Assembly (NCBI RefSeq): GCF_009663395.1 | Contig: NZ_QKNW01000001.1 | Span: 310,001 to 374,000 of the forward strand | DNA: 64,000 nt | Origin: Halosegnis longus | GTDB taxonomy: Archaea > Halobacteriota > Halobacteria > Halobacteriales > Haloarculaceae | Direction: 5' to 3' | Shown: piece after piece, positions 1 to 64,000 of the stretch | How positions within the stretch are numbered: the first letter of the stretch is position 1 | How the letters are laid out: every line of letters begins with the position of its first letter | The notes under the pieces: generated by a model | What the model saw: only the letters and a program-made list of their open reading frames with translations | Told to the model about the DNA's origin: nothing | Database searches by the model: none | Made by a program: the position numbers and the translations under genes

Positions 1-252
1 GGAGACGAAGCGGCCGCCGAGGGAAGCGCGCATGTCCGTCGCCATCACGACGCCGTCGGGCGTCGTCAGGCCGATGGTCGTCGTGCCGGTCTTGTTGACG
101 CTGTCGAGGTCGGCCTCGGTCACGTCGCTTTCGGGCAGTTCGCCGACCTCCGGCTCGTAGGGGTCGAAGTCGGGGTCGAGGTCGAAGCCGGTGTCGAGGT
201 GTCGCGGGCTATCGAGCTCGTCGAGCTCGTCGAGAGAATCCTCCTGACGCAT
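1..252 (-). CDS. psmB: Proteasome subunit beta, N-terminal part (cut by window edge)
   Basis: The first 84 residues are present; the rest lies beyond position 1. An acidic propeptide of about 56 residues (rich in Asp, Glu, Leu) leads into KTG-TTTIG. Self-cleavage after Gly56 would expose Thr57 as the catalytic N-terminal nucleophile, and Asp73 and Arg75 match the conserved Asp17 and Arg19 of mature beta subunits. In the family, these subunits form the two inner rings of the 20S proteasome, the cytoplasmic protease fed by PAN ATPases. The ATG is taken as start because the propeptide length is normal for haloarchaea and no earlier in-frame start is needed. The small membrane gene at 300-455 lies 47 bases upstream on the same strand. 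Confidence 0.95.
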   Translation of the reverse strand, partial: MRQEDSLDELDELDSPRHLDTGFDLDPDFDPYEPEVGELPESDVTEADLDSVNKTGTTTIGLTTPDGVVMATDMRASLGGRFVS

Positions 253-299
253 TACCTGTTATTCGGCGGGCGGGCTGATAAACGCCACCCTTCGGCCGC

Positions 300-455
300 T
301 CACGAGAGGCGCTTGTTCATCCGCTCGAACAGTCGCCCGGACGGCGTCGGCAGGCCGAGTCGCTTGGCGACCAGCGCGACCGGCATGAAGGCCAGTCCGG
401 CGAGGACGGTCAGTTGGTAGGCGAACAGCATCGAGAGGCGGGTGAGTCGTCCCAT
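300..455 (-). CDS. Small conserved hydrophobic protein, 51 aa
   Basis: A short ORF (MGRLTRLSML...) with one hydrophobic stretch over about residues 8-30 flanked by Arg and Lys, so probably a single-pass membrane protein. The C-terminus is basic (ERMNKRLS). It sits just upstream of the proteasome beta gene on the same strand and has its own TATA box 29-36 bases before the ATG, which fits a leaderless mRNA that could continue into psmB. I do not recognise a function. Confidence 0.7.
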   Translation of the reverse strand: MGRLTRLSMLFAYQLTVLAGLAFMPVALVAKRLGLPTPSGRLFERMNKRLS

Positions 456-483
456 GTGGGATACTCGATGGCGAGGCCACTGA

Positions 484-491
484 CGTATATA
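484..491 (-). promoter_or_regulatory. TATA box for the 300-455 gene (and possibly psmB)
   Basis: Read on the minus strand this is TTATATAC, centred about 32 bases before the ATG at 455. That is the expected place for a haloarchaeal TATA box with transcription starting at or a few bases before the start codon. It is an A/T island in GC-rich DNA. The rest of 456-715 contains no ORF I can support. Confidence 0.6.
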
Positions 492-715
492 ACTCTTCCC
501 CGGGCCACCGCCTCGATCGACGCCGACATCGCGTCGCTGTCGTGTGGTTCCCAGATTCGTGATGCGTCGTGTCCGATGGAGGGGTGGCGCGCCGGTTCGG
601 ACGTGTGTTCACCAGCCGTTGCCGGGGAGATTTCCATAAGTTATGTGAATCCACCGACGAACGTGCGCGGCGACGGATTCCGTACTGTCAAGTTCGCCGG
701 CGAGAGAGAGATAGT

Positions 716-1072
716 ATGACAGATTATCTGGTCGCGATGGAGGCCGCGTGGTTGGTGCGAGACGTGCAGGAGGTCGACGATGCGATTGGCGTCGCGGTCA
801 GCGAGGCCGGCAAGCGACTCAACCAAGCGGACATGGACTACGTCGAGGTCGGTATCGGCGCGACCCCGTGTCCCGCCTGCGGGGAGCCGTTCGACTCCGT
901 CTTCGTCGCCGCAGACACCGCGCTCGTCGGCATCCAGATGGAGATGAAGGTGTTCAACGTCGAGTCGGAACAACACGGCCAGCGCGTCGCCAAGAAGGAA
1001 GTCGGCGGCGCACTCCGCGACGTGCCCCTCAAAGTTATCGACACGATGGAGATGGACGCACAAGACGAGTAA
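716..1072 (+). CDS. DUF555 / UPF0212 family protein, 118 aa
   Basis: A full-length archaeal DUF555 protein. It starts MTDYLVAMEA and carries a C-P-A-C pair near residues 54-57 (TPCPACGEPFD), which could bind metal together with other ligands. The family is restricted to archaea and is of unknown function; the length is normal. The next gene, an XRE-CBS regulator, follows 49 bases later, with a strong dyad between them. The ATG is preceded by a purine-rich run (gagagagagatagt) but no clear Shine-Dalgarno. Confidence 0.85.
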   Translation: MTDYLVAMEAAWLVRDVQEVDDAIGVAVSEAGKRLNQADMDYVEVGIGATPCPACGEPFDSVFVAADTALVGIQMEMKVFNVESEQHGQRVAKKEVGGALRDVPLKVIDTMEMDAQDE

Positions 1073-1085
1073 GAAACGGCATTAC

Positions 1086-1109
1086 CAGTAGTTTTAGGGA
1101 TAACTACTG
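1086..1109. promoter_or_regulatory. Perfect dyad before the XRE-CBS regulator
   Basis: Arms CAGTAGTT (1086-1093) and AACTACTG (1102-1109) are perfectly complementary across an 8-nt spacer (TTAGGGAT). The element ends 12 bases before the regulator's ATG, so it covers the place where TATA and the start site should be. This is what an autoregulatory operator would look like. It could instead be a hairpin terminator for the DUF555 gene, but no T-run follows it. Confidence 0.6.
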
Positions 1110-1121
1110 CTCATTAGCGGT

Positions 1122-1661
1122 ATGGAGCTACCGACGCCCGCAGACCTCCGGGAAAAGCGGAAGTCACTGGAGTTGACCCAAAGCGAGCTAGCAGACCGCG
1201 CGGAGGTGTCACAGCCGCTCATCGCACGCATCGAGGGTGGCGACGTGGACCCCCGGCTCTCGACGCTCCGGCGTATCGTCACCGCGCTCGAAGAGGCGGA
1301 AGGGAACGTCCTGAAGGCGCGTGATCTGATGCACGAAGAAATCATCAGCGTCTCGCCGGACGACTCAGTCCGGGAGGCCGCCCGCGTGATGGACGCCGAC
1401 GCCTACTCACAGCTTCCGGTCCTCGAACACGAGCGACCCGTCGGCTCGATTTCGGAGTCGGACCTCGTCGGTCTCGGCGAGGAGGCCCGCGAACAACCAG
1501 TTTCCGAGCACATGAGCGAGTCGTTCCCGACGGTCGCGGCCGACGCCAGCATCGACGAGGTGCGACACCTGCTGGAGTATTACAAGGCCGTGATGGTGAC
1601 GGAAAACGGCGAGGCGGTCGGTATCATCACCGAGGCCGACGTGGCCTCGCGGCTCTCCTAG
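1122..1661 (+). CDS. XRE-type HTH regulator with paired CBS domains
   Basis: The protein has 179 residues. Residues about 5-60 form a Cro/cI-type helix-turn-helix (LTQSELADRAEVSQPLIARIE). Residues about 67-178 form two CBS repeats, the first starting ARDLMHEEIISVSPDDSV and the second VSEHMSESFPTVAADAS. CBS pairs usually bind adenosyl nucleotides, so this is probably a transcription factor that senses energy or adenylate state. That inference is from family knowledge and no ligand is visible. A perfect dyad lies immediately upstream, suggesting self-regulation. The 3' end overlaps the convergent kinase-like gene by four bases. Confidence 0.9.
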   Translation: MELPTPADLREKRKSLELTQSELADRAEVSQPLIARIEGGDVDPRLSTLRRIVTALEEAEGNVLKARDLMHEEIISVSPDDSVREAARVMDADAYSQLPVLEHERPVGSISESDLVGLGEEAREQPVSEHMSESFPTVAADASIDEVRHLLEYYKAVMVTENGEAVGIITEADVASRLS

Positions 1662-2269
1662 GGTTCGAACTCCGGCACGACGAACTCCCCTTCGTCGGCC
1701 ACGGGGTCGTATTCGCGGACGGCGTTGAGCACGAGACCCAGGAGTGCAGACTCCCCCCAGCGCGCGCTGTTGAGGGCGAGGTCGTAGATGGAGCGGTCCT
1801 CGATGTCGATACCGTAGTACGACTCGTAGCGTGCGGCGTCGACGGCCTCACGCACCTGCATCTCCGCGGCCATCTCGTCGCGGTCTTCCGTGCGGTCGAG
1901 TCGGACCTCCTCGGGCGCGTCGAGCCAGATTCGCAGGTCCGCGCGGTTGCCGGCCAGCCACCCCGCGAGCCGGGATTCGAGGATGAACCCCTTGTTCGCG
2001 GTCCCCCACGTCTCGGCGATGGTCCGGAGCCGACGGTCGAGCGCGCGGTCGAGTTCCTCCGACTCGCCGGCGCGTGCGGTGAGCTGTGAGAGGCTCAGTC
2101 CGCGCTCCTCGGCGATTTCACGGAACAGCTCGCCGCCGGAGACGTACCCGCAGCCGAGGGCGTCCGCCAGCCCGCGACACAGCGTGGTCACGCCCGACCC
2201 CGGCGTCCCCGAGACCGTGATGAAGAGATTCTGCTCGCTCTCGTTTTCCGTCGTGTCGGCGATAGCCAT
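1658..2269 (-). CDS. Cytidylate kinase-like protein with altered Walker A
   Basis: This is a P-loop NMP kinase relative of 203 residues, starting MAIADTTENE. The body resembles archaeal cytidylate kinase, with the typical stretch YYGIDIEDRSIYDL near residue 160. However, the P-loop at residues 21-29 reads GTPGSGVTT, with Val27 where the phosphate-binding Lys is normally found. It may therefore be a poor kinase, or have a regulatory or nucleotide-binding role. An in-frame upstream start (2293) would add eight residues; the inner ATG was preferred because it gives a normal N-terminus. The gene lies 25 bases downstream of purM's end-to-start gap, on the same strand as purM. Confidence 0.85.
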   Translation of the reverse strand: MAIADTTENESEQNLFITVSGTPGSGVTTLCRGLADALGCGYVSGGELFREIAEERGLSLSQLTARAGESEELDRALDRRLRTIAETWGTANKGFILESRLAGWLAGNRADLRIWLDAPEEVRLDRTEDRDEMAAEMQVREAVDAARYESYYGIDIEDRSIYDLALNSARWGESALLGLVLNAVREYDPVADEGEFVVPEFEP

Positions 2270-2303
2270 ACCGACCGTTCGGCCCCCCGTCACAAAATGC
2301 TCC

Positions 2304-3278
2304 CTACAGCGACAGCCCGCGAATCTCGACGCCGTCGCCTTCGCGCACGGTGCCGATGACGCGGCCGTCCGTCGCGTCGGCGACGCGCTCGGCGTCGGGC
2401 TCGGGCAGCGCCGCGACGAAGCCCGTCCCCATGTTGAACGTGCGGTGCATCTCCGCGTCGCTCACGTTGCCACGCTCCCGGACGAACTCGAAGACCGGGT
2501 GTGGCTCGAACGCGTCGGTCACGTCGTACTCGTGGTCGCCCATCCGCGAGAGGTTACTCCAGCCGCCCCCGGTGATGTGAGCACAGGCGTGGGTCTCGGC
2601 GTCGTGGAGCGTGGACAGGAGGTCGGTGTAGATGCGCGTCGGCTCGAGCAGCGCCTCGCCGACGGTGTCGTAACCGTCGTACGGGAACGGGTCGTCGTAG
2701 CTGCCGCCGTCGCGGGTCGCCGCCTCGCGAGCGAGCGTCAGCCCGTTCGAGTGGATGCCCGAGGACTCCCAGCCGACGAGCGCGTCGCCGACCTGCGCCT
2801 CGCCGGCGAACACCTCGGCTTCGGTCGCCAGCCCGGCACACGTCCCCGCGAGGTCGAGTCCCTTCACGACCTCGGGCATGACGGCCGTCTCGCCGCCGAT
2901 GAGTGCCATCTCGGCCCGGCGTGCACCCTCGCTGAGTCCCTCGCCCACCTGCTCGGCGAAGCGCTCGTCCGGCTCGTCGACGGCGAGATAATCGACGAAC
3001 GCGACGGGCGTGACTCCGGCGGCGGCGAGGTCGTTCACGTTCATCGCGATACAGTCGATACCGACCGTGGAGTAGTCGCCGAGCGCCTCGGCGACGAGCA
3101 GTTTCGTCCCGACGCCGTCGGTCGCGAGCGCGAGATACCGGTCCTCGCCGATGGGGACCATCCCGGCGTAGTCGCCCTCGAACTCGCCGACTGCGCCGAC
3201 CAGGGCGGCCGTCGCCGCCTCGCTCGCCTCGATATCGACCCCCGACTCCGCGTACGTGAGTTCCTCCTCGTCGGTCAT
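2304..3278 (-). CDS. purM: Phosphoribosylformylglycinamidine cyclo-ligase
   Basis: AIR synthetase, step five of purine synthesis: FGAM plus ATP gives aminoimidazole ribonucleotide. The protein has 324 residues and starts MTDEEELTYAESGVDI. It shows the PurM signature blocks: ATDGVGTKLLVAEAL near residue 52, GIDCIAMNVNDLAAAG near 73, GGETAVMPE near 130, and the C-terminal NMGTGFVAALP. A start seven codons upstream exists, but the chosen ATG matches the family N-terminus. No other purine genes are adjacent except a PurD-like ATP-grasp far away at 50,275. Confidence 0.95.
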   Translation of the reverse strand: MTDEEELTYAESGVDIEASEAATAALVGAVGEFEGDYAGMVPIGEDRYLALATDGVGTKLLVAEALGDYSTVGIDCIAMNVNDLAAAGVTPVAFVDYLAVDEPDERFAEQVGEGLSEGARRAEMALIGGETAVMPEVVKGLDLAGTCAGLATEAEVFAGEAQVGDALVGWESSGIHSNGLTLAREAATRDGGSYDDPFPYDGYDTVGEALLEPTRIYTDLLSTLHDAETHACAHITGGGWSNLSRMGDHEYDVTDAFEPHPVFEFVRERGNVSDAEMHRTFNMGTGFVAALPEPDAERVADATDGRVIGTVREGDGVEIRGLSL

Positions 3279-3317
3279 ACTGGGAGTCGTCACGACCACC
3301 GCAAAGTGATTGCGGTC

Positions 3318-3944
3318 TCAGAAGGGGAAGCCGACGAACAGCAGGCTCGCGACCGCGACGCCGGCACAGACGATGAAAACGGCCGCGAAGCCGGCCGTCC
3401 CCCACTGCCGGCGGACGGTCGCCCCGTCGAGGGGGCCGAACGGAATCATGTTGAAGCCGGCGAGCAGCCCGTTGATGGTGACGCCCAACTGCCCCGTCGC
3501 GCCGAGCACCCCGCCGGCGAACAGCAGGGGCAAGAAGACCACGACGAGCACGAGATTGACCGCCGGGCCGGCCACCGCGATGAGGCCGTGCTCGCGGGGC
3601 GTGATGTAGCCGCGGTGGTGGACGGCACCGGGGGCAGCAAACAGGAAGCCGGCCAGGCCGCCGACGACGGCCAGCCCGAGCATCGTGTAGTCGGCACGGA
3701 AGACGGCCTCCTGTCCGAACCGGACCGCCGTGAGCTTGTGCGCGAGTTCGTGTGCGAGGAAGCCGACGCCGACGGTCGCCACCGTCGCCCCGAAGACGGT
3801 CGCGAGATACGACAGCGGCACCGTCGGCTGGGGGATGAGCGTGTAGGCGCTCGCCCGGATGATGAAGAAGGTGAACGCGACCGACAGCAGTCCCCACGCG
3901 GCGACGATATCCCGCCGTTCGCCGGGGTAAAACTGGACGTTCAT
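3318..3944 (-). CDS. M50-type membrane metalloprotease (site-2 protease family)
   Basis: An integral membrane protein of 208 residues with about five to six hydrophobic segments. Zinc ligands His65 and His69 and catalytic Glu66 lie in HELAHK; the third ligand motif FNMIPFGPLDG is near residue 170. Both are hallmarks of the S2P/M50 family, which cleaves substrates within the membrane. Its start codon overlaps the stop of the upstream TraB-like gene by four bases (ATGA), so the two are translationally coupled. The substrate is unknown. Confidence 0.9.
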   Translation of the reverse strand: MNVQFYPGERRDIVAAWGLLSVAFTFFIIRASAYTLIPQPTVPLSYLATVFGATVATVGVGFLAHELAHKLTAVRFGQEAVFRADYTMLGLAVVGGLAGFLFAAPGAVHHRGYITPREHGLIAVAGPAVNLVLVVVFLPLLFAGGVLGATGQLGVTINGLLAGFNMIPFGPLDGATVRRQWGTAGFAAVFIVCAGVAVASLLFVGFPF

Positions 3945-5443
3945 ACCAGATTGACGATGATGTCGATGCTGTTCTGGACCGCCTGCCCCATCAGCCGTAT
4001 CACTCCCTCCGGGCCGCCGATGTCGGCGAACAGATACCGGATGAAGACGGTGCCGAAGACGATGGTGCCGACGAAGGAGCCGACGTTCGTCAGGGCGACG
4101 ACGGCGATGAGCCGGAACAGCGGCACCTGCCGCATCTCGGCGAGCAGCGTCCGAATCGGCAGCTCCTCGTTGCTCGCCAGCTCGTTCAGCGTCGAGATGT
4201 CGCCGACGTTCACGTCCAAGTATCGGAGTTCGACGTAGCCGGCGAACCAGCCGGGCGCGAGCAAGGGGTTAATCGAGGTGAGCCACGCGACCGCGCCGCC
4301 GGTGGCCGCGGAGGTCCAGTGTGCGCCCGCGAGCTTCGCGAGTCCGGCGGCGAAAATCCCGTTGACGAGGAACCACGCGCCGAAGACGCGAAGCAGGAAC
4401 GCGCCCGAGGCCCCCTCGACGCCCGTAATCGTCGCAATCGCGAGCAGGGCAAAGAAGACCAGAAAGCCGAGCGTGAACAGATAGCCGAACAGCTTGTAGA
4501 CGGAGAAGCCGGACTTCTGGGTGCCGACCAGGGAGTCGTGTGGCGGGAGCGTCTCGGGGTCGTCGAGATACGACTGGATGCCGGCGCGGTGGCCGGCACC
4601 GACGACGGCGACGACGTGTTTGCCCGACTCGCGGAGCGCGACGAGCCGGTGGGCGATGTAGGCGTCTCGCTCGTCGATGAGCGCCTCCGCCCCGCCCGGG
4701 GAGAACTGCCGGAACTCCTCCATCATCGCCGACACCACGTCCGTGTCGGTGAGTTCGGACATGTCGAACTCTTCGAGTTGGTCCTCGTCGGGTGCGGTGA
4801 GGATGAACAGCGCGACGAGCGTCAGTCCGACCGCCCCGCCGACGACGGCGGCGACCAGCAGGAAGTCGGCGACCAACAGGAGGATGGTCGGGGCGGCGAT
4901 GTTCGCCGGAACGACCACCGGGCCGACGAGGGCAACAATCGGGAGCGCGAGCATCCCACCGATTGCCGCGCCGAGACCGAGACCGACGGCGACGGGGTCG
5001 CCGGCGCCGAGCGCGAGCGAGCCGACGAGCTTCAGCTTCTCGAGGCTCGACAGCCGCGCCCAGAACCGCTGGACCGTCATCTGGATGTCGCGGTCGACGA
5101 GCGCCACGTCGATGCCGAGCCGTTCTGCGGTCTCGACGCCGGCGAGCATGTCCGCACCGGGCGTGATGTCGAACTCGTCGCCGAGTTGCGCCTGCACGTA
5201 CGAGAGGAGCCAGTAGGCGAGAAACTGGAAGATGGTGTTGCCACGGAGGAGGTCCGAGGCGTCGAGGTCCTCCGGCGTCCCTCCCTTCATCTGGCGGTAG
5301 CGGCCGTCGTCGAGTTCGACGGCGACCACGTCGGGTCGCTCCGTCTCGATGACGCGCTCGACCTCGTCGACGCTGTCGGCAGAGACGTGGGCGGTTCCGA
5401 CTAGTCGTACCGCACCCTCACCGGAGGGCGGCTCCTCGCTCAT
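3941..5443 (-). CDS. TraB/PrgY family membrane protein
   Basis: The protein has 500 residues. The N-terminal TraB domain carries RLVGTAHVS near residue 12, VVAVELDDGRYRQM near 40, and GAGHRAGI near 275. Long hydrophobic segments follow (two near 170-225 and several in the last 200 residues). Bacterial TraB/PrgY reduces peptide pheromone activity, and the family is thought to be related to Tiki-type metalloproteases; the archaeal role is not established. Coupling by ATGA to an M50 protease suggests the pair works together at the membrane. It is divergent from the HalX regulator, with 135 bases between them. Confidence 0.85.
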   Translation of the reverse strand: MSEEPPSGEGAVRLVGTAHVSADSVDEVERVIETERPDVVAVELDDGRYRQMKGGTPEDLDASDLLRGNTIFQFLAYWLLSYVQAQLGDEFDITPGADMLAGVETAERLGIDVALVDRDIQMTVQRFWARLSSLEKLKLVGSLALGAGDPVAVGLGLGAAIGGMLALPIVALVGPVVVPANIAAPTILLLVADFLLVAAVVGGAVGLTLVALFILTAPDEDQLEEFDMSELTDTDVVSAMMEEFRQFSPGGAEALIDERDAYIAHRLVALRESGKHVVAVVGAGHRAGIQSYLDDPETLPPHDSLVGTQKSGFSVYKLFGYLFTLGFLVFFALLAIATITGVEGASGAFLLRVFGAWFLVNGIFAAGLAKLAGAHWTSAATGGAVAWLTSINPLLAPGWFAGYVELRYLDVNVGDISTLNELASNEELPIRTLLAEMRQVPLFRLIAVVALTNVGSFVGTIVFGTVFIRYLFADIGGPEGVIRLMGQAVQNSIDIIVNLV

Positions 5444-5578
5444 TGCGTCACTGTTCGCCGCCGGCGGTTTGTAGCTGTCGGGGTGCGGCGAGCGGCGGGG
5501 AGTCAGTAACCCCACAGTTTGAAGCCCCGTTCTGCCGTAGGGGTAGTATGATGCGCAAGCCGACCGAGGTGTCCGGCG

Positions 5579-6139
5579 GTGAGTGAGACACCGACGGTGC
5601 TCGTCGTGGACGACGAGGAGAGCGTCGCGGAGGGGTACGGTCTGTGGCTCTCCGGCGACTACGAGGTTCGCGTGACGACCGGCGGCGAGGAGGCGATCGA
5701 CGCCCTCGACAGCGACGTCGACGCCGTGCTGCTCGACCGGCGGATGCCCGGACTCTCGGGCGATGAGGTGCTCGACCGCATCCACGAGCGCGACGACGCC
5801 GACCCGCGGGTCGCGATGGTGACTGCCGTCGACCCGGACTTCGACATCATCGATATGCCCTTCGACGCGTACCTGACGAAGCCCGTCGAGCGCGAGACGC
5901 TCCTCGACACCGTCGACCAGCTCGTCGCGCTTTCCGACCACGACGACACCGTCAACGAACGGTTCCGCGTCGCCGAAAAGAAGGCGAGTCTCGAAAAGCG
6001 GAAATCACAGAGCGAGCTCGAAGACAGCGAGAAGTATCAACAGCTCAAGCGGCGACTCGAAGAGCTGGAGGAAGAAAGCGAGGACGCGGTCGACGGGATG
6101 GACCACGACACGTTCACGACGGCGATTCGCGATCTGTGA
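5579..6139 (+). CDS. HalX-type response regulator
   Basis: The protein has 186 residues. The receiver domain (about 1-115) has acidic residues in VVDDEES, phospho-acceptor Asp53 (VLLDRRMPG) and Lys near 101 (YLTKPV). A C-terminal helical HalX region (about 120-186, rich in Glu and Lys) follows. There is no DNA-binding domain apart from HalX, whose function is not well known. The start is GTG at 5579, which gives the expected MSETPTVLVVDD N-terminus. ATG codons 28-31 bases upstream are out of frame and open only a 12-codon ORF that overlaps this GTG. It converges with the histidine kinase at 6114-7151, a likely partner. Confidence 0.88.
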   Translation: MSETPTVLVVDDEESVAEGYGLWLSGDYEVRVTTGGEEAIDALDSDVDAVLLDRRMPGLSGDEVLDRIHERDDADPRVAMVTAVDPDFDIIDMPFDAYLTKPVERETLLDTVDQLVALSDHDDTVNERFRVAEKKASLEKRKSQSELEDSEKYQQLKRRLEELEEESEDAVDGMDHDTFTTAIRDL

Positions 6140-7151
6140 GCGCCGGCCGAAGCTCGATACACACCCGTTCGTCCTCGAAGTACAGCGACCCGCCGCGCCC
6201 CTCGACGATCCACTTTGCAATCCACAGCCCCAGCCCGTCGCCGTGAGTGAGCTGTGACAGCTCCGTCTCGTCTGACAACACCTGTTTGACCTGTGGCGGC
6301 AGCGTGTTGCCGTCGTCGTGAATCCGGACCGCGACGTACTCGTCTCGCAGCCGGTCGTGGGTCACCTCGACGCAGTCGGCGTCGCGCTCGGCGGCGCTTT
6401 CGAACACGTTCGAGAAGACGCGCTGGAGCTTGCCGTCGCTCTCGACGGGAAGCGTCTCCGGCAGCTCGTTTTGCACCGCCAGCCCGTGTGTCCGACCCAT
6501 CTCGTGACACACCTCACGGAGGAGTCGCGCCGCGTCGATGGTTTCGGACTCGGGCGTGGCCGACAGCTCCGACTCGGCGACGCGGGCCTTCTCGTCGAGG
6601 CGAGCCACGTCGAGTGCCGTCTCGTGGATGGTGGTGGCGGCCTCGGCGACGGTGTCGTCGTCGGTTCGGGCGGCAATCGTCTCGGCGTGTGCGGAGATGG
6701 CGTTCATCTCGTTGCGCAGCGTGTGACGGAGCACGCGGGTCAACACCCGCTGGTAGCGCTCCCGGCGCTCGTCTTCGGACACGTCGAAGTAGACGATGAG
6801 CGCGCGGTCGCCGTCGAACAGCGGGATGCCCGACGCCTGGAACGTCCGGGGACCGTCCGCGGTCTCGCGCTCGACCGTCTCGGTGACGACCTCGCCCTCG
6901 CGGACGCGTGCACGGTTGTCGTCGAAGTCTTGCGTGTCCTCGGAGCTGAGCCACTCGGCCAGCGGGCTGTCGAGCACGTTGTCGCCGTCGTAGCCGAACA
7001 CCGACTCGAAGGCCTCGTTCACGTCGACGATGTGGTACTCGCCGTCCCGCCAGACGACTTCGAGCGCCGCGCCGGGGAGGTTCGCGAAGAGGTTCCGAAA
7101 CCGGTCGCCGCTCTCGTCGCGACCGTCGACGGACCGGGGGGTATCTGACAT
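6114..7151 (-). CDS. PAS-domain sensor histidine kinase
   Basis: The protein has 345 residues and no membrane segment, so it is cytoplasmic. A PAS domain covers about residues 15-130 (FRNLFANLPGAALEVVW). The phospho-acceptor region reads LTRVLRHTLRNEMNAISAH, a haloarchaeal H-box. The ATPase domain shows HDDGNTLPP (G1) and HGDGLGLWIAKWI (G2). The N-box (FSNVFESAAERDAD) is unusual in having Ser where Asn is common. The last 26 bases overlap the 3' end of the convergent HalX response regulator, a tail-to-tail arrangement that suggests a sensor-regulator pair whose mRNAs could interact. Confidence 0.88.
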   Translation of the reverse strand: MSDTPRSVDGRDESGDRFRNLFANLPGAALEVVWRDGEYHIVDVNEAFESVFGYDGDNVLDSPLAEWLSSEDTQDFDDNRARVREGEVVTETVERETADGPRTFQASGIPLFDGDRALIVYFDVSEDERRERYQRVLTRVLRHTLRNEMNAISAHAETIAARTDDDTVAEAATTIHETALDVARLDEKARVAESELSATPESETIDAARLLREVCHEMGRTHGLAVQNELPETLPVESDGKLQRVFSNVFESAAERDADCVEVTHDRLRDEYVAVRIHDDGNTLPPQVKQVLSDETELSQLTHGDGLGLWIAKWIVEGRGGSLYFEDERVCIELRPALTDRESPS

Positions 7152-7236
7152 TGTATTCAGTACGCTACTTCGACACTTCAAATCGGGGGGCGGAGTGAAC
7201 CACAACCGCCTTTCCGGCCCGGAGCGACCGACCGCT

Positions 7237-7716
7237 ATGGACGACGCTCGACTCACCGACTCCTTCACGGAGATGACGGAGCTACTGTTGCCAGACGACA
7301 CGAACAATCTCGGCCGCGCACTCGGTGGCGCGGTGCTCCACTGGATGGACATCTGTGGGGCGGTGGCTGCGATGCGGTTTGCCGGCAATCAGTGCGTCAC
7401 CGCCTCCATCGACCACGTGGATTTCCTCTCGCCAATCGACCTCGGCGAGGTGGCCGTCATCGAGGGGTACGTGTTCAACGCCGGCGAGACGAGCGTCGAC
7501 GTGCGCGTCGACGTGCGTGCAGAAGACCCGCGCATCGGCGAGTCGCGCGCGACCACCACCTCCTTCCTGACGTTCGTCGCGCTCGACGAGGACGGCGCAC
7601 CGACGGCGGTGCCTGACCTCGTCTGCGAGACGGCAAACGAGGAGGCGCTGCGCGAGCGCGCGCTGAATCAACGCCGCGAGCAGCTTTCCAGTATCTCAGA
7701 CAAACTTGAGGAGTGA
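7237..7716 (+). CDS. Acyl-CoA thioesterase (hotdog fold)
   Basis: A 159-residue YciA/BFIT-type hotdog protein. The central helix motif NNLGRALGGAVLHWMD (about 29-44) and the strand with VTASIDHVDFLSPIDLGE (about 58-75) are typical. It should hydrolyse acyl-CoA thioesters in the cytoplasm; chain preference cannot be told from sequence. The ATG lies 85 bases from the divergent histidine kinase. It converges with a UspA gene only five bases away. Confidence 0.88.
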   Translation: MDDARLTDSFTEMTELLLPDDTNNLGRALGGAVLHWMDICGAVAAMRFAGNQCVTASIDHVDFLSPIDLGEVAVIEGYVFNAGETSVDVRVDVRAEDPRIGESRATTTSFLTFVALDEDGAPTAVPDLVCETANEEALRERALNQRREQLSSISDKLEE

Positions 7717-7721
7717 ACGGC

Positions 7722-8162
7722 TCACCGGACGACGACCACCGGACAGTGGGCGCGGCGGACGACCGACTCGGCGACCGATCCGAGGAGGACCCGGGAGAGT
7801 CCCGTACGGCCGTGGCTCCCGATAACGATAGCGTCGGCGTCGGTATCCGACGCGTGCCTGACGATGGTCTTCGCCGGCGGCCCGTGCTCGATTGCCGTCT
7901 CGATACGACCCGTGAACGCCTGGTGGTCGGCCGCGCGCTCGCGGGCCTGCTCGAAGCGCGTCTCGGCGCTGTCCCGGCGTGCGGTCTCCCAGCTTTCGAA
8001 GTAGTGGCCGGCCCCGCCTTCGACGGGGGCACCGTAGCTCGCCGCGGCGACATCGAGGACGTACAACAGCCGTATCGTCGCGTCCGGGTAGTCGTCGAGC
8101 GCCCGCGCGAAGGCCCGCTCGGCCATCGGCGAGTCGTCGTACGGCACGAGTACGGTCGACAT
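7722..8162 (-). CDS. Universal stress protein (UspA family)
   Basis: A single-domain UspA protein of 146 residues. N-terminal MSTVLVPYDDSPMAERAF and C-terminal IVIGSHGRTGLSRVLLGSVAES contain the ATP-binding loop pattern G-x2-G-x9-G-S. It probably binds ATP and acts in stress response; no partner is indicated. It is the first of three UspA proteins in this window (others at 9,741 and 39,413), and they are clearly different paralogues. Confidence 0.9.
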   Translation of the reverse strand: MSTVLVPYDDSPMAERAFARALDDYPDATIRLLYVLDVAAASYGAPVEGGAGHYFESWETARRDSAETRFEQARERAADHQAFTGRIETAIEHGPPAKTIVRHASDTDADAIVIGSHGRTGLSRVLLGSVAESVVRRAHCPVVVVR

Positions 8163-8231
8163 GCCACAGCTACCGGGGCCGGTGCGTAAAACATCCGGGT
8201 GGGTTTTGACCGCGGGGGCGCAACCCCGAGT

Positions 8232-8690
8232 ATGACCCTCGACGTATCTACGCCGCCGGTGCCCGAACTCGCCGTCGGACAGGACGCTGGCAGCTACGAC
8301 GACGCCGACCCACAGAGCGACGAGTACCGCCGCGAGGAGCTACAGGAACTGCTCTACGACGGCGCGTGGGCGGACGCCTTCGAGCAGTGGACGCAGACGA
8401 CGCCGGTCGAGGAAGCCGACTGGGAAATCGTCCGCGACCTCAAGTTGACGAGCCGGTTCGACTTCTTCTGGGACGACTTCGCCGACCGCGTCGGCTACCA
8501 CGCCCCCGGACTGCCCGAAGACTGGAAGGAACGCGACCTCCACCCCGAGTTGGAGTCGTGGTCGCGCGTGTCGCGTATCAACGCCGGGCTGACGGAGTTC
8601 GGCCAGCTCGTCTGTGACGTGTTGAAGACAGAGTACATCGACTGGGAGTCCTCGTTCGAGCCGCCGGATGACCTCCCCGACTTCGAGTAG
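8232..8690 (+). CDS. Conserved haloarchaeal protein, 152 aa, unknown function
   Basis: A very acidic, Trp-rich soluble protein (MTLDVSTPPVPELAVGQD...) without signal peptide, membrane segment or recognised motif. The middle, about residues 40-125, is predicted helical and aromatic (FDFFWDDFADRVGYHAP). Codon use matches its neighbours. The ATG is preceded by a short gap after the divergent UspA gene. I do not recognise the family. Confidence 0.75.
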   Translation: MTLDVSTPPVPELAVGQDAGSYDDADPQSDEYRREELQELLYDGAWADAFEQWTQTTPVEEADWEIVRDLKLTSRFDFFWDDFADRVGYHAPGLPEDWKERDLHPELESWSRVSRINAGLTEFGQLVCDVLKTEYIDWESSFEPPDDLPDFE

Positions 8691-8696
8691 CTGTCG

Positions 8697-9254
8697 CTAC
8701 TCGCGCCGGTAGCTCGCCATTTTCAGCTTCGAGACCAGCGTCGCCGACTCCAACTCCTCTTCGAGCGCGTCCCGCGACGCCCCCGGCTCCAGTCCGATGT
8801 CGCGCTGACACGCGTACAGCGTAAACCACTGTTCGTACGACTCACCGGGCGGGGGACACACCGGAAGATAGCCGACATTGCCGCGTTCGTTCGTTCCCTG
8901 GACCCCGCCGTCGAGTTCGTCGGGGCGACCGCCGGTCGGGACTCCCGCTGGAATCCGACCGATATCCGGGGGGATGTTCCACGCCGTCCACAGCGTCACC
9001 TGCGAGCCGATGTCGTTCGGGAAGGTGAACTTCAACGCGAGGGACGTCGTCTCCGGCGGGATACGCTCGACGTCGACGGCCGGCGAGACGCCGTCGCCGT
9101 CACACGTGTAGCGAGGCGGGATGGTGCCGCCGTCGAACGCCGGTAGCGAGTACGCGAACACGGCCGGCGTCGGGGTGCCGCCATCGGTCCCACAGCCGGC
9201 GAGACCGGCGGTGAGTCCGGCACCGAGCGTGGCAAGCAGCCGTCGTCGTCGCAT
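8697..9254 (-). CDS. PEBP/YbhB-type lipoprotein
   Basis: The protein has 185 residues. The N-terminus MRRRRLLATLGAG...LAGC has a twin-Arg, hydrophobic segment and a lipobox with Cys21, so it should be exported and lipid-anchored outside the membrane. The rest matches the phosphatidylethanolamine-binding/RKIP-like family: IPPRYTCDGDGVSPAVDVERIP near residue 45 and GNVGYLPVCPPPGESYEQW near 130. Ligand and role are unknown. It converges with the gene at 8232-8690, with a six-base gap. Confidence 0.88.
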   Translation of the reverse strand: MRRRRLLATLGAGLTAGLAGCGTDGGTPTPAVFAYSLPAFDGGTIPPRYTCDGDGVSPAVDVERIPPETTSLALKFTFPNDIGSQVTLWTAWNIPPDIGRIPAGVPTGGRPDELDGGVQGTNERGNVGYLPVCPPPGESYEQWFTLYACQRDIGLEPGASRDALEEELESATLVSKLKMASYRRE

Positions 9255-9334
9255 TGGATTCGCTTGGAGCCGACGGGGTATAGTGGTCCCGACACGCCGC
9301 AGGGTTGAAGCAGGCTGCGAGCGGAGAAGAGAAC

Positions 9335-9508
9335 ATGGGAATCGAACTCGTGCCGCCGACCGAGCGGGTGTGCGAGCGGTGTGGCCGCCACGACGAGTGG
9401 GACAGCGAGACCGAAAACTGGGTCATCGTCGGCGAGACCGGCTCGCCCACCTGCATCCACGAGTGGGACATCAACGGGACACACGACCCGATCGCCGGGA
9501 CGGCCTGA
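9335..9508 (+). CDS. HEWD family small zinc-finger-like protein
   Basis: 57 residues. Cys13 and Cys16 (VCERCGRHDEW) and a later Cys-x-His within TCIHEWDING give a compact metal-binding layout. The HEWD signature that names this haloarchaeal family is present near the C-terminus. The function is unknown. It starts 80 bases from the divergent PEBP lipoprotein gene. Confidence 0.85.
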   Translation: MGIELVPPTERVCERCGRHDEWDSETENWVIVGETGSPTCIHEWDINGTHDPIAGTA

Positions 9509-9573
9509 GCTTCACTTTCACTTTCACCGCGCGGTAGGCGGAGGTTAAGTATGCTATCGCGCCCACAGCCGGT

Positions 9574-9744
9574 ATGTCGAGTACCAGCAGCCCGTCGTTA
9601 CCACCGGCAGCGTGGCTCGCCGGCGCAGACGGCGTCGACGTGACCGGACTGTCGCCGGCCAGAATCCAGGCGTACGCGACTCGGACCGACGGCGACGTTC
9701 ACCTCGAACGCCGCGGCGACCGAACCCGCCTGTACGTGAGTTAA
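9574..9744 (+). CDS. Small haloarchaeal protein, 56 aa, unknown
   Basis: ATG to TAA, 57 codons, beginning MSSTSSPSLPPAAWLAG. A TATA-like GTTAAGTAT lies 22-31 bases before the ATG, as expected for a leaderless gene. The product is a small soluble protein ending in a charged beta-like segment (DGDVHLERRGDRTRLYVS). Its last four bases overlap the 3' end of the convergent UspA gene. No function recognised; the promoter and normal codon use support it being real. Confidence 0.65.
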   Translation: MSSTSSPSLPPAAWLAGADGVDVTGLSPARIQAYATRTDGDVHLERRGDRTRLYVS

Positions 9745-10175
9745 TCCTTCTCGGCCTTCCGCATCACCGAGACGACCGGCCGGTCTGCGTCCATGAGCAG
9801 CGTCTGCGTCTTCGAGCCGAACAGCGCCTTTCCGACGGGGGAGCGCTTGCGCCCGCCGATGACGAGATACCGCGCGTCCACGTCGTGTGCCACGTCGATG
9901 ATGGTCTCGGCGACCGGACCAACCTCGCCCCGGAACTGCGTGTCGCCGATGCCGCCGAGTGTCCCCCGCGTGACTCGGCGCGCGAGACTTCGCCCCGCCT
10001 CTTCTGCGTCCTCGAGGAAGTAGTCGGGCGTCGAGTCCTGCCGGTCGGCGAACTCGGCGCTCGGCATGACGTGGACGGCAAGCAGCGGCTCGTCGTACGC
10101 GTTCGCCAACTCGAAGCCCGTCCGCACGACCCCATCCTCCTCGTAATCGCCGTCGACTGCTGCGAGAATTGTCAT
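9741..10175 (-). CDS. Universal stress protein (UspA family)
   Basis: A single UspA domain of 144 residues. It begins MTILAAVDGDYEEDGVV and ends with a degenerate nucleotide loop, VIGGRKRSPVGKALFGSKTQTLL. The usual GxxG is present in altered form (GGRKRSPVG), so ATP binding is likely but less certain than in the 7,722 paralogue. It is followed by the gamma-carbonic anhydrase gene on the same strand, 30 bases upstream of its ATG. Confidence 0.88.
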   Translation of the reverse strand: MTILAAVDGDYEEDGVVRTGFELANAYDEPLLAVHVMPSAEFADRQDSTPDYFLEDAEEAGRSLARRVTRGTLGGIGDTQFRGEVGPVAETIIDVAHDVDARYLVIGGRKRSPVGKALFGSKTQTLLMDADRPVVSVMRKAEKD

Positions 10176-10205
10176 GTTTCCATCCCTGTCGCGGGGGCTA
10201 AAGTA

Positions 10206-10715
10206 TCATGGGGAATCGAGGCGTTCGCTCGTCTCGGCGTGGCGCGCGGCGAGTTCCACGTAGCGGTCACCGGCGGCCGCCCACGGCGACTCCTCGTACT
10301 CCCGGACCACCTCGGCGGGGACGCCGGCGACCAGCGTCCGCGCCGGCACGTCGGTGCCCTGCTGGACGAGCGCGTTCGCGGCGACCATCGCCTCCTCGCC
10401 GACGACGCTCCCGTCGAGCACGGTCGACCCCATCCCGACGAGCGCGCGCTCCTCGACCGTCGCCGCGTGGACGATGGCGTTGTGGCCGACCGTGGCTGCG
10501 GGACCGACTGTCGCCCCCTCGTGACAGACAGCACCGTCTTGGACGTTTGCGCCCTCGCGGACGACGATTTCGCCGTGGTCGCCCCGGAGAACCGCATTGG
10601 GCCAGACCGAGGCGTCGGCCTCGAGTGTCACGTCGCCGACGACGACCGCCGTCTCGTCGACGTGGCTCTCCTCGTGAATCTGTGGCTCCGTCCCGTCGAA
10701 GGTGCGAACGACCAT
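10206..10715 (-). CDS. Gamma-carbonic anhydrase family protein
   Basis: 169 residues with left-handed beta-helix hexapeptide repeats through about residues 15-130 (VVGDVTLEADASVWPNAVLRGD). Three His expected to bind metal are present: in VCHEGATVG and in VGHNAIVHAA. Members either hydrate CO2 or are inactive scaffolds/acyltransferase relatives; the complete His set favours activity. The C-terminal helix (YVELAARHAETSERL) is typical. It lies just downstream of DUF368 on the same strand, with 37 bases between them. Confidence 0.9.
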   Translation of the reverse strand: MVVRTFDGTEPQIHEESHVDETAVVVGDVTLEADASVWPNAVLRGDHGEIVVREGANVQDGAVCHEGATVGPAATVGHNAIVHAATVEERALVGMGSTVLDGSVVGEEAMVAANALVQQGTDVPARTLVAGVPAEVVREYEESPWAAAGDRYVELAARHAETSERLDSP

Positions 10716-10752
10716 GCGCGTCGTGGCTGTCCGCGCGACTAAGCTCTCCCGG

Positions 10753-11712
10753 TCAGACCGCGAGGTCGTCGGTGGCGTAGTTGAGGCCGCCGACGAGTAA
10801 CGCGCCGACCGCGACAGCCACGAGCACCCCGACGGCGACACCGGGAGTCCACTGCTCGACGTTGCCCGCGACACGGACCGCCGGGACGCGGAGCGCACCG
10901 ACGATGAGCGCGACGAGGAAGGTGAGCGTCGCCCGTCGGTAGGTGGTGAGCGCGTACCTGACGGCGTGTGAGATGGTGAGCAGGCCGACCAGCGCACCGG
11001 TGACGAAAACCGCGACGACGAGTCCGGTCGCGAGGAGTGTCGTCCCCGCAACGCTCGCACCGAGCAACTGGTCGATGAACTGCCCCGGTATCTCGGTCAT
11101 GTACTCGTACAAGCCGAGGAGCACGAGGAGGAACGAGCCGGAGACGCCGGGCAACAGCATCGCCGAGACGGCGAGCGCCCCGGCGAGGAAGACGAACGGC
11201 AGCGTCGGATTCGTGGCGGCGGCGGTCGCCTCCCCCGAGACGAGAAAGGCGAGCGAGAAGCCGGCGACCGCGGCGACGACGTCGCGACGGTCCGTGAGCC
11301 ACAGCTCACCCCGGAGGACGACCGCGCTCGCGCCGATGAGTCCGAAGAAGAAGGCGTAGGTCACGACGGGGTAGCCGGTGACCGCGGCGTGCATGAGACC
11401 CGACATGACGACGACGGCGGTCACGACGCCGAGTCCAAGCGCCGTGAGGAACGGCACGTCCATCGCGACGAGTCGCCGGGCGAACTGCGTGCGACCCTCG
11501 CGAGTGTGGAGTCGCGAGAGGCCGGCGAGAGCGCGCGGCGACAACGCCGTGAGCGCGCCGATGAGTCGCTCGTAGATGCCGACGATGAGCGCAATCGTGC
11601 CGCCGGAGACGCCGGGGACGGCGTCGGCCGCGCCCATACAGATACCCTTCAGGTAGACGACGACCAGCGACCGGAGGCCGCCGACCTCGTCCGTACGGGC
11701 GCGTGCATCCAT
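10753..11712 (-). CDS. DUF368 polyprenyl-phosphate transporter (PopT-type)
   Basis: 319 residues, about nine hydrophobic segments. Two copies of a PGVSG motif (near residues 33-39 and 188-195) mark the inverted-repeat core of DUF368. Bacterial members were recently shown to move undecaprenyl phosphate back across the membrane. Here the gene starts six bases after the end of aglB, the oligosaccharyltransferase that releases dolichol (pyro)phosphate outside the cell. By inference it recycles the dolichyl-phosphate carrier for N-glycosylation. The start ATG at 11712 is the only reasonable one. Confidence 0.9.
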   Translation of the reverse strand: MDARARTDEVGGLRSLVVVYLKGICMGAADAVPGVSGGTIALIVGIYERLIGALTALSPRALAGLSRLHTREGRTQFARRLVAMDVPFLTALGLGVVTAVVVMSGLMHAAVTGYPVVTYAFFFGLIGASAVVLRGELWLTDRRDVVAAVAGFSLAFLVSGEATAAATNPTLPFVFLAGALAVSAMLLPGVSGSFLLVLLGLYEYMTEIPGQFIDQLLGASVAGTTLLATGLVVAVFVTGALVGLLTISHAVRYALTTYRRATLTFLVALIVGALRVPAVRVAGNVEQWTPGVAVGVLVAVAVGALLVGGLNYATDDLAV

Positions 11713-11718
11713 GGAGTG

Positions 11719-14616
11719 TTACGGCGCGAGTTCAGGCGTCGGAGCCATCATCTCGGTCGTGTTCGACTCCTGTGCGCCCTCGGGGCGGTCGATGACCGTC
11801 CGTTCGAGCGTAATCGTGGCGCCGTCCTCCTCGCCGAGCACCTGGCCTTCGGTCACGTCGGCCGTCGCGTTGTAGCGGTCGGTGACGAGCGTCTGCTCGT
11901 CCGTCTCGACCGGCGTCGTGAACTGGTAGGGACCGGCGGCGCGAACACTGACGTTCGTGTAGCCGGCATCGACGCCGTACTCCTCGTAGCCGGTCGTCGA
12001 GTACGGGAGCCGGAACGTCGCCTCACCGTCGGCGTCCGTCGTCACCTGCTGTTCGTAGACGAACGTCTCGGGCTGGCCGGTCCCAGTGTACTGGAGTTGT
12101 CCGTCGACGACCGTCGGCCGCTGGCGCTCGCGGGCGGTCATGTTCATCTGGACCTGTGCGGTGACGGTCGTGTCGGCCGGCCCCTCGACGGTCACCTCGG
12201 CACCCGGAACGCGCTCGAACGTCTTGACCGCGGCGCGGCGCGGGTCACGCGCGGACGATTCACTGCTCGCGTGGACGAGCCGGAACTGTTCGAGCGCCTC
12301 GACGGTCTCGGTCGGCGTGCCCGGCACGCCGCCGATCTGTGCGGTGCCGTCCTCATCGACGAACTCCTGTGCGGCGCTCATGTTGGCGAACCGGCGAGTG
12401 AGGTTTCCTTGCGAGGCGACCGGAATGCCGCGATTCAGGTCCCAGTCGTAGACGGTGACGCTGCCGTCGTCGTTGACCGGCGACATGCGGCTCCCGTGGC
12501 CCTGATACAGGCGGACGCGGAGACTCTCGTAGGCGCGCTGTGAGCTCAACAGCGTGAGCGTCCGCGCGAGGCTGTTGTCCTGCTGTTCGATGACCTGGTC
12601 GATGGAGGAGGACGTGTAGATGTACTGCTGGAGTTCCGTCGCGTTCACGTCGTAGTCGGTGAACGCGGTCGGGGCGCTGTACTTGCGCGTGCCGGGCATC
12701 CCGAGCTGGTAGTCGACCATGACGTATCGGGTCTGCTCGCCGTTGCCGTTGTCGAGCATGCCGGTCGCGGTCTCCTCGTCGGGCGCGAGCAGCACGTCGG
12801 CCGCGTAGCCGGCGTTCTGCTGGAACGGGTTCGCGTTCGGAATCCGCTCGCCGAGGACCGTAATCCAGTGGCCGTAGTCCCACCACGCGAGGGTGCCGTA
12901 CTCGCCGTCGGCGTACTGGTAGTCGTCGGTGCGGTCGTAGGTGCCGAGATACTCGAGGTCGCTCGGCGTCCCGTCGCCGTAGGCACCGATTGCGGGCGTG
13001 TTCTCGTTCATCCAGTCGAGCGTCCCCGTCCACCGGGTCACCTCACCGGGGTTCGCGGACCCCTGCGCGACATCGACCGCGTTGTAGCGTTGGGTCCCTG
13101 CCTGCGTCTGCTGGGAGATGGTGCCGACGGCAAGCGGAGCGGCGACGACGAGCAGGACGGTCAACACCGCCATCACCTGGTAGGCGGTCGGCTGCTCCAT
13201 GGCGGCGATTCGCTCGCGCACGTCGACGATGCCGAACGTGAACGCGGCCGCGTAGCCGGTCAGCGCGGCGACCGGCACCGCGAGGTAGTAGCCGAACCGC
13301 TGTTGGGTGATCGCGGCGAGGAACATCCCGCCGAAGAGCACGAGCACGAGCAGCAGGTCGCTGCGCGGCTCGTCGTCGGTCGCGAGCCGGTAGAGGGCGA
13401 CGACCGCTCCGACGAGGGCGACGTAGAATCCCAGCCCGAAGCTCTGATAGAACCGCGAGCCGACCTCGGCGAGCGGAATCGGCTGTGCCTCCTGCACGGT
13501 CCGGGACTCCTGGGTCGCGGTGTAGCCGAAGATGCGCGACACCTGCCCGACGAAGTAGTCGAACGTCTCGGGAAGGACGAGTGCGAACGCACCGAGCCCG
13601 ACGACGCCGACGCCGAGCACACCCAGCGGGTAGAGTCGGGCGTCGAGCTCGCGGTCGTCCCACAGGCGGGCGAACGCCGCGAGGAAGCCACAGCCGGCGG
13701 CAAGTCCGACACCGAGCAGCGGCTGGAGCAGCGAGAGCTTCACCGCGTCGATGGTGAACACGTCGATGGTGACCAGCGTGAGGAGCGCGAAGACGACGCC
13801 CATGATCACACCGACGAAGAGCACGTGGTCGGGGCTGACGCCGCGGACCTGATACAGCGCGGCGGCGAGCGCGAAGAAGATGCCGAGCAGGCCGACGAAG
13901 AAGACGGCCGGCGGCCACGTCCAGACGTACACCGCGAGCGCGAGCCCGGAGAGCCCACCCCAGACGAGCGGGCGACGCATGGCGTCGAACTCACGCTGGG
14001 CGAGCAGTTCGAAGATCGGTTTCTCCGCCATAGCGACCCGAAGCGTCGCGGCGATGGTCGCAGCGGCGACGGCGAAGAAGAGCACCTCGGCGATGTGGTG
14101 GTCGGAGCTACCGACGAGTCCGCGCTGGAGGAACGCCCCCGAGGCGAGCGACAGGAAGAGCACGGAGACGAGCCCGCCGGTGCGGTCGGAGAGACCGCGC
14201 GCGAGCACGTAGATTGGGAGGAGTGCGAGGGCACCGAAGACGACCGGCGCGAACAGGTGGACCATCTGGACGGTCTGTTCGCTCGGGCTGCCGAGGCCGA
14301 TGACGAGTGCGGCCGTCGCGATGAGCTGGTCGAACAGCGTGCCGAACTGGCCGACTGCGACGCCTTCGGGGTAGCCGGTCCACGGGTCGAAGCCGATGGT
14401 AAACGGCCAGTGTTCGACGGTGTACTGAACGGCGCGATAATGGTACCACGGGTCGTTGCTGGCAAACAGGACGCCGTCGTCGGTGACGTACTGTCGCCAC
14501 CCGCGCGTGCGCACCCACGCCGCGAACAGCACGGCGAGTGCCAGAAGCGGGATATGATACACCTCGCGGAGCCGGTCGAACACCGACTGCTCGCGAGATT
14601 CGGCGGAGTCACTCAT
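11719..14616 (-). CDS. aglB: Archaeal oligosaccharyltransferase AglB
   Basis: 965 residues. It transfers glycan from dolichol (pyro)phosphate to Asn in exported proteins such as the S-layer. The N-terminal half has about 13 membrane segments with DPWYHY (residues 55-60) and GSSDHH (169-174), which belong to the conserved metal/peptide-binding loops. The soluble C-terminal half outside the membrane begins after about residue 520 and contains the signature WWDYGHW at 578-584. The ATG at 14616 (MSDSAESREQ) gives a short cytoplasmic N-terminus; longer readings are GC-rich shadow. It is divergent from the AglG-type gene and followed by DUF368. Confidence 0.97.
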   Translation of the reverse strand: MSDSAESREQSVFDRLREVYHIPLLALAVLFAAWVRTRGWRQYVTDDGVLFASNDPWYHYRAVQYTVEHWPFTIGFDPWTGYPEGVAVGQFGTLFDQLIATAALVIGLGSPSEQTVQMVHLFAPVVFGALALLPIYVLARGLSDRTGGLVSVLFLSLASGAFLQRGLVGSSDHHIAEVLFFAVAAATIAATLRVAMAEKPIFELLAQREFDAMRRPLVWGGLSGLALAVYVWTWPPAVFFVGLLGIFFALAAALYQVRGVSPDHVLFVGVIMGVVFALLTLVTIDVFTIDAVKLSLLQPLLGVGLAAGCGFLAAFARLWDDRELDARLYPLGVLGVGVVGLGAFALVLPETFDYFVGQVSRIFGYTATQESRTVQEAQPIPLAEVGSRFYQSFGLGFYVALVGAVVALYRLATDDEPRSDLLLVLVLFGGMFLAAITQQRFGYYLAVPVAALTGYAAAFTFGIVDVRERIAAMEQPTAYQVMAVLTVLLVVAAPLAVGTISQQTQAGTQRYNAVDVAQGSANPGEVTRWTGTLDWMNENTPAIGAYGDGTPSDLEYLGTYDRTDDYQYADGEYGTLAWWDYGHWITVLGERIPNANPFQQNAGYAADVLLAPDEETATGMLDNGNGEQTRYVMVDYQLGMPGTRKYSAPTAFTDYDVNATELQQYIYTSSSIDQVIEQQDNSLARTLTLLSSQRAYESLRVRLYQGHGSRMSPVNDDGSVTVYDWDLNRGIPVASQGNLTRRFANMSAAQEFVDEDGTAQIGGVPGTPTETVEALEQFRLVHASSESSARDPRRAAVKTFERVPGAEVTVEGPADTTVTAQVQMNMTARERQRPTVVDGQLQYTGTGQPETFVYEQQVTTDADGEATFRLPYSTTGYEEYGVDAGYTNVSVRAAGPYQFTTPVETDEQTLVTDRYNATADVTEGQVLGEEDGATITLERTVIDRPEGAQESNTTEMMAPTPELAP

Positions 14617-14705
14617 TGGTTCGAAGTGCTCGAAAACACGCATAAGCCTTCTCATGTCCCCGACGAGAGACAAGACCCATATCGCCCGCCCGTGGAGTGG
14701 TCGGC

Positions 14706-15641
14706 ATGCAGGTGTCAGTCGTGGTCTGTACCCACGAGCCGGACCGCTACACCGACCTCCGGGCCGCCGCCGACTCCGTGCTCGCGGGCACGTACGACGA
14801 CGTGGAGGTCGTCCTCGTCTCCGACGGGTCCGCGCGCGTGACCGAGCTGATGGAACGCGACTACGGCGACCACCCCGACGTGCGAATCGCGAGCCTCGAT
14901 GCAAATCAGGGACTGCTCGTCGCTCGCAACCGCGGCGCGGCCGTCGCGACGGGCGACATCGTCGCGTTCATCGACGACGACGCCGTCGCCGCCCCCGACT
15001 GGCTGGAGAAACTCGTCGCCGCCCACGAGACCCACGACCGCCACGCGACGGGCGGCCGGATGGTTCCCCGGTGGGTCGCCGACAAGCCCGACTTTCTCCC
15101 CGAGGAGTTCTACTTTCTCATCGGCGCGGCCCATCGTGGCTTCGGCCCCGAGGGCGACCGCGAGCGGGCGGGCGAGATTCGCAACGGAATGGGGTCGAAT
15201 CTGGCCTTCCGCGCCGAGACGTTCGAGACGCTGGGCGGCTTCGAGCCGACCGTCGGCGGCCGGAAGGGCGACAAGCAGATGCAGGGCGGCGAGACGGAGC
15301 TGTGTATCCGGCTCGCGGACGAGTTCGGCGAGGGCGTCTGGTACGTCCCCGACGCAATCGTCGAGCACAGGATCTACGACTACCGGACGGACCCGGTGTG
15401 GCTGCTCAAACGCGCCTTCTGGCAGGGCGTCTCGAAGCGCGGGATGGCGCGGTTCGTCCCCGAGTCCAGCGGCGACGAGACCGCTTTCCTCGGCCGGCTC
15501 GCGGGCGAGTATCTCCCCGACCGCGTTCGCGGACTCGTCTCGGAGCCGACGAGCGCGAGGCTCCAGCAGTTCCTGATGTTGCTCGTCTTGACCGTCGTGA
15601 CAGGGCTCGGCTATCTGTACGGCTACTACCACTGGCGGTGA
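14706..15641 (+). CDS. AglG-type family 2 glycosyltransferase
   Basis: 311 residues. The GT2 fold starts MQVSVVVCTHEPDRYTDL; the nucleotide-sugar/metal motif is FIDDDAVAAPDW near residue 90. A single membrane segment at about 280-305 (LMLLVLTVVTGLGYLYGYY) anchors it with the catalytic part inside, as in Haloferax AglG/AglI. It probably adds a sugar (hexuronic acid in Haloferax AglG) to the dolichol-linked glycan; the sugar here is unknown. A GTG nine bases earlier is possible, but the ATG fits homologues. It shares an 89-base divergent promoter region with aglB. Confidence 0.88.
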   Translation: MQVSVVVCTHEPDRYTDLRAAADSVLAGTYDDVEVVLVSDGSARVTELMERDYGDHPDVRIASLDANQGLLVARNRGAAVATGDIVAFIDDDAVAAPDWLEKLVAAHETHDRHATGGRMVPRWVADKPDFLPEEFYFLIGAAHRGFGPEGDRERAGEIRNGMGSNLAFRAETFETLGGFEPTVGGRKGDKQMQGGETELCIRLADEFGEGVWYVPDAIVEHRIYDYRTDPVWLLKRAFWQGVSKRGMARFVPESSGDETAFLGRLAGEYLPDRVRGLVSEPTSARLQQFLMLLVLTVVTGLGYLYGYYHWR

Positions 15642-15703
15642 GTCGGCACGGACGGCGAACGAGGGGAGACAACGAATAAGGGCCGACGCCGAGAGCATCG
15701 CGT

Positions 15704-16795
15704 ATGACAGACATCGCCGTCGTCCACGGTAACTATCTCGCGCACGGTGGCGGCGAAGTGGTCGCCGAACGGCTCGCGGAGACGTTCGACGCGCCGCTGT
15801 ACTACGGATTCGGCAACGACGACGCCCTCCCGGACAACGACACCGACCACGTGAGCCTGTTCGACGACTCGCTGCTCGCTCGCTGGAAGGAATCCCCGCT
15901 CGTTCGCGACGCGTTCTACGTCTGGGCGTTCCAACACGTCCCCCAGCTCCACGAGTACGACGTGCTCGTCCAGAGCGGGAACGAGCCGGGGTGGTACGTC
16001 CCGCCGGACGACCAACCGGTGGTAAAGTACGTCCACTCGACGCCGCGGGCCGCCTACGACCGGTTTCCGGACAAGGGCGGCGACCCGCTCGTCCGCGCGT
16101 ACGCGTTCGCGACCCGCCTGCTCTACGCGCAGAACCTCGCGTATCCCGACGTGTACGTCGCCAACTCCGAGCTTATCGCGCGCCGGGTGCGCCGCTACTG
16201 GGGTATCGACGACGTGCGCGTCGTCTATCCGCCGGTGCCGGTCGACAGCTACGAGGTGCGTCCCCACGAGGAGCGCGACGGCTTCTTCTTCACCTTCTCG
16301 CGGCTGGACGAGTCGAAACGCATCGACGAGATCGTGCGCGCGTTCGCCGACCGCGACGACCGCCTCGTCGTCGGCGGCGACGGGCCGGAGGCCGACCGCT
16401 TGCGCGAGATAGCGACGGACAACGTCGAGTTCCGGGGATTCCTCTCGGAGTCGGAGAAACGCGACCTGCTCGCACGGGCACGGGGATTCGTCTTCGCGGC
16501 CCGCAACGAGGATTTCGGTATCGTCCCCGTCGAGGCGCTGGCGAGCGGGACTCCCGTCGTCGGGGTCCGTGACGGCTACACGCGCTATCAGATTCACGAC
16601 GGCCAGAACGGCCTGTTGTACGACCGTGGCAGTGAGAACCTCGCTGCGGCCCTCGACCGCCTGCAGGAGTCGGGCGTCGAGTGGGACGCCGAGCGAATTG
16701 CGACAGCGGCCGAACAGTACGGCGAGACCGCCTTCGAGCAGGGGATGCGCGAGGCCGTCGATGAGGCGCGCGAACGGGTGCGAATCGACCCGTAA
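15704..16795 (+). CDS. Family 4 glycosyltransferase
   Basis: 363 residues, GT-B fold, no membrane segment. The N-domain has a Gly-rich start (HGNYLAHGGGEVVAERL). The C-domain contains FTFSRLDESKRIDEIVRAF and the retaining-transferase EX7E motif in NEDFGIVPVEALASGTPVVG. It is similar to WbaZ-like mannosyl/glucosyl transferases. Placed between an AglG-type enzyme and aglJ, it most likely adds one sugar of the N-glycan on the cytoplasmic side. Donor and linkage cannot be inferred. Confidence 0.88.
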   Translation: MTDIAVVHGNYLAHGGGEVVAERLAETFDAPLYYGFGNDDALPDNDTDHVSLFDDSLLARWKESPLVRDAFYVWAFQHVPQLHEYDVLVQSGNEPGWYVPPDDQPVVKYVHSTPRAAYDRFPDKGGDPLVRAYAFATRLLYAQNLAYPDVYVANSELIARRVRRYWGIDDVRVVYPPVPVDSYEVRPHEERDGFFFTFSRLDESKRIDEIVRAFADRDDRLVVGGDGPEADRLREIATDNVEFRGFLSESEKRDLLARARGFVFAARNEDFGIVPVEALASGTPVVGVRDGYTRYQIHDGQNGLLYDRGSENLAAALDRLQESGVEWDAERIATAAEQYGETAFEQGMREAVDEARERVRIDP

Positions 16796-16840
16796 CCGCC
16801 TGTCGGAAGCTTTTCACAGGCGGGGAAACCACCTCGGCGT

Positions 16841-17818
16841 ATGAATCCCGCCGAGGTCTGCGTCCTCCTGCCGGCCATAAACGAGGCCGAGACCGTCGGC
16901 TCCGTCGTCGCCGGCTTCCGCGAGGCTGGCTTCGACGAGGTGCTCGTCGTCGACGGCGGGTCCGACGACGACACGCGAACGCGAGCGCGGGAGGCCGGTG
17001 CCCGCGTCGTCAAGCAGCGCGGCCACGGGAAGGGACAGGCGATTCGACAGGCCATCGACGAGGAGATTCACCGTCCCGTGGTGTTGATGGCCGACGCCGA
17101 CGGCACCTACGACCCGAGCGACGCCGAGCGCATGCTGGACCCGATTCAGCACGGCCGGGCCGAACACGTCATCGGCGACCGGTTCGCGAATCTCGAATCG
17201 GGGGCGATGACCCGGCTCAACAAGGTCGGCAATCGCCTGGCGAACCGCGTGTTCGGGATTATCCACGGGAAACGACTCGGCGATATCCTCTCGGGATATC
17301 GCGCCTTCACCCGACAGTCGTTCCAGCGGTACGCCCTCTCGGCTGACGGGTTCGGCATCGAGACCGAACTCTCCGTCGAGGCGGTCAAACACGGCACGAC
17401 CGTCGAGGTCGTTCCCATCACCTACCGCGCCCGACCCGCCGGCTCGGAGACGAACCTCCACCCGATTGCTGACGGCGCGCGCATCTTCGCGACGCTGTAC
17501 CGGCTGGCGAAAACCAGCAATCCGCTCTTCTACTTCGGCTCGGTCGGCTCCCTGTCGCTGCTCGCCGGGCTGGTGATTGCCGTCTACGTCGGCGTCGAGT
17601 GGTTCCTGCGGACCCCGCCCGTCTCGCACGAGGCGCTCACCGTCGTCGGGGCCGCGGCCGTCATCCTCGGGGTCCAGCTACTCGTGTTCGGTGTGTTGTC
17701 GGACGTGATTATCACGGCGAACCGCGAGCAGACCCGCCGGATGGAGCAGTTGGTCGAACGCCTCGCCGACGACGACGAGGAGCCGCCGAAACGCAAAACA
17801 GCCGGGAGCGACGAGTAG
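16841..17818 (+). CDS. aglJ: Dolichyl-phosphate glycosyltransferase AglJ
   Basis: 325 residues. A DPM1-like GT2 domain (VCVLLPAINEAETVGSVV, LVVDGGSDDDT, MADADGTYDPSDAERM) is followed by two C-terminal membrane segments at about 225-250 and 265-290. In Haloferax volcanii, AglJ adds the first hexose to dolichol phosphate, starting the AglB pathway. Presence of aglB, two other transferases and this gene within 7 kb supports the same role. A ribbon-helix-helix gene begins four bases after the stop. Confidence 0.9.
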   Translation: MNPAEVCVLLPAINEAETVGSVVAGFREAGFDEVLVVDGGSDDDTRTRAREAGARVVKQRGHGKGQAIRQAIDEEIHRPVVLMADADGTYDPSDAERMLDPIQHGRAEHVIGDRFANLESGAMTRLNKVGNRLANRVFGIIHGKRLGDILSGYRAFTRQSFQRYALSADGFGIETELSVEAVKHGTTVEVVPITYRARPAGSETNLHPIADGARIFATLYRLAKTSNPLFYFGSVGSLSLLAGLVIAVYVGVEWFLRTPPVSHEALTVVGAAAVILGVQLLVFGVLSDVIITANREQTRRMEQLVERLADDDEEPPKRKTAGSDE

Positions 17819-17822
17819 CGGT

Positions 17823-18032
17823 GTGACCGACTACACCACGGTTTCGATTCCGAAGGACCTCGCCGAGCGCGTCGACGAGACCATCGAGGGGACGAGCTTT
17901 TCATCGACTTCCGACCTCGTCCGGTTCCTGCTGCGGAGCATCGTCATCCAACACCAGCAGGGCGGGGAGCTGACGGAAGCCGAGTTTCAGGAAATCGCCG
18001 ACCAGCTCCACGACCTCGGCTACCTGCGTTAA
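17823..18032 (+). CDS. Ribbon-helix-helix (CopG-like) small DNA-binding protein
   Basis: 69 residues beginning with a GTG start: MTDYTTVSIPKDLAERVDET. The TTVSIPKDL strand and following helices (FSSTSDLVRFLLRSIV) match the ribbon-helix-helix dimer fold. It starts four bases downstream of aglJ, so it is probably cotranscribed with the glycosylation genes and might regulate them or another target. It overlaps the convergent gene at 18029 by four bases. Confidence 0.82.
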   Translation: MTDYTTVSIPKDLAERVDETIEGTSFSSTSDLVRFLLRSIVIQHQQGGELTEAEFQEIADQLHDLGYLR

Positions 18033-18436
18033 CCCTCGAAGGGCGTCTCCTCCGGCTCGACGTCGAGGACGGTGAGTGGCAGTTCCGTTCCCGAGCGGTC
18101 GAAGGCGGCGAACGAATCGCGGTCGTACGGCGGGACGGCGACGAAGACGACGCTGTGGAAGTCGTCGGTCGTGACGACGTCCAGCGGCCCGTCTGGGTGT
18201 GAGATGAAGCGACCGTCCGAGTCGGGCGTCCCGATGTCCATCCCGAAGACGGCATCGAGCGAGCCGGCTGCGTCGGGCAGGTAGAACTCGGTGAAGACCG
18301 GCTGGGCCGGGTCGAGCGTACAGCCGTCGAGGTCGCCGGCCGGCTGTGTCACGAGCGCGACGGTCAGCGACTTCGGGTCGCGGTCGCTGGCCATCTCCAG
18401 CAGCACGGTCACGAGTCCGCGAGTGAGATACGGCAC
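18029..18436 (-). CDS. Conserved haloarchaeal protein, 135 aa, unknown
   Basis: A soluble acidic protein (MPYLTRGLVTVLLEMASD...) without recognised motifs. The predicted fold is mostly beta with repeated Asp-Gly turns (DGRFISHPDGPLDVVTTDD). Codon use matches the surroundings. It may be cotranscribed with the gene at 18473, which lies upstream on the same strand. I do not recognise it. Confidence 0.7.
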   Translation of the reverse strand: MPYLTRGLVTVLLEMASDRDPKSLTVALVTQPAGDLDGCTLDPAQPVFTEFYLPDAAGSLDAVFGMDIGTPDSDGRFISHPDGPLDVVTTDDFHSVVFVAVPPYDRDSFAAFDRSGTELPLTVLDVEPEETPFEG

Positions 18437-18472
18437 ACGAGCACGGAGGTGCGTCGCGGGTATAACAGTGAC

Positions 18473-19132
18473 TCAGAGGAACTCGCGCAAAGCACCGAGA
18501 TACGCCTTCGGCAGTCGGCGGCGCGCGTTGTCGACGGCGTCGCGAATCAGCATCGTCGTCTCCGCGGCGATGCCCGCGCCGTGGCCGACGCGCACTCGCT
18601 TCGTGTCGTACTCGCGCAGCGACCGCGGCGGGAACAGCCGCAACATCGGGTGGACGCCGATCGGTTCGTCGCCGGCACAGAAGTAACCGACCGTCCCGAG
18701 CGCCTCGGGGACGACGAGCGTCTCGCCGTCGGTGAGAATCGCCTCGTCCCACACCGGCACGCCGAGGTCGATACAGTCGTAGTCGGTGTCGTCGAGGAAC
18801 GCCTCGATTGGTTCGGCGCTCCCGTCGAGTTTCTTGTCGACGCTCATCCACGACGGCGCGTACACGGGCACGTCGTGGCGGTCGGCAAACACCTCGGCGT
18901 CGCGGACGTGACGGTCTAAGAGGATAGCGACGCCGCCGACCTCGCCGCGGTCGGCGTAGAGTTCTTCCACGCCGTCGGCGTCGACCGGGTCGACGAGCAG
19001 CGTGCCGGCGTCGGTCGCGAGCGCGTGCGAGGCGCGTTGCATCCCCTCGTCGGGGTACGCAATCCAGCCGACGCCGTCGTCGGCGTCGTCAATTTGGCGC
19101 GGCTCCGTCGTACCGTCCCCCTTCATTGGCAT
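18473..19132 (-). CDS. Conserved haloarchaeal protein, beta-lactamase-fold-like, unknown
   Basis: 219 residues from MPMKGDGTTE (an inner ATG at 19126 is also possible). The arrangement of strands (LLVDPVDADGVEELY, GGVAILLDRHVRDAEVF, HDVPVYAPSWM, RVRVGHGAGI) recalls the metallo-beta-lactamase fold of UPF0173-like proteins. The HxHxDH metal motif is missing, with DRHVRD in its place. It is probably non-catalytic or uses other residues. TATA sits in a small dyad at 19152-19165, 26 bases upstream. It is divergent from the cupin gene. Confidence 0.7.
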   Translation of the reverse strand: MPMKGDGTTEPRQIDDADDGVGWIAYPDEGMQRASHALATDAGTLLVDPVDADGVEELYADRGEVGGVAILLDRHVRDAEVFADRHDVPVYAPSWMSVDKKLDGSAEPIEAFLDDTDYDCIDLGVPVWDEAILTDGETLVVPEALGTVGYFCAGDEPIGVHPMLRLFPPRSLREYDTKRVRVGHGAGIAAETTMLIRDAVDNARRRLPKAYLGALREFL

Positions 19133-19151
19133 ACCACGAGTGAGGGGCGGC

Positions 19152-19206
19152 GGGCTAATAAGCCCCACAGCCGCACACGCTTTGGTCGTGTGCGACACAG
19201 TGTCGC
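19152..19206. promoter_or_regulatory. Divergent promoter with three dyads (cupin / MBL-like genes)
   Basis: Three inverted repeats fill this gap. GGGCT/AGCCC (19152-19165) surrounds the TATA of the minus-strand gene. CGCACACG/CGTGTGCG with 7-nt spacer (19172-19194) lies where the TATA of the cupin gene should be. A near-perfect 15-bp palindrome with arms GCGACAC and GTGTCGC (19192-19206) ends one base before the cupin GTG. The density suggests operator sites controlling both genes. Confidence 0.5.
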
Positions 19207-19207
19207 T

Positions 19208-19696
19208 GTGACCGACCACGAGTACGAACACGTCGTCGTCGACGCGCTGCCCGACGCCCCGAACCCCACCCGCCACAAGAAGGAACTCGACGAGGCTGTC
19301 GGCGCGAGCGAGTTCGGCTTCAACGTCATCGTCGCGGACCCCGGCGAACGAATCCCGTGGGGGTACCACCACCATCCCGACCACGAGGAACTGTTCTACG
19401 TGCTCGACGGGACCCTTCGTGTCGAGACAGCGGACGGAGACCACACCGTCGAGGCGGGCGAGGCGTTCTTCGTTCCCGCCGGCGCGCCACAGAAGGGTGT
19501 CGCCGGCGCGGACGGCTGTCGGCTCATCGCGGCGGGCGCACCGAAGGACAGCGACCGCGCCGTCATCGAGGAGGAGTGTCCGGCCTGCGGTGAGGTGACC
19601 AACCGCGACTACCGGGTAGAGGGCGACGGCTACGTTCTGGAGTGTGCGGGCTGTGGGGCGGACGTGGACGAACTACGCCCCGGCCCGGAGAGTTAG
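19208..19696 (+). CDS. Cupin domain protein with C-terminal zinc ribbon
   Basis: 162 residues from a GTG start (MTDHEYEHVVVDALPD). Residues about 30-110 form a cupin: metal-site motif YHHHPDHEELFYVLDG and second motif EAGEAFFVPAGAPQKG. Residues about 125-155 have two Cys pairs (CPACG and CAGCG), a zinc ribbon. This fusion may be a small-molecule sensor or enzyme; the substrate is unknown. It overlaps the next convergent gene by four bases. Confidence 0.85.
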   Translation: MTDHEYEHVVVDALPDAPNPTRHKKELDEAVGASEFGFNVIVADPGERIPWGYHHHPDHEELFYVLDGTLRVETADGDHTVEAGEAFFVPAGAPQKGVAGADGCRLIAAGAPKDSDRAVIEEECPACGEVTNRDYRVEGDGYVLECAGCGADVDELRPGPES

Positions 19697-19977
19697 AGTC
19701 GGTCGGTGTCGATGTCGCGGCCCGGCGGCGAGACGACGAGGAAGCCGCGAAAGTGCATCAGCTCGCCGCCGAGGTCCGTAATCTCGGTGGCGAAGCCGGC
19801 CGCAAGCTCGGAGAGGTCCCCCTCGATGTCGAGCACGAGGGTGTTGCCCGCCTCGACGAGCGCAATCCACTCGGCGTCGGGCGTCTCGCCGTCTAAGATG
19901 CCGAGCACCACGCTGTCCGTGTCGGGCACGTCCATGTCCCCTTCCGCCGACTGCAAGTCGAGTTCGAACTCGCTCAT
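19693..19977 (-). CDS. DUF5779-like haloarchaeal protein, 94 aa
   Basis: A soluble protein starting MSEFELDLQSAEGD, with conserved-looking VVLGILDGETPDAEWIALVE and LMHFRGFLVVSPPGRDIDTDRL segments. It resembles the haloarchaeal family I know as DUF5779; the name assignment is from memory and not checked. No enzyme motif is visible. It is divergent from leuA across a 235-base region that holds two dyads. Confidence 0.72.
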   Translation of the reverse strand: MSEFELDLQSAEGDMDVPDTDSVVLGILDGETPDAEWIALVEAGNTLVLDIEGDLSELAAGFATEITDLGGELMHFRGFLVVSPPGRDIDTDRL

Positions 19978-20075
19978 AGCTACCCGTGGACGCCCGGCGG
20001 GCAAAAATCCACGCGCCCGCCGGACGGTGGGTTGTGCGCGCCCCAGCCCGACCAATTTCTGAACGTTTGACCTGT

Positions 20076-20114
20076 GTATTCCGAATAGAATACCATCTAC
20101 ACAGAATTGTAGAT
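20076..20114. promoter_or_regulatory. Two adjacent dyads upstream of leuA
   Basis: GTATTC/GAATAC with 6-nt spacer (20076-20093) is followed one base later by ATCTACA/TGTAGAT with 6-nt spacer (20095-20114). Both are perfect and lie in the AT-rich part of the leuA / DUF5779 divergent region, about 65 bases before the leuA TATA box. They look like tandem operator sites for a dimeric regulator. As there is no T-run, terminators seem unlikely. Confidence 0.5.
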
Positions 20115-20177
20115 ATGAGTGTGCTAAAATCGGGCGAATGTCTCGCGCGAGCCGGCAACAACTGTGTCGACACAACG

Positions 20178-20186
20178 ATTAAATAC
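20178..20186 (+). promoter_or_regulatory. TATA box of leuA
   Basis: The A/T-rich ATTAAATAC lies 26-34 bases before the ATG at 20212. This spacing predicts transcription starting at about 20208-20212, a leaderless transcript whose first codon would be that ATG. That ATG is not in frame with the leuA enzyme (see the leuA entry). Confidence 0.6.
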
Positions 20187-20233
20187 CGTGACCCCTCTGA
20201 ATTGAGATACCATGACACAAGAGGTAACGTCGA

Positions 20234-21430
<1,197 letters not shown>

Positions 21431-21506
21431 GGGCGACACCCGCGACCGCGCCCGCCGGCGAGCACCGCGCCCGCCGTCGCGGTAACGTTTGCGCGAGTGT
21501 GTGCCG

Positions 21507-21515
21507 TTTTATTTA
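21507..21515 (+). promoter_or_regulatory. TATA box of the ilvB leader
   Basis: TTTTATTTA, the clearest A/T block in the leuA-ilvB gap. Its centre is about 28 bases before the ATG at 21539, so transcription should start at or just before that ATG. This places the 22-codon leader ORF at the very 5' end of the ilv mRNA. Confidence 0.65.
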
Positions 21516-21538
21516 CCCACGACGAGTGACGCGTACAG

Positions 21539-21607
21539 ATGGCCGACGCACACGCTCTGGTTCGTCCGACCGTGAGCGTCGCGCAGCTTCGTATTGTAGG
21601 GGTCTGA
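21539..21607 (+). CDS. Putative branched-chain leader peptide, 22 aa
   Basis: A leaderless mini-ORF with 8 of 22 residues Leu, Val or Ile: Leu7, Val8, Val12, Val14, Leu17, Ile19, Val20 and Val22. It ends LRIVGV-stop. Several of these codons (GTT, CTT, ATT, GTA) are rare in this GC-rich genome. Codons 18-22 are the 5' arm of the hairpin at 21591-21620 and the UGA is in its loop. By analogy with bacterial ilv/leu leader peptides, ribosome speed on these codons could decide whether the hairpin forms. This is inference; the ORF, promoter and hairpin are seen. Confidence 0.6.
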   Translation: MADAHALVRPTVSVAQLRIVGV

Positions 21608-21628
21608 GCCCCTACAGTACCTATTTTC
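21591..21628 (+). terminator. Attenuator-like hairpin with T-run before ilvB
   Basis: Arms GTATTGTAGGGG (21591-21602) and CCCCTACAGTAC (21609-21620) pair over 12 positions with a single G-U wobble; the loop is 6 nt and contains the leader's stop codon. CTATTTTCC follows. A second, weaker hairpin (arms ACGCTC and GAGCGT, 21552-21579) lies upstream inside the leader ORF. The layout resembles an intrinsic terminator/attenuator. Archaeal RNA polymerase relies mainly on T-runs, and this one is short, so effects on translation or stability are also possible. Confidence 0.65.
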
Positions 21629-21672
21629 CACCGACCGTTCGCACCGTTTTCGACCACCAGCCACCCCTACCG

Positions 21673-21705
21673 ATGGCACGACACCACCACACCACGAACC
21701 GATGA
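21673..21705 (+). other. Second mini-ORF overlapping the ilvB start
   Basis: Ten codons, [10 protein letters not shown], whose TGA overlaps the ilvB ATG (ATGA, 21702-21705). If translated it would couple ribosomes into ilvB by termination-reinitiation. Three consecutive His codons are unusual. It is too short to be sure that it is real. Confidence 0.3.
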
Positions 21706-23438
21706 GTAGCGAACAGACAACAGCCAGCGACGAAGCCGACGAGCCGACGCCGGTGACGACGGGCGCGGAGTCGGTCGTCCGCGCGCTGGAGAACGCCGGC
21801 GTCGAACACCTGTTCGGCGTGCAGGGCGGGGCAATCATGCCCATCTACGACGCGCTGTACGACTCCGAGATGACGCATCTCACGATGGCCCACGAGCAAG
21901 GGGCCGTCCACGCCGCCGACGCCTACGGCGCGGTCGACGGTGACCCGGGCATCTGTCTGGCCACCTCCGGGCCGGGCGCGACGAACCTCGTCACCGGCAT
22001 CGCCGACGCGGACATGGACTCCGACCCCGTGGTCGCGTTGACGGGCCAGGTGCCGACGGATTTCGTCGGTAGCGACGCCTTCCAGGAGACGGACACGACG
22101 GGCGTCACCCGCCCGATTACGAAGGAGAACTACTTCGCGGACGACCCCGACTCCGTCGGCGACACCGTCGGCGAGGCGTTCGCGATGGCAAACCGCGGCC
22201 GACAGGGACCGACGCTCGTCGACCTCCCGAAGGACGTCTCGAACGGCGAGACCGACCGCGAGCCGGGGCCACCGCGCACCCCACCGACGTACGTGCCGGC
22301 CGAGACGGCAGACGAACGCGCCGTCGGCCGCGCCGCCGACGCGCTCCAGCAGGCCGACCGCCCCGTCATCCTCGCGGGCGGGGGCGTCATCCGCGCGGAG
22401 GCGAGCGAGCAGCTGGGCGAGTTCGCCATCGAACACGAGATTCCGGTCGTCACGACAATGCCCGGTATCGGCGCGTTCCCGGAAGACCACGAGCTCTCCC
22501 TAGAGTGGGGCGGGATGCACGGCACCGGCTACGCCAACATGGCGCTGACGATGACCGACTGCATGTTCGCCGTCGGGACGCGCTTCGACGACCGCCTGAC
22601 CGGCGGCGTGGAGACGTTCGCGCCCGACGCCGAAATCATCCACGTCGACATCGACCCCGCAGAAATCTCGAAGAACGTCGAAGCCGACTTCGGGCTGGTC
22701 GGCGATGCCCGCGCGGTCATCAAGCAGTTCGCGGCCGCGATGGACCGCTCGCCGGACACCGCCGACTGGTGTGAGCGGTGTACCGACTGGAAGCAGGAGT
22801 ACCCCCTCGATTACCACATCGAGGAGGACGCGCCCGTCAAACCGCAGTTCGTCGTGGAGGCGGTCGACGCCGCGACAGACGACGACACCGTCGTCACGAC
22901 CGGCGTCGGCCAACACCAGATGTGGGCCTGCCAGTACTGGACCTTCACCCAGCCCCGGACGTGGATTTCGAGCCACGGACTGGGGACGATGGGCTACGGC
23001 GTGCCCGCGGCCATCGGCGCGCGCGTCGCGGCCGACGACGACCAGACCGTCGTCTGTTTCGACGGCGACGGCTCCTTCCTGATGACGTGTCAGGAGCTGA
23101 CCGTCGCGGCCCGCGAGCAGATGGACATCACCGTCTTCGTGTTGAACAACCAGTTCATCGGGATGGTGCGCCAGTGGCAGGACGGTTTCTTCGAGGGCCG
23201 CCGGATGGCCTCGGAGTACGACTGGATGCCGAAGTTCGACGCCGTCGCCGAGGCCTTCGGCGCGGAAGGGTTCACCATCGACGACTACGACGACGTGGAG
23301 GGCACCATCGAGGAAGCCCTCGACTACGAGGGACCGTCGGTCGTCGACGTTCGCATCGCCCCGGAGGAAGACGTGTTCCCGATGGTGCCAAGCGGCGGGG
23401 ACAACGGTCTCTTCGCCCTGCGAGGTGAGCACCTGTGA
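21702..23438 (+). CDS. ilvB: Acetolactate synthase, large catalytic subunit
   Basis: 578 residues. It joins two pyruvates (valine/leucine) or pyruvate and 2-oxobutyrate (isoleucine), using thiamine diphosphate and FAD. Visible features are the catalytic Glu in [14 protein letters not shown] near residue 67, the FAD-binding middle domain, and the ThDP motif [15 protein letters not shown]...[12 protein letters not shown] in the last third. An N-terminal acidic tail of about 20 residues precedes the domain. The stop overlaps the ilvN GTG by four bases. It is preceded by a leader region with a probable attenuator. Confidence 0.97.
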
Positions 23439-24070
23439 GCCGCGAGGAGAGCGAACCGCCCGAGTCGGGGCTGCTCGGTCCGGACCCGGAAAACCGGGAG
23501 CGACCCGTCGGGCGACGCAACAGTCAGGGAATCCGCATCGACCCCGAGACGGAGGCGACCCGCGAGCCGCGCCGGACGACCATCACCGCGCTCGTCGCGA
23601 ACGAGCCGGGCGTGCTGTCGAAGGTGACCGGGCTGTTCAGCCGCCGGCAGTACAACATCGAATCGCTGACCGTCGGAACCACACAGAACCCCGACTGGTC
23701 GCGCATCACGGTCGTGGTCGAGGAGCCGGACCCGAACATCGACCAGATCGAAAAGCAACTCGACAAGCTCGTCCCGGTCATCCACACGCGCGAACTCGAA
23801 CGCGAGGCCGTCGAGCGCGAGCTCGTCTTGGTGAAGATGGACGCCGACGAGCCGGACAAGGTCCACGCCATCACCGAGATGTACGAGGGGCGCACCCTCG
23901 ATGCCGGTCCCCGGACCATCACGGTCGAGTTGACCGGTCGCGAACAGAAAATCGACGACGCCCTCGACGCCTTCGAGCAGTTCGGCGTTCGCGAGATAGC
24001 CCGCACGGGACGAACGGCCCTCGCCCGTGGCGAGACGAAGACATCCATCGCACCGGAGCGACTCAAATAA
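23435..24070 (+). CDS. ilvN: Acetolactate synthase, small regulatory subunit
   Basis: 211 residues from a GTG start. An ACT domain lies at about 45-120 ([24 protein letters not shown]), followed by the second small-subunit domain ([23 protein letters not shown]). The family activates the large subunit and gives valine feedback inhibition through the ACT domain. The N-terminal 40 residues are charged and variable. Start and stop overlap both neighbours (GTGA with ilvB, TAATG with ilvC), so the three are translationally coupled. Confidence 0.95.
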
Positions 24071-25098
24071 TGACAGAGATATACTACGACGACGACGCTG
24101 ACGAATCGGTACTGAACGACACGACGGTAGCCATCCTCGGCTACGGCAGTCAGGGTCACGCCCACGCCCAGAACCTCGACGACTCGGGCGTCGACGTGGT
24201 CGTCGGACTGCGCAAGGGGTCCTCTTCGCGCAAGGCGGCGAAGGCCGACGGACTCGACGTGGCGACCCCGGTGGAGGCCGCCGGTCGCGCGGATATCGTG
24301 AATCTGCTCGTGCCGGACACGGTCCAGCCGGACGTGTACGACGCCATCGCCGACGAACTGGACGCCGGCGACACCCTCCAGTTCGCCCACGGGTTCAACA
24401 TCCACTACAACCAGATCACGCCGCGAGATGACGTGAACGTCCAGATGGTCGCCCCGAAGTCGCCCGGCCACCTCGTCCGGCGTAACTACGAGCACGACGA
24501 AGGAACGCCGGGGCTGCTCGCGGTGTATCAGGACGCGACCGGCGACGCCCACGAGACCGGGCTCGCGTACGCGAAGGCAATCGGCTGCACGCGCGCGGGC
24601 GTCATCGAGACGACGTTCCAGGAAGAGACCGAGACCGACCTGTTCGGCGAGCAGGCCGTCCTCTGTGGGGGCGTCACCTCGCTCGTCAAGCAGGGGTACG
24701 AGACGCTGGTCGAGGCGGGGTACTCGCGCGAGATGGCCTACTTCGAGTGTCTGAACGAGCTCAAGCTCATCGTGGACCTGATGTACGAAGGCGGCCACGC
24801 CGAGATGTGGGACTCCGTGTCCGACACCGCCGAGTTCGGCGGGCTGACCCGCGGTGACCGCATCGTCGACGAGCACGCCCGCGAGAACATGGAGGACGTG
24901 CTCGAAGAGGTCCAGAGCGGCGAGTTCGCCCGCGAGTGGATTTCGGAGAATCAGGCCGGACGCCCGAGCTACACCCAGCTTCGACAGGCGGAGAAGAACC
25001 ACGACATCGAGGACGTGGGCGAGGAGCTGCGCGCGCTGTTCGCGTGGGGCGGCGACGAGGAGGAACAGGAGACCGAACGGGTGTCCGCCGATGACTGA
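24070..25098 (+). CDS. ilvC: Ketol-acid reductoisomerase (class I)
   Basis: 342 residues, class I length. It isomerises and reduces acetolactate or acetohydroxybutyrate with NAD(P)H and Mg2+. A Rossmann domain ([19 protein letters not shown], near 20-40) is followed by [10 protein letters not shown] near 117 and the metal-site helices ([29 protein letters not shown]). The Arg/Ser-rich loop after the second strand ([11 protein letters not shown]) suggests NADPH preference. The highly acidic C-terminal tail is halophilic. An 8-base overlap links it to the small ORF at 25091. Confidence 0.97.
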
Positions 25099-25306
25099 GC
25101 TGGGCGACATCGAGCACACGAACCCCTACACCGGGGAGTCGTTCGGCGAGACACAGACGTACGGCCGCGGGCGGTTCGTCGCCGCCGACGGCGGCGAGCC
25201 GGCGAGTGACCGCGACGACGCGGAGGCGTCACTCGGTGATATCTCGCACACACCGCCGCGGAACGCCCCGAGCGCCAACGGCGTCTACGACAGCACAGAC
25301 CGATGA
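25091..25306 (+). CDS. Small protein between ilvC and leuC, 71 aa
   Basis: It starts [20 protein letters not shown] and overlaps the ilvC stop by eight bases. A motif occurs twice: [14 protein letters not shown] near the start and [14 protein letters not shown] near the end, separated by a Gly/Asp-rich linker. It is hydrophilic with no membrane segment. Its position inside the operon and the repeated motif suggest a role with the branched-chain enzymes, perhaps as a binding partner or stabilising peptide, but the function is unknown. Its stop lies in the 5' arm of a long hairpin. Confidence 0.75.
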
Positions 25307-25362
25307 GTTCTGTGAGACATTCCTGCTCGCGTCGCTGCGCGGGCCGTGACTCACAGCCTCAT
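25303..25362 (+). promoter_or_regulatory. Long imperfect hairpin in the gap before leuC
   Basis: ATGAG plus CTGTGAG (25303-25316) pairs with CTCACAG plus CTCAT (25350-25362), with a small internal loop; three more pairs follow inside. It covers the stop codon of the small ORF and most of the 73-base gap before leuC. It could time translation or processing between the ilv and leu halves of the operon. No T-run follows. Confidence 0.4.
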
Positions 25363-25379
25363 GCTCGCGGGGTGCTCGC

Positions 25380-26798
25380 ATGAGTTCCGGAACCTTGTAC
25401 GACAAAGTGTGGGACCGCCACAAGGTCGCGGAGCTGCCGGACGGTCGCGACCAGCTGTTCATCGGGCTGCACCTGATGCACGAGGTGACGAGCCCGCAGG
25501 CGTTCGGCATGCTGCGCGAACGCGACATCGACGTGGCGTTTCCGGAGCGGACGCTGGCGACGACCGACCACATCATCCCGACGGACCCGGCAGCACGCGA
25601 CCGCCCCTTCGAGGACGACCAGGCCGAGACGATGTTGCAGGCGCTCGAGTCCAACGTCGAGGAGGCCGGCATCGACTTCTACGGGCTGGAGTCCGGCAAG
25701 CAGGGTATCGCCCACGTCGTCGGGCCGGAGTTGGGCGCGACCCAGCCGGGCCAGACCATCGTCTGTGGCGACTCCCACACCTCGACGCACGGCGCGTTCG
25801 GGGCCGTCGCGATGGGTATCGGCACCTCACAGATTCGGGACGTGTTGGCGACGGGCTGTATCGCCGCCGAGAAGATGGACGTGCGCCGCGTCGAGGTGAC
25901 CGGCGAGCTGTCGGACGGCGTCGCGCCCAAGGACGTGATTCTCCACATCATCGGCGAACTCGGCGTCGACGGCGGCGTCGGTCACGTGTACGAGTACGGC
26001 GGCGAGGCAATCGAGGCGATGGACATGGAGGGGCGACTCTCCGTCTGTAACATGTCCATCGAGGGCGGTGCCCGCGCGGGCTACGTCAACCCCGACCAGA
26101 CCACCTACGACTACCTGGAGGGTCGCCAGTACGCGCCCGAAGGCGACGAGTGGGACCGGCTGGTCGCCGACTGGGAGACCATCGGCTCGGACGACGACGC
26201 CGAGTACGACGACGTGGTGACCGTCGACGCCGACGGCCTGGACCCGATGGTGACGTGGGGTATCAACCCCGGACAGGTCACCGGCATCACGGAGCCGATT
26301 CCCTCGCCCGACGACTTCGAGGGGAAAGACCGCAAGAACGCCGAGACCGCGGTCGAGCACATGGAGATTACGCCCGGCGAGACGATGGAGGGGTACGAGG
26401 TCGACGTTGCCTTCCTCGGCACCTGCACCAACGGTCGGGTCTCCGACTTCCGGCGCGCCGCCGAGATCCTGGAGGGGAACACCGTCGACGAGGGCGTGCG
26501 CGCACTCGCCGTCCCCGGTTCCGAGACCGTTCGCACCCGGTGTGAAGAGGAGGGTATCGACCAGATATTCAAAGACGCCGGCTTCCAGTGGCGACAGGCC
26601 GGCTGTTCGATGTGTCTCGCCATGAACGGCGACTCGCTGGAGGGCGATGAGGTGTGTGCCTCCTCGTCGAACCGGAACTTCATCGGGAGACAGGGGTCGA
26701 AGGAGGGCCGAACCGTCCTGATGTCGCCGGCGATGGTGGCTGCCGCCGCCGTCGAGGGCGAGATTGCTGACGTGCGGACGTTCGGAGGTGGGAACTGA
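25380..26798 (+). CDS. leuC: 3-isopropylmalate dehydratase, large subunit
   Basis: 472 residues, aconitase family. With LeuD it converts 2- to 3-isopropylmalate (and citramalate to methylmalate). [4Fe-4S] ligands are the Cys of GTCTNGRVSDF near residue 344 and the pair in AGCSMCLAMNGD near 405-408. Substrate loop VCGDSHTSTHGAFGAVAMGIG is near 131. The acidic C-terminus is typical of halophiles. The ATG overlaps nothing upstream, but the stop overlaps leuD (TGATG). Confidence 0.97.
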   Translation: MSSGTLYDKVWDRHKVAELPDGRDQLFIGLHLMHEVTSPQAFGMLRERDIDVAFPERTLATTDHIIPTDPAARDRPFEDDQAETMLQALESNVEEAGIDFYGLESGKQGIAHVVGPELGATQPGQTIVCGDSHTSTHGAFGAVAMGIGTSQIRDVLATGCIAAEKMDVRRVEVTGELSDGVAPKDVILHIIGELGVDGGVGHVYEYGGEAIEAMDMEGRLSVCNMSIEGGARAGYVNPDQTTYDYLEGRQYAPEGDEWDRLVADWETIGSDDDAEYDDVVTVDADGLDPMVTWGINPGQVTGITEPIPSPDDFEGKDRKNAETAVEHMEITPGETMEGYEVDVAFLGTCTNGRVSDFRRAAEILEGNTVDEGVRALAVPGSETVRTRCEEEGIDQIFKDAGFQWRQAGCSMCLAMNGDSLEGDEVCASSSNRNFIGRQGSKEGRTVLMSPAMVAAAAVEGEIADVRTFGGGN

Positions 26799-27394
26799 TG
26801 GTGCGTTCCATCACGCGCGTCACGGGGACGGGTATCCCCATGCGCGGCGACGATATCGACACCGACCAGATTGTTCCCGCGCGATTCCTGAAGGAGATTA
26901 CCTTCGACGACATGGGCGAGTACGCATTCTACGACGCCCGCCGCGACGACGAGGGAAATCTCAACGACCATCCGTTCAACGAGTACCACGGCGCGAACAT
27001 CCTCGTCGTGAACGACAACTTCGGCTGTGGCTCCTCGCGTGAACACGCGCCACAGGCGCTGATGCGCTGGGGAATCCGGGCCATCGTCGGTGAGTCCTTC
27101 GCGGAGATCTTCCGCGACAACTGCAAGTCGCTGGGAATTCCGACCGTGACGGCAGACACCGACACCGTCGACCGACTCCAGTCGTTCATCGAGTCGAACC
27201 CCGAGGCCGGCGTCGAGGTCGACATCGAGGAGGAGCGCGTCGTCTACGAGGGCAGCGAGGTCGGCGTCGGCGTCGACCCCTCGATGAAGGAAGCCCTCGT
27301 GGAGGGGAAGTGGGACACCACGGCGCTGATGTACCAGAACCTCCCCGAGACGCGGAAGGTCGCGAACGAACTGCCGTACGCCAACGTGGAATGA
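26798..27394 (+). CDS. leuD: 3-isopropylmalate dehydratase, small subunit
   Basis: 198 residues, the swivelling domain of the LeuCD enzyme. Typical blocks are [23 protein letters not shown] near the N-terminus, [17 protein letters not shown] near 70, and [18 protein letters not shown]. It starts in the TGATG overlap with leuC and its stop overlaps leuB, so the subunits should be made in proportion. Confidence 0.97.
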
Positions 27395-28356
27395 CGGAGA
27401 CCGTCGCGGTCATCGAGGGCGACGGCGTCGGACGGGAGGTCGTTCCCGTCGCCGTGGACGTGCTCGCTTCCGTCGGGGAGTTCGAGTTCGTCCACGCCGA
27501 CGCCGGCGACGCGGTGGCCGAACGGACGGGCGAGCCGCTCCCGCCGGAGACGTACGAGACGGTGGCCGAGGCCGACGCGACGCTGTTCGGTGCGGCCGGC
27601 GAGACGGCCGCAGACGTGATTCTTCCGCTGCGAGAGGCCGTCGGCTCGTTCGTCAACGTCCGGCCGGCCCGCGCGTATCCGGGCGTGGACGCGCTCCGCC
27701 CGGAGACTGACGTGGTCTTCTTGCGTGAGAACACGGAGGGGGTCTACGCGGGCCACGAGGACCGCCTCTCGGATGACCTCTCGACGCTGACGCGCGTCAC
27801 GACGACGAGCGCGAGCGAGCGACTCGCCGAGTTCGCCGTCGAGTTCGCGCCCGACGGCTTCCACATCGCACACAAGGCGAACGTGATGCGCGAGACGGAC
27901 GGACGCTTCCGCGATTCGGTCCAGCGGGTCGCCGGCGAGCACGGCGTCGAGACCGAGGAGGTCCTGATGGACGCGTTCGCGACCAGACTCCCGCTCGACC
28001 CCGAGGCGTTCGACGTGGTCGTCTGTCCGAATCTCGCGGGCGACGTGTTGTCCGACCTCGCGGCCGGGCTCGTCGGGGGACTCGGCCTGCTCCCGTCGGC
28101 GAACATCGGTGCCGAGAACGCGCTGTTCGAACCGGTCCACGGCACCGCGCCCGACATCGCCGGCGAGGGAATCGCGAACCCCGCGGCGACGGTGTTGTCG
28201 ACCGCGATGCTGTTAGAGCATCTCGGCTACGACGAAGAAGGAACGCGCGTCCGCGACGCAGTCGAGTCGGTGCTCGCCGACGGGCCGCGGACGCCCGACC
28301 TCGGCGGCGGCGCGTCGACGGACGACGTGGGCGACGCAATCATCGACCGGCTGTAG
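27391..28356 (+). CDS. leuB: 3-isopropylmalate dehydrogenase
   Basis: 321 residues. It oxidises and decarboxylates 3-isopropylmalate with NAD+ (and methylmalate in the citramalate route). Motifs are [16 protein letters not shown] at the start, [14 protein letters not shown] near 112, [15 protein letters not shown] near 155, and the NAD loop [20 protein letters not shown] near 250. It is the last gene of the operon and converges with the small membrane gene at 28358, one base away. Confidence 0.96.
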
Positions 28357-28357
28357 A

Positions 28358-28543
28358 TTACTCTTCTTTCGGCACGACCCGGCCGAATCCCGCCGGCGTG
28401 ACGGTCGCGAGGAACGCGACTGTCCCGACGACGACGGCGACGAGACCGACGAACAGGGCCGGCCCGTCTGGCATCGCGGGCGCTGACGCGATGACGGCGA
28501 GCAGAATCCCGAACAGCAGCGCGTCGCGCGTCCGGTCGCTCAT
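28358..28543 (-). CDS. Small two-pass membrane protein, 61 aa
   Basis: It begins MSDRTRDALLFGILLAVIAS and has two hydrophobic segments (about 8-24 and 28-48). No motif is recognised. Its ATG overlaps the stop of the DUF5799-like gene by four bases (ATGA), so the two are cotranslated. The C-terminus is short and charged (GRVVPKEE). Confidence 0.72.
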   Translation of the reverse strand: MSDRTRDALLFGILLAVIASAPAMPDGPALFVGLVAVVVGTVAFLATVTPAGFGRVVPKEE

Positions 28544-28983
28544 TCTTCGTTGCGGTAGGCGGCGACGATGTCCTCCCACGTCCCGCGTGATTCGAGGTGC
28601 GACTGGAGTTCGTCGGCGTACTGCTGGGTCAGCTGCTCGGCCTCGGCCACCTGGTCGGAGAGGTCCTCCTCGTCGTCGCCGCCCAGTCCCAAGGCCGAGG
28701 TGACCTTCCCGAGGATGCCGCCGCCGGAGTCCTGCTGTTGGCCGCCCATCGGTCCCTGGGCGGTCATCTTCTGGACCTCCGGCATGATGTCTTCCAGGTG
28801 TCCGGTGTCGGCGTACAGCCGCGGCTCGTCGCCGTCCTCGATGTCGAACTCCGTCGCGGTCATGATGAGCCCCCACTCCTGTCGGGAGAAGCTGCTCGCC
28901 TCGACGCGGTCGTCGAACTCGGTGTCGACGCTCATTCGCGCGCCGACGAGACGGTCCTGCCAGCCGGAATCGTCATCGCTCAT
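28540..28983 (-). CDS. DUF5799-like haloarchaeal protein, 147 aa
   Basis: A very acidic soluble protein: MSDDDSGWQDRLVGARMSVDTEFDDRV. A central Gly/Gln-rich linker (GPMGGQQQDSGGG) separates an N-terminal domain from a C-terminal helical one (EAEQLTQQYADELQSHLESRG). It resembles the haloarchaeal DUF5799 family (name from memory). Translationally coupled to the small membrane protein downstream. Confidence 0.72.
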   Translation of the reverse strand: MSDDDSGWQDRLVGARMSVDTEFDDRVEASSFSRQEWGLIMTATEFDIEDGDEPRLYADTGHLEDIMPEVQKMTAQGPMGGQQQDSGGGILGKVTSALGLGGDDEEDLSDQVAEAEQLTQQYADELQSHLESRGTWEDIVAAYRNEE

Positions 28984-29064
28984 ACCCGGTGTGGGAGCGC
29001 ACCCGACATGAGGGTGTCGTCGCTGTCGACGGAACGGGCGAGGGAAGGTAGCCGTCGCTAGCGA

Positions 29065-29091
29065 CCGGAATAAAAACGGAGAAACGGCGTG
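29065..29091 (-). terminator. T-run downstream of the OsmC gene
   Basis: On the minus strand CCGTTTTTATTCC follows the OsmC stop by about 10-25 bases. T-runs of this kind are the usual archaeal termination signal. The rest of 28984-29091 contains no ORF. Confidence 0.4.
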
Positions 29092-29484
29092 TTACTCGAC
29101 GTTGATCTCGGCGTACATGCCCTCGTGGAGGGCGGCGTGGACGTGACAGATTTCCTCGCCGAGTTCCACGAGCGCCTCGACCTGCTCGTCGTCGAGGTCG
29201 TCCTCGACGTGGAGCGTGAACTTCACGGAGTCGTCGACGATGTCGTCGTCGTCATCGAGGTCGGCCTCCGCCTCGGTCTCGATTTCGCCGAGTTCGAGGT
29301 CGTGTTCGCGCATCGCGCCGGCACGGAACGCGAACGTGTAACAGGAGGCATAATCGGCGAGAAGTACCTCGTTGGGCGAGGGCCCTTCCTCCTTCGTCGC
29401 GTCGATGGAGAGTTCGTAGTTGCCGACACGGCTGGTCGCGGCGAAGCCGCCTTCGTTGACGGTGTGGGATTCGAGGTCTGCCAT
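29092..29484 (-). CDS. OsmC/Ohr family peroxide reductase
   Basis: 130 residues. The two redox Cys lie in YASCYTFAFRAGAM (near 48) and EEICHVHAALHEG (near 113), as in OsmC proteins that reduce organic hydroperoxides with thiols. A long acidic run (DLDDDDDIVDDS) is a halophilic insertion. The start MADLESHTVNEGG gives the usual length. No regulator is adjacent. Confidence 0.88.
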   Translation of the reverse strand: MADLESHTVNEGGFAATSRVGNYELSIDATKEEGPSPNEVLLADYASCYTFAFRAGAMREHDLELGEIETEAEADLDDDDDIVDDSVKFTLHVEDDLDDEQVEALVELGEEICHVHAALHEGMYAEINVE

Positions 29485-29553
29485 TACACGCTATCGGACG
29501 ACCGGCTGAGTTAAAAAGGTACGCAGATGCCGTGTGAACTGTTATCGCGGGCC

Positions 29554-30276
29554 TTACAGGGTGAACGTCTCGTCGCCCTCGAGCACGACGACCTCGGCGT
29601 CGGAGCCGGTGCCGGCGACCTCGCTCTCGAACTCCTCGGTGTCGATTTCGATTGGCGGGAACGTGTCGTAGTGCATCGGAATCGCGTAGTCCACGTCGAG
29701 CCAGTCGACGGCGACGGCCGCCTGCATCGGTCCCATCGTGAAGTGGTCGCCGGCCGGGACGGCCGCAACGTCGGGTTCGAGGAACGGTCCGATGACGTCG
29801 CGCATCTCGGACATCAGCGAGGTGTCGCCGGCGTGGTAGAACGTCTCGCTTTCCTCGTCTTCGACTTGGGTCGGCTTCGTGTCGGAGATGACGAACCCCG
29901 CCGGCGGCCCGGCGCTGTACTCGTAATCGGTCATGATGCCGTTGGTGTGGTCTGCACGGACCATGGTGACGAAGGCGTCGCCGGCCTCGACGGTGCCGCC
30001 CATGTTCATCCCCATCCCGCCGATGAGGTCCTCGTAGCCGAACTCCTCGGTCGCGTAGGTCGCGAGCTCGGGGACGGCGATGAGCGTCGCGTCCGAGAAG
30101 GCCTCGGCGTGAGCGATGTGGTCTTCGTGGCCGTGCGTGAACAGGACGTAATCGGGCGTGTCGATGTCCGACGGCTCGAGCTCCGTCTTCGGGTTGCCGA
30201 AGAACGGGTCGATGAGCAGACTCGTCTCGTCGACTTCGACGCCGAACGTGGAGTGGCCGTACCAAGTAATTTCCAT
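29554..30276 (-). CDS. UPF0173-type metal-dependent hydrolase (MBL fold)
   Basis: 240 residues. It starts [17 protein letters not shown] and carries the metal motif [14 protein letters not shown] (HxHxDH) near residue 48, with further ligands in [20 protein letters not shown] and AIPMHYDTF. The fold and size match UPF0173 (YtkL-like) hydrolases, whose substrate is not known. No operon partner: 69 bases separate it from OsmC. Confidence 0.9.
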
Positions 30277-30413
30277 GACAGGAGACAGTACACGCGCCCG
30301 GAACATAACCGTTCAGGCTCGTCGGCCACGCGGGCGAGCCGAGGACGCTCTGGCGTCGTCGGGATTCGAGTTCCGGCCGGGAAAAAGCGGGGGATGAACG
30401 TCACGCGGGCGCG

Positions 30414-30719
30414 TCAGTCCAGCGTGACGTAGGTGAGGAAGGCGACGGCGACGGCTTCGAGCACGTGAAACGCCGCCATCGCGACCCATGGCCCGTTGGG
30501 GACTTGCTCGCTGAACCACACCGACAAGACGGGGTCGAGCGAGTAGACGTAGAACGCAAACCCGTTCTCGATGAGCAGAATAACCGCGAACACGAGCATC
30601 CCGAGCGTCTGGCGCGAGCGAATCTGCCGGTAGTTCTTCCCCCAGACGACGACGAGGACGCTCAACAGGAGGAGCGTCACTGCGGTCGCCGCCTGTGCCG
30701 CGAGTATCCAACTGTTCAT
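30414..30719 (-). CDS. Conserved haloarchaeal membrane protein, 101 aa
   Basis: Three hydrophobic segments (about 5-26, 39-57, 78-98); starts MNSWILAAQAATAVTLLLL. No motif with known function. The ArsR-type gene at 30760 is upstream on the same strand, 40 bases away, so the pair may be an operon in which the regulator controls the membrane protein. Confidence 0.75.
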   Translation of the reverse strand: MNSWILAAQAATAVTLLLLSVLVVVWGKNYRQIRSRQTLGMLVFAVILLIENGFAFYVYSLDPVLSVWFSEQVPNGPWVAMAAFHVLEAVAVAFLTYVTLD

Positions 30720-30759
30720 CGTGGGTGGCTCCGGGGTGGGGTGTGGGTCGGTCGTGTGG

Positions 30760-31038
30760 TCATGAGTCGAGTTGCGTGATGATTGTTTCGACGGTGTCCC
30801 AGTTGGCGCGGGCCGTCTCGCTCGGGAGGTAGACGGCCCCGTAGTCGTCGCCGCTGGACTCGATAACGTCGTTGTCCGCCAACACGTCGAGATGGTGGCG
30901 AATCGTGTCGTAGTTCAAATCGAGGTGGTCGGCGAGCTGGTTCGGATTCCGGGGGCGGTTGTCGAGGGCTTGCAGGATGCGAATGCGGTTGGGACCGCCA
31001 CGCGTTCCTGCGAGCGTGTACCATAAGACCGCCTCCAT
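30760..31038 (-). CDS. ArsR-type winged-helix regulator
   Basis: 92 residues. A winged helix covers most of the protein: NRIRILQALDNRPRNPNQLADHLDLNYDTIRHHLDVL is the helix-turn-helix, and SGDDYGAVYLPSE is the wing. No metal-binding Cys motif is visible, so it is probably not a metal sensor. It probably controls the downstream membrane gene or itself. Confidence 0.85.
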   Translation of the reverse strand: MEAVLWYTLAGTRGGPNRIRILQALDNRPRNPNQLADHLDLNYDTIRHHLDVLADNDVIESSGDDYGAVYLPSETARANWDTVETIITQLDS

Positions 31039-31084
31039 TGTGTCGAAATCACACGCCGGGTGTACCTAAGTGCGTCGTCGCGGC

Positions 31085-32371
31085 TCAGTTCACGATGAAC
31101 TGGCTCGCGACGTCTTCGACCTCGCTCATGGTCTGTGGCTCGTCGACGCCGTTCGGGAACGGCGAGGTCGCGTTCAGCTCGTTGAGGAAGCTGGCGTGGC
31201 GGGCCTCGACGCTGTGGATGGAGATGGCCGCGTTGAACACGGCGTCGTTGGAGACGGTCGGGGCGGCACCCTTGTACGCGGCGACGCCGGTGTTTTCGAG
31301 CGCCTGTGCGACGCCGAGGAACTCCGAGGGGGTCTCGTAGCCGAAGTCGTACTCGGCCTCCATCACGGGATCGCCGCCGAGCTGGTTCACCGTGTCCGTG
31401 AGCGCGGTCACGTGGGCGGCCTCGTGTTCGCCGACCACGCGCAGGTGGTCGGGGACGGCCATCCGAACCTCGTCGCCGTAGACGGACAGCGCGTCCGCGT
31501 TCATCAGCTCGTCGTCGTTGAACGTCTCCAGCCCCTCGCGGTAGAACGCGTTCTCCAGGTGCTCCAGCGTCAGCGCGTAGTTCAGGACGTTCACGTCGGT
31601 CGTGTCGTCGTCTGCCTTGCGGTCGTGCGTCGGACGGTCGTCGCCCGTCTCGTAGACGCTCGGGTCCACCTCGGAGGTGATGAACTGACTCGCGATGTCG
31701 AGCACCTCGCTGATGGACTGGGCCTCGTCCACGGCGTTCGGGAACGGCATATCGCCGTTGACGAGGTTGAGGAAGCCGGCGTGGCGCGCCTCGACGCTGT
31801 GGATGCCGGCGGCGGCCGCGAGCACGTCGTTGTTGACGACCTGCGGGGCCGCGCCGGCGTAGGCGGCAACACCGGTGTTTTCGAGTGCCTGCGCCACGCC
31901 GAGGAACTCCGTCGGCGTCTCGTAGCCGAAGTCGTACTCGCCTTCCGAGACGGGCGTCCCGTTCAGCTGTTCGATGGTGTCGGACAGCGCGGTCACGTGG
32001 GCGGCCTCGTGTGCGCCGGCCGTTGCGAGATACTCGGGCACCTCCATGCGGATTTCCTGACCGAAGTTGGAGAGTGCGTCCGCGTTCATCAGCTCGTCGT
32101 CGCTGAACGTCTCCAGTCCCTCGCGGTAGAACGCGTTCTCCAAGTGCTCCAGCGTCAGCGCGTAGTTGAGCAGCGGCACGTCGGGGGCAGCCATCGGCTC
32201 CGGGGTCGGCGTGTCCGTCGGCTCGTCGGTCATCGTCGGTGTGTCGGTCGGTGCATCCGTCGCCGTCGCGCCCGGTTCGTCGTTGCTCGAACAGCCGGCC
32301 AGCGCCAGCGTACCGAGGGTGGCCGTCGTGCCGAGGAACGCGCGTCGGGTCGAGTCCTGTGGGTCTGTCAT
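31085..32371 (-). CDS. Tat lipoprotein with two tandem ferritin-like domains
   Basis: 428 residues. STRRAFLGTTATLGTLALAGC is a twin-Arg signal with lipobox; a Thr/Pro/Asp-rich linker follows. Two copies of a ferritin-like four-helix domain (about 70-230 and 265-425) share long blocks: NYALTLEHLENAFYREGLETF, HEAAHVTALSDT, EYDFGYETPTEFLGVAQALENTGVAAY and IHSVEARHAGFLN. Each repeat has Glu-x-x-His pairs that could bind a di-metal centre. It is probably an extracellular iron- or peroxide-related protein. Known single-domain relatives are common in haloarchaea; this one is duplicated. Confidence 0.88.
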   Translation of the reverse strand: MTDPQDSTRRAFLGTTATLGTLALAGCSSNDEPGATATDAPTDTPTMTDEPTDTPTPEPMAAPDVPLLNYALTLEHLENAFYREGLETFSDDELMNADALSNFGQEIRMEVPEYLATAGAHEAAHVTALSDTIEQLNGTPVSEGEYDFGYETPTEFLGVAQALENTGVAAYAGAAPQVVNNDVLAAAAGIHSVEARHAGFLNLVNGDMPFPNAVDEAQSISEVLDIASQFITSEVDPSVYETGDDRPTHDRKADDDTTDVNVLNYALTLEHLENAFYREGLETFNDDELMNADALSVYGDEVRMAVPDHLRVVGEHEAAHVTALTDTVNQLGGDPVMEAEYDFGYETPSEFLGVAQALENTGVAAYKGAAPTVSNDAVFNAAISIHSVEARHASFLNELNATSPFPNGVDEPQTMSEVEDVASQFIVN

Positions 32372-32395
32372 TGCTACACCCCCACCGAGCCACCG

Positions 32396-32403
32396 TGTAC
32401 TAA
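32396..32403 (-). promoter_or_regulatory. TATA box of the ferritin-like lipoprotein
   Basis: Minus strand TTTTAGTA, centred 29 bases before the ATG at 32371. The TATA box lies in an unusually AT-rich block (32400-32432) of the gap. Confidence 0.5.
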
Positions 32404-32430
32404 AAGAAATTTTCCGAACTTTGACATAAA

Positions 32431-32451
32431 TTCGGCCGGAGTCGGGCCGAA
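32431..32451. promoter_or_regulatory. Perfect dyad TTCGGCC / GGCCGAA
   Basis: Arms at 32431-32437 and 32445-32451, spacer 7 nt, about 60 bases upstream of the ferritin-like gene and about 80 before the CysK-like gene. The half-site GGCCGAA also occurs in the iron boxes before the siderophore-binding gene, though the spacing differs, so a common regulator is only a possibility. Confidence 0.4.
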
Positions 32452-32529
32452 GGCTCTCCCAATTTCCCCCCAAATTCAGCGCTCGGAGGACACCCCCACC
32501 GTTTTGGCCGCGACCCACGGCGGGTCAGT

Positions 32530-33519
32530 ATGGCAATCGACGAATCGACCGTCGGCGAGACGCCGCTCGTCGAACTCGATGCGGGCGTCGCCCCGACGCT
32601 GCTCGGCAAGGTGGAGTGGCTGAACCTGCCGGGCGTCGGCCACGGCGGCGGCTCGATCAAGGCGCGCATCGCCGTCGCGATGCTCGACGCCGCCGAGGCG
32701 GCGGGCCACCTCCCGGGCAGGACGATACTGGAGGCGTCGTCAGGGAACACGGCCCGGGCGCTTGCGCGCATCGGCGCGGCCCGCGGCTACGAGACGGCCT
32801 TCGTCGTTCCCGAGGACCTCGGGAGCGGGAAACGCGCCGCACTGGAGGCCGCTGGTGCGACCCTCCACGAGGTTCCCGCAGAGGAGGGGTACGACGCCCT
32901 GCTCGACCGCGTCGAGGAATTAGCGAGCGAGTCGGGCTACTGGCACGCGGGTCAGTACGAGAACGCGGCGAACCCCCGTGCCCACGAGCAGACGGGTCGA
33001 GAGATATGGCACCAGACCGACGGCGCGGTGACGGCCTTCGTCGCCGGAGCGGGAACGGGCGGAACGGTCACCGGCGTCGGACGCGTGCTCCACGCGCGCA
33101 ATCCAGATGTGCGCGTCGTCGGATTCGAACCCGAGACCGAATCACACGGGCTTCACGGGCTGAAGTATATGCGCGGCGGTGGCTACCACCCCGACACCTA
33201 CGACGAGTCGGTGATAGACGAAAAGCGGTATCTCGCGACGGAGCCGGCCCGCGTCGCAGCGCGCGACCTCGCGGCGCGGTACGCCGACGCCGACCTCGAA
33301 ATCGTCGACGCGGGCCGACACGACGAGGCGACGATTCGCGCGACCCTTCGCGTCGACGGAGACTTCCTCGTCGGACCGACGGGCGGCGGCGGGGTCGCGT
33401 GCGTGCGCGGCCTCGACCGCGAGGGCGTACTCGACGAGTCGGATACGGTCGTCGTGCCGCTGTGTGACCGCGGCGACACCTACGCCGACGGGGAGCTGTG
33501 GGGCGACCGGCTCTCCTGA
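32530..33519 (+). CDS. CysK/CysM-like PLP-dependent lyase
   Basis: 329 residues, fold type II. PLP Lys is in GHGGGSIKARIAVAM near residue 44; the substrate loop is EASSGNTARAL near 71; the phosphate loop is GAGTGGTVTGVG near 178. The C-terminus has GPTGGGGVAC near 281. It could be a cysteine synthase, but the GGGSIKAR context differs slightly from classical CysK (KDRIA), so another beta-replacement is possible. No sulfur or serine acetyltransferase gene is adjacent. Confidence 0.85.
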   Translation: MAIDESTVGETPLVELDAGVAPTLLGKVEWLNLPGVGHGGGSIKARIAVAMLDAAEAAGHLPGRTILEASSGNTARALARIGAARGYETAFVVPEDLGSGKRAALEAAGATLHEVPAEEGYDALLDRVEELASESGYWHAGQYENAANPRAHEQTGREIWHQTDGAVTAFVAGAGTGGTVTGVGRVLHARNPDVRVVGFEPETESHGLHGLKYMRGGGYHPDTYDESVIDEKRYLATEPARVAARDLAARYADADLEIVDAGRHDEATIRATLRVDGDFLVGPTGGGGVACVRGLDREGVLDESDTVVVPLCDRGDTYADGELWGDRLS

Positions 33520-33570
33520 GCGTGTGAATCGTCACCAACTGTTATGCGTCCGGGCCGAGCAGAGCCGGTG

Positions 33571-33750
33571 ATGTCAGCCACATTCGAGCTGTACGAGGAC
33601 AAAGAGGGGAAGTATCGCTGGCGGCTCCGCCACACCAACGGGAACATCATCGCCGACTCCGGCGAGGGGTACGCCTCGAAACAGAAGGCCAAGCAGGGTA
33701 TCGAGTCGGTGCGGAACAACGCCGCCGACGCCGGCATCGAAGAGCAGTGA
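33571..33750 (+). CDS. HVO_2922 / DUF1508 family protein, 59 aa
   Basis: Starts MSATFELYEDKEGKYRWRLRH. A single DUF1508 (YegP-like) repeat with the ExxDxxGxYRWRL and SGEGYASKQKAKQGIESV segments. The Haloferax homologue HVO_2922 forms a small dimer; the function is unknown. An upstream in-frame start at 33544 is less likely than this ATG, which gives the family N-terminus. Confidence 0.88.
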   Translation: MSATFELYEDKEGKYRWRLRHTNGNIIADSGEGYASKQKAKQGIESVRNNAADAGIEEQ

Positions 33751-33790
33751 GAACCGACACACAATAACCGCCGAGCCTGCATCCGTCGGT

Positions 33791-34216
33791 ATGGAGACTG
33801 CCGTCTTCGCGCACGACGACCCCGCCTTCGAGGACGCGCTCGACATCCGGACCCGGGTGTTCGTCGACGAACAGGACGTACCGATGGACCGCGAGGTAGA
33901 CGGGAAGGACCCGGACGCGACCCACTTTCTCGTCTCCGACCCCGCCCCGGTCGCCGTCGCGCGCACCCGCGAATACGAGGACGGTCTCAAAGTCGAGCGC
34001 GTGGCCGTCCTCGCCGACGCCCGCGGCGAGGGGTACGGTCACGCCGTGATGGACGCCGTCGAGTCGTACGCGAGCGAAGCAGGGTACGACCGGCTCGTCC
34101 TCGACGCGCAGGTTCCGGTCGTCGGCTTCTACGAGGCGCGGGGCTACGAGATACAGGACGACGAACCGTTCGAGGACGCCGGCATCCCGCACCGTCGGAT
34201 GGCGAAGCCGGTGTGA
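33791..34216 (+). CDS. GNAT family N-acetyltransferase
   Basis: 141 residues. It has the acetyl-CoA loop VLADARGEGYGHAVMDAVESYA near 76-97 and an N-terminal FVDEQDVPMDREVDG segment typical of ElaA-like GNATs. The ElaA-like type is common; the acyl acceptor is unknown. The stop overlaps a GTG at 34213 that could be an alternative start of the histidine kinase. Confidence 0.87.
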   Translation: METAVFAHDDPAFEDALDIRTRVFVDEQDVPMDREVDGKDPDATHFLVSDPAPVAVARTREYEDGLKVERVAVLADARGEGYGHAVMDAVESYASEAGYDRLVLDAQVPVVGFYEARGYEIQDDEPFEDAGIPHRRMAKPV

Positions 34217-34293
34217 GCGACGCGAGCGGCGTCCGGGCGCGTGAAACTTGGCGTCGAAAGCTCTATCGGCCGTCGCGGAGTGGTATCGGTATA

Positions 34294-35517
34294 ATGGAGG
34301 GGAGAGAAAGCCGGGCCGAAGGGCGGTGGATACGGACCGCGCTGGCGGGGCTCGGTGCGGGACTCCTCGTCGTGACGCTGGGCGAGATGGCCTTCTGGTT
34401 TGGCGTCGTCGGACTCCTCGAGCCGACGTTCATCGCCGGAATCGCGATGAGCATCCCCGCGTGTCTCGCCCTGCTTTTCGGGAGCTACCGGCTCCCGGAG
34501 ACGGTGGTCACGCCCGAATACTACCCCCGTATCGCGCTGTTGACCGTCGGTGGTGGAGCCGTGTTCGGCCTGTTCTCGTTTCTCACCGGCGTCACGTTCC
34601 TGCCGTCGGTCATCTGGGCGCTGGTCGGCTCGGTCCGGTGGGGGCTCTCGCTTGGAACCGGTATCGGCTTCGTCGTCGGCTTCCTGAACGCCCGGAGCAT
34701 CGAGCGTGCGCTCGCTGCGGAGCGAAGTTCGATTCGCGCCGAGGCGACCGAACAACAGCGGGAGTATCTCACCTACGTCAACGGACTGCTCCGCCACGAG
34801 GTGCTCAACACCGCGAACGTCATCAGCGGAAACGTCGACCTCGCGCGGGAGACGGCCAGCGACGAGGTCAAAGGGCGGCTGGACACCATCGAGCGACAGG
34901 CGACGGAGCTGTCGACGGTCATCGAGGACGTGCGGTTTCTGACCGACGTGGTGCGAAACGAGCGCGTGTTGGAGCCGGTCGAGCTTCGCCCCGTCCTGGA
35001 GCGTGAACTGCGCCAGCTCACGGACCGCCACGACGGAGTAGAGACCGAACTCGACATCTCCGGAGACGTGGTCGTCCTGGCTGACCCCCTGCTCCGGCGG
35101 GTGTTCGCGAACCTGTTCGAGAACGGGGTCAGACACAACGACAGCGAGACGAAGCGCGTCGCCGTCTCCGTCTCGCAGGTGGACGACACCGTCCGCGTCG
35201 ACATCACGGACAACGGCGAGGGCGTGCCCGAACGGCTCCACGATGACCTGTTTTCACTCGACGTGCGGGAGCACACGACGCACGGATTGGGACTGAAAAT
35301 CGTCGCCAGACTCCTCGACCGCTACGACGGCGACGTCACGCTGACCGAGACGGGCGGGGCGGGCACCACGGTCACCGTCATCCTCCAGCGGGCGACGAGC
35401 GAAACCGACGCCGCGACCGACGGCTCGCGGGCCGCACAGGCGGGGAGTTCGGTAGGGACTCAGTTGTTCGGCGGCGTCTCGCGAGACTCGACGGACGCAC
35501 AGCGAGGACACCCCTGA
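34294..35517 (+). CDS. Membrane histidine kinase
   Basis: 407 residues from ATG 34294 (a TATA-like CTCTAT lies about 29 bases before). Four membrane segments in residues 14-135, then a linker and the dimerisation region YLTYVNGLLRHEVLNTANVISG (phospho-His in RHE). The ATPase motifs are NLFENGVRHND, DITDNGEGVP and HTTHGLGLKIVARLLD. A GTG at 34213 overlapping the GNAT stop would add 27 residues. The last ~40 residues are a low-complexity tail antisense to the zinc-ribbon gene. No response regulator is next to it. Confidence 0.85.
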   Translation: MEGRESRAEGRWIRTALAGLGAGLLVVTLGEMAFWFGVVGLLEPTFIAGIAMSIPACLALLFGSYRLPETVVTPEYYPRIALLTVGGGAVFGLFSFLTGVTFLPSVIWALVGSVRWGLSLGTGIGFVVGFLNARSIERALAAERSSIRAEATEQQREYLTYVNGLLRHEVLNTANVISGNVDLARETASDEVKGRLDTIERQATELSTVIEDVRFLTDVVRNERVLEPVELRPVLERELRQLTDRHDGVETELDISGDVVVLADPLLRRVFANLFENGVRHNDSETKRVAVSVSQVDDTVRVDITDNGEGVPERLHDDLFSLDVREHTTHGLGLKIVARLLDRYDGDVTLTETGGAGTTVTVILQRATSETDAATDGSRAAQAGSSVGTQLFGGVSRDSTDAQRGHP

Positions 35518-35573
35518 TTCACCAGGGTGTTGTACGTCCGGCCGCAGTCATCGCAGGTGTTCGTGTTACCCAT
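35460..35573 (-). CDS. Tiny zinc-ribbon protein, 37 aa
   Basis: Too short for common ORF cut-offs. Two Cys pairs, Cys7-x2-Cys10 (TCDDCGRTY) and Cys22-x2-Cys25 (GCPRCAS), form a zinc ribbon like the small CPxCG proteins of haloarchaea, several of which affect motility or biofilms. A TATA-like GATATATC lies at 35611-35618, about 40 bases before the ATG. It overlaps the 3' end of the histidine kinase gene by 58 bases on the opposite strand. Confidence 0.7.
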   Translation of the reverse strand: MGNTNTCDDCGRTYNTLVNQGCPRCASVESRETPPNN

Positions 35574-35683
35574 GGGTACTATTCACAGGTAATGGTTGTA
35601 AAGACGGTCCATGATATATCAGCGACGGCGAGTGCTAAAGCAACATTCACACGAATATTTATCCGGTCTCGGATGACTGAGTA

Positions 35684-35697
35684 TTAGGCCGGCCGAA
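35684..35697. promoter_or_regulatory. Iron box 1 (DtxR-type operator)
   Basis: TTAGGCCGGCCGAA, a 14-bp near-palindrome of form TTxGGC-N2-GCCxAA, upstream of the TATA box of the siderophore-binding gene. It matches the half-site of DtxR/SirR-family (Idr) operators known in haloarchaea and actinobacteria. Confidence 0.6.
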
Positions 35698-35719
35698 AAA
35701 CCACAACGGTTTTATCTAG

Positions 35720-35733
35720 TTAGGCGGGCCAAA
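35720..35733. promoter_or_regulatory. Iron box 2 (DtxR-type operator)
   Basis: TTAGGCGGGCCAAA, the same 14-bp pattern, 36 bases after box 1. Together they flank the TATA box (TTTTAT at 35709-35714), and this copy ends five bases before the ATG, so binding would block initiation. This is classic iron-dependent repression. Confidence 0.6.
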
Positions 35734-35737
35734 AAGT

Positions 35738-36898
35738 ATGGACCAGACGGACATCGTGTCGCGACGGACACTACTGGGAACGGGAGCGGCGACGGCCGCC
35801 GGGCTGCTCGCCGGCTGTAGCGGACGATCCAGCGGTGGGACACAGACGGACGAGTCGGCGACCGACGCAGCGGAACCGACGGCGACCGCTACGCCCGAAC
35901 AGCACTCGGTGACGATGGCGCCGGTCGGAACCGTCGAGTTCGACGAGGTTCCGGAGCGCTGGGTGCCGTTCACGGGCGATTACGCCGACATGGGAGTCGC
36001 GCTCGGGCAGGCAGACGGGCTGGCAGGTATCGGGGTGCCGGCTCGCTACGGCTCACATCTCTACGAGGAACTGCCGGGTGTGTCGGTCGACACCGACGCC
36101 ATGACCGCCCTCTACAGCGAGGGGACCGACAAGGAGACGTTCTACAGCATCGACGCCGACGTGCACGTCATCGACCCGAACTTCGCCATCAATCGGCTCG
36201 GCTGGAGTCAGGGCGACGTGGACGAACTCGCGGACAACGTCGGCCCGTTCGTCGGCAACACCGGCTTCACGCACGTCTACGACTGGCACGACGACTACCG
36301 CTACTACTCCATGTACGAGACGCTGGAGGTGCTGGCGGAGCTGTTCGACGAGCGCGCTCGCTACGAGGCCTTCGCCGCCTACCACGACGAGATACTCGCC
36401 GACGTGGAGTCCCGGCTCCCCGAAGCGCGCCCAGATATCGCCCTGTTGTATCCAGCGGGCGTCCCGCCGGAGGGCTTCTACCCGTATCTGGTCGGCGAGG
36501 GGACCACCTCGAAGCAGTGGCGCGACCTCGGCGTGGGCGACGCGCTCGCGGCCGACGGGATTACCGACGCACAGGCCGGCGGGGGCACCATCGACTTCGA
36601 GACGCTGCTTGATATCGACCCCGACGCGCTCGCGATTCGGCTCCAGGGTGAGGTCTCCGAGACGTACTTCGACGAGGAGATTCGCACTCCCCTCGAAGAG
36701 CACGACGTGGCGAGTGACCTCACGGCCGTCCAGAACGACCGCGTCATCTACGCCGGACTCACCTACCAGGGACCGATTATCCACCTGTTCCAACTCGAAG
36801 CCGCGGCACAGGGGCTGTACCCCGAGGAGTTCGGCGGCGAACAGCTGTTCGACCGCGAGCGCGTCGCCGACATCGTGACGGGAGAGTTCGATGGCTGA
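35738..36898 (+). CDS. Iron-siderophore ABC transporter substrate-binding lipoprotein
   Basis: 386 residues. VSRRTLLGTGAATAAGLLAGC is a twin-Arg signal with lipobox, followed by a Thr/Glu/Ala linker. The rest resembles FecB/BtuF-type binding proteins (class III): VPERWVPFTGDYADMGVALGQAD, a Tyr/Asp-rich ligand region (YDWHDDYRYYSMYETL), and a C-terminal helix pair (FDRERVADIVTG). No permease or ATPase is adjacent, so they must be elsewhere. Two iron boxes flank its TATA. Its stop overlaps the next gene by eight bases. Confidence 0.85.
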   Translation: MDQTDIVSRRTLLGTGAATAAGLLAGCSGRSSGGTQTDESATDAAEPTATATPEQHSVTMAPVGTVEFDEVPERWVPFTGDYADMGVALGQADGLAGIGVPARYGSHLYEELPGVSVDTDAMTALYSEGTDKETFYSIDADVHVIDPNFAINRLGWSQGDVDELADNVGPFVGNTGFTHVYDWHDDYRYYSMYETLEVLAELFDERARYEAFAAYHDEILADVESRLPEARPDIALLYPAGVPPEGFYPYLVGEGTTSKQWRDLGVGDALAADGITDAQAGGGTIDFETLLDIDPDALAIRLQGEVSETYFDEEIRTPLEEHDVASDLTAVQNDRVIYAGLTYQGPIIHLFQLEAAAQGLYPEEFGGEQLFDRERVADIVTGEFDG

Positions 36899-37811
36899 GG
36901 CCGACCACGACGTCGTCGTTGTCGGCGGCGGTCCGTCGGGGACCGGCGCGGCGGTGTTCACGGCGCGGTACGGGCTCGACACCGTGGTCTACGACCGCGG
37001 GAACGCCGCGCTCGCGCGGGCCGCCTACGTCGAGAACTACCCCGGCTTTCCCGAGGGTATCGACCCGGCGACGCTCACGCAGCTGTTCCATGACCACCTC
37101 GACGTGGCGGGCGCGAGGCGGATTCCCGACCTCGTCGAATCCGTCAAGCGCGTGGACGGCGAGCGCGAGGGCGACCCCGCCCGGTTCCGTGTCACCCCGG
37201 CCGACGGCGAGGCGGTGACGGCGCGGTACGTCGTCGCCGCGGCGTGGTACGACGGCTCGTATCTCCGGCCGCTGGACGCGTCGATGTTCGAAACCGAGAC
37301 GCACCACGGCGAGGAACGCGAGCAGTTGGACCGCGATGTCGCCGACGACGACGGGACGACGCACATTCCGGGACTGTACATCGCCGCCCCGACGGACGGT
37401 CGGAACGCGCAGGCCATCGTCGCGGCCGGCCACGGCGCGCACGTCGCGCGGACGCTCATCGCCGCGGAGCGCGAGGCGGAGGGGTTGTCGGGCGGACTCG
37501 TTCCCGAGTACGACTGGGTGCGGCCCGGCAGCACCTTCTCGGGCGAGTGGGCGGACCGCGACCGCTGGCGAGAGTGGGTCGCGAACGAGCGCGGCGAGGA
37601 CGACCTGAGCGAGGAGCGGGCCGTCGAGCTCCGCGAGCGATACATCGACCGCGCGTTCGCGTCGAGTCTCACCGACGAAGCGGTCGAGAGCCGCAAGCGA
37701 GCGGGAGTCGCCGCACTGGTCGACCGGCTCGACACGGACGCCGTGCTCGATGCCGTCGACGACGACGCGATCGCGGCGTATCTCGCAGAGGACGCGACCG
37801 CCGACGACTGA
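36891..37811 (+). CDS. FAD-dependent oxidoreductase, thioredoxin reductase-like
   Basis: 306 residues. The FAD dinucleotide loop VVVGGGPSGTGAAVF is near residue 8; NYPGFPEGIDPATL (near 47) is typical of TrxR-like proteins. The redox CxxC pair of thioredoxin reductase is absent, and the NADPH domain is reduced; the last ~100 residues are a charged helical extension. It starts eight bases inside the siderophore-binding gene, so it should be iron regulated. A role in releasing iron (reductase) or modifying a siderophore is an inference. Confidence 0.8.
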   Translation: MAEADHDVVVVGGGPSGTGAAVFTARYGLDTVVYDRGNAALARAAYVENYPGFPEGIDPATLTQLFHDHLDVAGARRIPDLVESVKRVDGEREGDPARFRVTPADGEAVTARYVVAAAWYDGSYLRPLDASMFETETHHGEEREQLDRDVADDDGTTHIPGLYIAAPTDGRNAQAIVAAGHGAHVARTLIAAEREAEGLSGGLVPEYDWVRPGSTFSGEWADRDRWREWVANERGEDDLSEERAVELRERYIDRAFASSLTDEAVESRKRAGVAALVDRLDTDAVLDAVDDDAIAAYLAEDATADD

Positions 37812-37865
37812 GTGTGCGGTAACGACCCACGCTACGCTTTTTGACCCGACGCACGTGGATTGTGT

Positions 37866-38453
37866 ATGACAGATGTAGTTGTCATCGGCGGCGGCCCCGC
37901 CGGTCTGAGCGCGGCACTGTTTACGGCCAAGAACGGTCTGGAGACGACGGTCTTCGACACGGACGGCACGTGGATGCACAAGGCGCATCTGTTCAACTAT
38001 CCGGGCATCGGCTCCGTCGACGGCTCGAACCTGCTCGACACGATGCGCGAGCAGGTGGACGACTTCGGCGTCGACCGAAAGCAGGGCGTCGAGGTGACCG
38101 ATGTGGCCGCGACCGACGGCGGCTTCGCGGTTACGGCCGACGAGGAGAGCTACGACGCCGACTACGTCGTGCTCGCGACGGGCGCGAACCGCGATCTCGC
38201 CGAAGGGCTCGACTGTGCGTTCACCGACGAGGACATCGTCGACGTGGACGTGACGATGGAGACCTCGGTCGAGGACGCCTACGCGACGGGCGGGATGGTC
38301 CGCGCCGAGGAGTGGCAGGCCGTCATCTCCGCGGGCGACGGTGCCGCCGCCGCGCTCAACATCCTCACGAAGGAGAAGGGCGAACACTACCACGACTTCG
38401 ACGTGCCGTCGGACGCCGAAGCGGTGTTCGGCTCGATGGTCGACGAGGAGTGA
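37866..38453 (+). CDS. Short FAD-dependent oxidoreductase, TrxR-like
   Basis: 195 residues starting MTDVVVIGGGPAGLSAALF. It is a shorter relative of the preceding protein: the FAD loop, NYPGIGSVDGSNLL and the second FAD motif (ATGGMVRAEEWQAVISAGDGAAAALNIL) are kept, but the inserted NADP domain and CxxC are missing. Such single-domain members probably accept electrons from another partner. It has its own possible TATA (CTTTTTGAC, 37837-37845). Confidence 0.85.
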   Translation: MTDVVVIGGGPAGLSAALFTAKNGLETTVFDTDGTWMHKAHLFNYPGIGSVDGSNLLDTMREQVDDFGVDRKQGVEVTDVAATDGGFAVTADEESYDADYVVLATGANRDLAEGLDCAFTDEDIVDVDVTMETSVEDAYATGGMVRAEEWQAVISAGDGAAAALNILTKEKGEHYHDFDVPSDAEAVFGSMVDEE

Positions 38454-38475
38454 CCAGCCGCCGTTTCCGTATTTT

Positions 38476-39255
38476 TCAGACGTCGAGTGGCGACGCCGTC
38501 GCCCAGTAGCGCTCGAAGGTGTCGTGTGCCCACCCGAGCACGCGCCCGTCCTCGCTTTCGACCAGCGCGCGCAACACCTCGCCGTCGTCGCGCAACAGGA
38601 AGTAGACGGTGTCGTCGGCGACGCCCATCGCGAAGGAGACCGGCTGGTCGGCCACCCTGATGCTCACGGAGTCGCTGTCGGCGACGGCGCGAAACTTCGC
38701 CCACAGCGCCGGGGCGTCTCGCAAGGGTTCGATCGTCGCGTCGGTCACGACGGCCTCGAACTGCTGGGTCCCCTCGACGGTCGCCGCGTGGAGCCGTTCG
38801 ACCATGTCGCGGTTGAGTGCGTACGAGAGGATGCGGTGTTGGCGGGCGTCGGCGGTGAGTTCGAGCGCGCGCTTCAGCGGGCCGCTCGGGTCGGTCGTCG
38901 TCGGGCGCGTAATCGTCGCGTCGTGGAGCGCGGTCAGGTCGATATCGAGGTCGTCGGTCGGGAGCCACGGCGCAACGTCCCGCAGGTGTTGTTCCGTCTC
39001 CACGACGGTGAGGAGGTCGGCGAAGCCGTCGGCGAGGAGCCCGCCCAGCGGCGTCGCGACGTACCCCTCGTCGGTCCGGCGAATCCAGTCGTGCTCCTCG
39101 AAATCGCGGATGATGCGGGTGAGCGTCGGCTGTGAGGCCCCCGTCGCCTCCCGGAGGTCGCGCCGGGAGTGTGGCGCGTCGGCGACGGCGCGCAACACCG
39201 CCACGCGATTCGGCGAGCGCGCGAGGAACTCGATTGCTTCGAGCGGCTCCGTCAT
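38476..39255 (-). CDS. HTH regulator with FilR1-like domain
   Basis: 259 residues. N-terminal winged helix (about 1-75): FLARSPNRVAVLRAVADAPHSRRDLREATGASQPTLTRII. The rest matches the FilR1-type effector domain seen in many haloarchaeal and methanogen regulators, ending in GWAHDTFERYWATA. It probably binds a small ligand. The ATG at 39255 was chosen over one nine codons upstream. A perfect palindrome, GTTTCAC/GTGAAAC, lies 43 bases upstream in the divergent region. Confidence 0.85.
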   Translation of the reverse strand: MTEPLEAIEFLARSPNRVAVLRAVADAPHSRRDLREATGASQPTLTRIIRDFEEHDWIRRTDEGYVATPLGGLLADGFADLLTVVETEQHLRDVAPWLPTDDLDIDLTALHDATITRPTTTDPSGPLKRALELTADARQHRILSYALNRDMVERLHAATVEGTQQFEAVVTDATIEPLRDAPALWAKFRAVADSDSVSIRVADQPVSFAMGVADDTVYFLLRDDGEVLRALVESEDGRVLGWAHDTFERYWATASPLDV

Positions 39256-39297
39256 ACCGTGGCCTGTGGTTCCATGCGGCATAGGTGATGCGGTCGA

Positions 39298-39314
39298 GTT
39301 TCACGGCGTGAAAC
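39298..39314. promoter_or_regulatory. Palindrome GTTTCAC / GTGAAAC
   Basis: A 17-bp perfect dyad with 3-nt centre (GGC), in the gap between the FilR1-type regulator and UspA gene. A third half-site (GTGAAAC) occurs at 39344-39350. It is probably the operator of the adjacent regulator. Confidence 0.55.
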
Positions 39315-39412
39315 ACCGACGCGGGGTGTACGCTCCCGCGGCGGTGAAACCCCGTTCCCGTATGAATCGGTTTCCGGACACCCCTATACCGTATCCGACC
39401 CTCCACGGTAGT

Positions 39413-39898
39413 ATGAGCGTCTTTCCGCAGTCGTCCGCCGATTCGCCACAGAAGTCGGTGTCGGGACCGTCCGCACCGGGTGTGTTCGACCGTATCGTCC
39501 TCGCCGTCGACGAGGACACGGACGAGACCGTCGCCGAGACCGCCGTCGCACTCGCCGCGGCCCACGACGCGACCCTCGACGTGCTCTCGGTCGTCCGCAT
39601 GTGGTCGACGGTGGACAACTGGGACGCGGCCGTCGAGCGTCGCGAGGCAAGCGCGGAGCGCGCACTCGATGTCGCCGGCGAGATTGCCGCCGGGTCGGGC
39701 GTCGAGGTGCGAAAGCGACTCCGCTACGGCACGCCCGCCGAGGAAATCGGGCTGTACGCCGAGGGGAACGAGGCCGACATCGTCGTCGCCGGCGAGCCGT
39801 CGCGCGGTCGCCTCGGCCGACTCTTCTCGGGTCGCGCGACGATGGGCGACGTGCGCCGCGCCGTCTCGATGCCCGTGATGACGGTCCCGAGCGTCTGA
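39413..39898 (+). CDS. Universal stress protein (UspA family)
   Basis: 161 residues. After a variable N-terminal ~25 residues (MSVFPQSSADSPQK...), a UspA domain follows: FDRIVLAVDEDTDETVAETAV to DIVVAGEPSRGRLGRLFSGRATMGDV. The nucleotide loop is altered at the first Gly. A TATA-like CTATACCGTAT is centred about 26 bases before the ATG at 39413, supporting this start over an upstream ATG at 39361. It may be controlled by the adjacent FilR1-type regulator. Confidence 0.85.
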   Translation: MSVFPQSSADSPQKSVSGPSAPGVFDRIVLAVDEDTDETVAETAVALAAAHDATLDVLSVVRMWSTVDNWDAAVERREASAERALDVAGEIAAGSGVEVRKRLRYGTPAEEIGLYAEGNEADIVVAGEPSRGRLGRLFSGRATMGDVRRAVSMPVMTVPSV

Positions 39899-39899
39899 A

Positions 39900-41282
39900 C
39901 TACCCGACGACCGGTCGAGAAATTATCCACAGCGACAACACGGTGTAGCCGACCATCAACACGACCAGTGGGAAGTGACCGCGGCGGGCGGTTGTCGGCG
40001 ACGGATACCGATGTATTGCGACCCGGTGTGCGGCGACGACAGCGACGACGTGTCCAGCGACGACGAGCACGACCTGTGAACCCCAAAACATCGGAAGCGA
40101 CAGCCATCCGAGCGGCGAGACCGCGACGCCGGCAGTGAGTTCGAGCAGGCGCGCGAGGTTCTCGACGACGTACGGGTAGTTGTGCGCCACGTCGTACGCC
40201 GCGGCGATTGGGAGGACAGTCGGCGCGAACGCCAGTGGTGCCCCCTGATTGGTGTCGAGTCCGCCACTGCCGAGCGCGGCGAGTGTATCACCGGCCCGCG
40301 CGGCGAGTTCGAAGAGTAAAACGAAGCCGACGAGTCCGAGCACGTACAGCAAAATTCCCGTCGATGGACCGAACCCAAGCAGGTCACGGGCATCGAACAG
40401 GAGCGTCTGATACGTACGGGTGTTCGTGAAGCCGTCGAAGCTGACGGTGTACACCGCCGCGACGACGAAGGCGACGAGCGAGTCGTGAGCGAACGGGCGC
40501 GTGCTCCCTCGCCACGGCGGACGGAGTGAGACGGCGAGCGACCCCGACTCGGTGCGTGTAGTCGAAACCGGTGCAACCCGACCGAGCAGACGGTAAAACA
40601 CGCCGAGCGGGTCGGCACGGTCGAACCACTCCGACCCGAACAGGACGCCGCCAGCGACCATCGCGAGCGCGTACAGCGCAATAGTGACGCTCGTGAGCGC
40701 CGGCGAGCGCGGAATAATCGTCGCGTTCTCGACGAGGCCGACCAGCAGGAGAAAGCCGGCGACGGCGGGCCACGAGCCGAGCCGCTCGGGGTAGGCTCGC
40801 GCGGCGAGTTCGCGCCCCTCCAGTCGACACAGCCCATCGTAGAGCGCGCGCCACGGCGAGAGCACCCGCCAGGGTGACCCGACGAGGACAGCGACCAAGC
40901 CGATGCCGCGGAACCACACCGGCCACGTGAACACGGTGGCGAGATTCTCCGCAGCGACCTGTCGACCGGTGTAGCCCGCCACGAGCGCCCCCGCAACGGC
41001 GAGTCCGAAGCCGAGCCGTGCGACTCCAGCGAGGAGTCCGACCGCGTACGCGTCGACTGTGGCGACGGTCCAGCCGTCGCCGTCGCTCGGGTCGTCGCCG
41101 ACAACCGCGAGCCACAGCGCCGTCAGCGCGACCGTGCCGGCCGCACCGACGAACAGCAACGAGAGGGGGATCGGCGCGTCGAAGCGAGACCCGCCAATCT
41201 CGTGGGCGCTGGCGACGCCGACGGACAGCGGTGCGAGCACGGCGGCCGCGGCGAGCACCGACAGCCGCCGACGGCGTACCAT
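39900..41282 (-). CDS. Multi-pass membrane protein with signal peptide, unknown
   Basis: 460 residues from MVRRRRLSVLAAAAVLAPLSVGVASA, a probable signal peptide, then AHEIGGSRFDAPIPLSLLF and about ten hydrophobic segments. It recalls a family of bacterial membrane proteins often labelled, on weak grounds, fenitrothion hydrolase. No catalytic motif was recognised. His, Arg and Pro in loops (WRVLSPWRALYDGLCRLEGREL) are distinctive. It is divergent from the beta-propeller gene at 41379; the two may work together at the cell surface. Confidence 0.72.
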   Translation of the reverse strand: MVRRRRLSVLAAAAVLAPLSVGVASAHEIGGSRFDAPIPLSLLFVGAAGTVALTALWLAVVGDDPSDGDGWTVATVDAYAVGLLAGVARLGFGLAVAGALVAGYTGRQVAAENLATVFTWPVWFRGIGLVAVLVGSPWRVLSPWRALYDGLCRLEGRELAARAYPERLGSWPAVAGFLLLVGLVENATIIPRSPALTSVTIALYALAMVAGGVLFGSEWFDRADPLGVFYRLLGRVAPVSTTRTESGSLAVSLRPPWRGSTRPFAHDSLVAFVVAAVYTVSFDGFTNTRTYQTLLFDARDLLGFGPSTGILLYVLGLVGFVLLFELAARAGDTLAALGSGGLDTNQGAPLAFAPTVLPIAAAYDVAHNYPYVVENLARLLELTAGVAVSPLGWLSLPMFWGSQVVLVVAGHVVAVVAAHRVAIHRYPSPTTARRGHFPLVVLMVGYTVLSLWIISRPVVG

Positions 41283-41378
41283 GTTCCGGCGGTAGGCGAC
41301 GGCCGCGAATAACACTCGTGGTTCGACCGTCGAAACGGAGAGCAGAGGGGTCTTTGTCCACGGTCACCTATCCGAGCT

Positions 41379-42647
41379 ATGCGACGTCGAACGACGGCGG
41401 CGGTGGTTACCATCTGTGCTATGCTGGGAGCCCTCGCACTGTTCGGCCTGGTCGCCGGACCGAGCGGACAGCTCACGAGCGAGTGGGTGAGCGATACGCC
41501 GCGAGAAAACTCCGTGAACCACCACGCCGTCGGAGTCGGTCCGGATAGCGACGTGGTGCTCGCGCCCGTCGCCGAGGTGCCACGCGACGAGGTGACGATG
41601 ACGCGCACCTCCTGTTCGCTGGTCCGGCTCGCACCGGACGACGGCACGACGTCGTGGCAAACAGAGATGCCTCCCGAGGACTGCGTGACACACGCGCTGA
41701 CGGAGCCGGCTATCGGTGATATCGACCGCGACGGAGCGATGGAGGCACTCATCGCCACGACGGAGAACGCGCTCATCGCTTACGAAACAGACAGCGGGAG
41801 CGAGCAGTGGCGCGTCCCGCTAGACACCTTCGGCTACGGGCGACCGACGATTGCCGACCTGTCGCTCGGTCCCGGCCCCGAGGTTGTCGCCAGCGACATC
41901 GGCGGGGATGTCGTCGCAGTCCACGGGAACGGCACGGTGGCGTGGCGGCAGTCGCTGAACGAGACGGGCTGGGAGCGAACGACGGTCTGGCAGTCGCCGA
42001 CCGTCGCAGATTACGACGCCGACGGCGATAGCGAGATACTGCTCGGCAGCAACAGCGGACCGGTGCTGTTGTCGGCAACCGGTGCTATCGAGTGGCAGCG
42101 CGAGGGTGGGGCGACCTACACCGCGACTGCACAGACCGACGACGACCCCGCGATGGAGCTGTTTACCGCCGACACCGACGGCGTCCGCGCGTACGACGGG
42201 CGGACGGGAGCGCTCGACTGGGAGCGCGAGTTCACCGACGCGCGCATCCGAACGGCGACGGATGGTGACGGCGACGGGCGCGTCGAGCTGTACGTGGGCC
42301 GGCTCGGCGGCGAGGTGGTCGCGCTCGACGCCCAAACGGGTGAGACAGAGTGGACGACCGCACTGACTGACGCCGACGACACGATTGTTCCGCCACCGGT
42401 GCTCGGTGACGTGGACGGTGACGGCGACCACGAAGTGGTCACAGCGCTGAACGATGGCACTGTCGCAGTGCTCGGACCCGAGACGGGCACACAGTTGGCG
42501 CTGTATGAACGACCGGTCCCGCTGTGGACCTTCCCAACGGTGGCTGATCTCGATGACGACGGCGCGGCGGAGGTTCTCGCCCGGTACGGCGACGGACGCG
42601 TGGTCGCGCTGTCGTATGAGTCACGCGAGGGGCCGTTTGGCCTGTAG
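41379..42647 (+). CDS. Secreted/anchored beta-propeller protein (PQQ-like/FG-GAP repeats)
   Basis: 422 residues. An N-terminal signal anchor (residues 5-27), then repeated blades with DxDxDG turns: GDIDRDGAMEALI, ADYDADGDSEILLGS, GDGDGRVELYVG, GDVDGDGDHEVVTA and ADLDDDGAAEVLA. These calcium-binding-type loops and AYDGRTGALDWERE phrases are typical of FG-GAP/PQQ-like propellers outside the cell. The ligand is unknown. Divergent from the membrane gene at 39900, 96 bases apart. Confidence 0.82.
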   Translation: MRRRTTAAVVTICAMLGALALFGLVAGPSGQLTSEWVSDTPRENSVNHHAVGVGPDSDVVLAPVAEVPRDEVTMTRTSCSLVRLAPDDGTTSWQTEMPPEDCVTHALTEPAIGDIDRDGAMEALIATTENALIAYETDSGSEQWRVPLDTFGYGRPTIADLSLGPGPEVVASDIGGDVVAVHGNGTVAWRQSLNETGWERTTVWQSPTVADYDADGDSEILLGSNSGPVLLSATGAIEWQREGGATYTATAQTDDDPAMELFTADTDGVRAYDGRTGALDWEREFTDARIRTATDGDGDGRVELYVGRLGGEVVALDAQTGETEWTTALTDADDTIVPPPVLGDVDGDGDHEVVTALNDGTVAVLGPETGTQLALYERPVPLWTFPTVADLDDDGAAEVLARYGDGRVVALSYESREGPFGL

Positions 42648-42691
42648 CAAGGGCAAGCTCATTAGTTGCTCCCGGGCGAACGGCCGGGCGA

Positions 42692-43759
42692 ATGAACGCG
42701 ACAGAAATCGGGATACGACTGGCTGCCGGTGTCGGACTAATCTTACTGAACGGTTTTTTCGTCGCTATCGAGTTTGCGCTGACGCGCGCCAGACAGTTCG
42801 ATAGAGACGAGTTCGTCGACGGGAGCGCCGCCCTCGAACGCGCCTGGGAGATGACACAGGAGCTGGAGCTGTATCTCACCACCTGTCAGGTCGGGATTAC
42901 CGCCTCCTCGATTGCAGTCGGTATCGTCGCCGAACCGGCGCTGGCCGCCCTCTTCGAGCCGCTGTTCGCCGGGAGCAGACTCGCGACCATCGGCGCGGGC
43001 GCGCTCATCGGCTACTTCATCATCAACCTCGTCCACCTGACCCACGGCGAGCAGACGCCGACGTATCTCGGCGTCGAGCGGTCGCGGTTCGTCTGCCGGT
43101 GGGGTGCACGGCCGCTCCACTGGTTTTACGTCCTCATCTCGCCGATTATCACGCTCGGCGACGCCGTCGCGAAGTGGACGCTGAGACTGTTCGGCATCGA
43201 GATGACCGGCGCGTGGCTCGAAACCGAAGAGGACGCACTGGAGTCGCGTGCCCAACTTCGAACCCGGCTCAGCGACCTGCTGGAGGAGGGTGAACTCACG
43301 CGCGAGCGCCGCGAGGAGGTGCTCGGCGCACTCGACGCCGACGAGCGACCGATTTCCGACATCGTCGTCGACCGGGAAGACATCGTCGCGCTCTCGACGA
43401 CGGCCTCGCCCGCGGAGAACTTCGAGCGCATCCGCGATACGCCACACACCCGCTTCCCACTCGTCGACGGCGACCTCGACTCCTTCGAAGGCGTCGTCTA
43501 CGCGCCCTCGATTATCGACAACTACGAATCGCTGAAAGACGGGAGCGTCGCCTTCGCCGACATCGCGGCCCCGTCGATGACCCTGCCCGCGAGCACGACC
43601 ATCAGCGACGCGTTCGACCAGTTCCAGGCCGAACAGCAGGAGCTCGCGCTCGTCGTCTATGACGGCGAGGTGGTCGGCCTGCTCACCGCGACGGACGCGC
43701 TGGAGGCCATCATGGGCGACATCGAGGACCCGCTCGACCCCGACTCGTCGAGTCAGTAG
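42692..43759 (+). CDS. CNNM/CorC-type transporter with CBS domains
   Basis: 355 residues. Residues 1-190 form the DUF21/CNNM membrane domain (LLNGFFVAIEFALTRARQF, CQVGITASSIAVGIVAEPAL), and about 200-345 form CBS domains. The family is linked to Mg2+/Co2+ efflux or other ions. The usual C-terminal CorC/HlyC domain is absent. The gene's last seven bases overlap the convergent SDR gene. Confidence 0.87.
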   Translation: MNATEIGIRLAAGVGLILLNGFFVAIEFALTRARQFDRDEFVDGSAALERAWEMTQELELYLTTCQVGITASSIAVGIVAEPALAALFEPLFAGSRLATIGAGALIGYFIINLVHLTHGEQTPTYLGVERSRFVCRWGARPLHWFYVLISPIITLGDAVAKWTLRLFGIEMTGAWLETEEDALESRAQLRTRLSDLLEEGELTRERREEVLGALDADERPISDIVVDREDIVALSTTASPAENFERIRDTPHTRFPLVDGDLDSFEGVVYAPSIIDNYESLKDGSVAFADIAAPSMTLPASTTISDAFDQFQAEQQELALVVYDGEVVGLLTATDALEAIMGDIEDPLDPDSSSQ

Positions 43760-44652
43760 CCGGGGTCCATCCGCATCGTCTCGAAGCCGTCGGTGAGTTC
43801 CTCCCACCTGGATTCGATTTCTTCGGGCGTCCAGCGACCCTCCGCGTCGATATCCTTCGAGAGAGTCCGCTCGCGTTCCGGATCCGAGACGATGGAGAGG
43901 TTTCCGCCCGCGATGGCGAGCGTGACGCCGTTCACGTCCGTGGCGGCCTCGCTCGCGAGGAAGACGGGAACGGCAGGCACGAGCTGTGGCCCCATGGACT
44001 CCTCGTCGAGTCCCTCCATGCCGGGGAGGTCCTCTGTCATCCGGGTGAGCGCGGTCGGCCACATCGCGTTGACGCGCACGTCGTACTGGTGGAGTTCGCG
44101 CGCAGAGGTACGCATCAGTCCGAGGATGCCGGCCTTCGCGGCCGAGTAGTTCGACTGGCCGGGGTTGCCGGCTGCGACCCCGCTGGAGACGCAGGTGAGC
44201 GAGCGCTGGCGGTCGAATCCGTCCTCCGCCTTCGACCGCTCGCGCCAGTGGCGCGACACCGCCCGCACCAGCGAGAAGTGGCCCTTCAGGTGGACGTTGA
44301 CGACGGCGTCCCACTCGGCTTCGTCCATGTTGAACACCATCGAATCACGGAGGATGCCGGCGAAGTTGATGACGCCGTGGACGGCTCCGTACTCGTCGAC
44401 GGTGTCGGCGACGAGCCGTTCGGTGTATTCGAGGTCGCTCACGTCCCCGAAGTGGGCCATCGCCTCGCCGCCCGCATCCTCGATTCGTTCGACCGTCGAT
44501 TCGGCCGGCTCCGGGTCCGTCCCCTCGCCGTCGACGGCCACGCCGAGGTCGTTCACCACGACCGTCGCCCCGTGGTCGGCCATCGCGACCGCCGTCTCCT
44601 CGCCTAATCCACCGCCCGCGCCGCAGACAATCTGTACTGTGTCCTCGAGCAT
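43753..44652 (-). CDS. Short-chain dehydrogenase/reductase
   Basis: 299 residues. Rossmann motif GAGGGLGEETAVAM near residue 11 and catalytic Ser with YSAAKAG near 175. The long N-terminal domain, with NDLGVAVDGEGTDPEPAES, resembles the hydroxyacyl-CoA dehydrogenase part of MFE-2/FOX2-like proteins. It probably oxidises a 3-hydroxyacyl-CoA or reduces its keto form. TATA (TGATATACC on the minus strand, 44671-44681) precedes the ATG by about 25 bases. Confidence 0.88.
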   Translation of the reverse strand: MLEDTVQIVCGAGGGLGEETAVAMADHGATVVVNDLGVAVDGEGTDPEPAESTVERIEDAGGEAMAHFGDVSDLEYTERLVADTVDEYGAVHGVINFAGILRDSMVFNMDEAEWDAVVNVHLKGHFSLVRAVSRHWRERSKAEDGFDRQRSLTCVSSGVAAGNPGQSNYSAAKAGILGLMRTSARELHQYDVRVNAMWPTALTRMTEDLPGMEGLDEESMGPQLVPAVPVFLASEAATDVNGVTLAIAGGNLSIVSDPERERTLSKDIDAEGRWTPEEIESRWEELTDGFETMRMDPGY

Positions 44653-44754
44653 CACACGCGACTACGAGTACGGGGTATATCAGTCCCCCCGGCGCGTCGC
44701 GCCACGACCGGCCAGTGTTGCAACGCTTATGTCCCGAGCCGACCAGCGGCCGGT

Positions 44755-46050
44755 GTGCGCGGTATCGTCCTCGGCGGCACGAGCTCCGGAACGGGAAAGA
44801 CAGTCGCGACGCTCGCCGTGCTGCGTGCGCTCCAACGCGCGGGGAAGACGGTCCAGCCCGCGAAGGCCGGTCCCGACTTCATCGACCCGAGCCACCACGC
44901 CGCCGTCGCCGACAAGCCCTCACGGACCCTCGACCCGTGGCTGCAGGGAGCCGACGGGCTTCGTCGAACCTACGCCCGTGGGACCGGCGACGTGTGCGTC
45001 GTCGAGGGGATGATGGGGCTGTACGACGGCGACGTGGCCTCGACCGCCGACGTGGCCGCGACCCTCGGTTTGCCGGTCGTGCTCGTGGTCGATGCGTCGG
45101 CCGGAATGGAAAGCGTCGGCGCGACGGCGCTCGGCTTCCGCGAGTACGACGACCGCATCGACGTGGCCGGCGTCATCGCCCAGCGCGCCCACGGCGGTCG
45201 CCACGCCGAGGGGATTCGGGCGGCGCTTCCCGACGGCATCACCTACCTCGGGCGCGTCCCGCCGGACGACCGGCTCGCGATTCCAGACCGCCATCTCGGA
45301 TTGGAACTCGGCTCCGAATCGCCCGTCCCGACCGAGGTGTTGGACGACGCCGCGAGCCATCTCGACACCGAGCGGCTGCTAAACGTGTGTCGCGAGCCGG
45401 AGCCGCCGGAGCGCCCGACGGGCAGCCGCGGTGCCGATGCGGTTGACGCGCGCGTCGCGATGGCGACCGGTCCGTCCTTCGCCTTCCGGTATCCGGCCAC
45501 CGTCGAGCGGCTGCGCGAGCGCGCGACGCTCGTCACGTTCGACCCGCGTCACGACCCGCTGCCGGACTGCGACGGCGTCTATCTCCCCGGAGGGTACCCC
45601 GAACTGTACGCCGAAGCGCTCTCGGCGTCGGAGGCGCTCGGGACACTGGCCGACCGCGCAGCCGAGGGACTCCCCGTCTTCGGCGAGTGTGGTGGCCTGC
45701 TCGCGCTGGGCGAATCACTCCGCGTCGACGGCGAGACCCACGCGATGGCCGGCCAGCTCCCCATCGACGCCGAGATGCACGACCGGTATCAGGCCCTGGA
45801 CCACGTCGAACTCGATGCGCGCCGGGACAGCCCGGTTGCGAGCGCGGGCGAGACGCTCCGAGGCCACGAGTTCCACTACTCAAGCGCGCGCCCGGCGAGC
45901 GATGCGCGGTTCGCCTTCGACGTGGCGCGAGGCGATGGCATCGACGGGAAGGACGGCGTGACCGAACACGCAACCCTCGGGACGTACTGCCACGTCCACG
46001 CCGAAAGCGGGGCGTTCGACTCATTTCTCGAGTCCGTCGCTGGCGAGTAG
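44755..46050 (+). CDS. cbiA: Cobyrinic acid a,c-diamide synthase
   Basis: 431 residues from GTG. It amidates the a and c side chains of (cobyrinic or hydrogenobyrinic) acid using ATP and glutamine. The N-domain has a P-loop GGTSSGTGKTVATLAVL and VVEGMMGLYDGD near 83; the C-domain is a class I glutaminase with VYLPGGYPELYAEAL, FGECGGLLALGE (nucleophile Cys) and GHEFHYS. It is followed by cbiE after an 82-base gap. Confidence 0.93.
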   Translation: MRGIVLGGTSSGTGKTVATLAVLRALQRAGKTVQPAKAGPDFIDPSHHAAVADKPSRTLDPWLQGADGLRRTYARGTGDVCVVEGMMGLYDGDVASTADVAATLGLPVVLVVDASAGMESVGATALGFREYDDRIDVAGVIAQRAHGGRHAEGIRAALPDGITYLGRVPPDDRLAIPDRHLGLELGSESPVPTEVLDDAASHLDTERLLNVCREPEPPERPTGSRGADAVDARVAMATGPSFAFRYPATVERLRERATLVTFDPRHDPLPDCDGVYLPGGYPELYAEALSASEALGTLADRAAEGLPVFGECGGLLALGESLRVDGETHAMAGQLPIDAEMHDRYQALDHVELDARRDSPVASAGETLRGHEFHYSSARPASDARFAFDVARGDGIDGKDGVTEHATLGTYCHVHAESGAFDSFLESVAGE

Positions 46051-46122
46051 CGACCGGGTCGTCTCGGTTTCGTGGAGACCGCTCGTCCCGACGAACGGAC
46101 TGATACCCACGGCGGGTAAACC

Positions 46123-46128
46123 AGGAGG
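46123..46128 (+). promoter_or_regulatory. Shine-Dalgarno sequence of cbiE
   Basis: AGGAGG, four bases before the ATG at 46133; uncommon among the mostly leaderless genes here. It shows that cbiE is translated from a leadered mRNA, most likely together with cbiA. Confidence 0.6.
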
Positions 46129-46132
46129 ACGA

Positions 46133-46822
46133 ATGGGTGAACGCGACTTCGACACGGGACAGAGAGTACCGGTGGTCGGTATCGGCCCCGGGAGCGACGA
46201 CTACCTGACCGTCGGCGGGCGGCGTGTGCTCCGTACGGCCGACGTGGTGGTCGGCTTCACGACCGTCCTCGACTGCGTTGATGAACACGTCGGCGAGCGT
46301 CTCGACTGCTCGTACGACGACCAGACCGAACGGCTTGCCGAGTTCGGCGAGCGCGTCCGGGACGGCGAGTTGGGGGTCGCGGTTGCGATGGGCGACCCGA
46401 ACTGCTCGGGAGGACAGTTCGTCGACAGAGTGCGCGCGGCGGTCGGCGAGGTTCGGGTCTGTCCGGGCGTCTCGTCGACGCAGGTGGCTGCCGCCCGCGC
46501 CGGCGTCGCGTACGACGAGGCCGCAATCGAGAGTCTCCACAAGCGCGGTGACTGCGCCGCCGAACGCGACCGACTCCGGGCCGCGCTCCCGGAGCGCGCG
46601 CTCATCGTGCTTCCGCTTCCGTGGCAGACGATGCCGGAAGATATCGCCCGCGACCTGCTTGCGTCACATCCAGAGGCCGGCGACCGCCGAGCGGTCGTCT
46701 GTGAGTCGGTGACGCTTCCCGGGGAGACGCTGACCCGGACGACGCTCGCCGAACTTGCCGACGGAGCGGACGGCGAGTCGGCATTCTCTGATTTATCGGT
46801 GCTCGTGGTGCAGCCACCCTAG
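46133..46822 (+). CDS. cbiE: Cobalt-precorrin-7 (C5)-methyltransferase
   Basis: 229 residues. SAM-dependent methyltransferase of the anaerobic cobalamin pathway, methylating C5 (and with CbiT C15). Motifs are VVGIGPGSDDYLTVGGRRVLRTADVVVG at the start, ATGDPNCSG-like AMGDPNCSGGQF near 84, and CPGVSSTQVAAARAGV near 110. It ends four bases inside the convergent phosphatase gene. With cbiA it forms a short cobalamin pair; other cobalamin genes are not in the window. Confidence 0.9.
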   Translation: MGERDFDTGQRVPVVGIGPGSDDYLTVGGRRVLRTADVVVGFTTVLDCVDEHVGERLDCSYDDQTERLAEFGERVRDGELGVAVAMGDPNCSGGQFVDRVRAAVGEVRVCPGVSSTQVAAARAGVAYDEAAIESLHKRGDCAAERDRLRAALPERALIVLPLPWQTMPEDIARDLLASHPEAGDRRAVVCESVTLPGETLTRTTLAELADGADGESAFSDLSVLVVQPP

Positions 46823-47265
46823 TTCGCGGCGAGATAGCAGACGCCGAGCAGACACAGTGCCGGGTGCGCGACCGCCACCCGCCGGCGGGCCGCGACCAGT
46901 CCGAACGCCTCGTGGAATCCCCGGTTCTCGCGCGTGGCAATCACCGTCGCCGCGACTGCCGTGCTTCTGGAGACGCCGGCTCGACAGTGGACGAGGACGC
47001 TATCTCGCTCGTGTGTGAGTCGGTGAGTCGTCTCGACGGCGGCAGCGAAGTCGGCGTAGTCGTTACCGGGACCGTCCACGAGTGGATGGTGGTGTGTCGT
47101 CGCCGCAGTCGGGTCGGCGGTGAGCGAAACGACGGCATCGAAGGAGTGGTCTGGCGCGGCCCGATTACCGAGGAACAGCGTCTCGGTGAGCCGGCGACAC
47201 TCGCGCCCGTCGGCCGCGTATCCGAGCGGACGAGCGGCCAGATTGCTCGACACGTAGCTAGTCAC
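46819..47265 (-). CDS. Dual-specificity / tyrosine phosphatase-like protein
   Basis: 148 residues. The signature HCRAGVSRSTAVAA (CX5R) is near residue 94, with general-acid Asp plausible in VDGPGNDYADF. The small DSP fold lacks other domains. Substrate unknown. It begins MTSYVSSNLAARP and is divergent/convergent to cbiE with a four-base overlap. Confidence 0.82.
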   Translation of the reverse strand: MTSYVSSNLAARPLGYAADGRECRRLTETLFLGNRAAPDHSFDAVVSLTADPTAATTHHHPLVDGPGNDYADFAAAVETTHRLTHERDSVLVHCRAGVSRSTAVAATVIATRENRGFHEAFGLVAARRRVAVAHPALCLLGVCYLAAN

Positions 47266-47299
47266 CGGGGGCGAACCGCGGTGGTGTGTGGTCGGGCGT

Positions 47300-48103
47300 C
47301 TACCGGTCCAGCCCGAGATCGTTGCTCATCGAGTTGCCGGGTCGCGGAATCCCCTTCGCGGTGTAGGTCTCGCCGGCGACGAAGGAGGCGGCGGGCGAGG
47401 AGAGGAAGACGGCGAGGTCGGCAATCTCCTCCGGGTAGCCGATGCGGCGGTGGGTCTGGTCGCGGTCGGGCATGTCCGACTCGTCGATGCCGAGCGTCTG
47501 GGCGACGCCGGGCGTCTGGATGAGTCCGGGGGCGATGCAGTTGACCCGGACGCCGTCGTCGGACCACTCGGTCGCGAGCGTCTCGGTCAGTCGGATGATG
47601 CCGGCCTTGGCCGCGCCGTAGTGACTCTCGCCCGGGGCGGCGTGCTGGCCGTTGACCGAGGCCATGTTGATGATGACGCCTTCCGTCTCGCCGTTGCGGA
47701 GATACTTCCCGGCGACGTTACAACAGCGGTAGGTGCCACCGAGGTTCAGATCGGTGACGGACTCCCAGCCGTTCTCGGAGATGTCCTCGAAATTGGCGAC
47801 GAACTCGCCGCCGGCGTTGTTGATAACCACGTCGAGCCCGCCGAGCTCGTCGGCGGCGTTCTCGAAGAACGCTTCCACGTCGTCGCGGTCGCGCACGTCA
47901 CACTCGAAGGCGACGGCCTCGCCCGGCACGTCGGCGTCGTTGATGTCGTCGGCGACGGGACCGACGCGGTCCATCGACCGCGAACAGATGGCCACGTCCG
48001 CGCCCGCGGCGGCGAACGTCTCCGCGATTGACTGCCCGATACCCTGTGATGCGCCTGTGATGAGGACGCGCTTGCCCTCCACGCTGAAGTCCGGTTGCTG
48101 CAT
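47300..48103 (-). CDS. Short-chain dehydrogenase (3-oxoacyl reductase type)
   Basis: 267 residues. GASQGIGQSIAETF is near 17, NNAGGEF near 92, and YGAAKAGIIRLTETLA near 160 holds the Tyr-x3-Lys pair. It matches FabG/2,4-dienoyl-CoA reductase-like enzymes. ATG at 48103 gives MQQPDFSVEGK. An upstream small membrane gene is on the same strand 30 bases away. Confidence 0.9.
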   Translation of the reverse strand: MQQPDFSVEGKRVLITGASQGIGQSIAETFAAAGADVAICSRSMDRVGPVADDINDADVPGEAVAFECDVRDRDDVEAFFENAADELGGLDVVINNAGGEFVANFEDISENGWESVTDLNLGGTYRCCNVAGKYLRNGETEGVIINMASVNGQHAAPGESHYGAAKAGIIRLTETLATEWSDDGVRVNCIAPGLIQTPGVAQTLGIDESDMPDRDQTHRRIGYPEEIADLAVFLSSPAASFVAGETYTAKGIPRPGNSMSNDLGLDR

Positions 48104-48133
48104 AGCGGAGTGGCTCGCGCGACCCACTTCGCT

Positions 48134-48340
48134 CTATCGTTCGCGTCGCCCGAGCAGGAGGATGCCACCGAGGATCGCGAGGCCGGCGGCGAACAAGAGC
48201 ACGACGAGAACGAGGGGGCCGCTGTTCCCGAGCAGGAAGGTTCGGACGGCGGCGACCGCGAGCGCGAGCACGGCGACGAGCGCGCCGACGAGCCACCCCG
48301 ACGGCGAGAACTCCTCCTCGGAGCGTCGTGGTTCGACCAT
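48134..48340 (-). CDS. Small two-pass membrane protein, 68 aa
   Basis: MVEPRRSEEEFSPSGWLVGALVAVLA, with two hydrophobic segments (about 15-35 and 40-62) and a C-terminal RRER. No recognised motif. Same strand as the SDR gene downstream; possibly cotranscribed. Confidence 0.72.
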   Translation of the reverse strand: MVEPRRSEEEFSPSGWLVGALVAVLALAVAAVRTFLLGNSGPLVLVVLLFAAGLAILGGILLLGRRER

Positions 48341-48410
48341 ACGAGAGGAAGTGGCGACAGCCGTATGCCTCTGTCGGAACGCCTACCTTCCCCCTCTCGC
48401 ATACGCCGGT

Positions 48411-49169
48411 ATGCGACAGCTTCGATTCCGCGACCCCGACGGTGACGTACGACTCGGCGAACTCGACGGCGACGAGGTTACCGCCTTCCCGAAGCAGGCC
48501 AGCCGACTCGACTCGACAGCGACGTTCTCACGTGAGGCAGTCGAGACGCTTCCCCCGTGTGAGCCGTCGAAAATCGTCTGCGTCGGGCGCAACTACGCCG
48601 ACCACGCTGAGGAGATGGGCAGCGACGTGCCCGACCGGCCGCTCTTTTTCCTGAAGCCGCTGAACGCGGTCGCGAGCGACGGGGACGACCTGACGCTGCC
48701 GAGCGGAAAACAGCGACTCGACTACGAGGCCGAGATTGCGGTCGTCATCGGCGAGCGCGCGACGGACCTCGACGAGCACGAGGCGATGGAGTACGTCGCC
48801 GGCTTCACCTGCATGAACGACGTGTCCAACCGCGACGACCAGCAGGAGGAACAAAACTGGGTCCGCGGGAAGGCGTTCGACGACAGCGCACCGCTCGGGC
48901 CCGTGCTCGCGACGCCGGACGAGGTGCCCGAGGACGCGCACATCCAGTGTCGCGTCAACGGCGAGACCAGACAGGACTCCACGCGCGAGCATTTCATCTT
49001 CTCCGTCCCCGAGCTGCTGGCTGACATCACGAGCTACGTCACCCTCGAACCCGGCGACGTGCTCTCGACCGGAACGCCGGAGGGCGTCGGTCCGCTCGAC
49101 GACGGCGACACCGTCGAGGTGGAACTGGAAGGCGTCGGCACGCTCACGAATACGGTGACGATTCCGTAA
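48411..49169 (+). CDS. Fumarylacetoacetate hydrolase family protein
   Basis: 252 residues. FAH-fold motifs: KIVCVGRNYADHAEEMG near 55, FFLKPLNAV, YEAEIAVVIGERA near 104 and DVLSTGTPEGVGPL near 220. Metal ligands (Glu, Glu, Asp) fall in these blocks. The family includes acylpyruvate hydrolases and 2-oxo-hept-3-ene-dioate hydratases; the exact substrate is unclear. Confidence 0.9.
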   Translation: MRQLRFRDPDGDVRLGELDGDEVTAFPKQASRLDSTATFSREAVETLPPCEPSKIVCVGRNYADHAEEMGSDVPDRPLFFLKPLNAVASDGDDLTLPSGKQRLDYEAEIAVVIGERATDLDEHEAMEYVAGFTCMNDVSNRDDQQEEQNWVRGKAFDDSAPLGPVLATPDEVPEDAHIQCRVNGETRQDSTREHFIFSVPELLADITSYVTLEPGDVLSTGTPEGVGPLDDGDTVEVELEGVGTLTNTVTIP

Positions 49170-49214
49170 CGCGAGCGGGCCAGTTTTATCGCGGTCGGGG
49201 GGCGAGAGACGAGT

Positions 49215-49625
49215 ATGGTGCGACGCTACGAGTGGGTCGTGTACGGACTGCTCACGGCGACGGCACTGCTCGGTGTCGTGTTGTGGGGTCGGCTCCCCGA
49301 TTCGATGGCGATTCACTTCTCCGGGGGCGGAACCCCCAACACGTTCGTCCCGAAGCCGGTCGGCGTGGTGCTCGCGCCGGCAATCGGTATCGGCGCGGTG
49401 GTGATTATGCAACACGGACCGTCGGGGCTGTCGAGGAGCTACGAGTCGCCGGCGATGAAGCGCGCGAGCGCGCTGTTTGCCGGCAGCGTGGTCGCGCTCG
49501 CACAGCTGTACGTGTACGCGTGGAACCTCGGCTACCGGTATCCGACGTGGATGCTCCTCACGCCGGTGTTTGCCGGCGCTGTCGTGCTCATCGCCTACCG
49601 CTGGCGGACGGAGGGGATGACGTGA
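49215..49625 (+). CDS. DUF1648 membrane protein (SdpI-like), 136 aa
   Basis: Four hydrophobic segments; the DUF1648 signature is LPDSMAIHFSGGGTPNTFVPKPVG near 28. DUF1648 is found at the N-terminus of SdpI-like immunity proteins, but here it is alone. TATA (TTTTATC, 49184-49190) lies 28 bases upstream. Its stop overlaps the next gene (a second DUF1648 protein) by four bases. Confidence 0.85.
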   Translation: MVRRYEWVVYGLLTATALLGVVLWGRLPDSMAIHFSGGGTPNTFVPKPVGVVLAPAIGIGAVVIMQHGPSGLSRSYESPAMKRASALFAGSVVALAQLYVYAWNLGYRYPTWMLLTPVFAGAVVLIAYRWRTEGMT

Positions 49626-50248
49626 GCCTCCGCCGCGTCGACATCGTCGGCGCCGGCGCGACCCTGCTGACAGCGCTCGGACTCGCAGCCGTGTACGGGC
49701 GACTCCCCGAACGGCTCGCAACCCACTGGAACCTCGCGAACGAGGTGGACGCCACGATGACGAAGCCCGTCTTCGTCGCCGTCTCGCTCGCGCTCGTCGC
49801 CGGAACGTACGGCTTCATGCGCGTCGTGCCGCGGCTCGATCCCGACGCCGACGTGTCGGAGCCGCTGTACGAGACGGTCGTTATCGTGACGGTCGGGTTC
49901 ATCGTCGCCGTGAACGCCTACGTCGTCGCTGTGAATCTCGGCTATCCGATTCCCGTCGACGTTGCCGTTCCCGTCGCGCTGGCAGGACTGTACGCCGCGC
50001 TCGGGACGGCGATGGTGCGATTCGACGCCTCGACGCACGGGGCGTGGCCGACGACACCGGCGGGCCGCGCGTACGTGGCCGCCGTACTCGGCCGGAGCTT
50101 CCAGCTCGCGGCGGTATTGGTGCTGGCCGCGCTCGCGTTCCCCGCCTATACGACGCCGCTGGTCGTCGGTATCACCGTGGTCGCGCCGCCGCTCGCGCTC
50201 GGGTACGCCGCGGTGACGCTGGAGAAGTCGGGGCGACGGACACCCTGA
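49622..50248 (+). CDS. DUF1648 membrane protein, 208 aa
   Basis: GTG start in the overlap GTGA. N-terminal DUF1648 (LPERLATHWNLANEVDATMTKP near 27) followed by five to six hydrophobic segments. Paired with the smaller DUF1648 protein, so the two may form a complex. The role is unknown; SdpI-like relatives protect from toxic peptides. Confidence 0.82.
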   Translation: MSLRRVDIVGAGATLLTALGLAAVYGRLPERLATHWNLANEVDATMTKPVFVAVSLALVAGTYGFMRVVPRLDPDADVSEPLYETVVIVTVGFIVAVNAYVVAVNLGYPIPVDVAVPVALAGLYAALGTAMVRFDASTHGAWPTTPAGRAYVAAVLGRSFQLAAVLVLAALAFPAYTTPLVVGITVVAPPLALGYAAVTLEKSGRRTP

Positions 50249-50274
50249 AACCCCCCCGGCGAGAAGCCCGACTC

Positions 50275-51591
50275 ATGAGCACCGAACGGTTCCTGTTCGT
50301 CTCGGCCGACGCCGCACTGATTACCGACCTCGCCTGGCAGGTCCACGAGGAAGGCCACGACGTGAAATACTACATCGACGCCGAGTCGGACGAGGAAATC
50401 GGCGACGGCTTCGTCCCCAAGACCGAGGACTGGCGCGGCGAGGTGGAGTGGGCCGACGTGATTATCTTCGACGACATCTGGGTCGGTTCCGACATCGGGA
50501 CGGGCGAACTCGCACAGGAGTTGCGCGAGCAGGGGAGGGCCGTCGTCGGCGGGACGCCGAACACGGACCGGCTGGAGGAGGACCGCGGCTACGCGATGGA
50601 CGTCCTCGAATCCGAGGGCGTCAACACGGTCGAACACCACGTCTTCGAGTCGTTCGAGGCGGGGATTCGCCACGTCGAGGAACACCCCGCACCGTACGTC
50701 ATCAAGCCGCTGGGCGAGGTGCAGAACGTGAAGCGACTGCTGTACGTCGGCAACGAGGACGACGGCAGCGACGTGGTGGACGTGTTGCGCGCCTACGAGA
50801 AGGCGTGGGGCCACCGGATGAAAGGGTTTCAGCTCCAGCGGAAAGTCGAGGGCGTCGAGGTCGCCGTCTGTGGCTTCTTCGACGGGGAGCAGTTCATCGA
50901 CCGCGTCAACTTCAATTTCGAGCACAAGAAGCTGTTTCCCGGCAACATCGGCCCCTCGACCGGCGAGATGGGGACCTCGATGTTCTGGGCGGGAAAGAAC
51001 GAACTGTTCGAGGAGACGCTCGGGAAGCTCGAAGAGTGGCTCGCAGAGGAGGGGTACGTCGGGAGTATCGACCTCAACTGCATCGTGAACGAGACGGGCA
51101 TCTATCCGCTCGAGTTCACCCCGCGGTTCGGCTACCCGACCATCGCCTTACAGGAGGAGTCGCTTGACTCCGGCACCGGGGCGTTCTTCGCCGCGCTCGC
51201 CCGCGGCGAGAACCCATCGCCCGAGGTACATACGGGGTATCAGGTCGGCGTCCGGGTCGTCCTCCCGCCGTTCCCGTTCGACGACGAGAAGACCTACGAC
51301 GAGAACTCCCGCAACGCGGCCGTCGTCTTCCAGTCGGAGTCGCGCGAGGGCATTCACTTGGAGGATACGAAACGCGTCGACGGCCAGTGGCGCGCGGCCG
51401 GCGAGAGCGGGATGCCGCTCGTCGTCACGGGGAAAGGCGAGACGATGCACGCCGCTCGCGAGCAGGCGTACGGGCGGGTCGACGACGTGCTCATCCCGAA
51501 CCTCTACTACCGGGACGACATCGGCGAGCGCTGGGTGGACGGCGACGGCGACAGATTGCAGGCGTGGGGGTATCTCGGGCCGGGTAACTAG
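50275..51591 (+). CDS. PurD-like ATP-grasp ligase
   Basis: 438 residues. ATP-grasp features: an N-domain (RFLFVSADAALITDLAWQVH), YVIKPLGEVQNVKRLLYVG near 140, and metal-binding GSIDLNCIVNETGIYPLEFTPRFGYP near 262-287. It resembles haloarchaeal proteins annotated as phosphoribosylamine-glycine ligase, but the N-terminus differs from classical PurD (GxGGREHAL). So it is either a divergent PurD or another carboxylate-amine ligase. It stands alone. Confidence 0.78.
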   Translation: MSTERFLFVSADAALITDLAWQVHEEGHDVKYYIDAESDEEIGDGFVPKTEDWRGEVEWADVIIFDDIWVGSDIGTGELAQELREQGRAVVGGTPNTDRLEEDRGYAMDVLESEGVNTVEHHVFESFEAGIRHVEEHPAPYVIKPLGEVQNVKRLLYVGNEDDGSDVVDVLRAYEKAWGHRMKGFQLQRKVEGVEVAVCGFFDGEQFIDRVNFNFEHKKLFPGNIGPSTGEMGTSMFWAGKNELFEETLGKLEEWLAEEGYVGSIDLNCIVNETGIYPLEFTPRFGYPTIALQEESLDSGTGAFFAALARGENPSPEVHTGYQVGVRVVLPPFPFDDEKTYDENSRNAAVVFQSESREGIHLEDTKRVDGQWRAAGESGMPLVVTGKGETMHAAREQAYGRVDDVLIPNLYYRDDIGERWVDGDGDRLQAWGYLGPGN

Positions 51592-51740
51592 CGGGGCCGC
51601 GCGGACGACCGCGAAAATCAAGGCGAAAGCGAAAGCCCGGGAGAGGGACACCGTTAAGCCTCAAGCTACCACACCTGGGGACAACGACGCCGAGCGGTGA
51701 GACGCCAAGCTGCTCCCGCCAGGACGACCCAGATAGATTC

Positions 51741-52565
51741 ATGAAGGTACTCGGCATTGTCGGTCCCGCTGATTCGGGAAAGACGAGGCTCACGGAGCGG
51801 CTCGCCCGCGCGCTCGACGGGCGCGTCGCGACGGTCAAGCATCTGACGCACGCACCCGACATCGACACGACGGGCAAAGACACCGCCCGCCACCGTGCGG
51901 CCGGCGCGGAGACGACGTACGGACTCACCGACGAGGGCGGCTGGTTCGCGACCGGCGAGACGCGAACGCTCGACGGGACGCTCGCCGCACTTGCACCCGA
52001 CTACGAGTACGCACTCGTCGAGGGGTACAGCGACGCGCAGCTTCCACAGGTGGAACTCGGCGGGCGGACAGGAGACGGGGAGACGCTGCTCGAAGCCGCC
52101 GACGCAGCGGCTGTCGATATCGAGGAGCTGAAAACCCAGATCGAGGCGACCGGGCCGTTCGAAACGCTCGGCTCGCTCGTGGCACGGGTGAAAGCAAGCA
52201 GCGACGGCGACCGTGCGGGTGCGATTGCGACGTTCACCGGCCGAGTTCGCGCCAAGGACGACCCCGGAGACACCCCGACGGAGCGGCTCGACTTCGAGAA
52301 GTACGACGCCGTCGCCAACGAGCGGCTCCGGACCATCAGACGCGACCTCGAATCACGGGACGGCGTGTTCGAGGTGCGACTCCACCACCGGACGGGAGCC
52401 ATCGAAGCCGGCGAGGACATCGTGTTCGTCGTCGTGCTCGCGGGCCACCGGGCGGAGGCGTTCACGGCCGTCGAAGACGGTATCGACCGGCTGAAAGACG
52501 AGGTCCCGATATTCAAGAAGGAGGTCACCGTCACCGACGACTACTGGGTCGACGCCGACGGCTGA
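51741..52565 (+). CDS. moaE: MobB-MoaE fusion: molybdopterin synthase catalytic subunit
   Basis: 274 residues. Residues 1-115 are MobB-like, with P-loop IVGPADSGKTRLTERLA near 6 and TVKHLTHAPDIDTTGKDTARH. About 140-270 are MoaE: AIATFTGRVRAKD, VRLHHRTGAIEAGEDIVFVVVLAGHRAEAF, and the C-terminal PIFKKEVTVTDDYWV with the conserved Lys pair. MoaE with MoaD puts sulfur into precursor Z to make molybdopterin; MobB is GTP-binding and helps nucleotide attachment. The two being fused ties synthesis to insertion. Confidence 0.9.
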   Translation: MKVLGIVGPADSGKTRLTERLARALDGRVATVKHLTHAPDIDTTGKDTARHRAAGAETTYGLTDEGGWFATGETRTLDGTLAALAPDYEYALVEGYSDAQLPQVELGGRTGDGETLLEAADAAAVDIEELKTQIEATGPFETLGSLVARVKASSDGDRAGAIATFTGRVRAKDDPGDTPTERLDFEKYDAVANERLRTIRRDLESRDGVFEVRLHHRTGAIEAGEDIVFVVVLAGHRAEAFTAVEDGIDRLKDEVPIFKKEVTVTDDYWVDADG

Positions 52566-52717
52566 ATCGAGCGGGCGACTGCCGTGGAAGAAGGAACGGC
52601 GGCGGGGAGTCGTCGACGCGGCTAATCCGTGTCTGCTGTTCCCGGCGACGGTCTCGTGAATCCCGTTACGGCTCCATCGACGAAGCGCAGAGTCGACGGT
52701 ATCACACAGGTGGAAAC

Positions 52718-52739
52718 GCCTAAGTTTAGGCTTACCTAA
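52718..52739. promoter_or_regulatory. Iron box before the GMC oxidoreductase
   Basis: TTAGGCTTACCTAA at 52726-52739 is close to the DtxR operator core. Overlapping it, GCCTAA (52718-52723) and TTAGGC (52726-52731) form a second inverted pair, so three half-sites are spaced by 8 bases. It lies 20-41 bases before the GTG at 52759, over the core promoter, so iron-dependent repression of the GMC gene is predicted. Bases 52566-52717 hold nothing else I can support. Confidence 0.65.
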
Positions 52740-52758
52740 TCAGCGCCGTGAGCAGACG

Positions 52759-54360
52759 GTGAGTGACACCGAGGTGTGCGTCGTCGGCGCGGGGCCGGCC
52801 GGCGCGCTCGTGGCGAACAGGCTGGCGAGCGCCGGCCACGACGTGACGATACTGGAGGCCGGTCCCCGGTTCGAGGAGCGCGACACGGAGCGGATGGAGC
52901 AGGCGCTTCGCCCGGGGCTGTCGGACCTCGGCGTCTGGGGGATGGGCGGCCCCCGGGACGCCTTCTCCACGACCGGGCGATTCTACCCGCTGAACAGCAC
53001 GCGCGTGAAGGGCGTCGGCGGCTCGACGAACCACTGGCAGGGGATGGTGTACCGACTCCACGAGGCCGACTTCGCCGGCGAGAACAACGGCCCGGCGTGG
53101 CCAATCTCGTACGACGACCTCCGGCCGTACTATCTCGCCGCGGAGCGAGCTATCGGCGTCGCGGGCGACTCGGAGAATCCGTACGCGCCTCCCCGCGAGG
53201 AACCGCATCCGATGGGCGCGTTTCCGCCCTCCTACTCGGACTCGCTGTTCGCCGAGGGGTGCCAGCAGGTCGGCGTCACGACCCACTCGGTCGGGAACGC
53301 GCGCAACTCCGAGGCGTACGACGACCGGGCGGCGTGTGTCGGCTACGGCACCTGCAAGCCGGTGTGTCCCTCGGGAGCGCGGTACGACGCCACCCACACG
53401 ATTGCTGCCGCCGAGGAACGCGGCGTCGAGGTCATCGCGAACGCGCCGGTCCAGCGGCTCGACACCGACGCGTCGGGCGAGCAGGTGACCCGCGCCGTCT
53501 ACGTCCGGGAGGGTAGCGAGCGCGAACTGACGGCCGACCGGTTCGTGCTCGCGGCCGGCGGCATCGAGATTCCGCGGCTCCTCCTGCTGTCGGCCGACGA
53601 CAGCCACCCGGACGGGTTGGCGAACGGCTCCGGTGCCGTCGGGCGCTACTTCCACGAACACGTCTTCGCCGGCACGGGCGGGCGCATCGACGAGCCGACC
53701 CGCCAGAACCACGTCGGGTTCATCACCTCCGAGAGCCACCAGTTCTACGACGAACCCGGCGCGGGCACGGAGACGATTCCGGACAGCGACGAGCCGCTCG
53801 CCCCGTTCAAACTGGAGTTTCTCAACTACGGCGGACCGTCCGGCACCGGACAGGCTATCGTTCGCCGTGCGCTTTCCAGCGATAGCTGGGGCGACGACCT
53901 CCTCGCGGAGTTGCGCGAGGGCTACGGGAATCAGTTAGCGATGGGTGGGCTCGTCGGCCAGCCACCGCGTGCCGAGAACCGCATCCGGCTGGACGAGGGG
54001 ACGACGGACGACCACGGAAACCCAGTCCCCGAAATCCAGTGGACGCTCGATGAGACGACGAAACGGACGATTCGCCGCGCGACCGAAATCCAACGCCACA
54101 TCTTCGAGGCGGTGGGCGCGCGCATCGAGTGGCAGACGACGCCCGAGACGACCGGCCCGGCCGCCCACCACATGGGAACCACCCGGATGAGTAGCGACCC
54201 CGAGTCGGGCGTCGTCCGTCCCGACTGCCGGACCCACGAGGTGTCGAATCTGTGGGTCGCCTCGTCGTCGGTGTTCCCGAACGGCGGGGCGTTGAATCCG
54301 ACGCTCACCATCGCCGCGCTCGCACTGTTGTGTGCGGATTCGGTCGCCGAAAGTTTGTGA
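52759..54360 (+). CDS. GMC oxidoreductase with [3Fe-4S]-type Cys motif
   Basis: 533 residues from GTG. FAD loop VCVVGAGPAGALVANRLA near 6, GVGGSTNHWQGM near 85, catalytic His region AHHMGTTRM near 470 and NPTLTIAALAL near the end. Cys193, Cys199 and Cys203 (C-x5-C-x3-C in AACVGYGTCKPVCPSG) match the [3Fe-4S] ligands of bacterial FAD-glucose dehydrogenase large subunits, which pass electrons to a cytochrome. No Tat signal is present and no small subunit is adjacent. An iron box covers the promoter. Substrate unknown (sugar or alcohol). Confidence 0.85.
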   Translation: MSDTEVCVVGAGPAGALVANRLASAGHDVTILEAGPRFEERDTERMEQALRPGLSDLGVWGMGGPRDAFSTTGRFYPLNSTRVKGVGGSTNHWQGMVYRLHEADFAGENNGPAWPISYDDLRPYYLAAERAIGVAGDSENPYAPPREEPHPMGAFPPSYSDSLFAEGCQQVGVTTHSVGNARNSEAYDDRAACVGYGTCKPVCPSGARYDATHTIAAAEERGVEVIANAPVQRLDTDASGEQVTRAVYVREGSERELTADRFVLAAGGIEIPRLLLLSADDSHPDGLANGSGAVGRYFHEHVFAGTGGRIDEPTRQNHVGFITSESHQFYDEPGAGTETIPDSDEPLAPFKLEFLNYGGPSGTGQAIVRRALSSDSWGDDLLAELREGYGNQLAMGGLVGQPPRAENRIRLDEGTTDDHGNPVPEIQWTLDETTKRTIRRATEIQRHIFEAVGARIEWQTTPETTGPAAHHMGTTRMSSDPESGVVRPDCRTHEVSNLWVASSSVFPNGGALNPTLTIAALALLCADSVAESL

Positions 54361-54495
54361 GCCAGTGACATTCTGGGAGTAGATTCTTCTCATTCCACTC
54401 GAAAGAACAGATGTCTGATGCCCAATCCCGTCTGCTGACCGGCGTTCACGCACGTCGGTTACGCTCGCACCGTTTTCGACCGACGGGATTCACCA

Positions 54496-55752
54496 ATGAC
54501 AGGAACGATACTCGCAACACGGACAGCGGACGGAACAGGAGAGACAGACGAACTTGAACGGTTGGCCGAGACAGCCGGCTACGACGTACTCGGGACGGTC
54601 ACCGCGACCGGGCCACGCGACGCGACGTACAACCTCACGCCGGGAGCAGTCACCGACCTCGAAGCCCGGGTGCGAGAGACTGGCGCGACCCGCGTCGTGG
54701 TCGATAACGACCTCACGCCCGGACAGGCACACAACATCGCGACGCGACTCCCGGACGAGGTTGAACTCATGGACCGACGACGGCTGGTGCTCACTGTGTT
54801 CGAACAGGGAGCCGGGAGCAAGGTCGCACGGCTTCAGGTTCGGCTCGCGCGACTGGAGTATGAACTACCTCGGCTTCGGGCGGCCATCAACCGCGACGAG
54901 GCGACCGAGATAACGAGACACGACGAGGAGGGGAAACCAATCGAGGACCACAAGCGGCGTATCGACGCGACGAAACAGCGGCTGGCACAGCTATCTGACC
55001 CGACTGCTGACCGACTGGCGCGTCGGGCGAAGGCAGGGTTCGATACGGTCGCACTCGTCGGCTACACCAACGCTGGGAAGACGACGCTCCTGCGGCGACT
55101 GGCCGACGAACTGGCCCTCAATTCCGACCACCACGACGACGAGTCCGGCGAGCCGACCGTCCGCGACCAGCTATTCGAGACGCTCAACACGACGACCCGC
55201 CGCGCGACCTGTTCGGGACGACGGCTACTGTTAACCGATACCGTCGGGTTCGTCTCCGGCCTGCCCCACGAGTTCGTCGCCGCCTTCGAGTCGACGATGG
55301 CGAGTGCACGCCACGCCGAACTCGTCTTGCTCGTCGTGGACGGCTCCGACCCGCGTGCAGACATCGAGCGTAAACTGACCGTCGCCAAGGAGCAACTGAC
55401 CGACGCCGATGGGACGGTTCTCCCAGTTGTGAACAAAATCGACCGGATAGACGACAGCAAGCGGGCCGAGATTGTCGAACTGTTCGAGACACCGCCGGTT
55501 TGGGTGAGTGCGACCGACGGCTCGCTTGACGCGTTGCGCGTGGCGATTGTCGACGCACTTCCGACCGCAGAAACGACGCTGACCGTACCGAACAGCGATG
55601 GCGCAATGACACTCGTCTCGTGGTGTTATGACCACGCCGAGGTGCGCGAGATACAGTACGGCGACGAGATAGCGATACGAGTGGCCGGCAAGCCGTCGGT
55701 CATCGAGGAAGCAGAGCGAAAAGCAACTAACGTGGAGTTACCGGTTCAGTAA
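54496..55752 (+). CDS. hflX: HflX-type GTPase
   Basis: 418 residues. N-terminal HflX domain with a helical hairpin (RLQVRLARLEYELPRL near 117), then the G domain: VALVGYTNAGKTTLLRRLA (G1), LLLTDTVGFVSGLPHEFVAAF (G3) and VVNKIDRI (G4). HflX binds the 50S ribosome and can split stalled ribosomes, especially under heat or antibiotic stress. The start ATG gives MTGTILATRTADG. It converges with the MmsA gene with a seven-base overlap. Confidence 0.93.
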   Translation: MTGTILATRTADGTGETDELERLAETAGYDVLGTVTATGPRDATYNLTPGAVTDLEARVRETGATRVVVDNDLTPGQAHNIATRLPDEVELMDRRRLVLTVFEQGAGSKVARLQVRLARLEYELPRLRAAINRDEATEITRHDEEGKPIEDHKRRIDATKQRLAQLSDPTADRLARRAKAGFDTVALVGYTNAGKTTLLRRLADELALNSDHHDDESGEPTVRDQLFETLNTTTRRATCSGRRLLLTDTVGFVSGLPHEFVAAFESTMASARHAELVLLVVDGSDPRADIERKLTVAKEQLTDADGTVLPVVNKIDRIDDSKRAEIVELFETPPVWVSATDGSLDALRVAIVDALPTAETTLTVPNSDGAMTLVSWCYDHAEVREIQYGDEIAIRVAGKPSVIEEAERKATNVELPVQ

Positions 55753-57218
55753 TCCCACCGCTCGATGGCGATTTTCTTGTCGGTGTAGAAGTGGATCATA
55801 TCTTCGCCCTGCGCGTGGAGGTCACCGAAGAAGGAGTCCTTCTGCCCGCCGAAGTGGAAGAAGGCCATCGGCGCGGCGGTGCCGGCGTTGATAGCGAGGT
55901 TGCCGGCCTCGGCGTCCTCCTTGAACTTCCGGGCGTCGCGCCCGCTGTCGGTGAACAGACTCGCCGCATTGCCGAACCGGCTCTGGTTCATCGTCTCGAT
56001 TGCCTCGTCGATATCCGAGACGGTGGCCAGCGAGAGCACCGGGCCGAAGATCTCCTCGTCGACGATGGTCATGCCGGGTTCGACGTTCTCGAACAGGCAG
56101 GGACCGAGGAAGTTGCCGTCGCCGTCCGCCTCCCAGTCGCGGCCGTCGTGGATGAGGTCGGCCCCCTCGTCGATGCCCGTCTGTATCATCTCGCGAACCG
56201 ACTCCTCGTGTTCGGGCGTGATGAGCGGGCCGATGGTGGTCTCGTCGTCGAGTCCGTTGCCGAGCACCTGCGACTCGACTTCCTCGAGCGCCGCTGCCCG
56301 GAACTCGTCGTACACCGACTCGTCGACGAGCACCACGTCGTTGGCGAGACACCGCTCGCCCGAGCAGGCCAGCGCGGAGTTGACGGACTGCTCTGCGGCG
56401 AACTCCACGTCGGCGGATTCGGCGACGATGACGTGATTCTTCGCGCCGCCCTGGGCCTGCACGCGCTTGCCATTGGCGGCGGCCGTCTCGTAGACGTGCC
56501 GGGCGATTGGCGTACTGCCGACGAAGGAGACGCCTTCCACGTCGTCGTGTTCGAGCAGGGCGTTGACGGTGTCGGGACCGCCGTTGAGCAGGCTGACGAC
56601 CCCCGGCGGGAAGCCGGCCTCGTCGATGAGTTCGAACAGGTACTGCGAGGTGAGCGGGTCGCGCTCGCTCGGCTTGAGGACGAAGGCGTTGCCCGTCGCG
56701 ACGGCGTACGGGAGGAACCACAGCGGAATCATCCCCGGGAAGTTGAACGGCGTAATCGCCGTGTATACGCCCTGTGGCTGGCGGACGGCGCTCTCGTCGA
56801 TATCCGGCGCGGCGTGTTGAAGCGTGCCCGACTGCATCATCGACGGTATGCCGCAGGCGACTTCGACGTTCTCGATACCGCGGCGGAGTTCCCCGCGCGC
56901 TTCGCCCAGCGTTTTCCCGTGTTCCTCGACCAGCGTGCGCGCCATGTCGTCTTGATGCTCCTCGAGGAGTTCCTTCAGCTTGAACAGCGGCTGGATGCGC
57001 TCCTCGACGGGCTGTTTGCTCCACGTCTCGAAGGCGTCGAGCGCCTCGCCGACCGTCTCGTCGACGTCCGACTCCGAGCTGAATCGCGTCGTCGCGAGCG
57101 TCTCTCCCGTCGCCGGATTGACGACCGGGTGCGACTCGTCGCCGGTCGGGTCGGTCCACTCCCCGCCCGCGTAGTTGCGTACGGTCTCGGTTCCCGTGAC
57201 TGCGCCAAATGGTGCCAT
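55746..57218 (-). CDS. mmsA: CoA-acylating methylmalonate-semialdehyde dehydrogenase
   Basis: 490 residues. ALDH fold: NAD loop FVGSTPIARHVYETAA near 229; catalytic Cys within NSALACSGERCLANDVV near 284. The MmsA-type signature TPFNFPGMIPLWFLPYAVATGN is near 155. It converts (methyl)malonate semialdehyde to (propionyl-)acetyl-CoA in valine or inositol breakdown. It lies downstream of an iron-containing alcohol dehydrogenase reading in the same direction, so the two may act on linked substrates. Confidence 0.9.
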   Translation of the reverse strand: MAPFGAVTGTETVRNYAGGEWTDPTGDESHPVVNPATGETLATTRFSSESDVDETVGEALDAFETWSKQPVEERIQPLFKLKELLEEHQDDMARTLVEEHGKTLGEARGELRRGIENVEVACGIPSMMQSGTLQHAAPDIDESAVRQPQGVYTAITPFNFPGMIPLWFLPYAVATGNAFVLKPSERDPLTSQYLFELIDEAGFPPGVVSLLNGGPDTVNALLEHDDVEGVSFVGSTPIARHVYETAAANGKRVQAQGGAKNHVIVAESADVEFAAEQSVNSALACSGERCLANDVVLVDESVYDEFRAAALEEVESQVLGNGLDDETTIGPLITPEHEESVREMIQTGIDEGADLIHDGRDWEADGDGNFLGPCLFENVEPGMTIVDEEIFGPVLSLATVSDIDEAIETMNQSRFGNAASLFTDSGRDARKFKEDAEAGNLAINAGTAAPMAFFHFGGQKDSFFGDLHAQGEDMIHFYTDKKIAIERWDY

Positions 57219-57260
57219 GGGACAGAGGCGTGACAGAGGGGTATAAATCTTGATTCGCCG

Positions 57261-58493
57261 TTAGCTTCGCCGCGGGCTGTCGGGCGCGAGCGCATCGTCG
57301 TACAGCCGGACGAACAGCTCCTCGATTTCCGTCTGTGTGGGTTTGCGCGGATTGTTGTCGGGCGACCCCGAGTCGATGGCGTCCTGTGCCATCTTCTCGA
57401 CCACGTCGAGATACTCCTCGCGGGGCGGGACCGTCCCGTACTCGTCGAGGTAGTCGGCGAGGTCGATGTCCGAACAGAGGTCGTGGACACCCTCCACGGC
57501 GGCCTCGGCCGCGGCGCGGTCGCTCATCTCCTCGTCGGCGACGCCCATCGTCCGGGCGATATCGGCGTAGTCTTCGGGCGCGGCGATGAGTGAAAACTCC
57601 ATCACGTACGGGAGGAGGAGTCCGTTGGCCAACCCGTGCGGGATGTGGAGTTGTGCGCCGAGGGGCCGCGCCATCCCGTGGACGAGCGCGACCGAGGAGT
57701 TCGTGAACGCCTGTCCCGCCTGAAGTTGGCCGATGAGCGTCTCCGTCCGGGCTTCGATGTTCTCGCCGTTGGCCCACGCCTTGGGGAGCGCGTCGGCCAT
57801 CCGCCGGATGGCGTTGGTCGCGAAGTCGTCGGAGACGCTGTAGGACTTGACGGAAACGTACGCCTCGATGGCGTGGGTGAGCGCGTCGATACCGGTGAAG
57901 GCGGTGTGGCTCTGCGGGAGCGACACCGTGAGTTCGGGGTCCTCGATGGCGACGGTCGGGACGACGTTCTTCGAGACGATGAGGAACTTCGTGGACGTGG
58001 ACTCGTCGCTGACGACGACAGACCGGGTCGCCTCGCTGCCGGTGCCCGTCGTCGTGTTGACCGCGATAATCGGCGGCGTCGGGTTCGGCACCCCCTCGTA
58101 GCCGGCCTTGTCGACGCCGAAGTCACGGATGTTGCCGTCGTTGGCCGCGAGAATGCCGACTCCCTTCCCCGTGTCAATCGAGGAGCCACCCCCGAGCGTG
58201 ACGATAACGTCACAGCCACCCTCGACGTACCGCTCGTGGGCGGCCTCGATGTTCTCGACGGTCGGGTCCGGGCGTACGTCGTCGTAGACGACGACCTCGA
58301 CCCCGGCATCGGTGAGCAACTGCTCGATGCGCTCCCCGTGGATATCGTAGATTTCGGCGGAGGCGACCAGCAAGGCGGTGTCGCCGTAGGTGTCGGCGTA
58401 CTCGCCGACCGTTTCGACGGCTCCGCGACCCAGTTCGATTTTCCCCGGCGAGACGACGAGCCGAGATTCGTGTGCCGGTGTACCAGATGGCAT
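57261..58493 (-). CDS. Iron-containing alcohol dehydrogenase
   Basis: 410 residues, group III. The NAD loop VIVTLGGGSSIDTGKGVG is near 96; metal ligands lie in HTAFTGIDALTHAIEAYVS (His near 202 and 206) and in ALVHGMARPLGAQLHIPHGLANGLLLP near 263-285. The substrate is uncertain (butanol, lactaldehyde, glycerol-like alcohols). It lies 43 bases upstream of mmsA on the same strand. Confidence 0.9.
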   Translation of the reverse strand: MPSGTPAHESRLVVSPGKIELGRGAVETVGEYADTYGDTALLVASAEIYDIHGERIEQLLTDAGVEVVVYDDVRPDPTVENIEAAHERYVEGGCDVIVTLGGGSSIDTGKGVGILAANDGNIRDFGVDKAGYEGVPNPTPPIIAVNTTTGTGSEATRSVVVSDESTSTKFLIVSKNVVPTVAIEDPELTVSLPQSHTAFTGIDALTHAIEAYVSVKSYSVSDDFATNAIRRMADALPKAWANGENIEARTETLIGQLQAGQAFTNSSVALVHGMARPLGAQLHIPHGLANGLLLPYVMEFSLIAAPEDYADIARTMGVADEEMSDRAAAEAAVEGVHDLCSDIDLADYLDEYGTVPPREEYLDVVEKMAQDAIDSGSPDNNPRKPTQTEIEELFVRLYDDALAPDSPRRS

Positions 58494-58541
58494 GGTCGTG
58501 TGTCACAACCACACGACATAGATGTTACGAGAGGGGGACTC

Positions 58542-59000
58542 TCAATACGGAGCGACCGGCGAGGCGAGCAGTCCGGCGTCGACGAGCAGGAGCACGGCGA
58601 CGACGGCCCCGGCACGGAAGAACGGTCGGGCTTCGCGGGCCGGCTCCCGGAGTTTGTCGGCGTCGAGTCCCTCGCGGAGCCGCGCGCTGCCGATTTCGAC
58701 GAGCGCCGTGAGCACGAGCCAGAGCACGAGCATCGCGAGCACGAGGTGGCCACGGAACGTTCCGGTGAGCATCTCGATGGTGTAGAAGTTCCCTGCCTGG
58801 TGGCCGCCCGTCAGGAAGAGGACGACGGCCGAGCTCCGGGAGACGGTCGTGAGCCGGCCGGCGATCTGTTTGAGCGCGTCCGGCTGGATGTTGCCGGCGA
58901 CGGCAGTTGGGTTCACGGCGAGCGCGACGTAGAGCACGCTCCCGGTGAGCAGTGCACCGAAGACCATGTGAAGCACGTAGGAGATTGCGTCGACAACCAT
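58542..59000 (-). CDS. CopD/DUF4149-like four-helix membrane protein, 152 aa
   Basis: MVVDAISYVLHMVFGALLTGSVLY. Four membrane segments with a His pair in the first (SYVLHMVF) and Tyr/His in the second loop (HQAGNFYTIEML). The CopD-like fold suggests copper or heme handling. The start ATG is in the usual position; further upstream reading is repetitive DNA. Confidence 0.75.
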   Translation of the reverse strand: MVVDAISYVLHMVFGALLTGSVLYVALAVNPTAVAGNIQPDALKQIAGRLTTVSRSSAVVLFLTGGHQAGNFYTIEMLTGTFRGHLVLAMLVLWLVLTALVEIGSARLREGLDADKLREPAREARPFFRAGAVVAVLLLVDAGLLASPVAPY

Positions 59001-59071
59001 ATTCCGAAGTAGGGGGCGGGCATCCTGAATCCACCGCTCGCGGCGCGTAGCTGACCGGCGGTCGTGCGTTT

Positions 59072-59158
59072 GCACGCGGTGTGAGTATCCACCGCTCGTG
59101 TACGGCGCACGCGGTGTGAGCATCCACCGTTCGTGCACCACGCACGCGGTGTGAGCAC
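59072..59158. repeat. 35-bp tandem repeat array upstream of hisC
   Basis: Three copies of GCACGCGGTGTGAG(T/C)A begin at 59072, 59107 and 59142, exactly 35 bases apart; the third is cut after about 17 bases, next to the hisC TATA. Inside each full unit, GCGGTG and CACCG(C/T) form a hairpin dyad with 8-nt spacer. The earlier ATCCACCGCTCG at 59029 is a further partial copy out of register. The array runs up to the promoter, so it may be a set of protein-binding sites rather than a minisatellite by chance. Confidence 0.65.
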
Positions 59159-59166
59159 GCTTAAGA
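59159..59166 (+). promoter_or_regulatory. TATA box of the hisC operon
   Basis: GCTTAAGA, centred about 27 bases before the hisC ATG at 59190 and touching the last repeat unit, so transcription would be leaderless. Confidence 0.5.
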
Positions 59167-59189
59167 GTGCCCCGCCGTTTTCACCGAGT

Positions 59190-60257
59190 ATGGAACCACG
59201 AGACCTCTCGACCCACGTCCCCTACGAGGCGGGCCGTGGCATCGAGGAGACCGCCCGCGAGCTCGGGATGGACCCCGACGAGCTGGTGAAGCTCTCCTCG
59301 AACGAGAACGCGTGGGGACCGTCGCCGAAGGCGGTCGTCGCGCTCCGGGAGTCGGCTGCGACGGTCCACGCCTATCCGAAGGCCTCACACGCCGACCTGA
59401 CTGCGGCCCTCGCGGACCGGTTTTCGGTCGCAGACGAGCAGGTGTGGCTCGCCAACGGCGGCGACGGTGCCCTCGATTATCTCGCTCGCGCCCTCCTCGC
59501 ACCCGGCGACGAGGTGCTCGTCTCGGACCCCGGCTTCGCCTACTACGCCATGTCCGCCCGCTTCCACCACGGACAGGTGAACGAGTACCCGATTCGGAAG
59601 GAAGACGACTTCGAGCAGACCGCCGCGGGCGTGCTCGAGCACTACGACGGCGAGCGAATCGTCTACGTCACCTCGCCGCACAACCCCGCCGGCACGGAGA
59701 TGCCACTCGAGGAAGTGACGAAGCTGGCCGACGCCACCGACGAGGAGACGCTCGTCGTCGTGGACGAGGCGTACGGCGAGTTCTCCGAGACCCCCTCCGC
59801 GGTCGAACTCACCCACGAGCGCGACGACGTGGCCGTCCTCCGAACCTTCTCGAAGGCGTTCGGGCTGGCCGGCTGTCGGCTCGGCTACGCCATCGTCCCC
59901 CACGACTGGAGCGAGGCGTACGCCCGCGTCAACACCCCCTTCGCGGCGAGTGAACTCGCCTGTCGCGCCGGCCTCGCTGCCCTCGATGACACGGAGCACG
60001 TCGAACGGACCGTCGAGGGCGTCCGCGACGCCCGCGAGTACATGTACGACAACCTCGACTGTCCGACCTGGGAGTCGCAGGGGAACTTCGTGCTCGCGGA
60101 GGTGGGCGACGGCACCCGCGTCTTCGAGGCCGCGAAACAGGAGGGCGTCATCATCCGCGACACCTCCTCCTTCGGCCTGCCGGAGTGTGTTCGCATCACC
60201 GCCGGCACGCCCGCCATGACCGAACGCGCCGTCGAGGTCATCAACGGGGCACTATGA
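59190..60257 (+). CDS. hisC: Histidinol-phosphate aminotransferase
   Basis: 355 residues, PLP fold type I. It converts imidazole-acetol phosphate to L-histidinol phosphate in histidine synthesis. Motifs are VKLSSNENAWGPSPKAV near 33, TSPHNPAGTEMPLEE near 160, VVDEAYGEFSE near 192 and the PLP Lys in LRTFSKAFGLAGCRLGY near 221. It ends in an ATGA overlap with the AK6 gene, so histidine synthesis is linked with that operon. Confidence 0.93.
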   Translation: MEPRDLSTHVPYEAGRGIEETARELGMDPDELVKLSSNENAWGPSPKAVVALRESAATVHAYPKASHADLTAALADRFSVADEQVWLANGGDGALDYLARALLAPGDEVLVSDPGFAYYAMSARFHHGQVNEYPIRKEDDFEQTAAGVLEHYDGERIVYVTSPHNPAGTEMPLEEVTKLADATDEETLVVVDEAYGEFSETPSAVELTHERDDVAVLRTFSKAFGLAGCRLGYAIVPHDWSEAYARVNTPFAASELACRAGLAALDDTEHVERTVEGVRDAREYMYDNLDCPTWESQGNFVLAEVGDGTRVFEAAKQEGVIIRDTSSFGLPECVRITAGTPAMTERAVEVINGAL

Positions 60258-60757
60258 GGGTCGCCGTCACCGGGACGCCGGGGACGGGCAAGACCACCGC
60301 CGTCGACGCCGTGGAGACGGCCCTCGACGTGGTGCATCTGAACGAGGTCATCAAATCCGAAGGGTTCGACACCGGACGCGACGGCCAGCGCGGCTCGCTC
60401 GTCGCCGACATGGACGCGCTCGGTGAGTGGCTCGGCGACCGCGACTGTCTCGTCGAGTCGCATCTCGCCCACCACTTCCCAGCCGACCGGGTCATCGTCC
60501 TCCGGTGTCACCCCGACGACCTCGAAGCGCGGCTCACCGAGCGCGGCGAGAGCGCGGAGAAGGCCAGCGAGAATGCAGAGGCAGAAGCACTCGATGTCGT
60601 GCTCTCGGAGGCCGTCGCGAACCACGGGCAGGACTCCGTCTACGAAATCGACACGACCGACCGGACGCCCGAGGAAGTGGCACGCGAAATCGAGGCCGTC
60701 GTCGCCGGCGAGCGCGAGCCGTCGGCCGGCACGGTCGATTTCATCGGGTGGCTATGA
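60254..60757 (+). CDS. AK6/Fap7-type adenylate kinase
   Basis: 167 residues. P-loop VTGTPGTGKTTAV near 5; the NMP-binding loop with DTGRDGQRGSLVADMDAL; YEIDTTDRTPEEV near the end. AK6/Fap7 combines weak adenylate kinase/ATPase activity with a role in maturing the small ribosomal subunit. Start and stop overlap hisC and the CDP-alcohol transferase (ATGA), so three unrelated functions share one mRNA. Confidence 0.9.
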   Translation: MRVAVTGTPGTGKTTAVDAVETALDVVHLNEVIKSEGFDTGRDGQRGSLVADMDALGEWLGDRDCLVESHLAHHFPADRVIVLRCHPDDLEARLTERGESAEKASENAEAEALDVVLSEAVANHGQDSVYEIDTTDRTPEEVAREIEAVVAGEREPSAGTVDFIGWL

Positions 60758-61362
60758 CCCTCGACCAGTATCGCAGCGTCTCCGACCGCCTGCTCGCTCC
60801 CGTCGTCCGGGTCGCGATTCGGCTCGGCCTGACGCCGAACGCCATCTCCGTCGTCGCCATCGCCACGGCGGGCGCAGCAGGCGCGGCCTACTGGCTCGCC
60901 GCCCCCGGCTCGCTGTTGTATCTGCTCGGCGCGTTCCTCGTGCTCGCGAACGGGCTGCTCGACGTGCTCGACGGGATGGTCGCCCGCCAGACCGAGACCG
61001 ACTCGCCGGGCGGTGACCTCATCGACCACGTGCTCGACCGCTACGCCGACATCCTCCTGCTCGTCGGGCTGGCGGGCGGCACCGGCGAGTTCGCCATCGG
61101 GCTCGCCGCGGTCACGGGCGTCCTGATGACCTCCTATCTCGGGACGCAGGCGCAGGCCGTCGGCTTGGACCGCGTCTACGGCGGCTTGGTTGGCCGTGCC
61201 GACCGGCTCGCCATCATCGGTATCGTCACCGGCCTCGCGGCGTTCACGACCGTCTCGTATCAGGGGCTGTCGCTCGTCGGTCTCCTGCTCGTCTTCTTTG
61301 CCGTCATCGGGCACGTCACCGCACTCCAGCGCTTCTACTACGCGCTGCGCGCGCTGGAGTGA
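60754..61362 (+). CDS. CDP-alcohol phosphatidyltransferase family protein
   Basis: 202 residues with about five to six membrane segments. The signature D-x2-DG-x2-AR-x8-G-x3-D-x3-D is complete near residues 69-96 (LDVLDGMVARQTET to DHVLDRYAD). In archaea such enzymes attach inositol phosphate, serine or glycerol to CDP-archaeol; the alcohol here is unknown. It is the last gene of the hisC-AK6 overlap chain, with phosphomevalonate decarboxylase 42 bases later. Confidence 0.9.
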   Translation: MTLDQYRSVSDRLLAPVVRVAIRLGLTPNAISVVAIATAGAAGAAYWLAAPGSLLYLLGAFLVLANGLLDVLDGMVARQTETDSPGGDLIDHVLDRYADILLLVGLAGGTGEFAIGLAAVTGVLMTSYLGTQAQAVGLDRVYGGLVGRADRLAIIGIVTGLAAFTTVSYQGLSLVGLLLVFFAVIGHVTALQRFYYALRALE

Positions 61363-61404
61363 GCGAGCGGTCGTTTTAAGCCCGCCACGCTACCCCCTCC
61401 AGAC

Positions 61405-62373
61405 ATGAAAGCCACCGCGAAGGCCCACCCGATTCAGGGGCTCATCAAGTACCACGGGATGCGCGACGCCGAGCGTCGCTTCCCGTATCACGACTCCATC
61501 AGCGTCTGTACGGCCCCCTCACACTCGAAGACGACCGCCGCGTTCGACGAGTCGCTCGACGGCGACGAAATCGTCATCGACGGCGAAGCCGTCGACGGTC
61601 GCGGGCGCGAGCGCGTCGAGATGGTCGTCGACCACGTCCGCGAGCTGGCCGACATCGACGCCCCCGTTCGATTCCACTCACAGAACAACTTCCCGACGAA
61701 CATCGGCTTCGGCTCCTCGTCGTCCGGCTTTGCGGCCGCGGCGATGGCACTCGTGGAGGCTGCCGGGCTCGACATGACCCGGCCCGAGATTTCGACCGTC
61801 GCGCGCCGTGGTTCCTCCTCCGCTGCGCGGGCGGTGACGGGCGCGTTCTCCCAACTCGACGCCGGGATGAACGACGAGGACTGCCGTGCCCACCGCATCG
61901 AGACGGACCTCGAAGACGACCTCCGTATCGTCGCGGCGGAGGTGCCGGCGTTCAAACACACCGAGGCCGCCCACGACGAGGCCGAGGCCTCCCACATGTT
62001 CGAGGCGCGACTCGCCCACATCCACCAGCAGATGTCGGATATGCGCGACGCGCTCCGTCGCGGTGACTTCGACGAGACGTTCGAGCTGGCGGAACACGAC
62101 TCGCTGTCGCTTGCCGCGACGACGATGACCGGCCCGGCCGCGTGGGTGTACTGGCAGCCCGAGACGCTGGAGATCTTCGAGACCGTCCGCGAGCTTCGCG
62201 GCGAGGGCATCCCCGTCTACTACTCGACGGATACCGGCGCGTCCGTCTACGTGAACACGACCGCCGAGTACGTCGACCGCGTGGAGAGCGCCATCGCCGA
62301 ACTCGTCCCGACGCGCGTCTGGGAAGTCGGCGGTCCCGCCCGGATTCTCGACGACTCCGAGGCGCTGTTCTGA
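61405..62373 (+). CDS. mvaD: Phosphomevalonate decarboxylase (MvaD family)
   Basis: 322 residues, GHMP kinase fold. KAHPIQGLIKYHGMRD near 6 (KYWG in classical diphosphomevalonate decarboxylase is KYHG here), NFPTNIGFGSSSSGFAAAAMAL near 95 and ARRGSSSAARAVTGAF near 125. Haloferax volcanii homologues decarboxylate mevalonate-5-phosphate, giving isopentenyl phosphate in the haloarchaeal mevalonate route to archaeal lipids. TATA (TTTTAAG) lies about 30 bases upstream. Confidence 0.9.
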   Translation: MKATAKAHPIQGLIKYHGMRDAERRFPYHDSISVCTAPSHSKTTAAFDESLDGDEIVIDGEAVDGRGRERVEMVVDHVRELADIDAPVRFHSQNNFPTNIGFGSSSSGFAAAAMALVEAAGLDMTRPEISTVARRGSSSAARAVTGAFSQLDAGMNDEDCRAHRIETDLEDDLRIVAAEVPAFKHTEAAHDEAEASHMFEARLAHIHQQMSDMRDALRRGDFDETFELAEHDSLSLAATTMTGPAAWVYWQPETLEIFETVRELRGEGIPVYYSTDTGASVYVNTTAEYVDRVESAIAELVPTRVWEVGGPARILDDSEALF

Positions 62374-62429
62374 CGCCGCGGCGAGGACACACGCAGGGGG
62401 TTCAAGCGGCCGGCGCACCAACGTCGCGT

Positions 62430-63548
62430 ATGCACGTTGCCGTCTTCGGCGCTGGCTACGCCGGGCTGACTGCGGTCCGCCGGCTCGAACGCTCACTTCC
62501 CGACAGCGTCGACCTGACGCTCGTCACCGACGAACCCTATCATCTGGTCCAACACGAACTCCACCGGGCGATTCGCCGCCCGGACGTGACCGACACCATC
62601 TGTCTCCCGCTGGAAGACGTGACCGGCCGCGCGAGGCTCCGTATCGAACGCGTCGAGTCGGTCGACCCCGCGGGCGGCACCGCGACGCTCGCCGACGGGG
62701 AAATCGAGTACGACTACGCCGCCGTCTGTCTCGGAGCCGAGACCGCCTTCCACGGGCTGGACGGCGTCGAAGAGCACGCGATTCCGCTCAAGCGACTCGA
62801 ACACGCAGAGCGCATCCGAGCCTCGGTTCACGCCGCCGAGGGCGGGGATATCGTCGTCGGCGGGGGCGGTCTCTCCGGGATTCAGGTCGCCGGCGAACTC
62901 GCCGCGCTCGCCGACGAGGAGGAGTACGACGCGAACGTCACGCTCGTCGAGCGGAACGAGTCGGTCGCGTCGGGCTTCGAGCCGGCGTTCCAGCGCGCGA
63001 TTTCCGAGGAACTGACCGAGCGGGACGTGACGGTACAGACGGGCGTCGGCGTCACCGGCGCGGACGACGATCACGTCCATCTCGACACCGACGAGTCGCT
63101 CGCCTACGAGACGCTCGTCTGGACCGGGGGCATCCGCGGCCCGGACGCGCTGGCCGGCGAGCGCGCCGCGACCCGCGAGACGCTGCGCGGCGAGAACGGG
63201 ACTTTCTACGTCGGCGACAGCGCCCGCGTCACTGACGCGAACGGCGCGGCGGTCCCGGCGAGCGCACAGACCGCGCTCCGCGAGGCGAAGGTGGCAGCGG
63301 ACAACATCGCCGCGCTCGCAGAGCACGACCTGTCAGAGGCGGGCGGCTTCGCGCCGTCGCTGGACCGCTACAGCTTCGACTCGCCGGGGTGGGTCGTGAC
63401 GGTCGGCGACGGCGCGGTCGCGCAGGTCGGCCCGACCGTCCTCCGCGGGCAGGCGGCCCGCACCGCGAAGGCGAGCATCGGGGCGGCACACCTCTCCTCG
63501 ATAGGGGCGATTACGAACGCCTCGACGCTGGTGCGCGACGAGCTGTAA
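62430..63548 (+). CDS. NAD(P)/FAD oxidoreductase (NDH-2-like)
   Basis: 372 residues. FAD loop VAVFGAGYAGLTAVRRL near 3; second dinucleotide loop DIVVGGGGLSGIQVAGELAAL near 144; C-terminal FAD motif FYVGDSARVTDANGAAVPASAQTALREAK near 265. It matches type II NADH dehydrogenases and related quinone reductases that act at the inner membrane surface. No clear C-terminal membrane helix, so attachment is peripheral. Confidence 0.88.
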   Translation: MHVAVFGAGYAGLTAVRRLERSLPDSVDLTLVTDEPYHLVQHELHRAIRRPDVTDTICLPLEDVTGRARLRIERVESVDPAGGTATLADGEIEYDYAAVCLGAETAFHGLDGVEEHAIPLKRLEHAERIRASVHAAEGGDIVVGGGGLSGIQVAGELAALADEEEYDANVTLVERNESVASGFEPAFQRAISEELTERDVTVQTGVGVTGADDDHVHLDTDESLAYETLVWTGGIRGPDALAGERAATRETLRGENGTFYVGDSARVTDANGAAVPASAQTALREAKVAADNIAALAEHDLSEAGGFAPSLDRYSFDSPGWVVTVGDGAVAQVGPTVLRGQAARTAKASIGAAHLSSIGAITNASTLVRDEL

Positions 63549-63908
63549 TCAGATGAAGGGGACGCCGACGGCCGACGGAGAGGTGACGTTCGCGGCCGCG
63601 AGCACGGAGAGCACGACGACTGAGGCGACCCACGCGACGAGCGCGATACCCGCGGCGGCCGTCCAGCCGACGCGGTAGCGACTGCGCACGACGAGCAGAT
63701 ACGCCAGCAGCGTCGCGACCGGGCCGACGATTGGGACATCGCCCACGAGCCAGCCGACGACGCCCCACACGAGGGCCCCGAGGGCGGCGGTCACGACGGC
63801 GTGGCTGTAATCGCGACTCGACGCGAGCAGACTCGCGCCGACGTGGATACCGATACCGCCCACGAGTAGGCTGACGACGAAGACGACGATGTTGTCGGAG
63901 AGTGCCAT
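63549..63908 (-). CDS. Small membrane protein, 119 aa
   Basis: MALSDNIVVFVVSLLVGGIGIHVGASLL. Four hydrophobic segments, Gly/Val rich, resembling haloarchaeal DUF-type proteins of unknown function. Its ATG overlaps the stop of an upstream reading frame (TGATG at 63906-63910). Confidence 0.75.
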   Translation of the reverse strand: MALSDNIVVFVVSLLVGGIGIHVGASLLASSRDYSHAVVTAALGALVWGVVGWLVGDVPIVGPVATLLAYLLVVRSRYRVGWTAAAGIALVAWVASVVVLSVLAAANVTSPSAVGVPFI

Positions 63909-64000
63909 CACCCGTCCGAGGCGGGCCTCGCTGAAAGTGATTGTGTCGGCGACAGCCCGTCGGGAAGGGCGGTCGCGTCGACCAGCGGCGTCATGAGTGC
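63908..64000 (-). CDS. 3' end of an upstream gene (cut by window edge)
   Basis: Open from 64000 to a TGA at 63908-63910 that overlaps the ATG of the membrane gene. The last residues read SLSARPASDG-stop. The overlap is the usual operon style, so this is likely the tail of a real gene beyond the window; the family cannot be told. Confidence 0.5.
   Translation of the reverse strand, partial: ALMTPLVDATALPDGLSPTQSLSARPASDG

Follow-up and report, generated by a model that had tools for sequence, protein, structure and literature searches.

A conserved leader ORF and hairpin upstream of ilvB in haloarchaea: a probable ribosome-operated, amino-acid-sensing control element

The DNA preceding ilvB in Halosegnis longus raises the question of whether an archaeal ilv-leu operon is controlled by the translation of a short leader ORF, as the original prediction for this locus had proposed. 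From the comparison of this site with its relatives, we consider it likely that it is a ribosome-operated, amino-acid-sensing control element. The window analyzed is a stretch of 64,000 nucleotides of the H. longus genome, to which all coordinates refer. TATA box, mini-ORF, hairpin and ilvB are all present in the predicted order and at the predicted places, and the locus is made up of the following parts:

21427–21705, + strand: bridge ORF, 92 codons, in the −1 frame with respect to uORF1 and including uORF2
21507–21515, + strand: TATA box TTTTATTTA, 24–32 nt 5′ of the leader ATG
21539–21607, + strand: uORF1, the leader ORF, 22 codons encoding MADAHALVRPTVSVAQLRIVGV, with its TGA at 21605–21607; probably leaderless
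21591–21620, + strand: hairpin (5′ arm 21591–21603, loop CTGA 21604–21607, 3′ arm 21608–21620)
21593–21598, + strand: predicted sensor codons 19–20, ATT GTA (Ile-Val), at the 5′ edge of the hairpin
21621–21672, + strand: C-rich spacer with T runs of 4 or fewer
21673–21705, + strand: uORF2, the TGA of which overlaps the ilvB ATG (ATGA)
21702–23438, + strand: ilvB, acetolactate synthase large subunit, 578 aa, first gene of ilvB-ilvN-ilvC-leuC-leuD-leuB

Reading the sequence from the ATG at 21539 bears out a 22-codon ORF with eight Leu, Val or Ile codons (CTG, GTT, GTG, GTC, CTT, ATT, GTA and GTC). The end of this ORF constitutes the 5′ arm of the hairpin, and its stop codon sits within the loop. 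A hairpin of 12 bp had been proposed; the hairpin is there, its length being 13 bp with one G-U pair among them. CTATTTTCC lies directly 3′ of it, and 81 nt separate the hairpin from the ilvB ATG at 21702. The 163-nt leader folds with −51.4 kcal/mol (z = −3.2 with respect to dinucleotide shuffles). When positions 19500–24500 of the window were compared with the Rfam families, only two chance matches were obtained, the element being covered by none of the families.

For the study of conservation, ilvB loci were gathered from named genomes (66) and from whole genomes (30). All haloarchaeal ilvB loci with upstream DNA (95 of 95) contain an ORF that terminates in a GTA-(G/C)GGG hairpin, so that mini-ORF and hairpin pass the conservation test set by the original prediction; these loci share ancestry, and neither this count nor those given below represent independent events. 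For further counts we used 65 non-redundant loci, no two of which are more than 85% alike. The usual leader ending is I-V-G-(A/V)-(x)-stop, as in Halobacterium salinarum (...VGLGIVGA, locus L062), Natrinema (...SIRIVGAL), Natronomonas (...TIIVGAA) and Halorarius (...AIIVGV). Two loci of a single genus end in I-R-V-R, and at loci L071 and L072, which were read manually, a divergent copy of the element is present. The leader starts 57–75 nt 5′ of the GTA in 63 of the 65 non-redundant loci. In most ilvB loci the stop codon is within or adjoining the hairpin loop; in one Natrialbaceae group the leader ORF extends four codons more, beyond the 3′ arm. Particular to the window are its long hairpin, the core being of 5–6 bp elsewhere (AGGGGC/GCCCCU), and the Leu-Val codons 7–8.

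A covariance model built on 53 sequences matches 120 of 122 good Halobacteriales genomes (E up to 1). In a phylum-wide sample (E up to 0.1) it matches 34 of 40 Halobacteriales genomes and none of the 157 genomes outside this order, which identifies the element as a haloarchaeal feature. The pattern GGGGCN{2,6}TAGCCCC, run on 14 genomes, retrieves ilvB and some valS sites; as its total is below that of the reversed control, it is not a family-wide detector. No IlvB relative was found in viral contigs, and the matches listed for the plasmid collection are all bacterial.

The promoter can be recognized in the same alignment. Counted from the leader start, the A+T fraction is 0.83–0.94 at −32 to −29 and at −27, and 0.87 at −37/−36 (63 loci), the distance from TATA box to leader start being 27–32 nt across loci. 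Judged by sequence, this BRE/TATA placement is that expected for a leaderless leader transcript, and the TATA position suggests that transcription starts at the leader ATG or adjoining it. According to a Haloferax volcanii transcriptome study, leaderless transcripts are the usual kind in haloarchaea (PMC4983044).

Which codons, then, would a ribosome read as the signal? The codon preceding GTA specifies Ile in 64 of the 65 loci (ATT in 55, ATC in 8 and ATA in 1), and the hairpin core excludes this codon in most of them. As Ile is retained by means of three synonymous codons, it appears to be the amino acid that is conserved and not the nucleotides alone. Within the ilvB genes of the same loci, ATT accounts for 6% of the Ile codons and GTA for 0.4% of the Val codons. 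GTA is in part constant by design, since the elements were located by means of the string GTA(G/C)GGG, a procedure by which no locus was lost. Stalling at codons 7–8, which had been suggested as an event allowing the hairpin to form, finds no support: Pro-Gly takes the place of Leu-7/Val-8 in the nearest relative, Halosegnis rubeus, the IlvB of which is 97% identical to that of the window, and these codons are hence not the sensor. On the evidence of conservation, the putative sensor is the pair of codons 19–20, ATT GTA.

The stem forms in all 84 ilvB and valS elements, with a mean z of −3.7 with respect to mononucleotide shuffles. The GGGGC/GCCCC stem is retained at most ilvB loci, most cores being short (5–6 bp), and the arm variants GGGCC/GGCCC, GGCCC/GGGCC and GGCCCC/GGGGCC are all still paired. 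Covariation, which the original prediction had named as a check, is present: in a gapless alignment of 60 sequences, compensatory changes on both sides occur at four of the six pairs, a value reached by none of 500 shuffles; because the core is nearly invariant, this support comes from few independent events, and several of these belong to valS. A single hairpin is all that is seen, with no conserved alternative or antiterminator hairpin at ilvB or valS. The original prediction had also counted CTATTTTCC among the parts of an attenuator. This stretch is not a conserved terminator, a U-run terminator being absent: over the 60 nt 3′ of the hairpin, the longest T run is of 4 or fewer in 64 of 65 loci. 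Lacking both a poly-U tract and a conserved alternative structure, the element does not contain the classic terminator/antiterminator switch. Over 54 nt the spacer has on average 38% C and 19% G (65 loci), and a pyrimidine-rich motif containing T appears in it in 31 of the 65 loci versus 16 expected, none of 300 shuffles being as high. A stretch complementary to the 5′ arm, ACCCCTAC (~21663–21670, just 5′ of uORF2), was also considered; the other loci read contain no counterpart, and it was taken as chance.

Secondary matches of the covariance model lie, in many genomes, upstream of valS. In 19 valS elements the GTA and the hairpin are kept with V-x-V or x-V-V, and Ile precedes GTA in none of the 19. 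The last codons are GTT TTC GTA (8), GTA CGT GTA (4), GTC GTA GTA (2) and others of similar kind. H. longus itself has a valS leader (locus L210) encoding MRSVRTTVFVGPA, with a GGCCC/GGGCC hairpin, and a second valS type exhibits leaders of 10–11 codons with tandem GTA GTA. Leaders M(A/V)(S/P)E....GFGFFF, or close variants, precede pheS in about 26 of 38 loci; in the H. longus genome no GFGFFF leader was found within 450 nt 5′ of pheS. One trpS type has leaders GWRWR, PWRWW and GWQWRW (WRW, WRWW and WQWRW) in three of three loci. The pheS and trpS leaders are unrelated in sequence to the ilvB element and follow the same logic. Haloferax volcanii dRNA-seq reported uORFs of 26 aa 5′ of pheS and of 23 aa 5′ of a trpS, with which our pheS and trpS leaders agree; in its available part, that uORF table includes neither ilvB nor valS, and the listing gives no cognate codons, hairpins or regulatory mechanism (PMC4983044). 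No cognate-codon leaders were seen at ileS, leuS, thrS, serS, proS, glyS, hisS or trpC.

Thus, the cognate codons differ with the gene: ilvB leaders have Ile-Val, valS leaders Val, pheS leaders Phe and trpS leaders Trp. That the downstream gene predicts the codon is the signature of ribosome-mediated amino acid sensing, and it would be poorly explained by a DNA operator or by chance. Conservation, codon identity, structure and the match of codon to gene can all be read from the sequences themselves. Leader-peptide control by codons and hairpin, the core of the original prediction, is accordingly supported by the conservation of the ilvB element and by its valS, pheS and trpS counterparts, whereas some of its details fail.

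We infer that the ribosome stalls, and in which direction and at which step it exerts control, according to the following scheme. Transcription would begin at or beside the leader ATG, and a ribosome would load at once on the leaderless 22-codon ORF. With Ile-tRNA and Val-tRNA in ample supply, it would pass ATT GTA, stop in or beside the loop and leave, upon which the hairpin would form and operon expression would be lowered. Were either Ile-tRNA or Val-tRNA scarce, the ribosome would halt with ATT or GTA in the A site; its leading edge would then cover the 5′ arm, no hairpin would form and the operon would be on. Counting against this scheme, a ribosome at the stop codon itself would cover the hairpin until released. 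As to the step controlled, we lean slightly toward premature termination in the C-rich spacer, dependent on a factor (FttA/aCPSF1) and not intrinsic, over a block of translation. FttA prefers U-rich RNA located 30–36 nt behind the RNA end (PMC11616081). Taking into account this preference and the modest excess of pyrimidine-rich T motifs, factor-dependent termination at the spacer appears possible from the sequence.

An additional feature, missed in the original prediction, is uORF2, which overlaps the ilvB start. Of the ATGs situated between hairpin and ilvB, 72 of 74 are in the uORF2 frame, the TGA of which overlaps the ilvB ATG, and 21 of 22 distinct hairpin–ilvB lengths are 2 mod 3. Ile, Leu and Val together make up 2.7% of uORF2 codons versus 13% and 9% when the other two frames are read, so that uORF2 would be translatable during starvation. 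In 60 of 64 loci no stop interrupts its frame between a point 5′ of the leader and ilvB, the hairpin included. This is the bridge ORF, which in the window begins with a GTG overlapping the leuA2 stop (GTGA) and ends at the ilvB ATGA. A bridge-frame start codon is found near the leuA2 stop in 53 of 65 loci, and the bridge ORF is absent in H. rubeus and in three other loci. While the zero-stop count over the full bridge frame is partly the result of construction, the hairpin-to-uORF2 interval, which is its unbiased part, contains no stops in this frame versus 18 and 19 in the other two (65 loci). The bridge ORF may serve to keep ribosomes on transcripts arriving from leuA2. The valS elements have no frame link and several of them are without any uORF2, which indicates that neither is needed for the leader–hairpin unit. 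That uORF1 might be fused to ilvB in the +1 frame was likewise considered and rejected, as stops occur in that frame in 18 of 65 loci.

The main rival retains the sensor described above and changes the step controlled: the hairpin would gate the access of ribosomes to uORF2 and ilvB instead of the end of transcription. A stalled leader ribosome, leaving the hairpin open, would permit initiation or reinitiation, and uORF2 would pass ribosomes on to ilvB via ATGA. The absence of a T-run terminator speaks for such translational attenuation, and so does a conserved uORF2 that overlaps the ilvB start and contains almost no Ile, Leu or Val codons. However, uORF2 lies 50–60 nt past the hairpin, no conserved pairing is seen that would hide its start, and several valS elements lack it. 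We consider this explanation a real contender, though clearly the less probable one. That ribosomes might instead, upon starvation, leave uORF1 for the bridge frame (−1) around ATT GTA by slippage and run on to the ilvB start is very improbable. The bridge frame is indeed free of stops across the hairpin in the 60 of 64 loci mentioned, 14 of 17 distinct lengths preserve the spacing modulo 3 and the neighboring leuA2 appears to need a frameshift; nevertheless, there is no slippery sequence capable of re-pairing in the −1 frame, the frame link is missing from four loci and valS does not keep it.

The two remaining explanations deprive uORF1 of a role. If the frame bridging the leuA2 stop and the ilvB start were a real gene, uORF1 would be an accident of GC-rich DNA, and the open frame, with start and stop placed at its two neighbors, would be accounted for. 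The ATT/ATC/ATA changes, however, are silent in uORF1 and not in the bridge frame, it is uORF1 that the promoter precedes, uORF1 and hairpin occur at valS without being linked in frame to uORF2, and four loci, the nearest relative included, have no bridge; we regard this as highly unlikely. We give equally little credit to a DNA operator, in which the palindrome TGTAGGGG..CCCCTACA would be bound by a transcription factor and the ORF would be incidental. A palindromic core that is near-invariant in most loci and lies ~50–80 nt downstream of the promoter would suit an operator, but Ile is retained through synonymous codons, the codon switches with the downstream gene, the arms vary in sequence while remaining paired, and the pheS and trpS leaders share the logic with unrelated sequences. 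A fixed palindrome independent of the reading frame is not what the loci contain.

Among known systems, those closest to the element include the bacterial leader-peptide transcription attenuators, such as those of E. coli ilvGMEDA, pheST and trp, the pheST leader being rich in Phe. The haloarchaeal element resembles the ilv/leu, pheST and trp attenuators in having, after the promoter, a short ORF with cognate codons by a hairpin, and in that the same kinds of genes lie downstream and codon identity tracks the gene. It differs from them in being archaeal, in its probably leaderless leader ORF, in its presence at valS as well, and in its single hairpin, the 5′ arm of which coincides with the ORF's last codons while the loop holds or adjoins the stop. 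From its sequence, the hairpin appears placed for a ribosome to decide on its formation, as in an attenuator; since a U-run terminator and a mutually exclusive antiterminator, both defining for that class, are not seen at ilvB, we do not file the element as a member of it. The trpS leaders, in which further inverted repeats are present, seem from their sequences to be closer to a classic two-hairpin attenuator than the ilvB element. T-box riboswitches also place aminoacyl-tRNA synthetase and amino acid biosynthesis genes under the control of amino acid supply, and they read tRNA directly without translation; unlike them, the haloarchaeal element has an ORF, and no T-box match was obtained with Rfam in the window (19500–24500). 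The Corynebacterium ilvBNC leader, or ilvB-II motif, also combines a conserved uORF with a structured leader 5′ of ilvB (PMC10272879, PMC11857589); it is bacterial and has several modelled hairpins, and no sequence relation to the haloarchaeal element was found (no Rfam match to the window).

Our literature search, with subscription journals and preprints mostly outside its coverage, retrieved no report of leader-peptide attenuation in archaea, and according to the conclusion of the H. volcanii transcriptome study, haloarchaea do not typically have structured 5′ leaders (PMC4983044). We tentatively propose, with a confidence just short of even, a haloarchaeal leader-attenuator family (ilvB, valS, pheS and trpS) with a single hairpin gated by the ribosome on a leaderless mini-ORF and FttA/aCPSF1-dependent termination without a U-run. 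If true, haloarchaea would have a counterpart of bacterial attenuation and of T-boxes, and, as far as the literature found goes, no attenuation system that senses amino acids would have been described earlier in Archaea. A conserved element in which the codons match four kinds of genes would show coupled, ribosome-gated control of amino acid genes in Archaea, and it would provide a direct test bed for archaeal transcription–translation coupling and for FttA in tractable organisms, one of which, Halobacterium salinarum, has the element. For H. volcanii, auxotrophic transposon mutants of ilvB1 and ilvC exist (PMC4300041). Annotation of haloarchaeal genomes would gain a leader-gene family to mark.

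Several minor observations were made at the related loci. Two genomes (G031 and G090) contain an extra copy of the element (...LIVGV; L134 and L139) 5′ of a small ORF, MTENRRTT...MADVDHTPPHEAPGANRVFERG..., and a small ORF resembling it is present in the window at ~25091–25306, after ilvC. Two ilvB loci from the secondary scan (L133 in G087 and L147 in G023), possibly ilvB paralogues, have the same leader and hairpin. In pheS leaders (e.g., L232, L311 and L316) the N-terminus MASEPHAG is also conserved, and many loci show CGG(T/C)GGAC after the leader. The Trp codons of the trpS leaders L246, L252 and L255 lie inside an inverted repeat, GTCCGCTC...GAGCGGACAGT; in L255 a second hairpin-like repeat and a pyrimidine-rich, CTTCTC-like sequence come afterwards.

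A further observation concerns the 5′ end of leuA2 (window 20213–20260). In nearly all of 64 loci, no usable in-frame start is found near the conserved N-terminus. What is found in its place is an ATG in another frame, which has a TATA box 27–33 nt upstream and opens a short ORF of ~20–26 codons, which in the window encodes MTQEVTSTESAGRVLRGHSI. A slippage or a CTG start for leuA2 has been raised earlier, with speculation on leucine dependence (PMC8305020). In nearly all loci the short ORF is one frame off LeuA2 and the spacing shifts by steps of 3, which favors programmed frameshifting by +1; its site may be GTT CTT C, in which CTT is a Leu codon.

Follow-up and report, generated by a model that had tools for sequence, protein, structure and literature searches.

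An iron box before a haloarchaeal GMC dehydrogenase gene and its possible part in ferric uptake

Introduction

The DNA considered here is a 64-kb stretch (the window; C1:310001-374000) of the 2.77 Mb genome of a haloarchaeon close to Halosegnis, in which the gene for a GMC-type dehydrogenase with a predicted iron-sulfur motif stands behind a DtxR-type iron box. The locus raises the question of what an enzyme of this kind might do for a cell that appears to control its production by iron. A sequence-only reading of the window had offered two possible answers, an oxidation tied to siderophore synthesis and an iron-sparing switch. We consider both here from the relatives of the gene, its partners in the genome, and its distribution across the order.

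Results

The iron box and its conservation among homologues

52719..52739, + strand: DtxR-type iron box, third half-site plus palindrome (exact palindrome, conserved before homologues)
52759..54360, + strand: large (catalytic) subunit of a GMC-type FAD dehydrogenase; 533 aa, starting with GTG (Pfam, phmmer and fold match)

The window contains the palindrome TTAGGCTTACCTAA once, at 52726-52739 (+ strand), and the GTG start at 52759 follows 19 bp past it. An extra half-site, CCTAA (52719-52723), precedes the palindrome; TTAGG and CCTAA pentamers number just 8 in the 64 kb, and three of these fall inside the 21 bp of the box. Positions 52721-52739 match the DtxR/IdeR 19-mer consensus at 16 of 19 bases, with 0.01 such matches expected per shuffle. 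Haloarchaeal promoters are usually leaderless, and from this we infer that the box overlies the expected core promoter. Across the genome the exact pattern TTAGGN4CCTAA occurs six times, compared with 0.68 expected from base composition. Sites with one mismatch number 21, and a reversed control pattern is commoner (31); one-mismatch boxes alone were therefore rejected as evidence, and only exact or conserved boxes are counted.

Conservation was followed in 76 homologous loci, 42 of them named and the window's own included. In 63 of the 76 an exact box stands no more than 250 bp from whichever gene of the pair comes first; with duplicates removed, one is present in 59 of the 70 upstream regions that remain, compared with none of 2000 shuffled regions. 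Its first base is mostly 21-25 bp ahead of the small-subunit start in these homologues, and the third half-site is weakly conserved. The 11 regions that lack an exact box comprise two decayed sites (L019, L021), a one-mismatch site (L046), a cut contig (L094), a cyanobacterial locus (L107) and six paralogues of 49-58% identity (L097-L100, L102, L105). In a tree containing 67 of the 70 homologues, every intact box falls within one 61-row clade (support 100/99), and the six boxless paralogues lie outside it. These paralogues retain the cysteine triad described below, and the box is therefore the mark of one orthologue rather than of the enzyme type. The box and third half-site that the sequence-only reading had placed before this gene are thus present, and predicted DtxR-type (iron) control gains strong support from the conservation of the box and from the tree.

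The paralogues, unboxed but with the same triad and a small subunit nearby, form a natural comparison group for the iron-boxed enzyme. A different situation is seen in L019 and L021 (about 939-970), near relatives from the same genus as the window species, which have lost the palindrome while keeping the small and large genes as a pair. The small subunit is placed otherwise in the window species, and the gene seems to have been relocated within one genus.

The catalytic subunit groups by sequence and predicted fold with FAD/[3Fe-4S] enzymes

53335..53367, + strand: Cys193, Cys199 and Cys203, predicted [3Fe-4S] ligand triad (alignment)
54166..54297, + strand: GMC active-site region, His470/471 and Asn513 (conservation in homologues)

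The 533-aa open reading frame carries the Pfam domains GMC_oxred_C/N, and its closest named relative is from Halosegnis rubeus (95%). The best PDB matches by phmmer are FAD-glucose dehydrogenases (FAD-GDH; 8hdd and 6a2u, E 3e-71), fructose dehydrogenase also being matched, and the predicted model superimposes on the folds of both enzymes with TM 0.81-0.84. All nine top fold matches belong to the FAD/[3Fe-4S] GMC group, and the next group follows after a gap from 7e-43 to 3e-27. The kinship with iron-sulfur FAD-glucose dehydrogenases proposed earlier is borne out by these matches.

The earlier claim of a Cys193-x5-Cys199-x3-Cys203 motif also holds. The three cysteines align with those of the B. 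cepacia FAD-GDH, which we take to be the residues holding its [3Fe-4S] cluster, and with those of fructose dehydrogenase. They are retained in 69 of 70 homologues, the lone exception being a cyanobacterial match of 26% identity, and are present in 24/24 sequences of the large-subunit alignment A2. The model is unreliable at residues 38-93 and 196-202, and since pLDDT falls below 50 in the latter segment, which is the cysteine loop, it is uninformative on the cluster. His470 is found in 70/70 homologues and Asn513 in 67/70; together with His471 these are presumably the GMC active-site residues. An iron-sparing switch, the second of the two earlier suggestions, is unlikely, since the predicted cluster would itself consume iron: the enzyme is probably iron-requiring, and its production is predicted for times of iron shortage.

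A candidate small subunit encoded 1.9 Mb away

In relatives of the window's gene, a small protein with a twin-arginine start is often encoded directly upstream. The window's genome contains exactly one PF13618 gene (C1:2271892-2272431), 1.9 Mb from the GMC gene; a one-mismatch box precedes it by about 12 bp. Its match to Gluconate_2-dh3 is weak but above threshold (29.6 versus 23.4 bits), and an R-R-D Tat motif is present in 24/24 of the small-subunit sequences aligned. The top match of the predicted model is the small subunit of fructose dehydrogenase (9jqa_B; Z 5.1 over 97 residues, runner-up 2.2); a Foldseek search with the model gave no significant match, and neither did a search of the sequence against the PDB return one. 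The search covered 23 genomes with no small subunit next to the GMC gene and found one elsewhere in each; linkage in relatives suggests that the distant gene supplies the partner of the window's large subunit.

The search for partners in the rest of the genome, which the sequence-only reading had recommended, thus yielded a candidate small subunit but no cytochrome c partner, since no PF00034 match above the cut-off was found genome-wide. For this reason the enzyme is classed, by sequence, as a relative of a catalytic/small-subunit pair rather than of the full three-subunit dehydrogenase.

Two other observations concern the small subunit. Another GMC gene of this genome (C1:1917087, L183) was rejected as its partner, as it resembles the choline-dehydrogenase type and has no box with up to two mismatches in the surrounding 5.5 kb. 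The small-subunit gene is matched only in part in L083 (5366-5956) and L145 (7425-7950), perhaps through a frameshift or a draft-assembly error.

The resemblance to the B. cepacia FAD-GDH (alpha/gamma/beta; 6a2u, 8hdd) and to the Gluconobacter fructose dehydrogenase (7w2j, 8jej) extends to catalytic-subunit sequence, fold, cysteine spacing and the Tat small subunit. The haloarchaeal system differs from both in the cytochrome c subunit gene, which our search did not find, in the iron box, and in the linkage of its genes to ferric transport and glycosylation. The account in PMC9727119 describes the bacterial small subunit as having a hitch-hiker role, with Tat export of the large subunit, and reports a disulfide between alpha-Cys213 and the small subunit. 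Here, in contrast, the position of alpha-Cys213 is occupied by Val194, and the haloarchaeal small subunit has no conserved cysteine.

The small subunit lies among ferric transport and glycosyltransferase genes

In the window's genome the small-subunit gene sits inside a cluster that encodes an FbpA/HitA-type ferric ABC transporter together with three glycosyltransferase-type genes. Two of the latter, RGP and PMT, are Pfam assignments; the third, GT2, is a dolichyl-phosphate hexose transferase by the NCBIfam cut-off (383.9 versus 375 bits). The binding protein (SBP) matches FbpA/HitA-like ferric-binding proteins with E 1e-45, and permease and ATPase genes lie beside its gene, as in FbpABC/HitABC. 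Unlike those systems, the haloarchaeal set is embedded with RGP, PMT, the dolichyl-phosphate hexose transferase and the dehydrogenase subunits.

This split arrangement, in which the small subunit is found among RGP, ferric binding-protein, permease, ATPase and PMT-type genes and mostly GT2 as well, recurs in 21/21 loci, drawn from the window's genome and 20 of the 22 other genomes that lack an adjacent small subunit; the exceptions are an undetected binding protein in L134 and an undetected ATPase in L135. A compact arrangement unites the small and large subunits with several cluster genes in 5 of the 42 named loci (L087, L088, L093, L095, L096). Among the 103 genomes for which both positions are listed, 37 place GMC within 12 kb of RGP. 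The compact cluster is seen in 20/20 loci from these 37 genomes, loci that were chosen because GMC lies within 12 kb of RGP, with the ATPase undetected in some.

Exact boxes are distributed unevenly over the cluster. Of the loci scored, 39 of 41 have such a box before RGP and 32 of 43 have one before SBP, for which one further locus was too short to score. The small subunit has an exact box in 21/24 compact and 2/21 split loci, and GT2 in 15/22 compact and 0/16 split loci, a one-mismatch box being present before GT2 in 16/16 of the split loci. No exact box was found upstream of PMT (0/45 loci) or of the ATPase (0/29). No recurrent extra gene, and in particular none for a known electron acceptor such as halocyanin, was recognised in the cluster across 45 loci.

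The linked GT2 invites comparison with haloarchaeal dolichyl-phosphate glycosylation (HVO_1613, AepG), which it resembles in passing the dolichyl-phosphate hexose transferase cut-off. HVO_1613 is reported, in part of PMC9943897, not to be involved in N-glycosylation, and that part of the account, in which the word "iron" does not occur, mentions no iron link, unlike the cluster described here.

At C1:2278482-2278522 (L060 16983-17023), two exact boxes lie between divergent genes for RGP and an MFS transporter. The MFS protein might act as an exporter in this system.

Co-occurrence across the order

GMC is found in 213 and RGP in 217 of 293 genomes of the order. Both are present in 208 genomes, GMC only in 5, RGP only in 9 and neither in 71 (p=2e-51, a value that is overstated because the genomes are related and are not independent events). 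The IucA/IucC siderophore synthetase, taken as a control, occurs in 88/293 genomes and is independent of GMC (60/293 with both, p=0.26).

The first of the two earlier suggestions, an oxidation tied to siderophore synthesis, therefore divides into two parts. A link to iron acquisition is supported, in the form of the FbpA/HitA-type ABC transporter and the glycosyltransferases. Siderophore synthesis does not: it is rejected for the window's genome, where IucA/IucC has 0 matches, and is unsupported across the order.

Discussion

A proposed role in ferric uptake

From the features that can be read in the sequences, namely the conserved boxes, the enzyme family, the cysteine triad, the small-subunit Tat motif, the gene linkage and the co-occurrence, we would predict an iron response, export, a cluster and, as substrate, a sugar that the linked glycosyltransferases make or display. 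In this proposal an iron-loaded DtxR-family repressor would occupy the box at the GMC core promoter, and iron starvation would lead to production of both subunits, the transporter and the glycosyltransferases. The product of the window's gene would be the catalytic part of a dehydrogenase that uses flavin and an iron-sulfur cluster to oxidise a sugar (or an alcohol), and the Tat signal of the small subunit would take it across the membrane in folded form. The exported enzyme would then act within a conserved haloarchaeal system composed of the FbpA/HitA-type ABC transporter, the RGP-like protein, the dolichyl-phosphate hexose transferase and the PMT-type glycosyltransferase. We regard it as reasonably probable that ferric uptake in haloarchaea involves, as one of its core components, a Tat-exported sugar dehydrogenase under iron repression.

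The chemical step is the weakest link in this scheme. We tentatively suggest that a surface or secreted sugar may be converted to an acid or keto ligand that keeps Fe(III) available to the binding protein, the cluster handing the electrons on to some acceptor that is not cytochrome c. We prefer the Fe(III)-ligand view on two grounds: the importer linked to the dehydrogenase belongs to the Fe(III) type, and the genes alongside serve to make or move sugars. In its fullest form, which we regard as doubtful, the idea becomes one of glycan-based iron gathering, in which an RGP/dolichyl-phosphate hexose/PMT route would display a sugar, the Tat-exported FAD/[3Fe-4S] dehydrogenase would oxidise it to an Fe(III) ligand, and the FbpA/HitA-type transporter would collect the iron.

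The main rival to the Fe(III)-ligand view is reductive iron assimilation, in which the exported dehydrogenase would oxidise an external sugar and use its cluster to relay the electrons to Fe(III) chelates, freeing iron for uptake, and the glycosyltransferases would serve a glycoprotein transporter. The iron boxes and the linkage to a ferric transporter are consistent with this scheme, and the absence of an above-cut-off cytochrome c match in the genome leaves open how electrons exit. However, the binding protein encoded in the cluster is an Fe(III)-type one with no need of prior reduction, and the scheme gives the linkage to glycan genes no direct part to play. We also know of no ferric reductase activity in the FAD/[3Fe-4S] GMC family, and on balance we consider reductive assimilation rather unlikely.

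The enzyme might instead belong to metabolic remodelling, as an iron-regulated respiratory sugar dehydrogenase that feeds halocyanin or quinone during starvation and has no part in uptake, the linkage reflecting co-regulation only. Members of its family are respiratory sugar dehydrogenases, and GMC is not near RGP in 66 of the 103 genomes with both positions listed. This explanation is nevertheless unlikely, given that the small subunit in the split arrangement is embedded among transporter and glycosyltransferase genes and that both genes are present in 208 of the 222 genomes having either GMC or RGP. It is very improbable that the box responds to manganese or another metal, or is a non-working site, so that the GMC gene escapes iron control: DtxR-type boxes can also serve manganese regulators, and one-mismatch boxes are no commoner than the control pattern, but like boxes precede FbpA/HitA-like and Peripla_BP_2/FecCD-type transporter genes in the genome, and the exact palindrome is kept in 59/70 upstream regions.

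A place for the dehydrogenase in ferric uptake would bear on how most haloarchaea obtain iron, as the dehydrogenase (213 genomes) and the linked RGP (217) far outnumber IucA/IucC (88) among the 293 genomes. A predicted iron-switched, sugar-oxidising enzyme that shares a conserved set with a ferric importer and sugar-attaching enzymes suggests a new mode of iron gathering and, if the glycan-based scheme is true, species without hydroxamate siderophores would own a siderophore-like device. The parts are of known kinds, and neither their combination nor any iron-regulated archaeal GMC enzyme was recognised in the literature searched, although published archaeal DtxR regulons may list the gene. 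To our knowledge, no other archaeal GMC dehydrogenase has been connected with acquiring iron, and this one would be the first. Against the proposed role, the main text of an iron-starvation proteome paper on Haloferax volcanii mentions no GMC enzyme; the lost palindromes of L019 and L021 and the lack of a recurring electron-acceptor gene in the cluster also count against it. The analysis singles out a specific, widespread and box-marked gene set that is open to direct test.

The regulator and the wider regulon

35684..35733, + strand: second iron-box site, a pair of one-mismatch boxes spaced 36 bp apart ahead of a lipoprotein gene
35738-36898: substrate-binding lipoprotein gene (Pfam Peripla_BP_2)

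The genome has DtxR-family genes, one of which encodes DNA-binding, dimerisation and FeoA domains. In this regulator, and in the palindromic box before transporter genes, the system resembles the haloarchaeal DtxR-family iron regulons (Idr1/Idr2, SirR), which Leyn and Rodionov reportedly described in 2015. The lipoprotein gene in the window is predicted to belong to the same regulon as the GMC gene. The 36-bp pairing of boxes before it is seen again at C1:384763/384799 and C1:391382/391418.

Further boxes lie at L062. A one-mismatch box precedes a short DtxR-like gene (2349-2791), and two more one-mismatch boxes precede the adjoining NifU-like gene (2773-3187), an arrangement that may mean that the DtxR-like gene regulates itself and that the regulon extends to iron-sulfur assembly.
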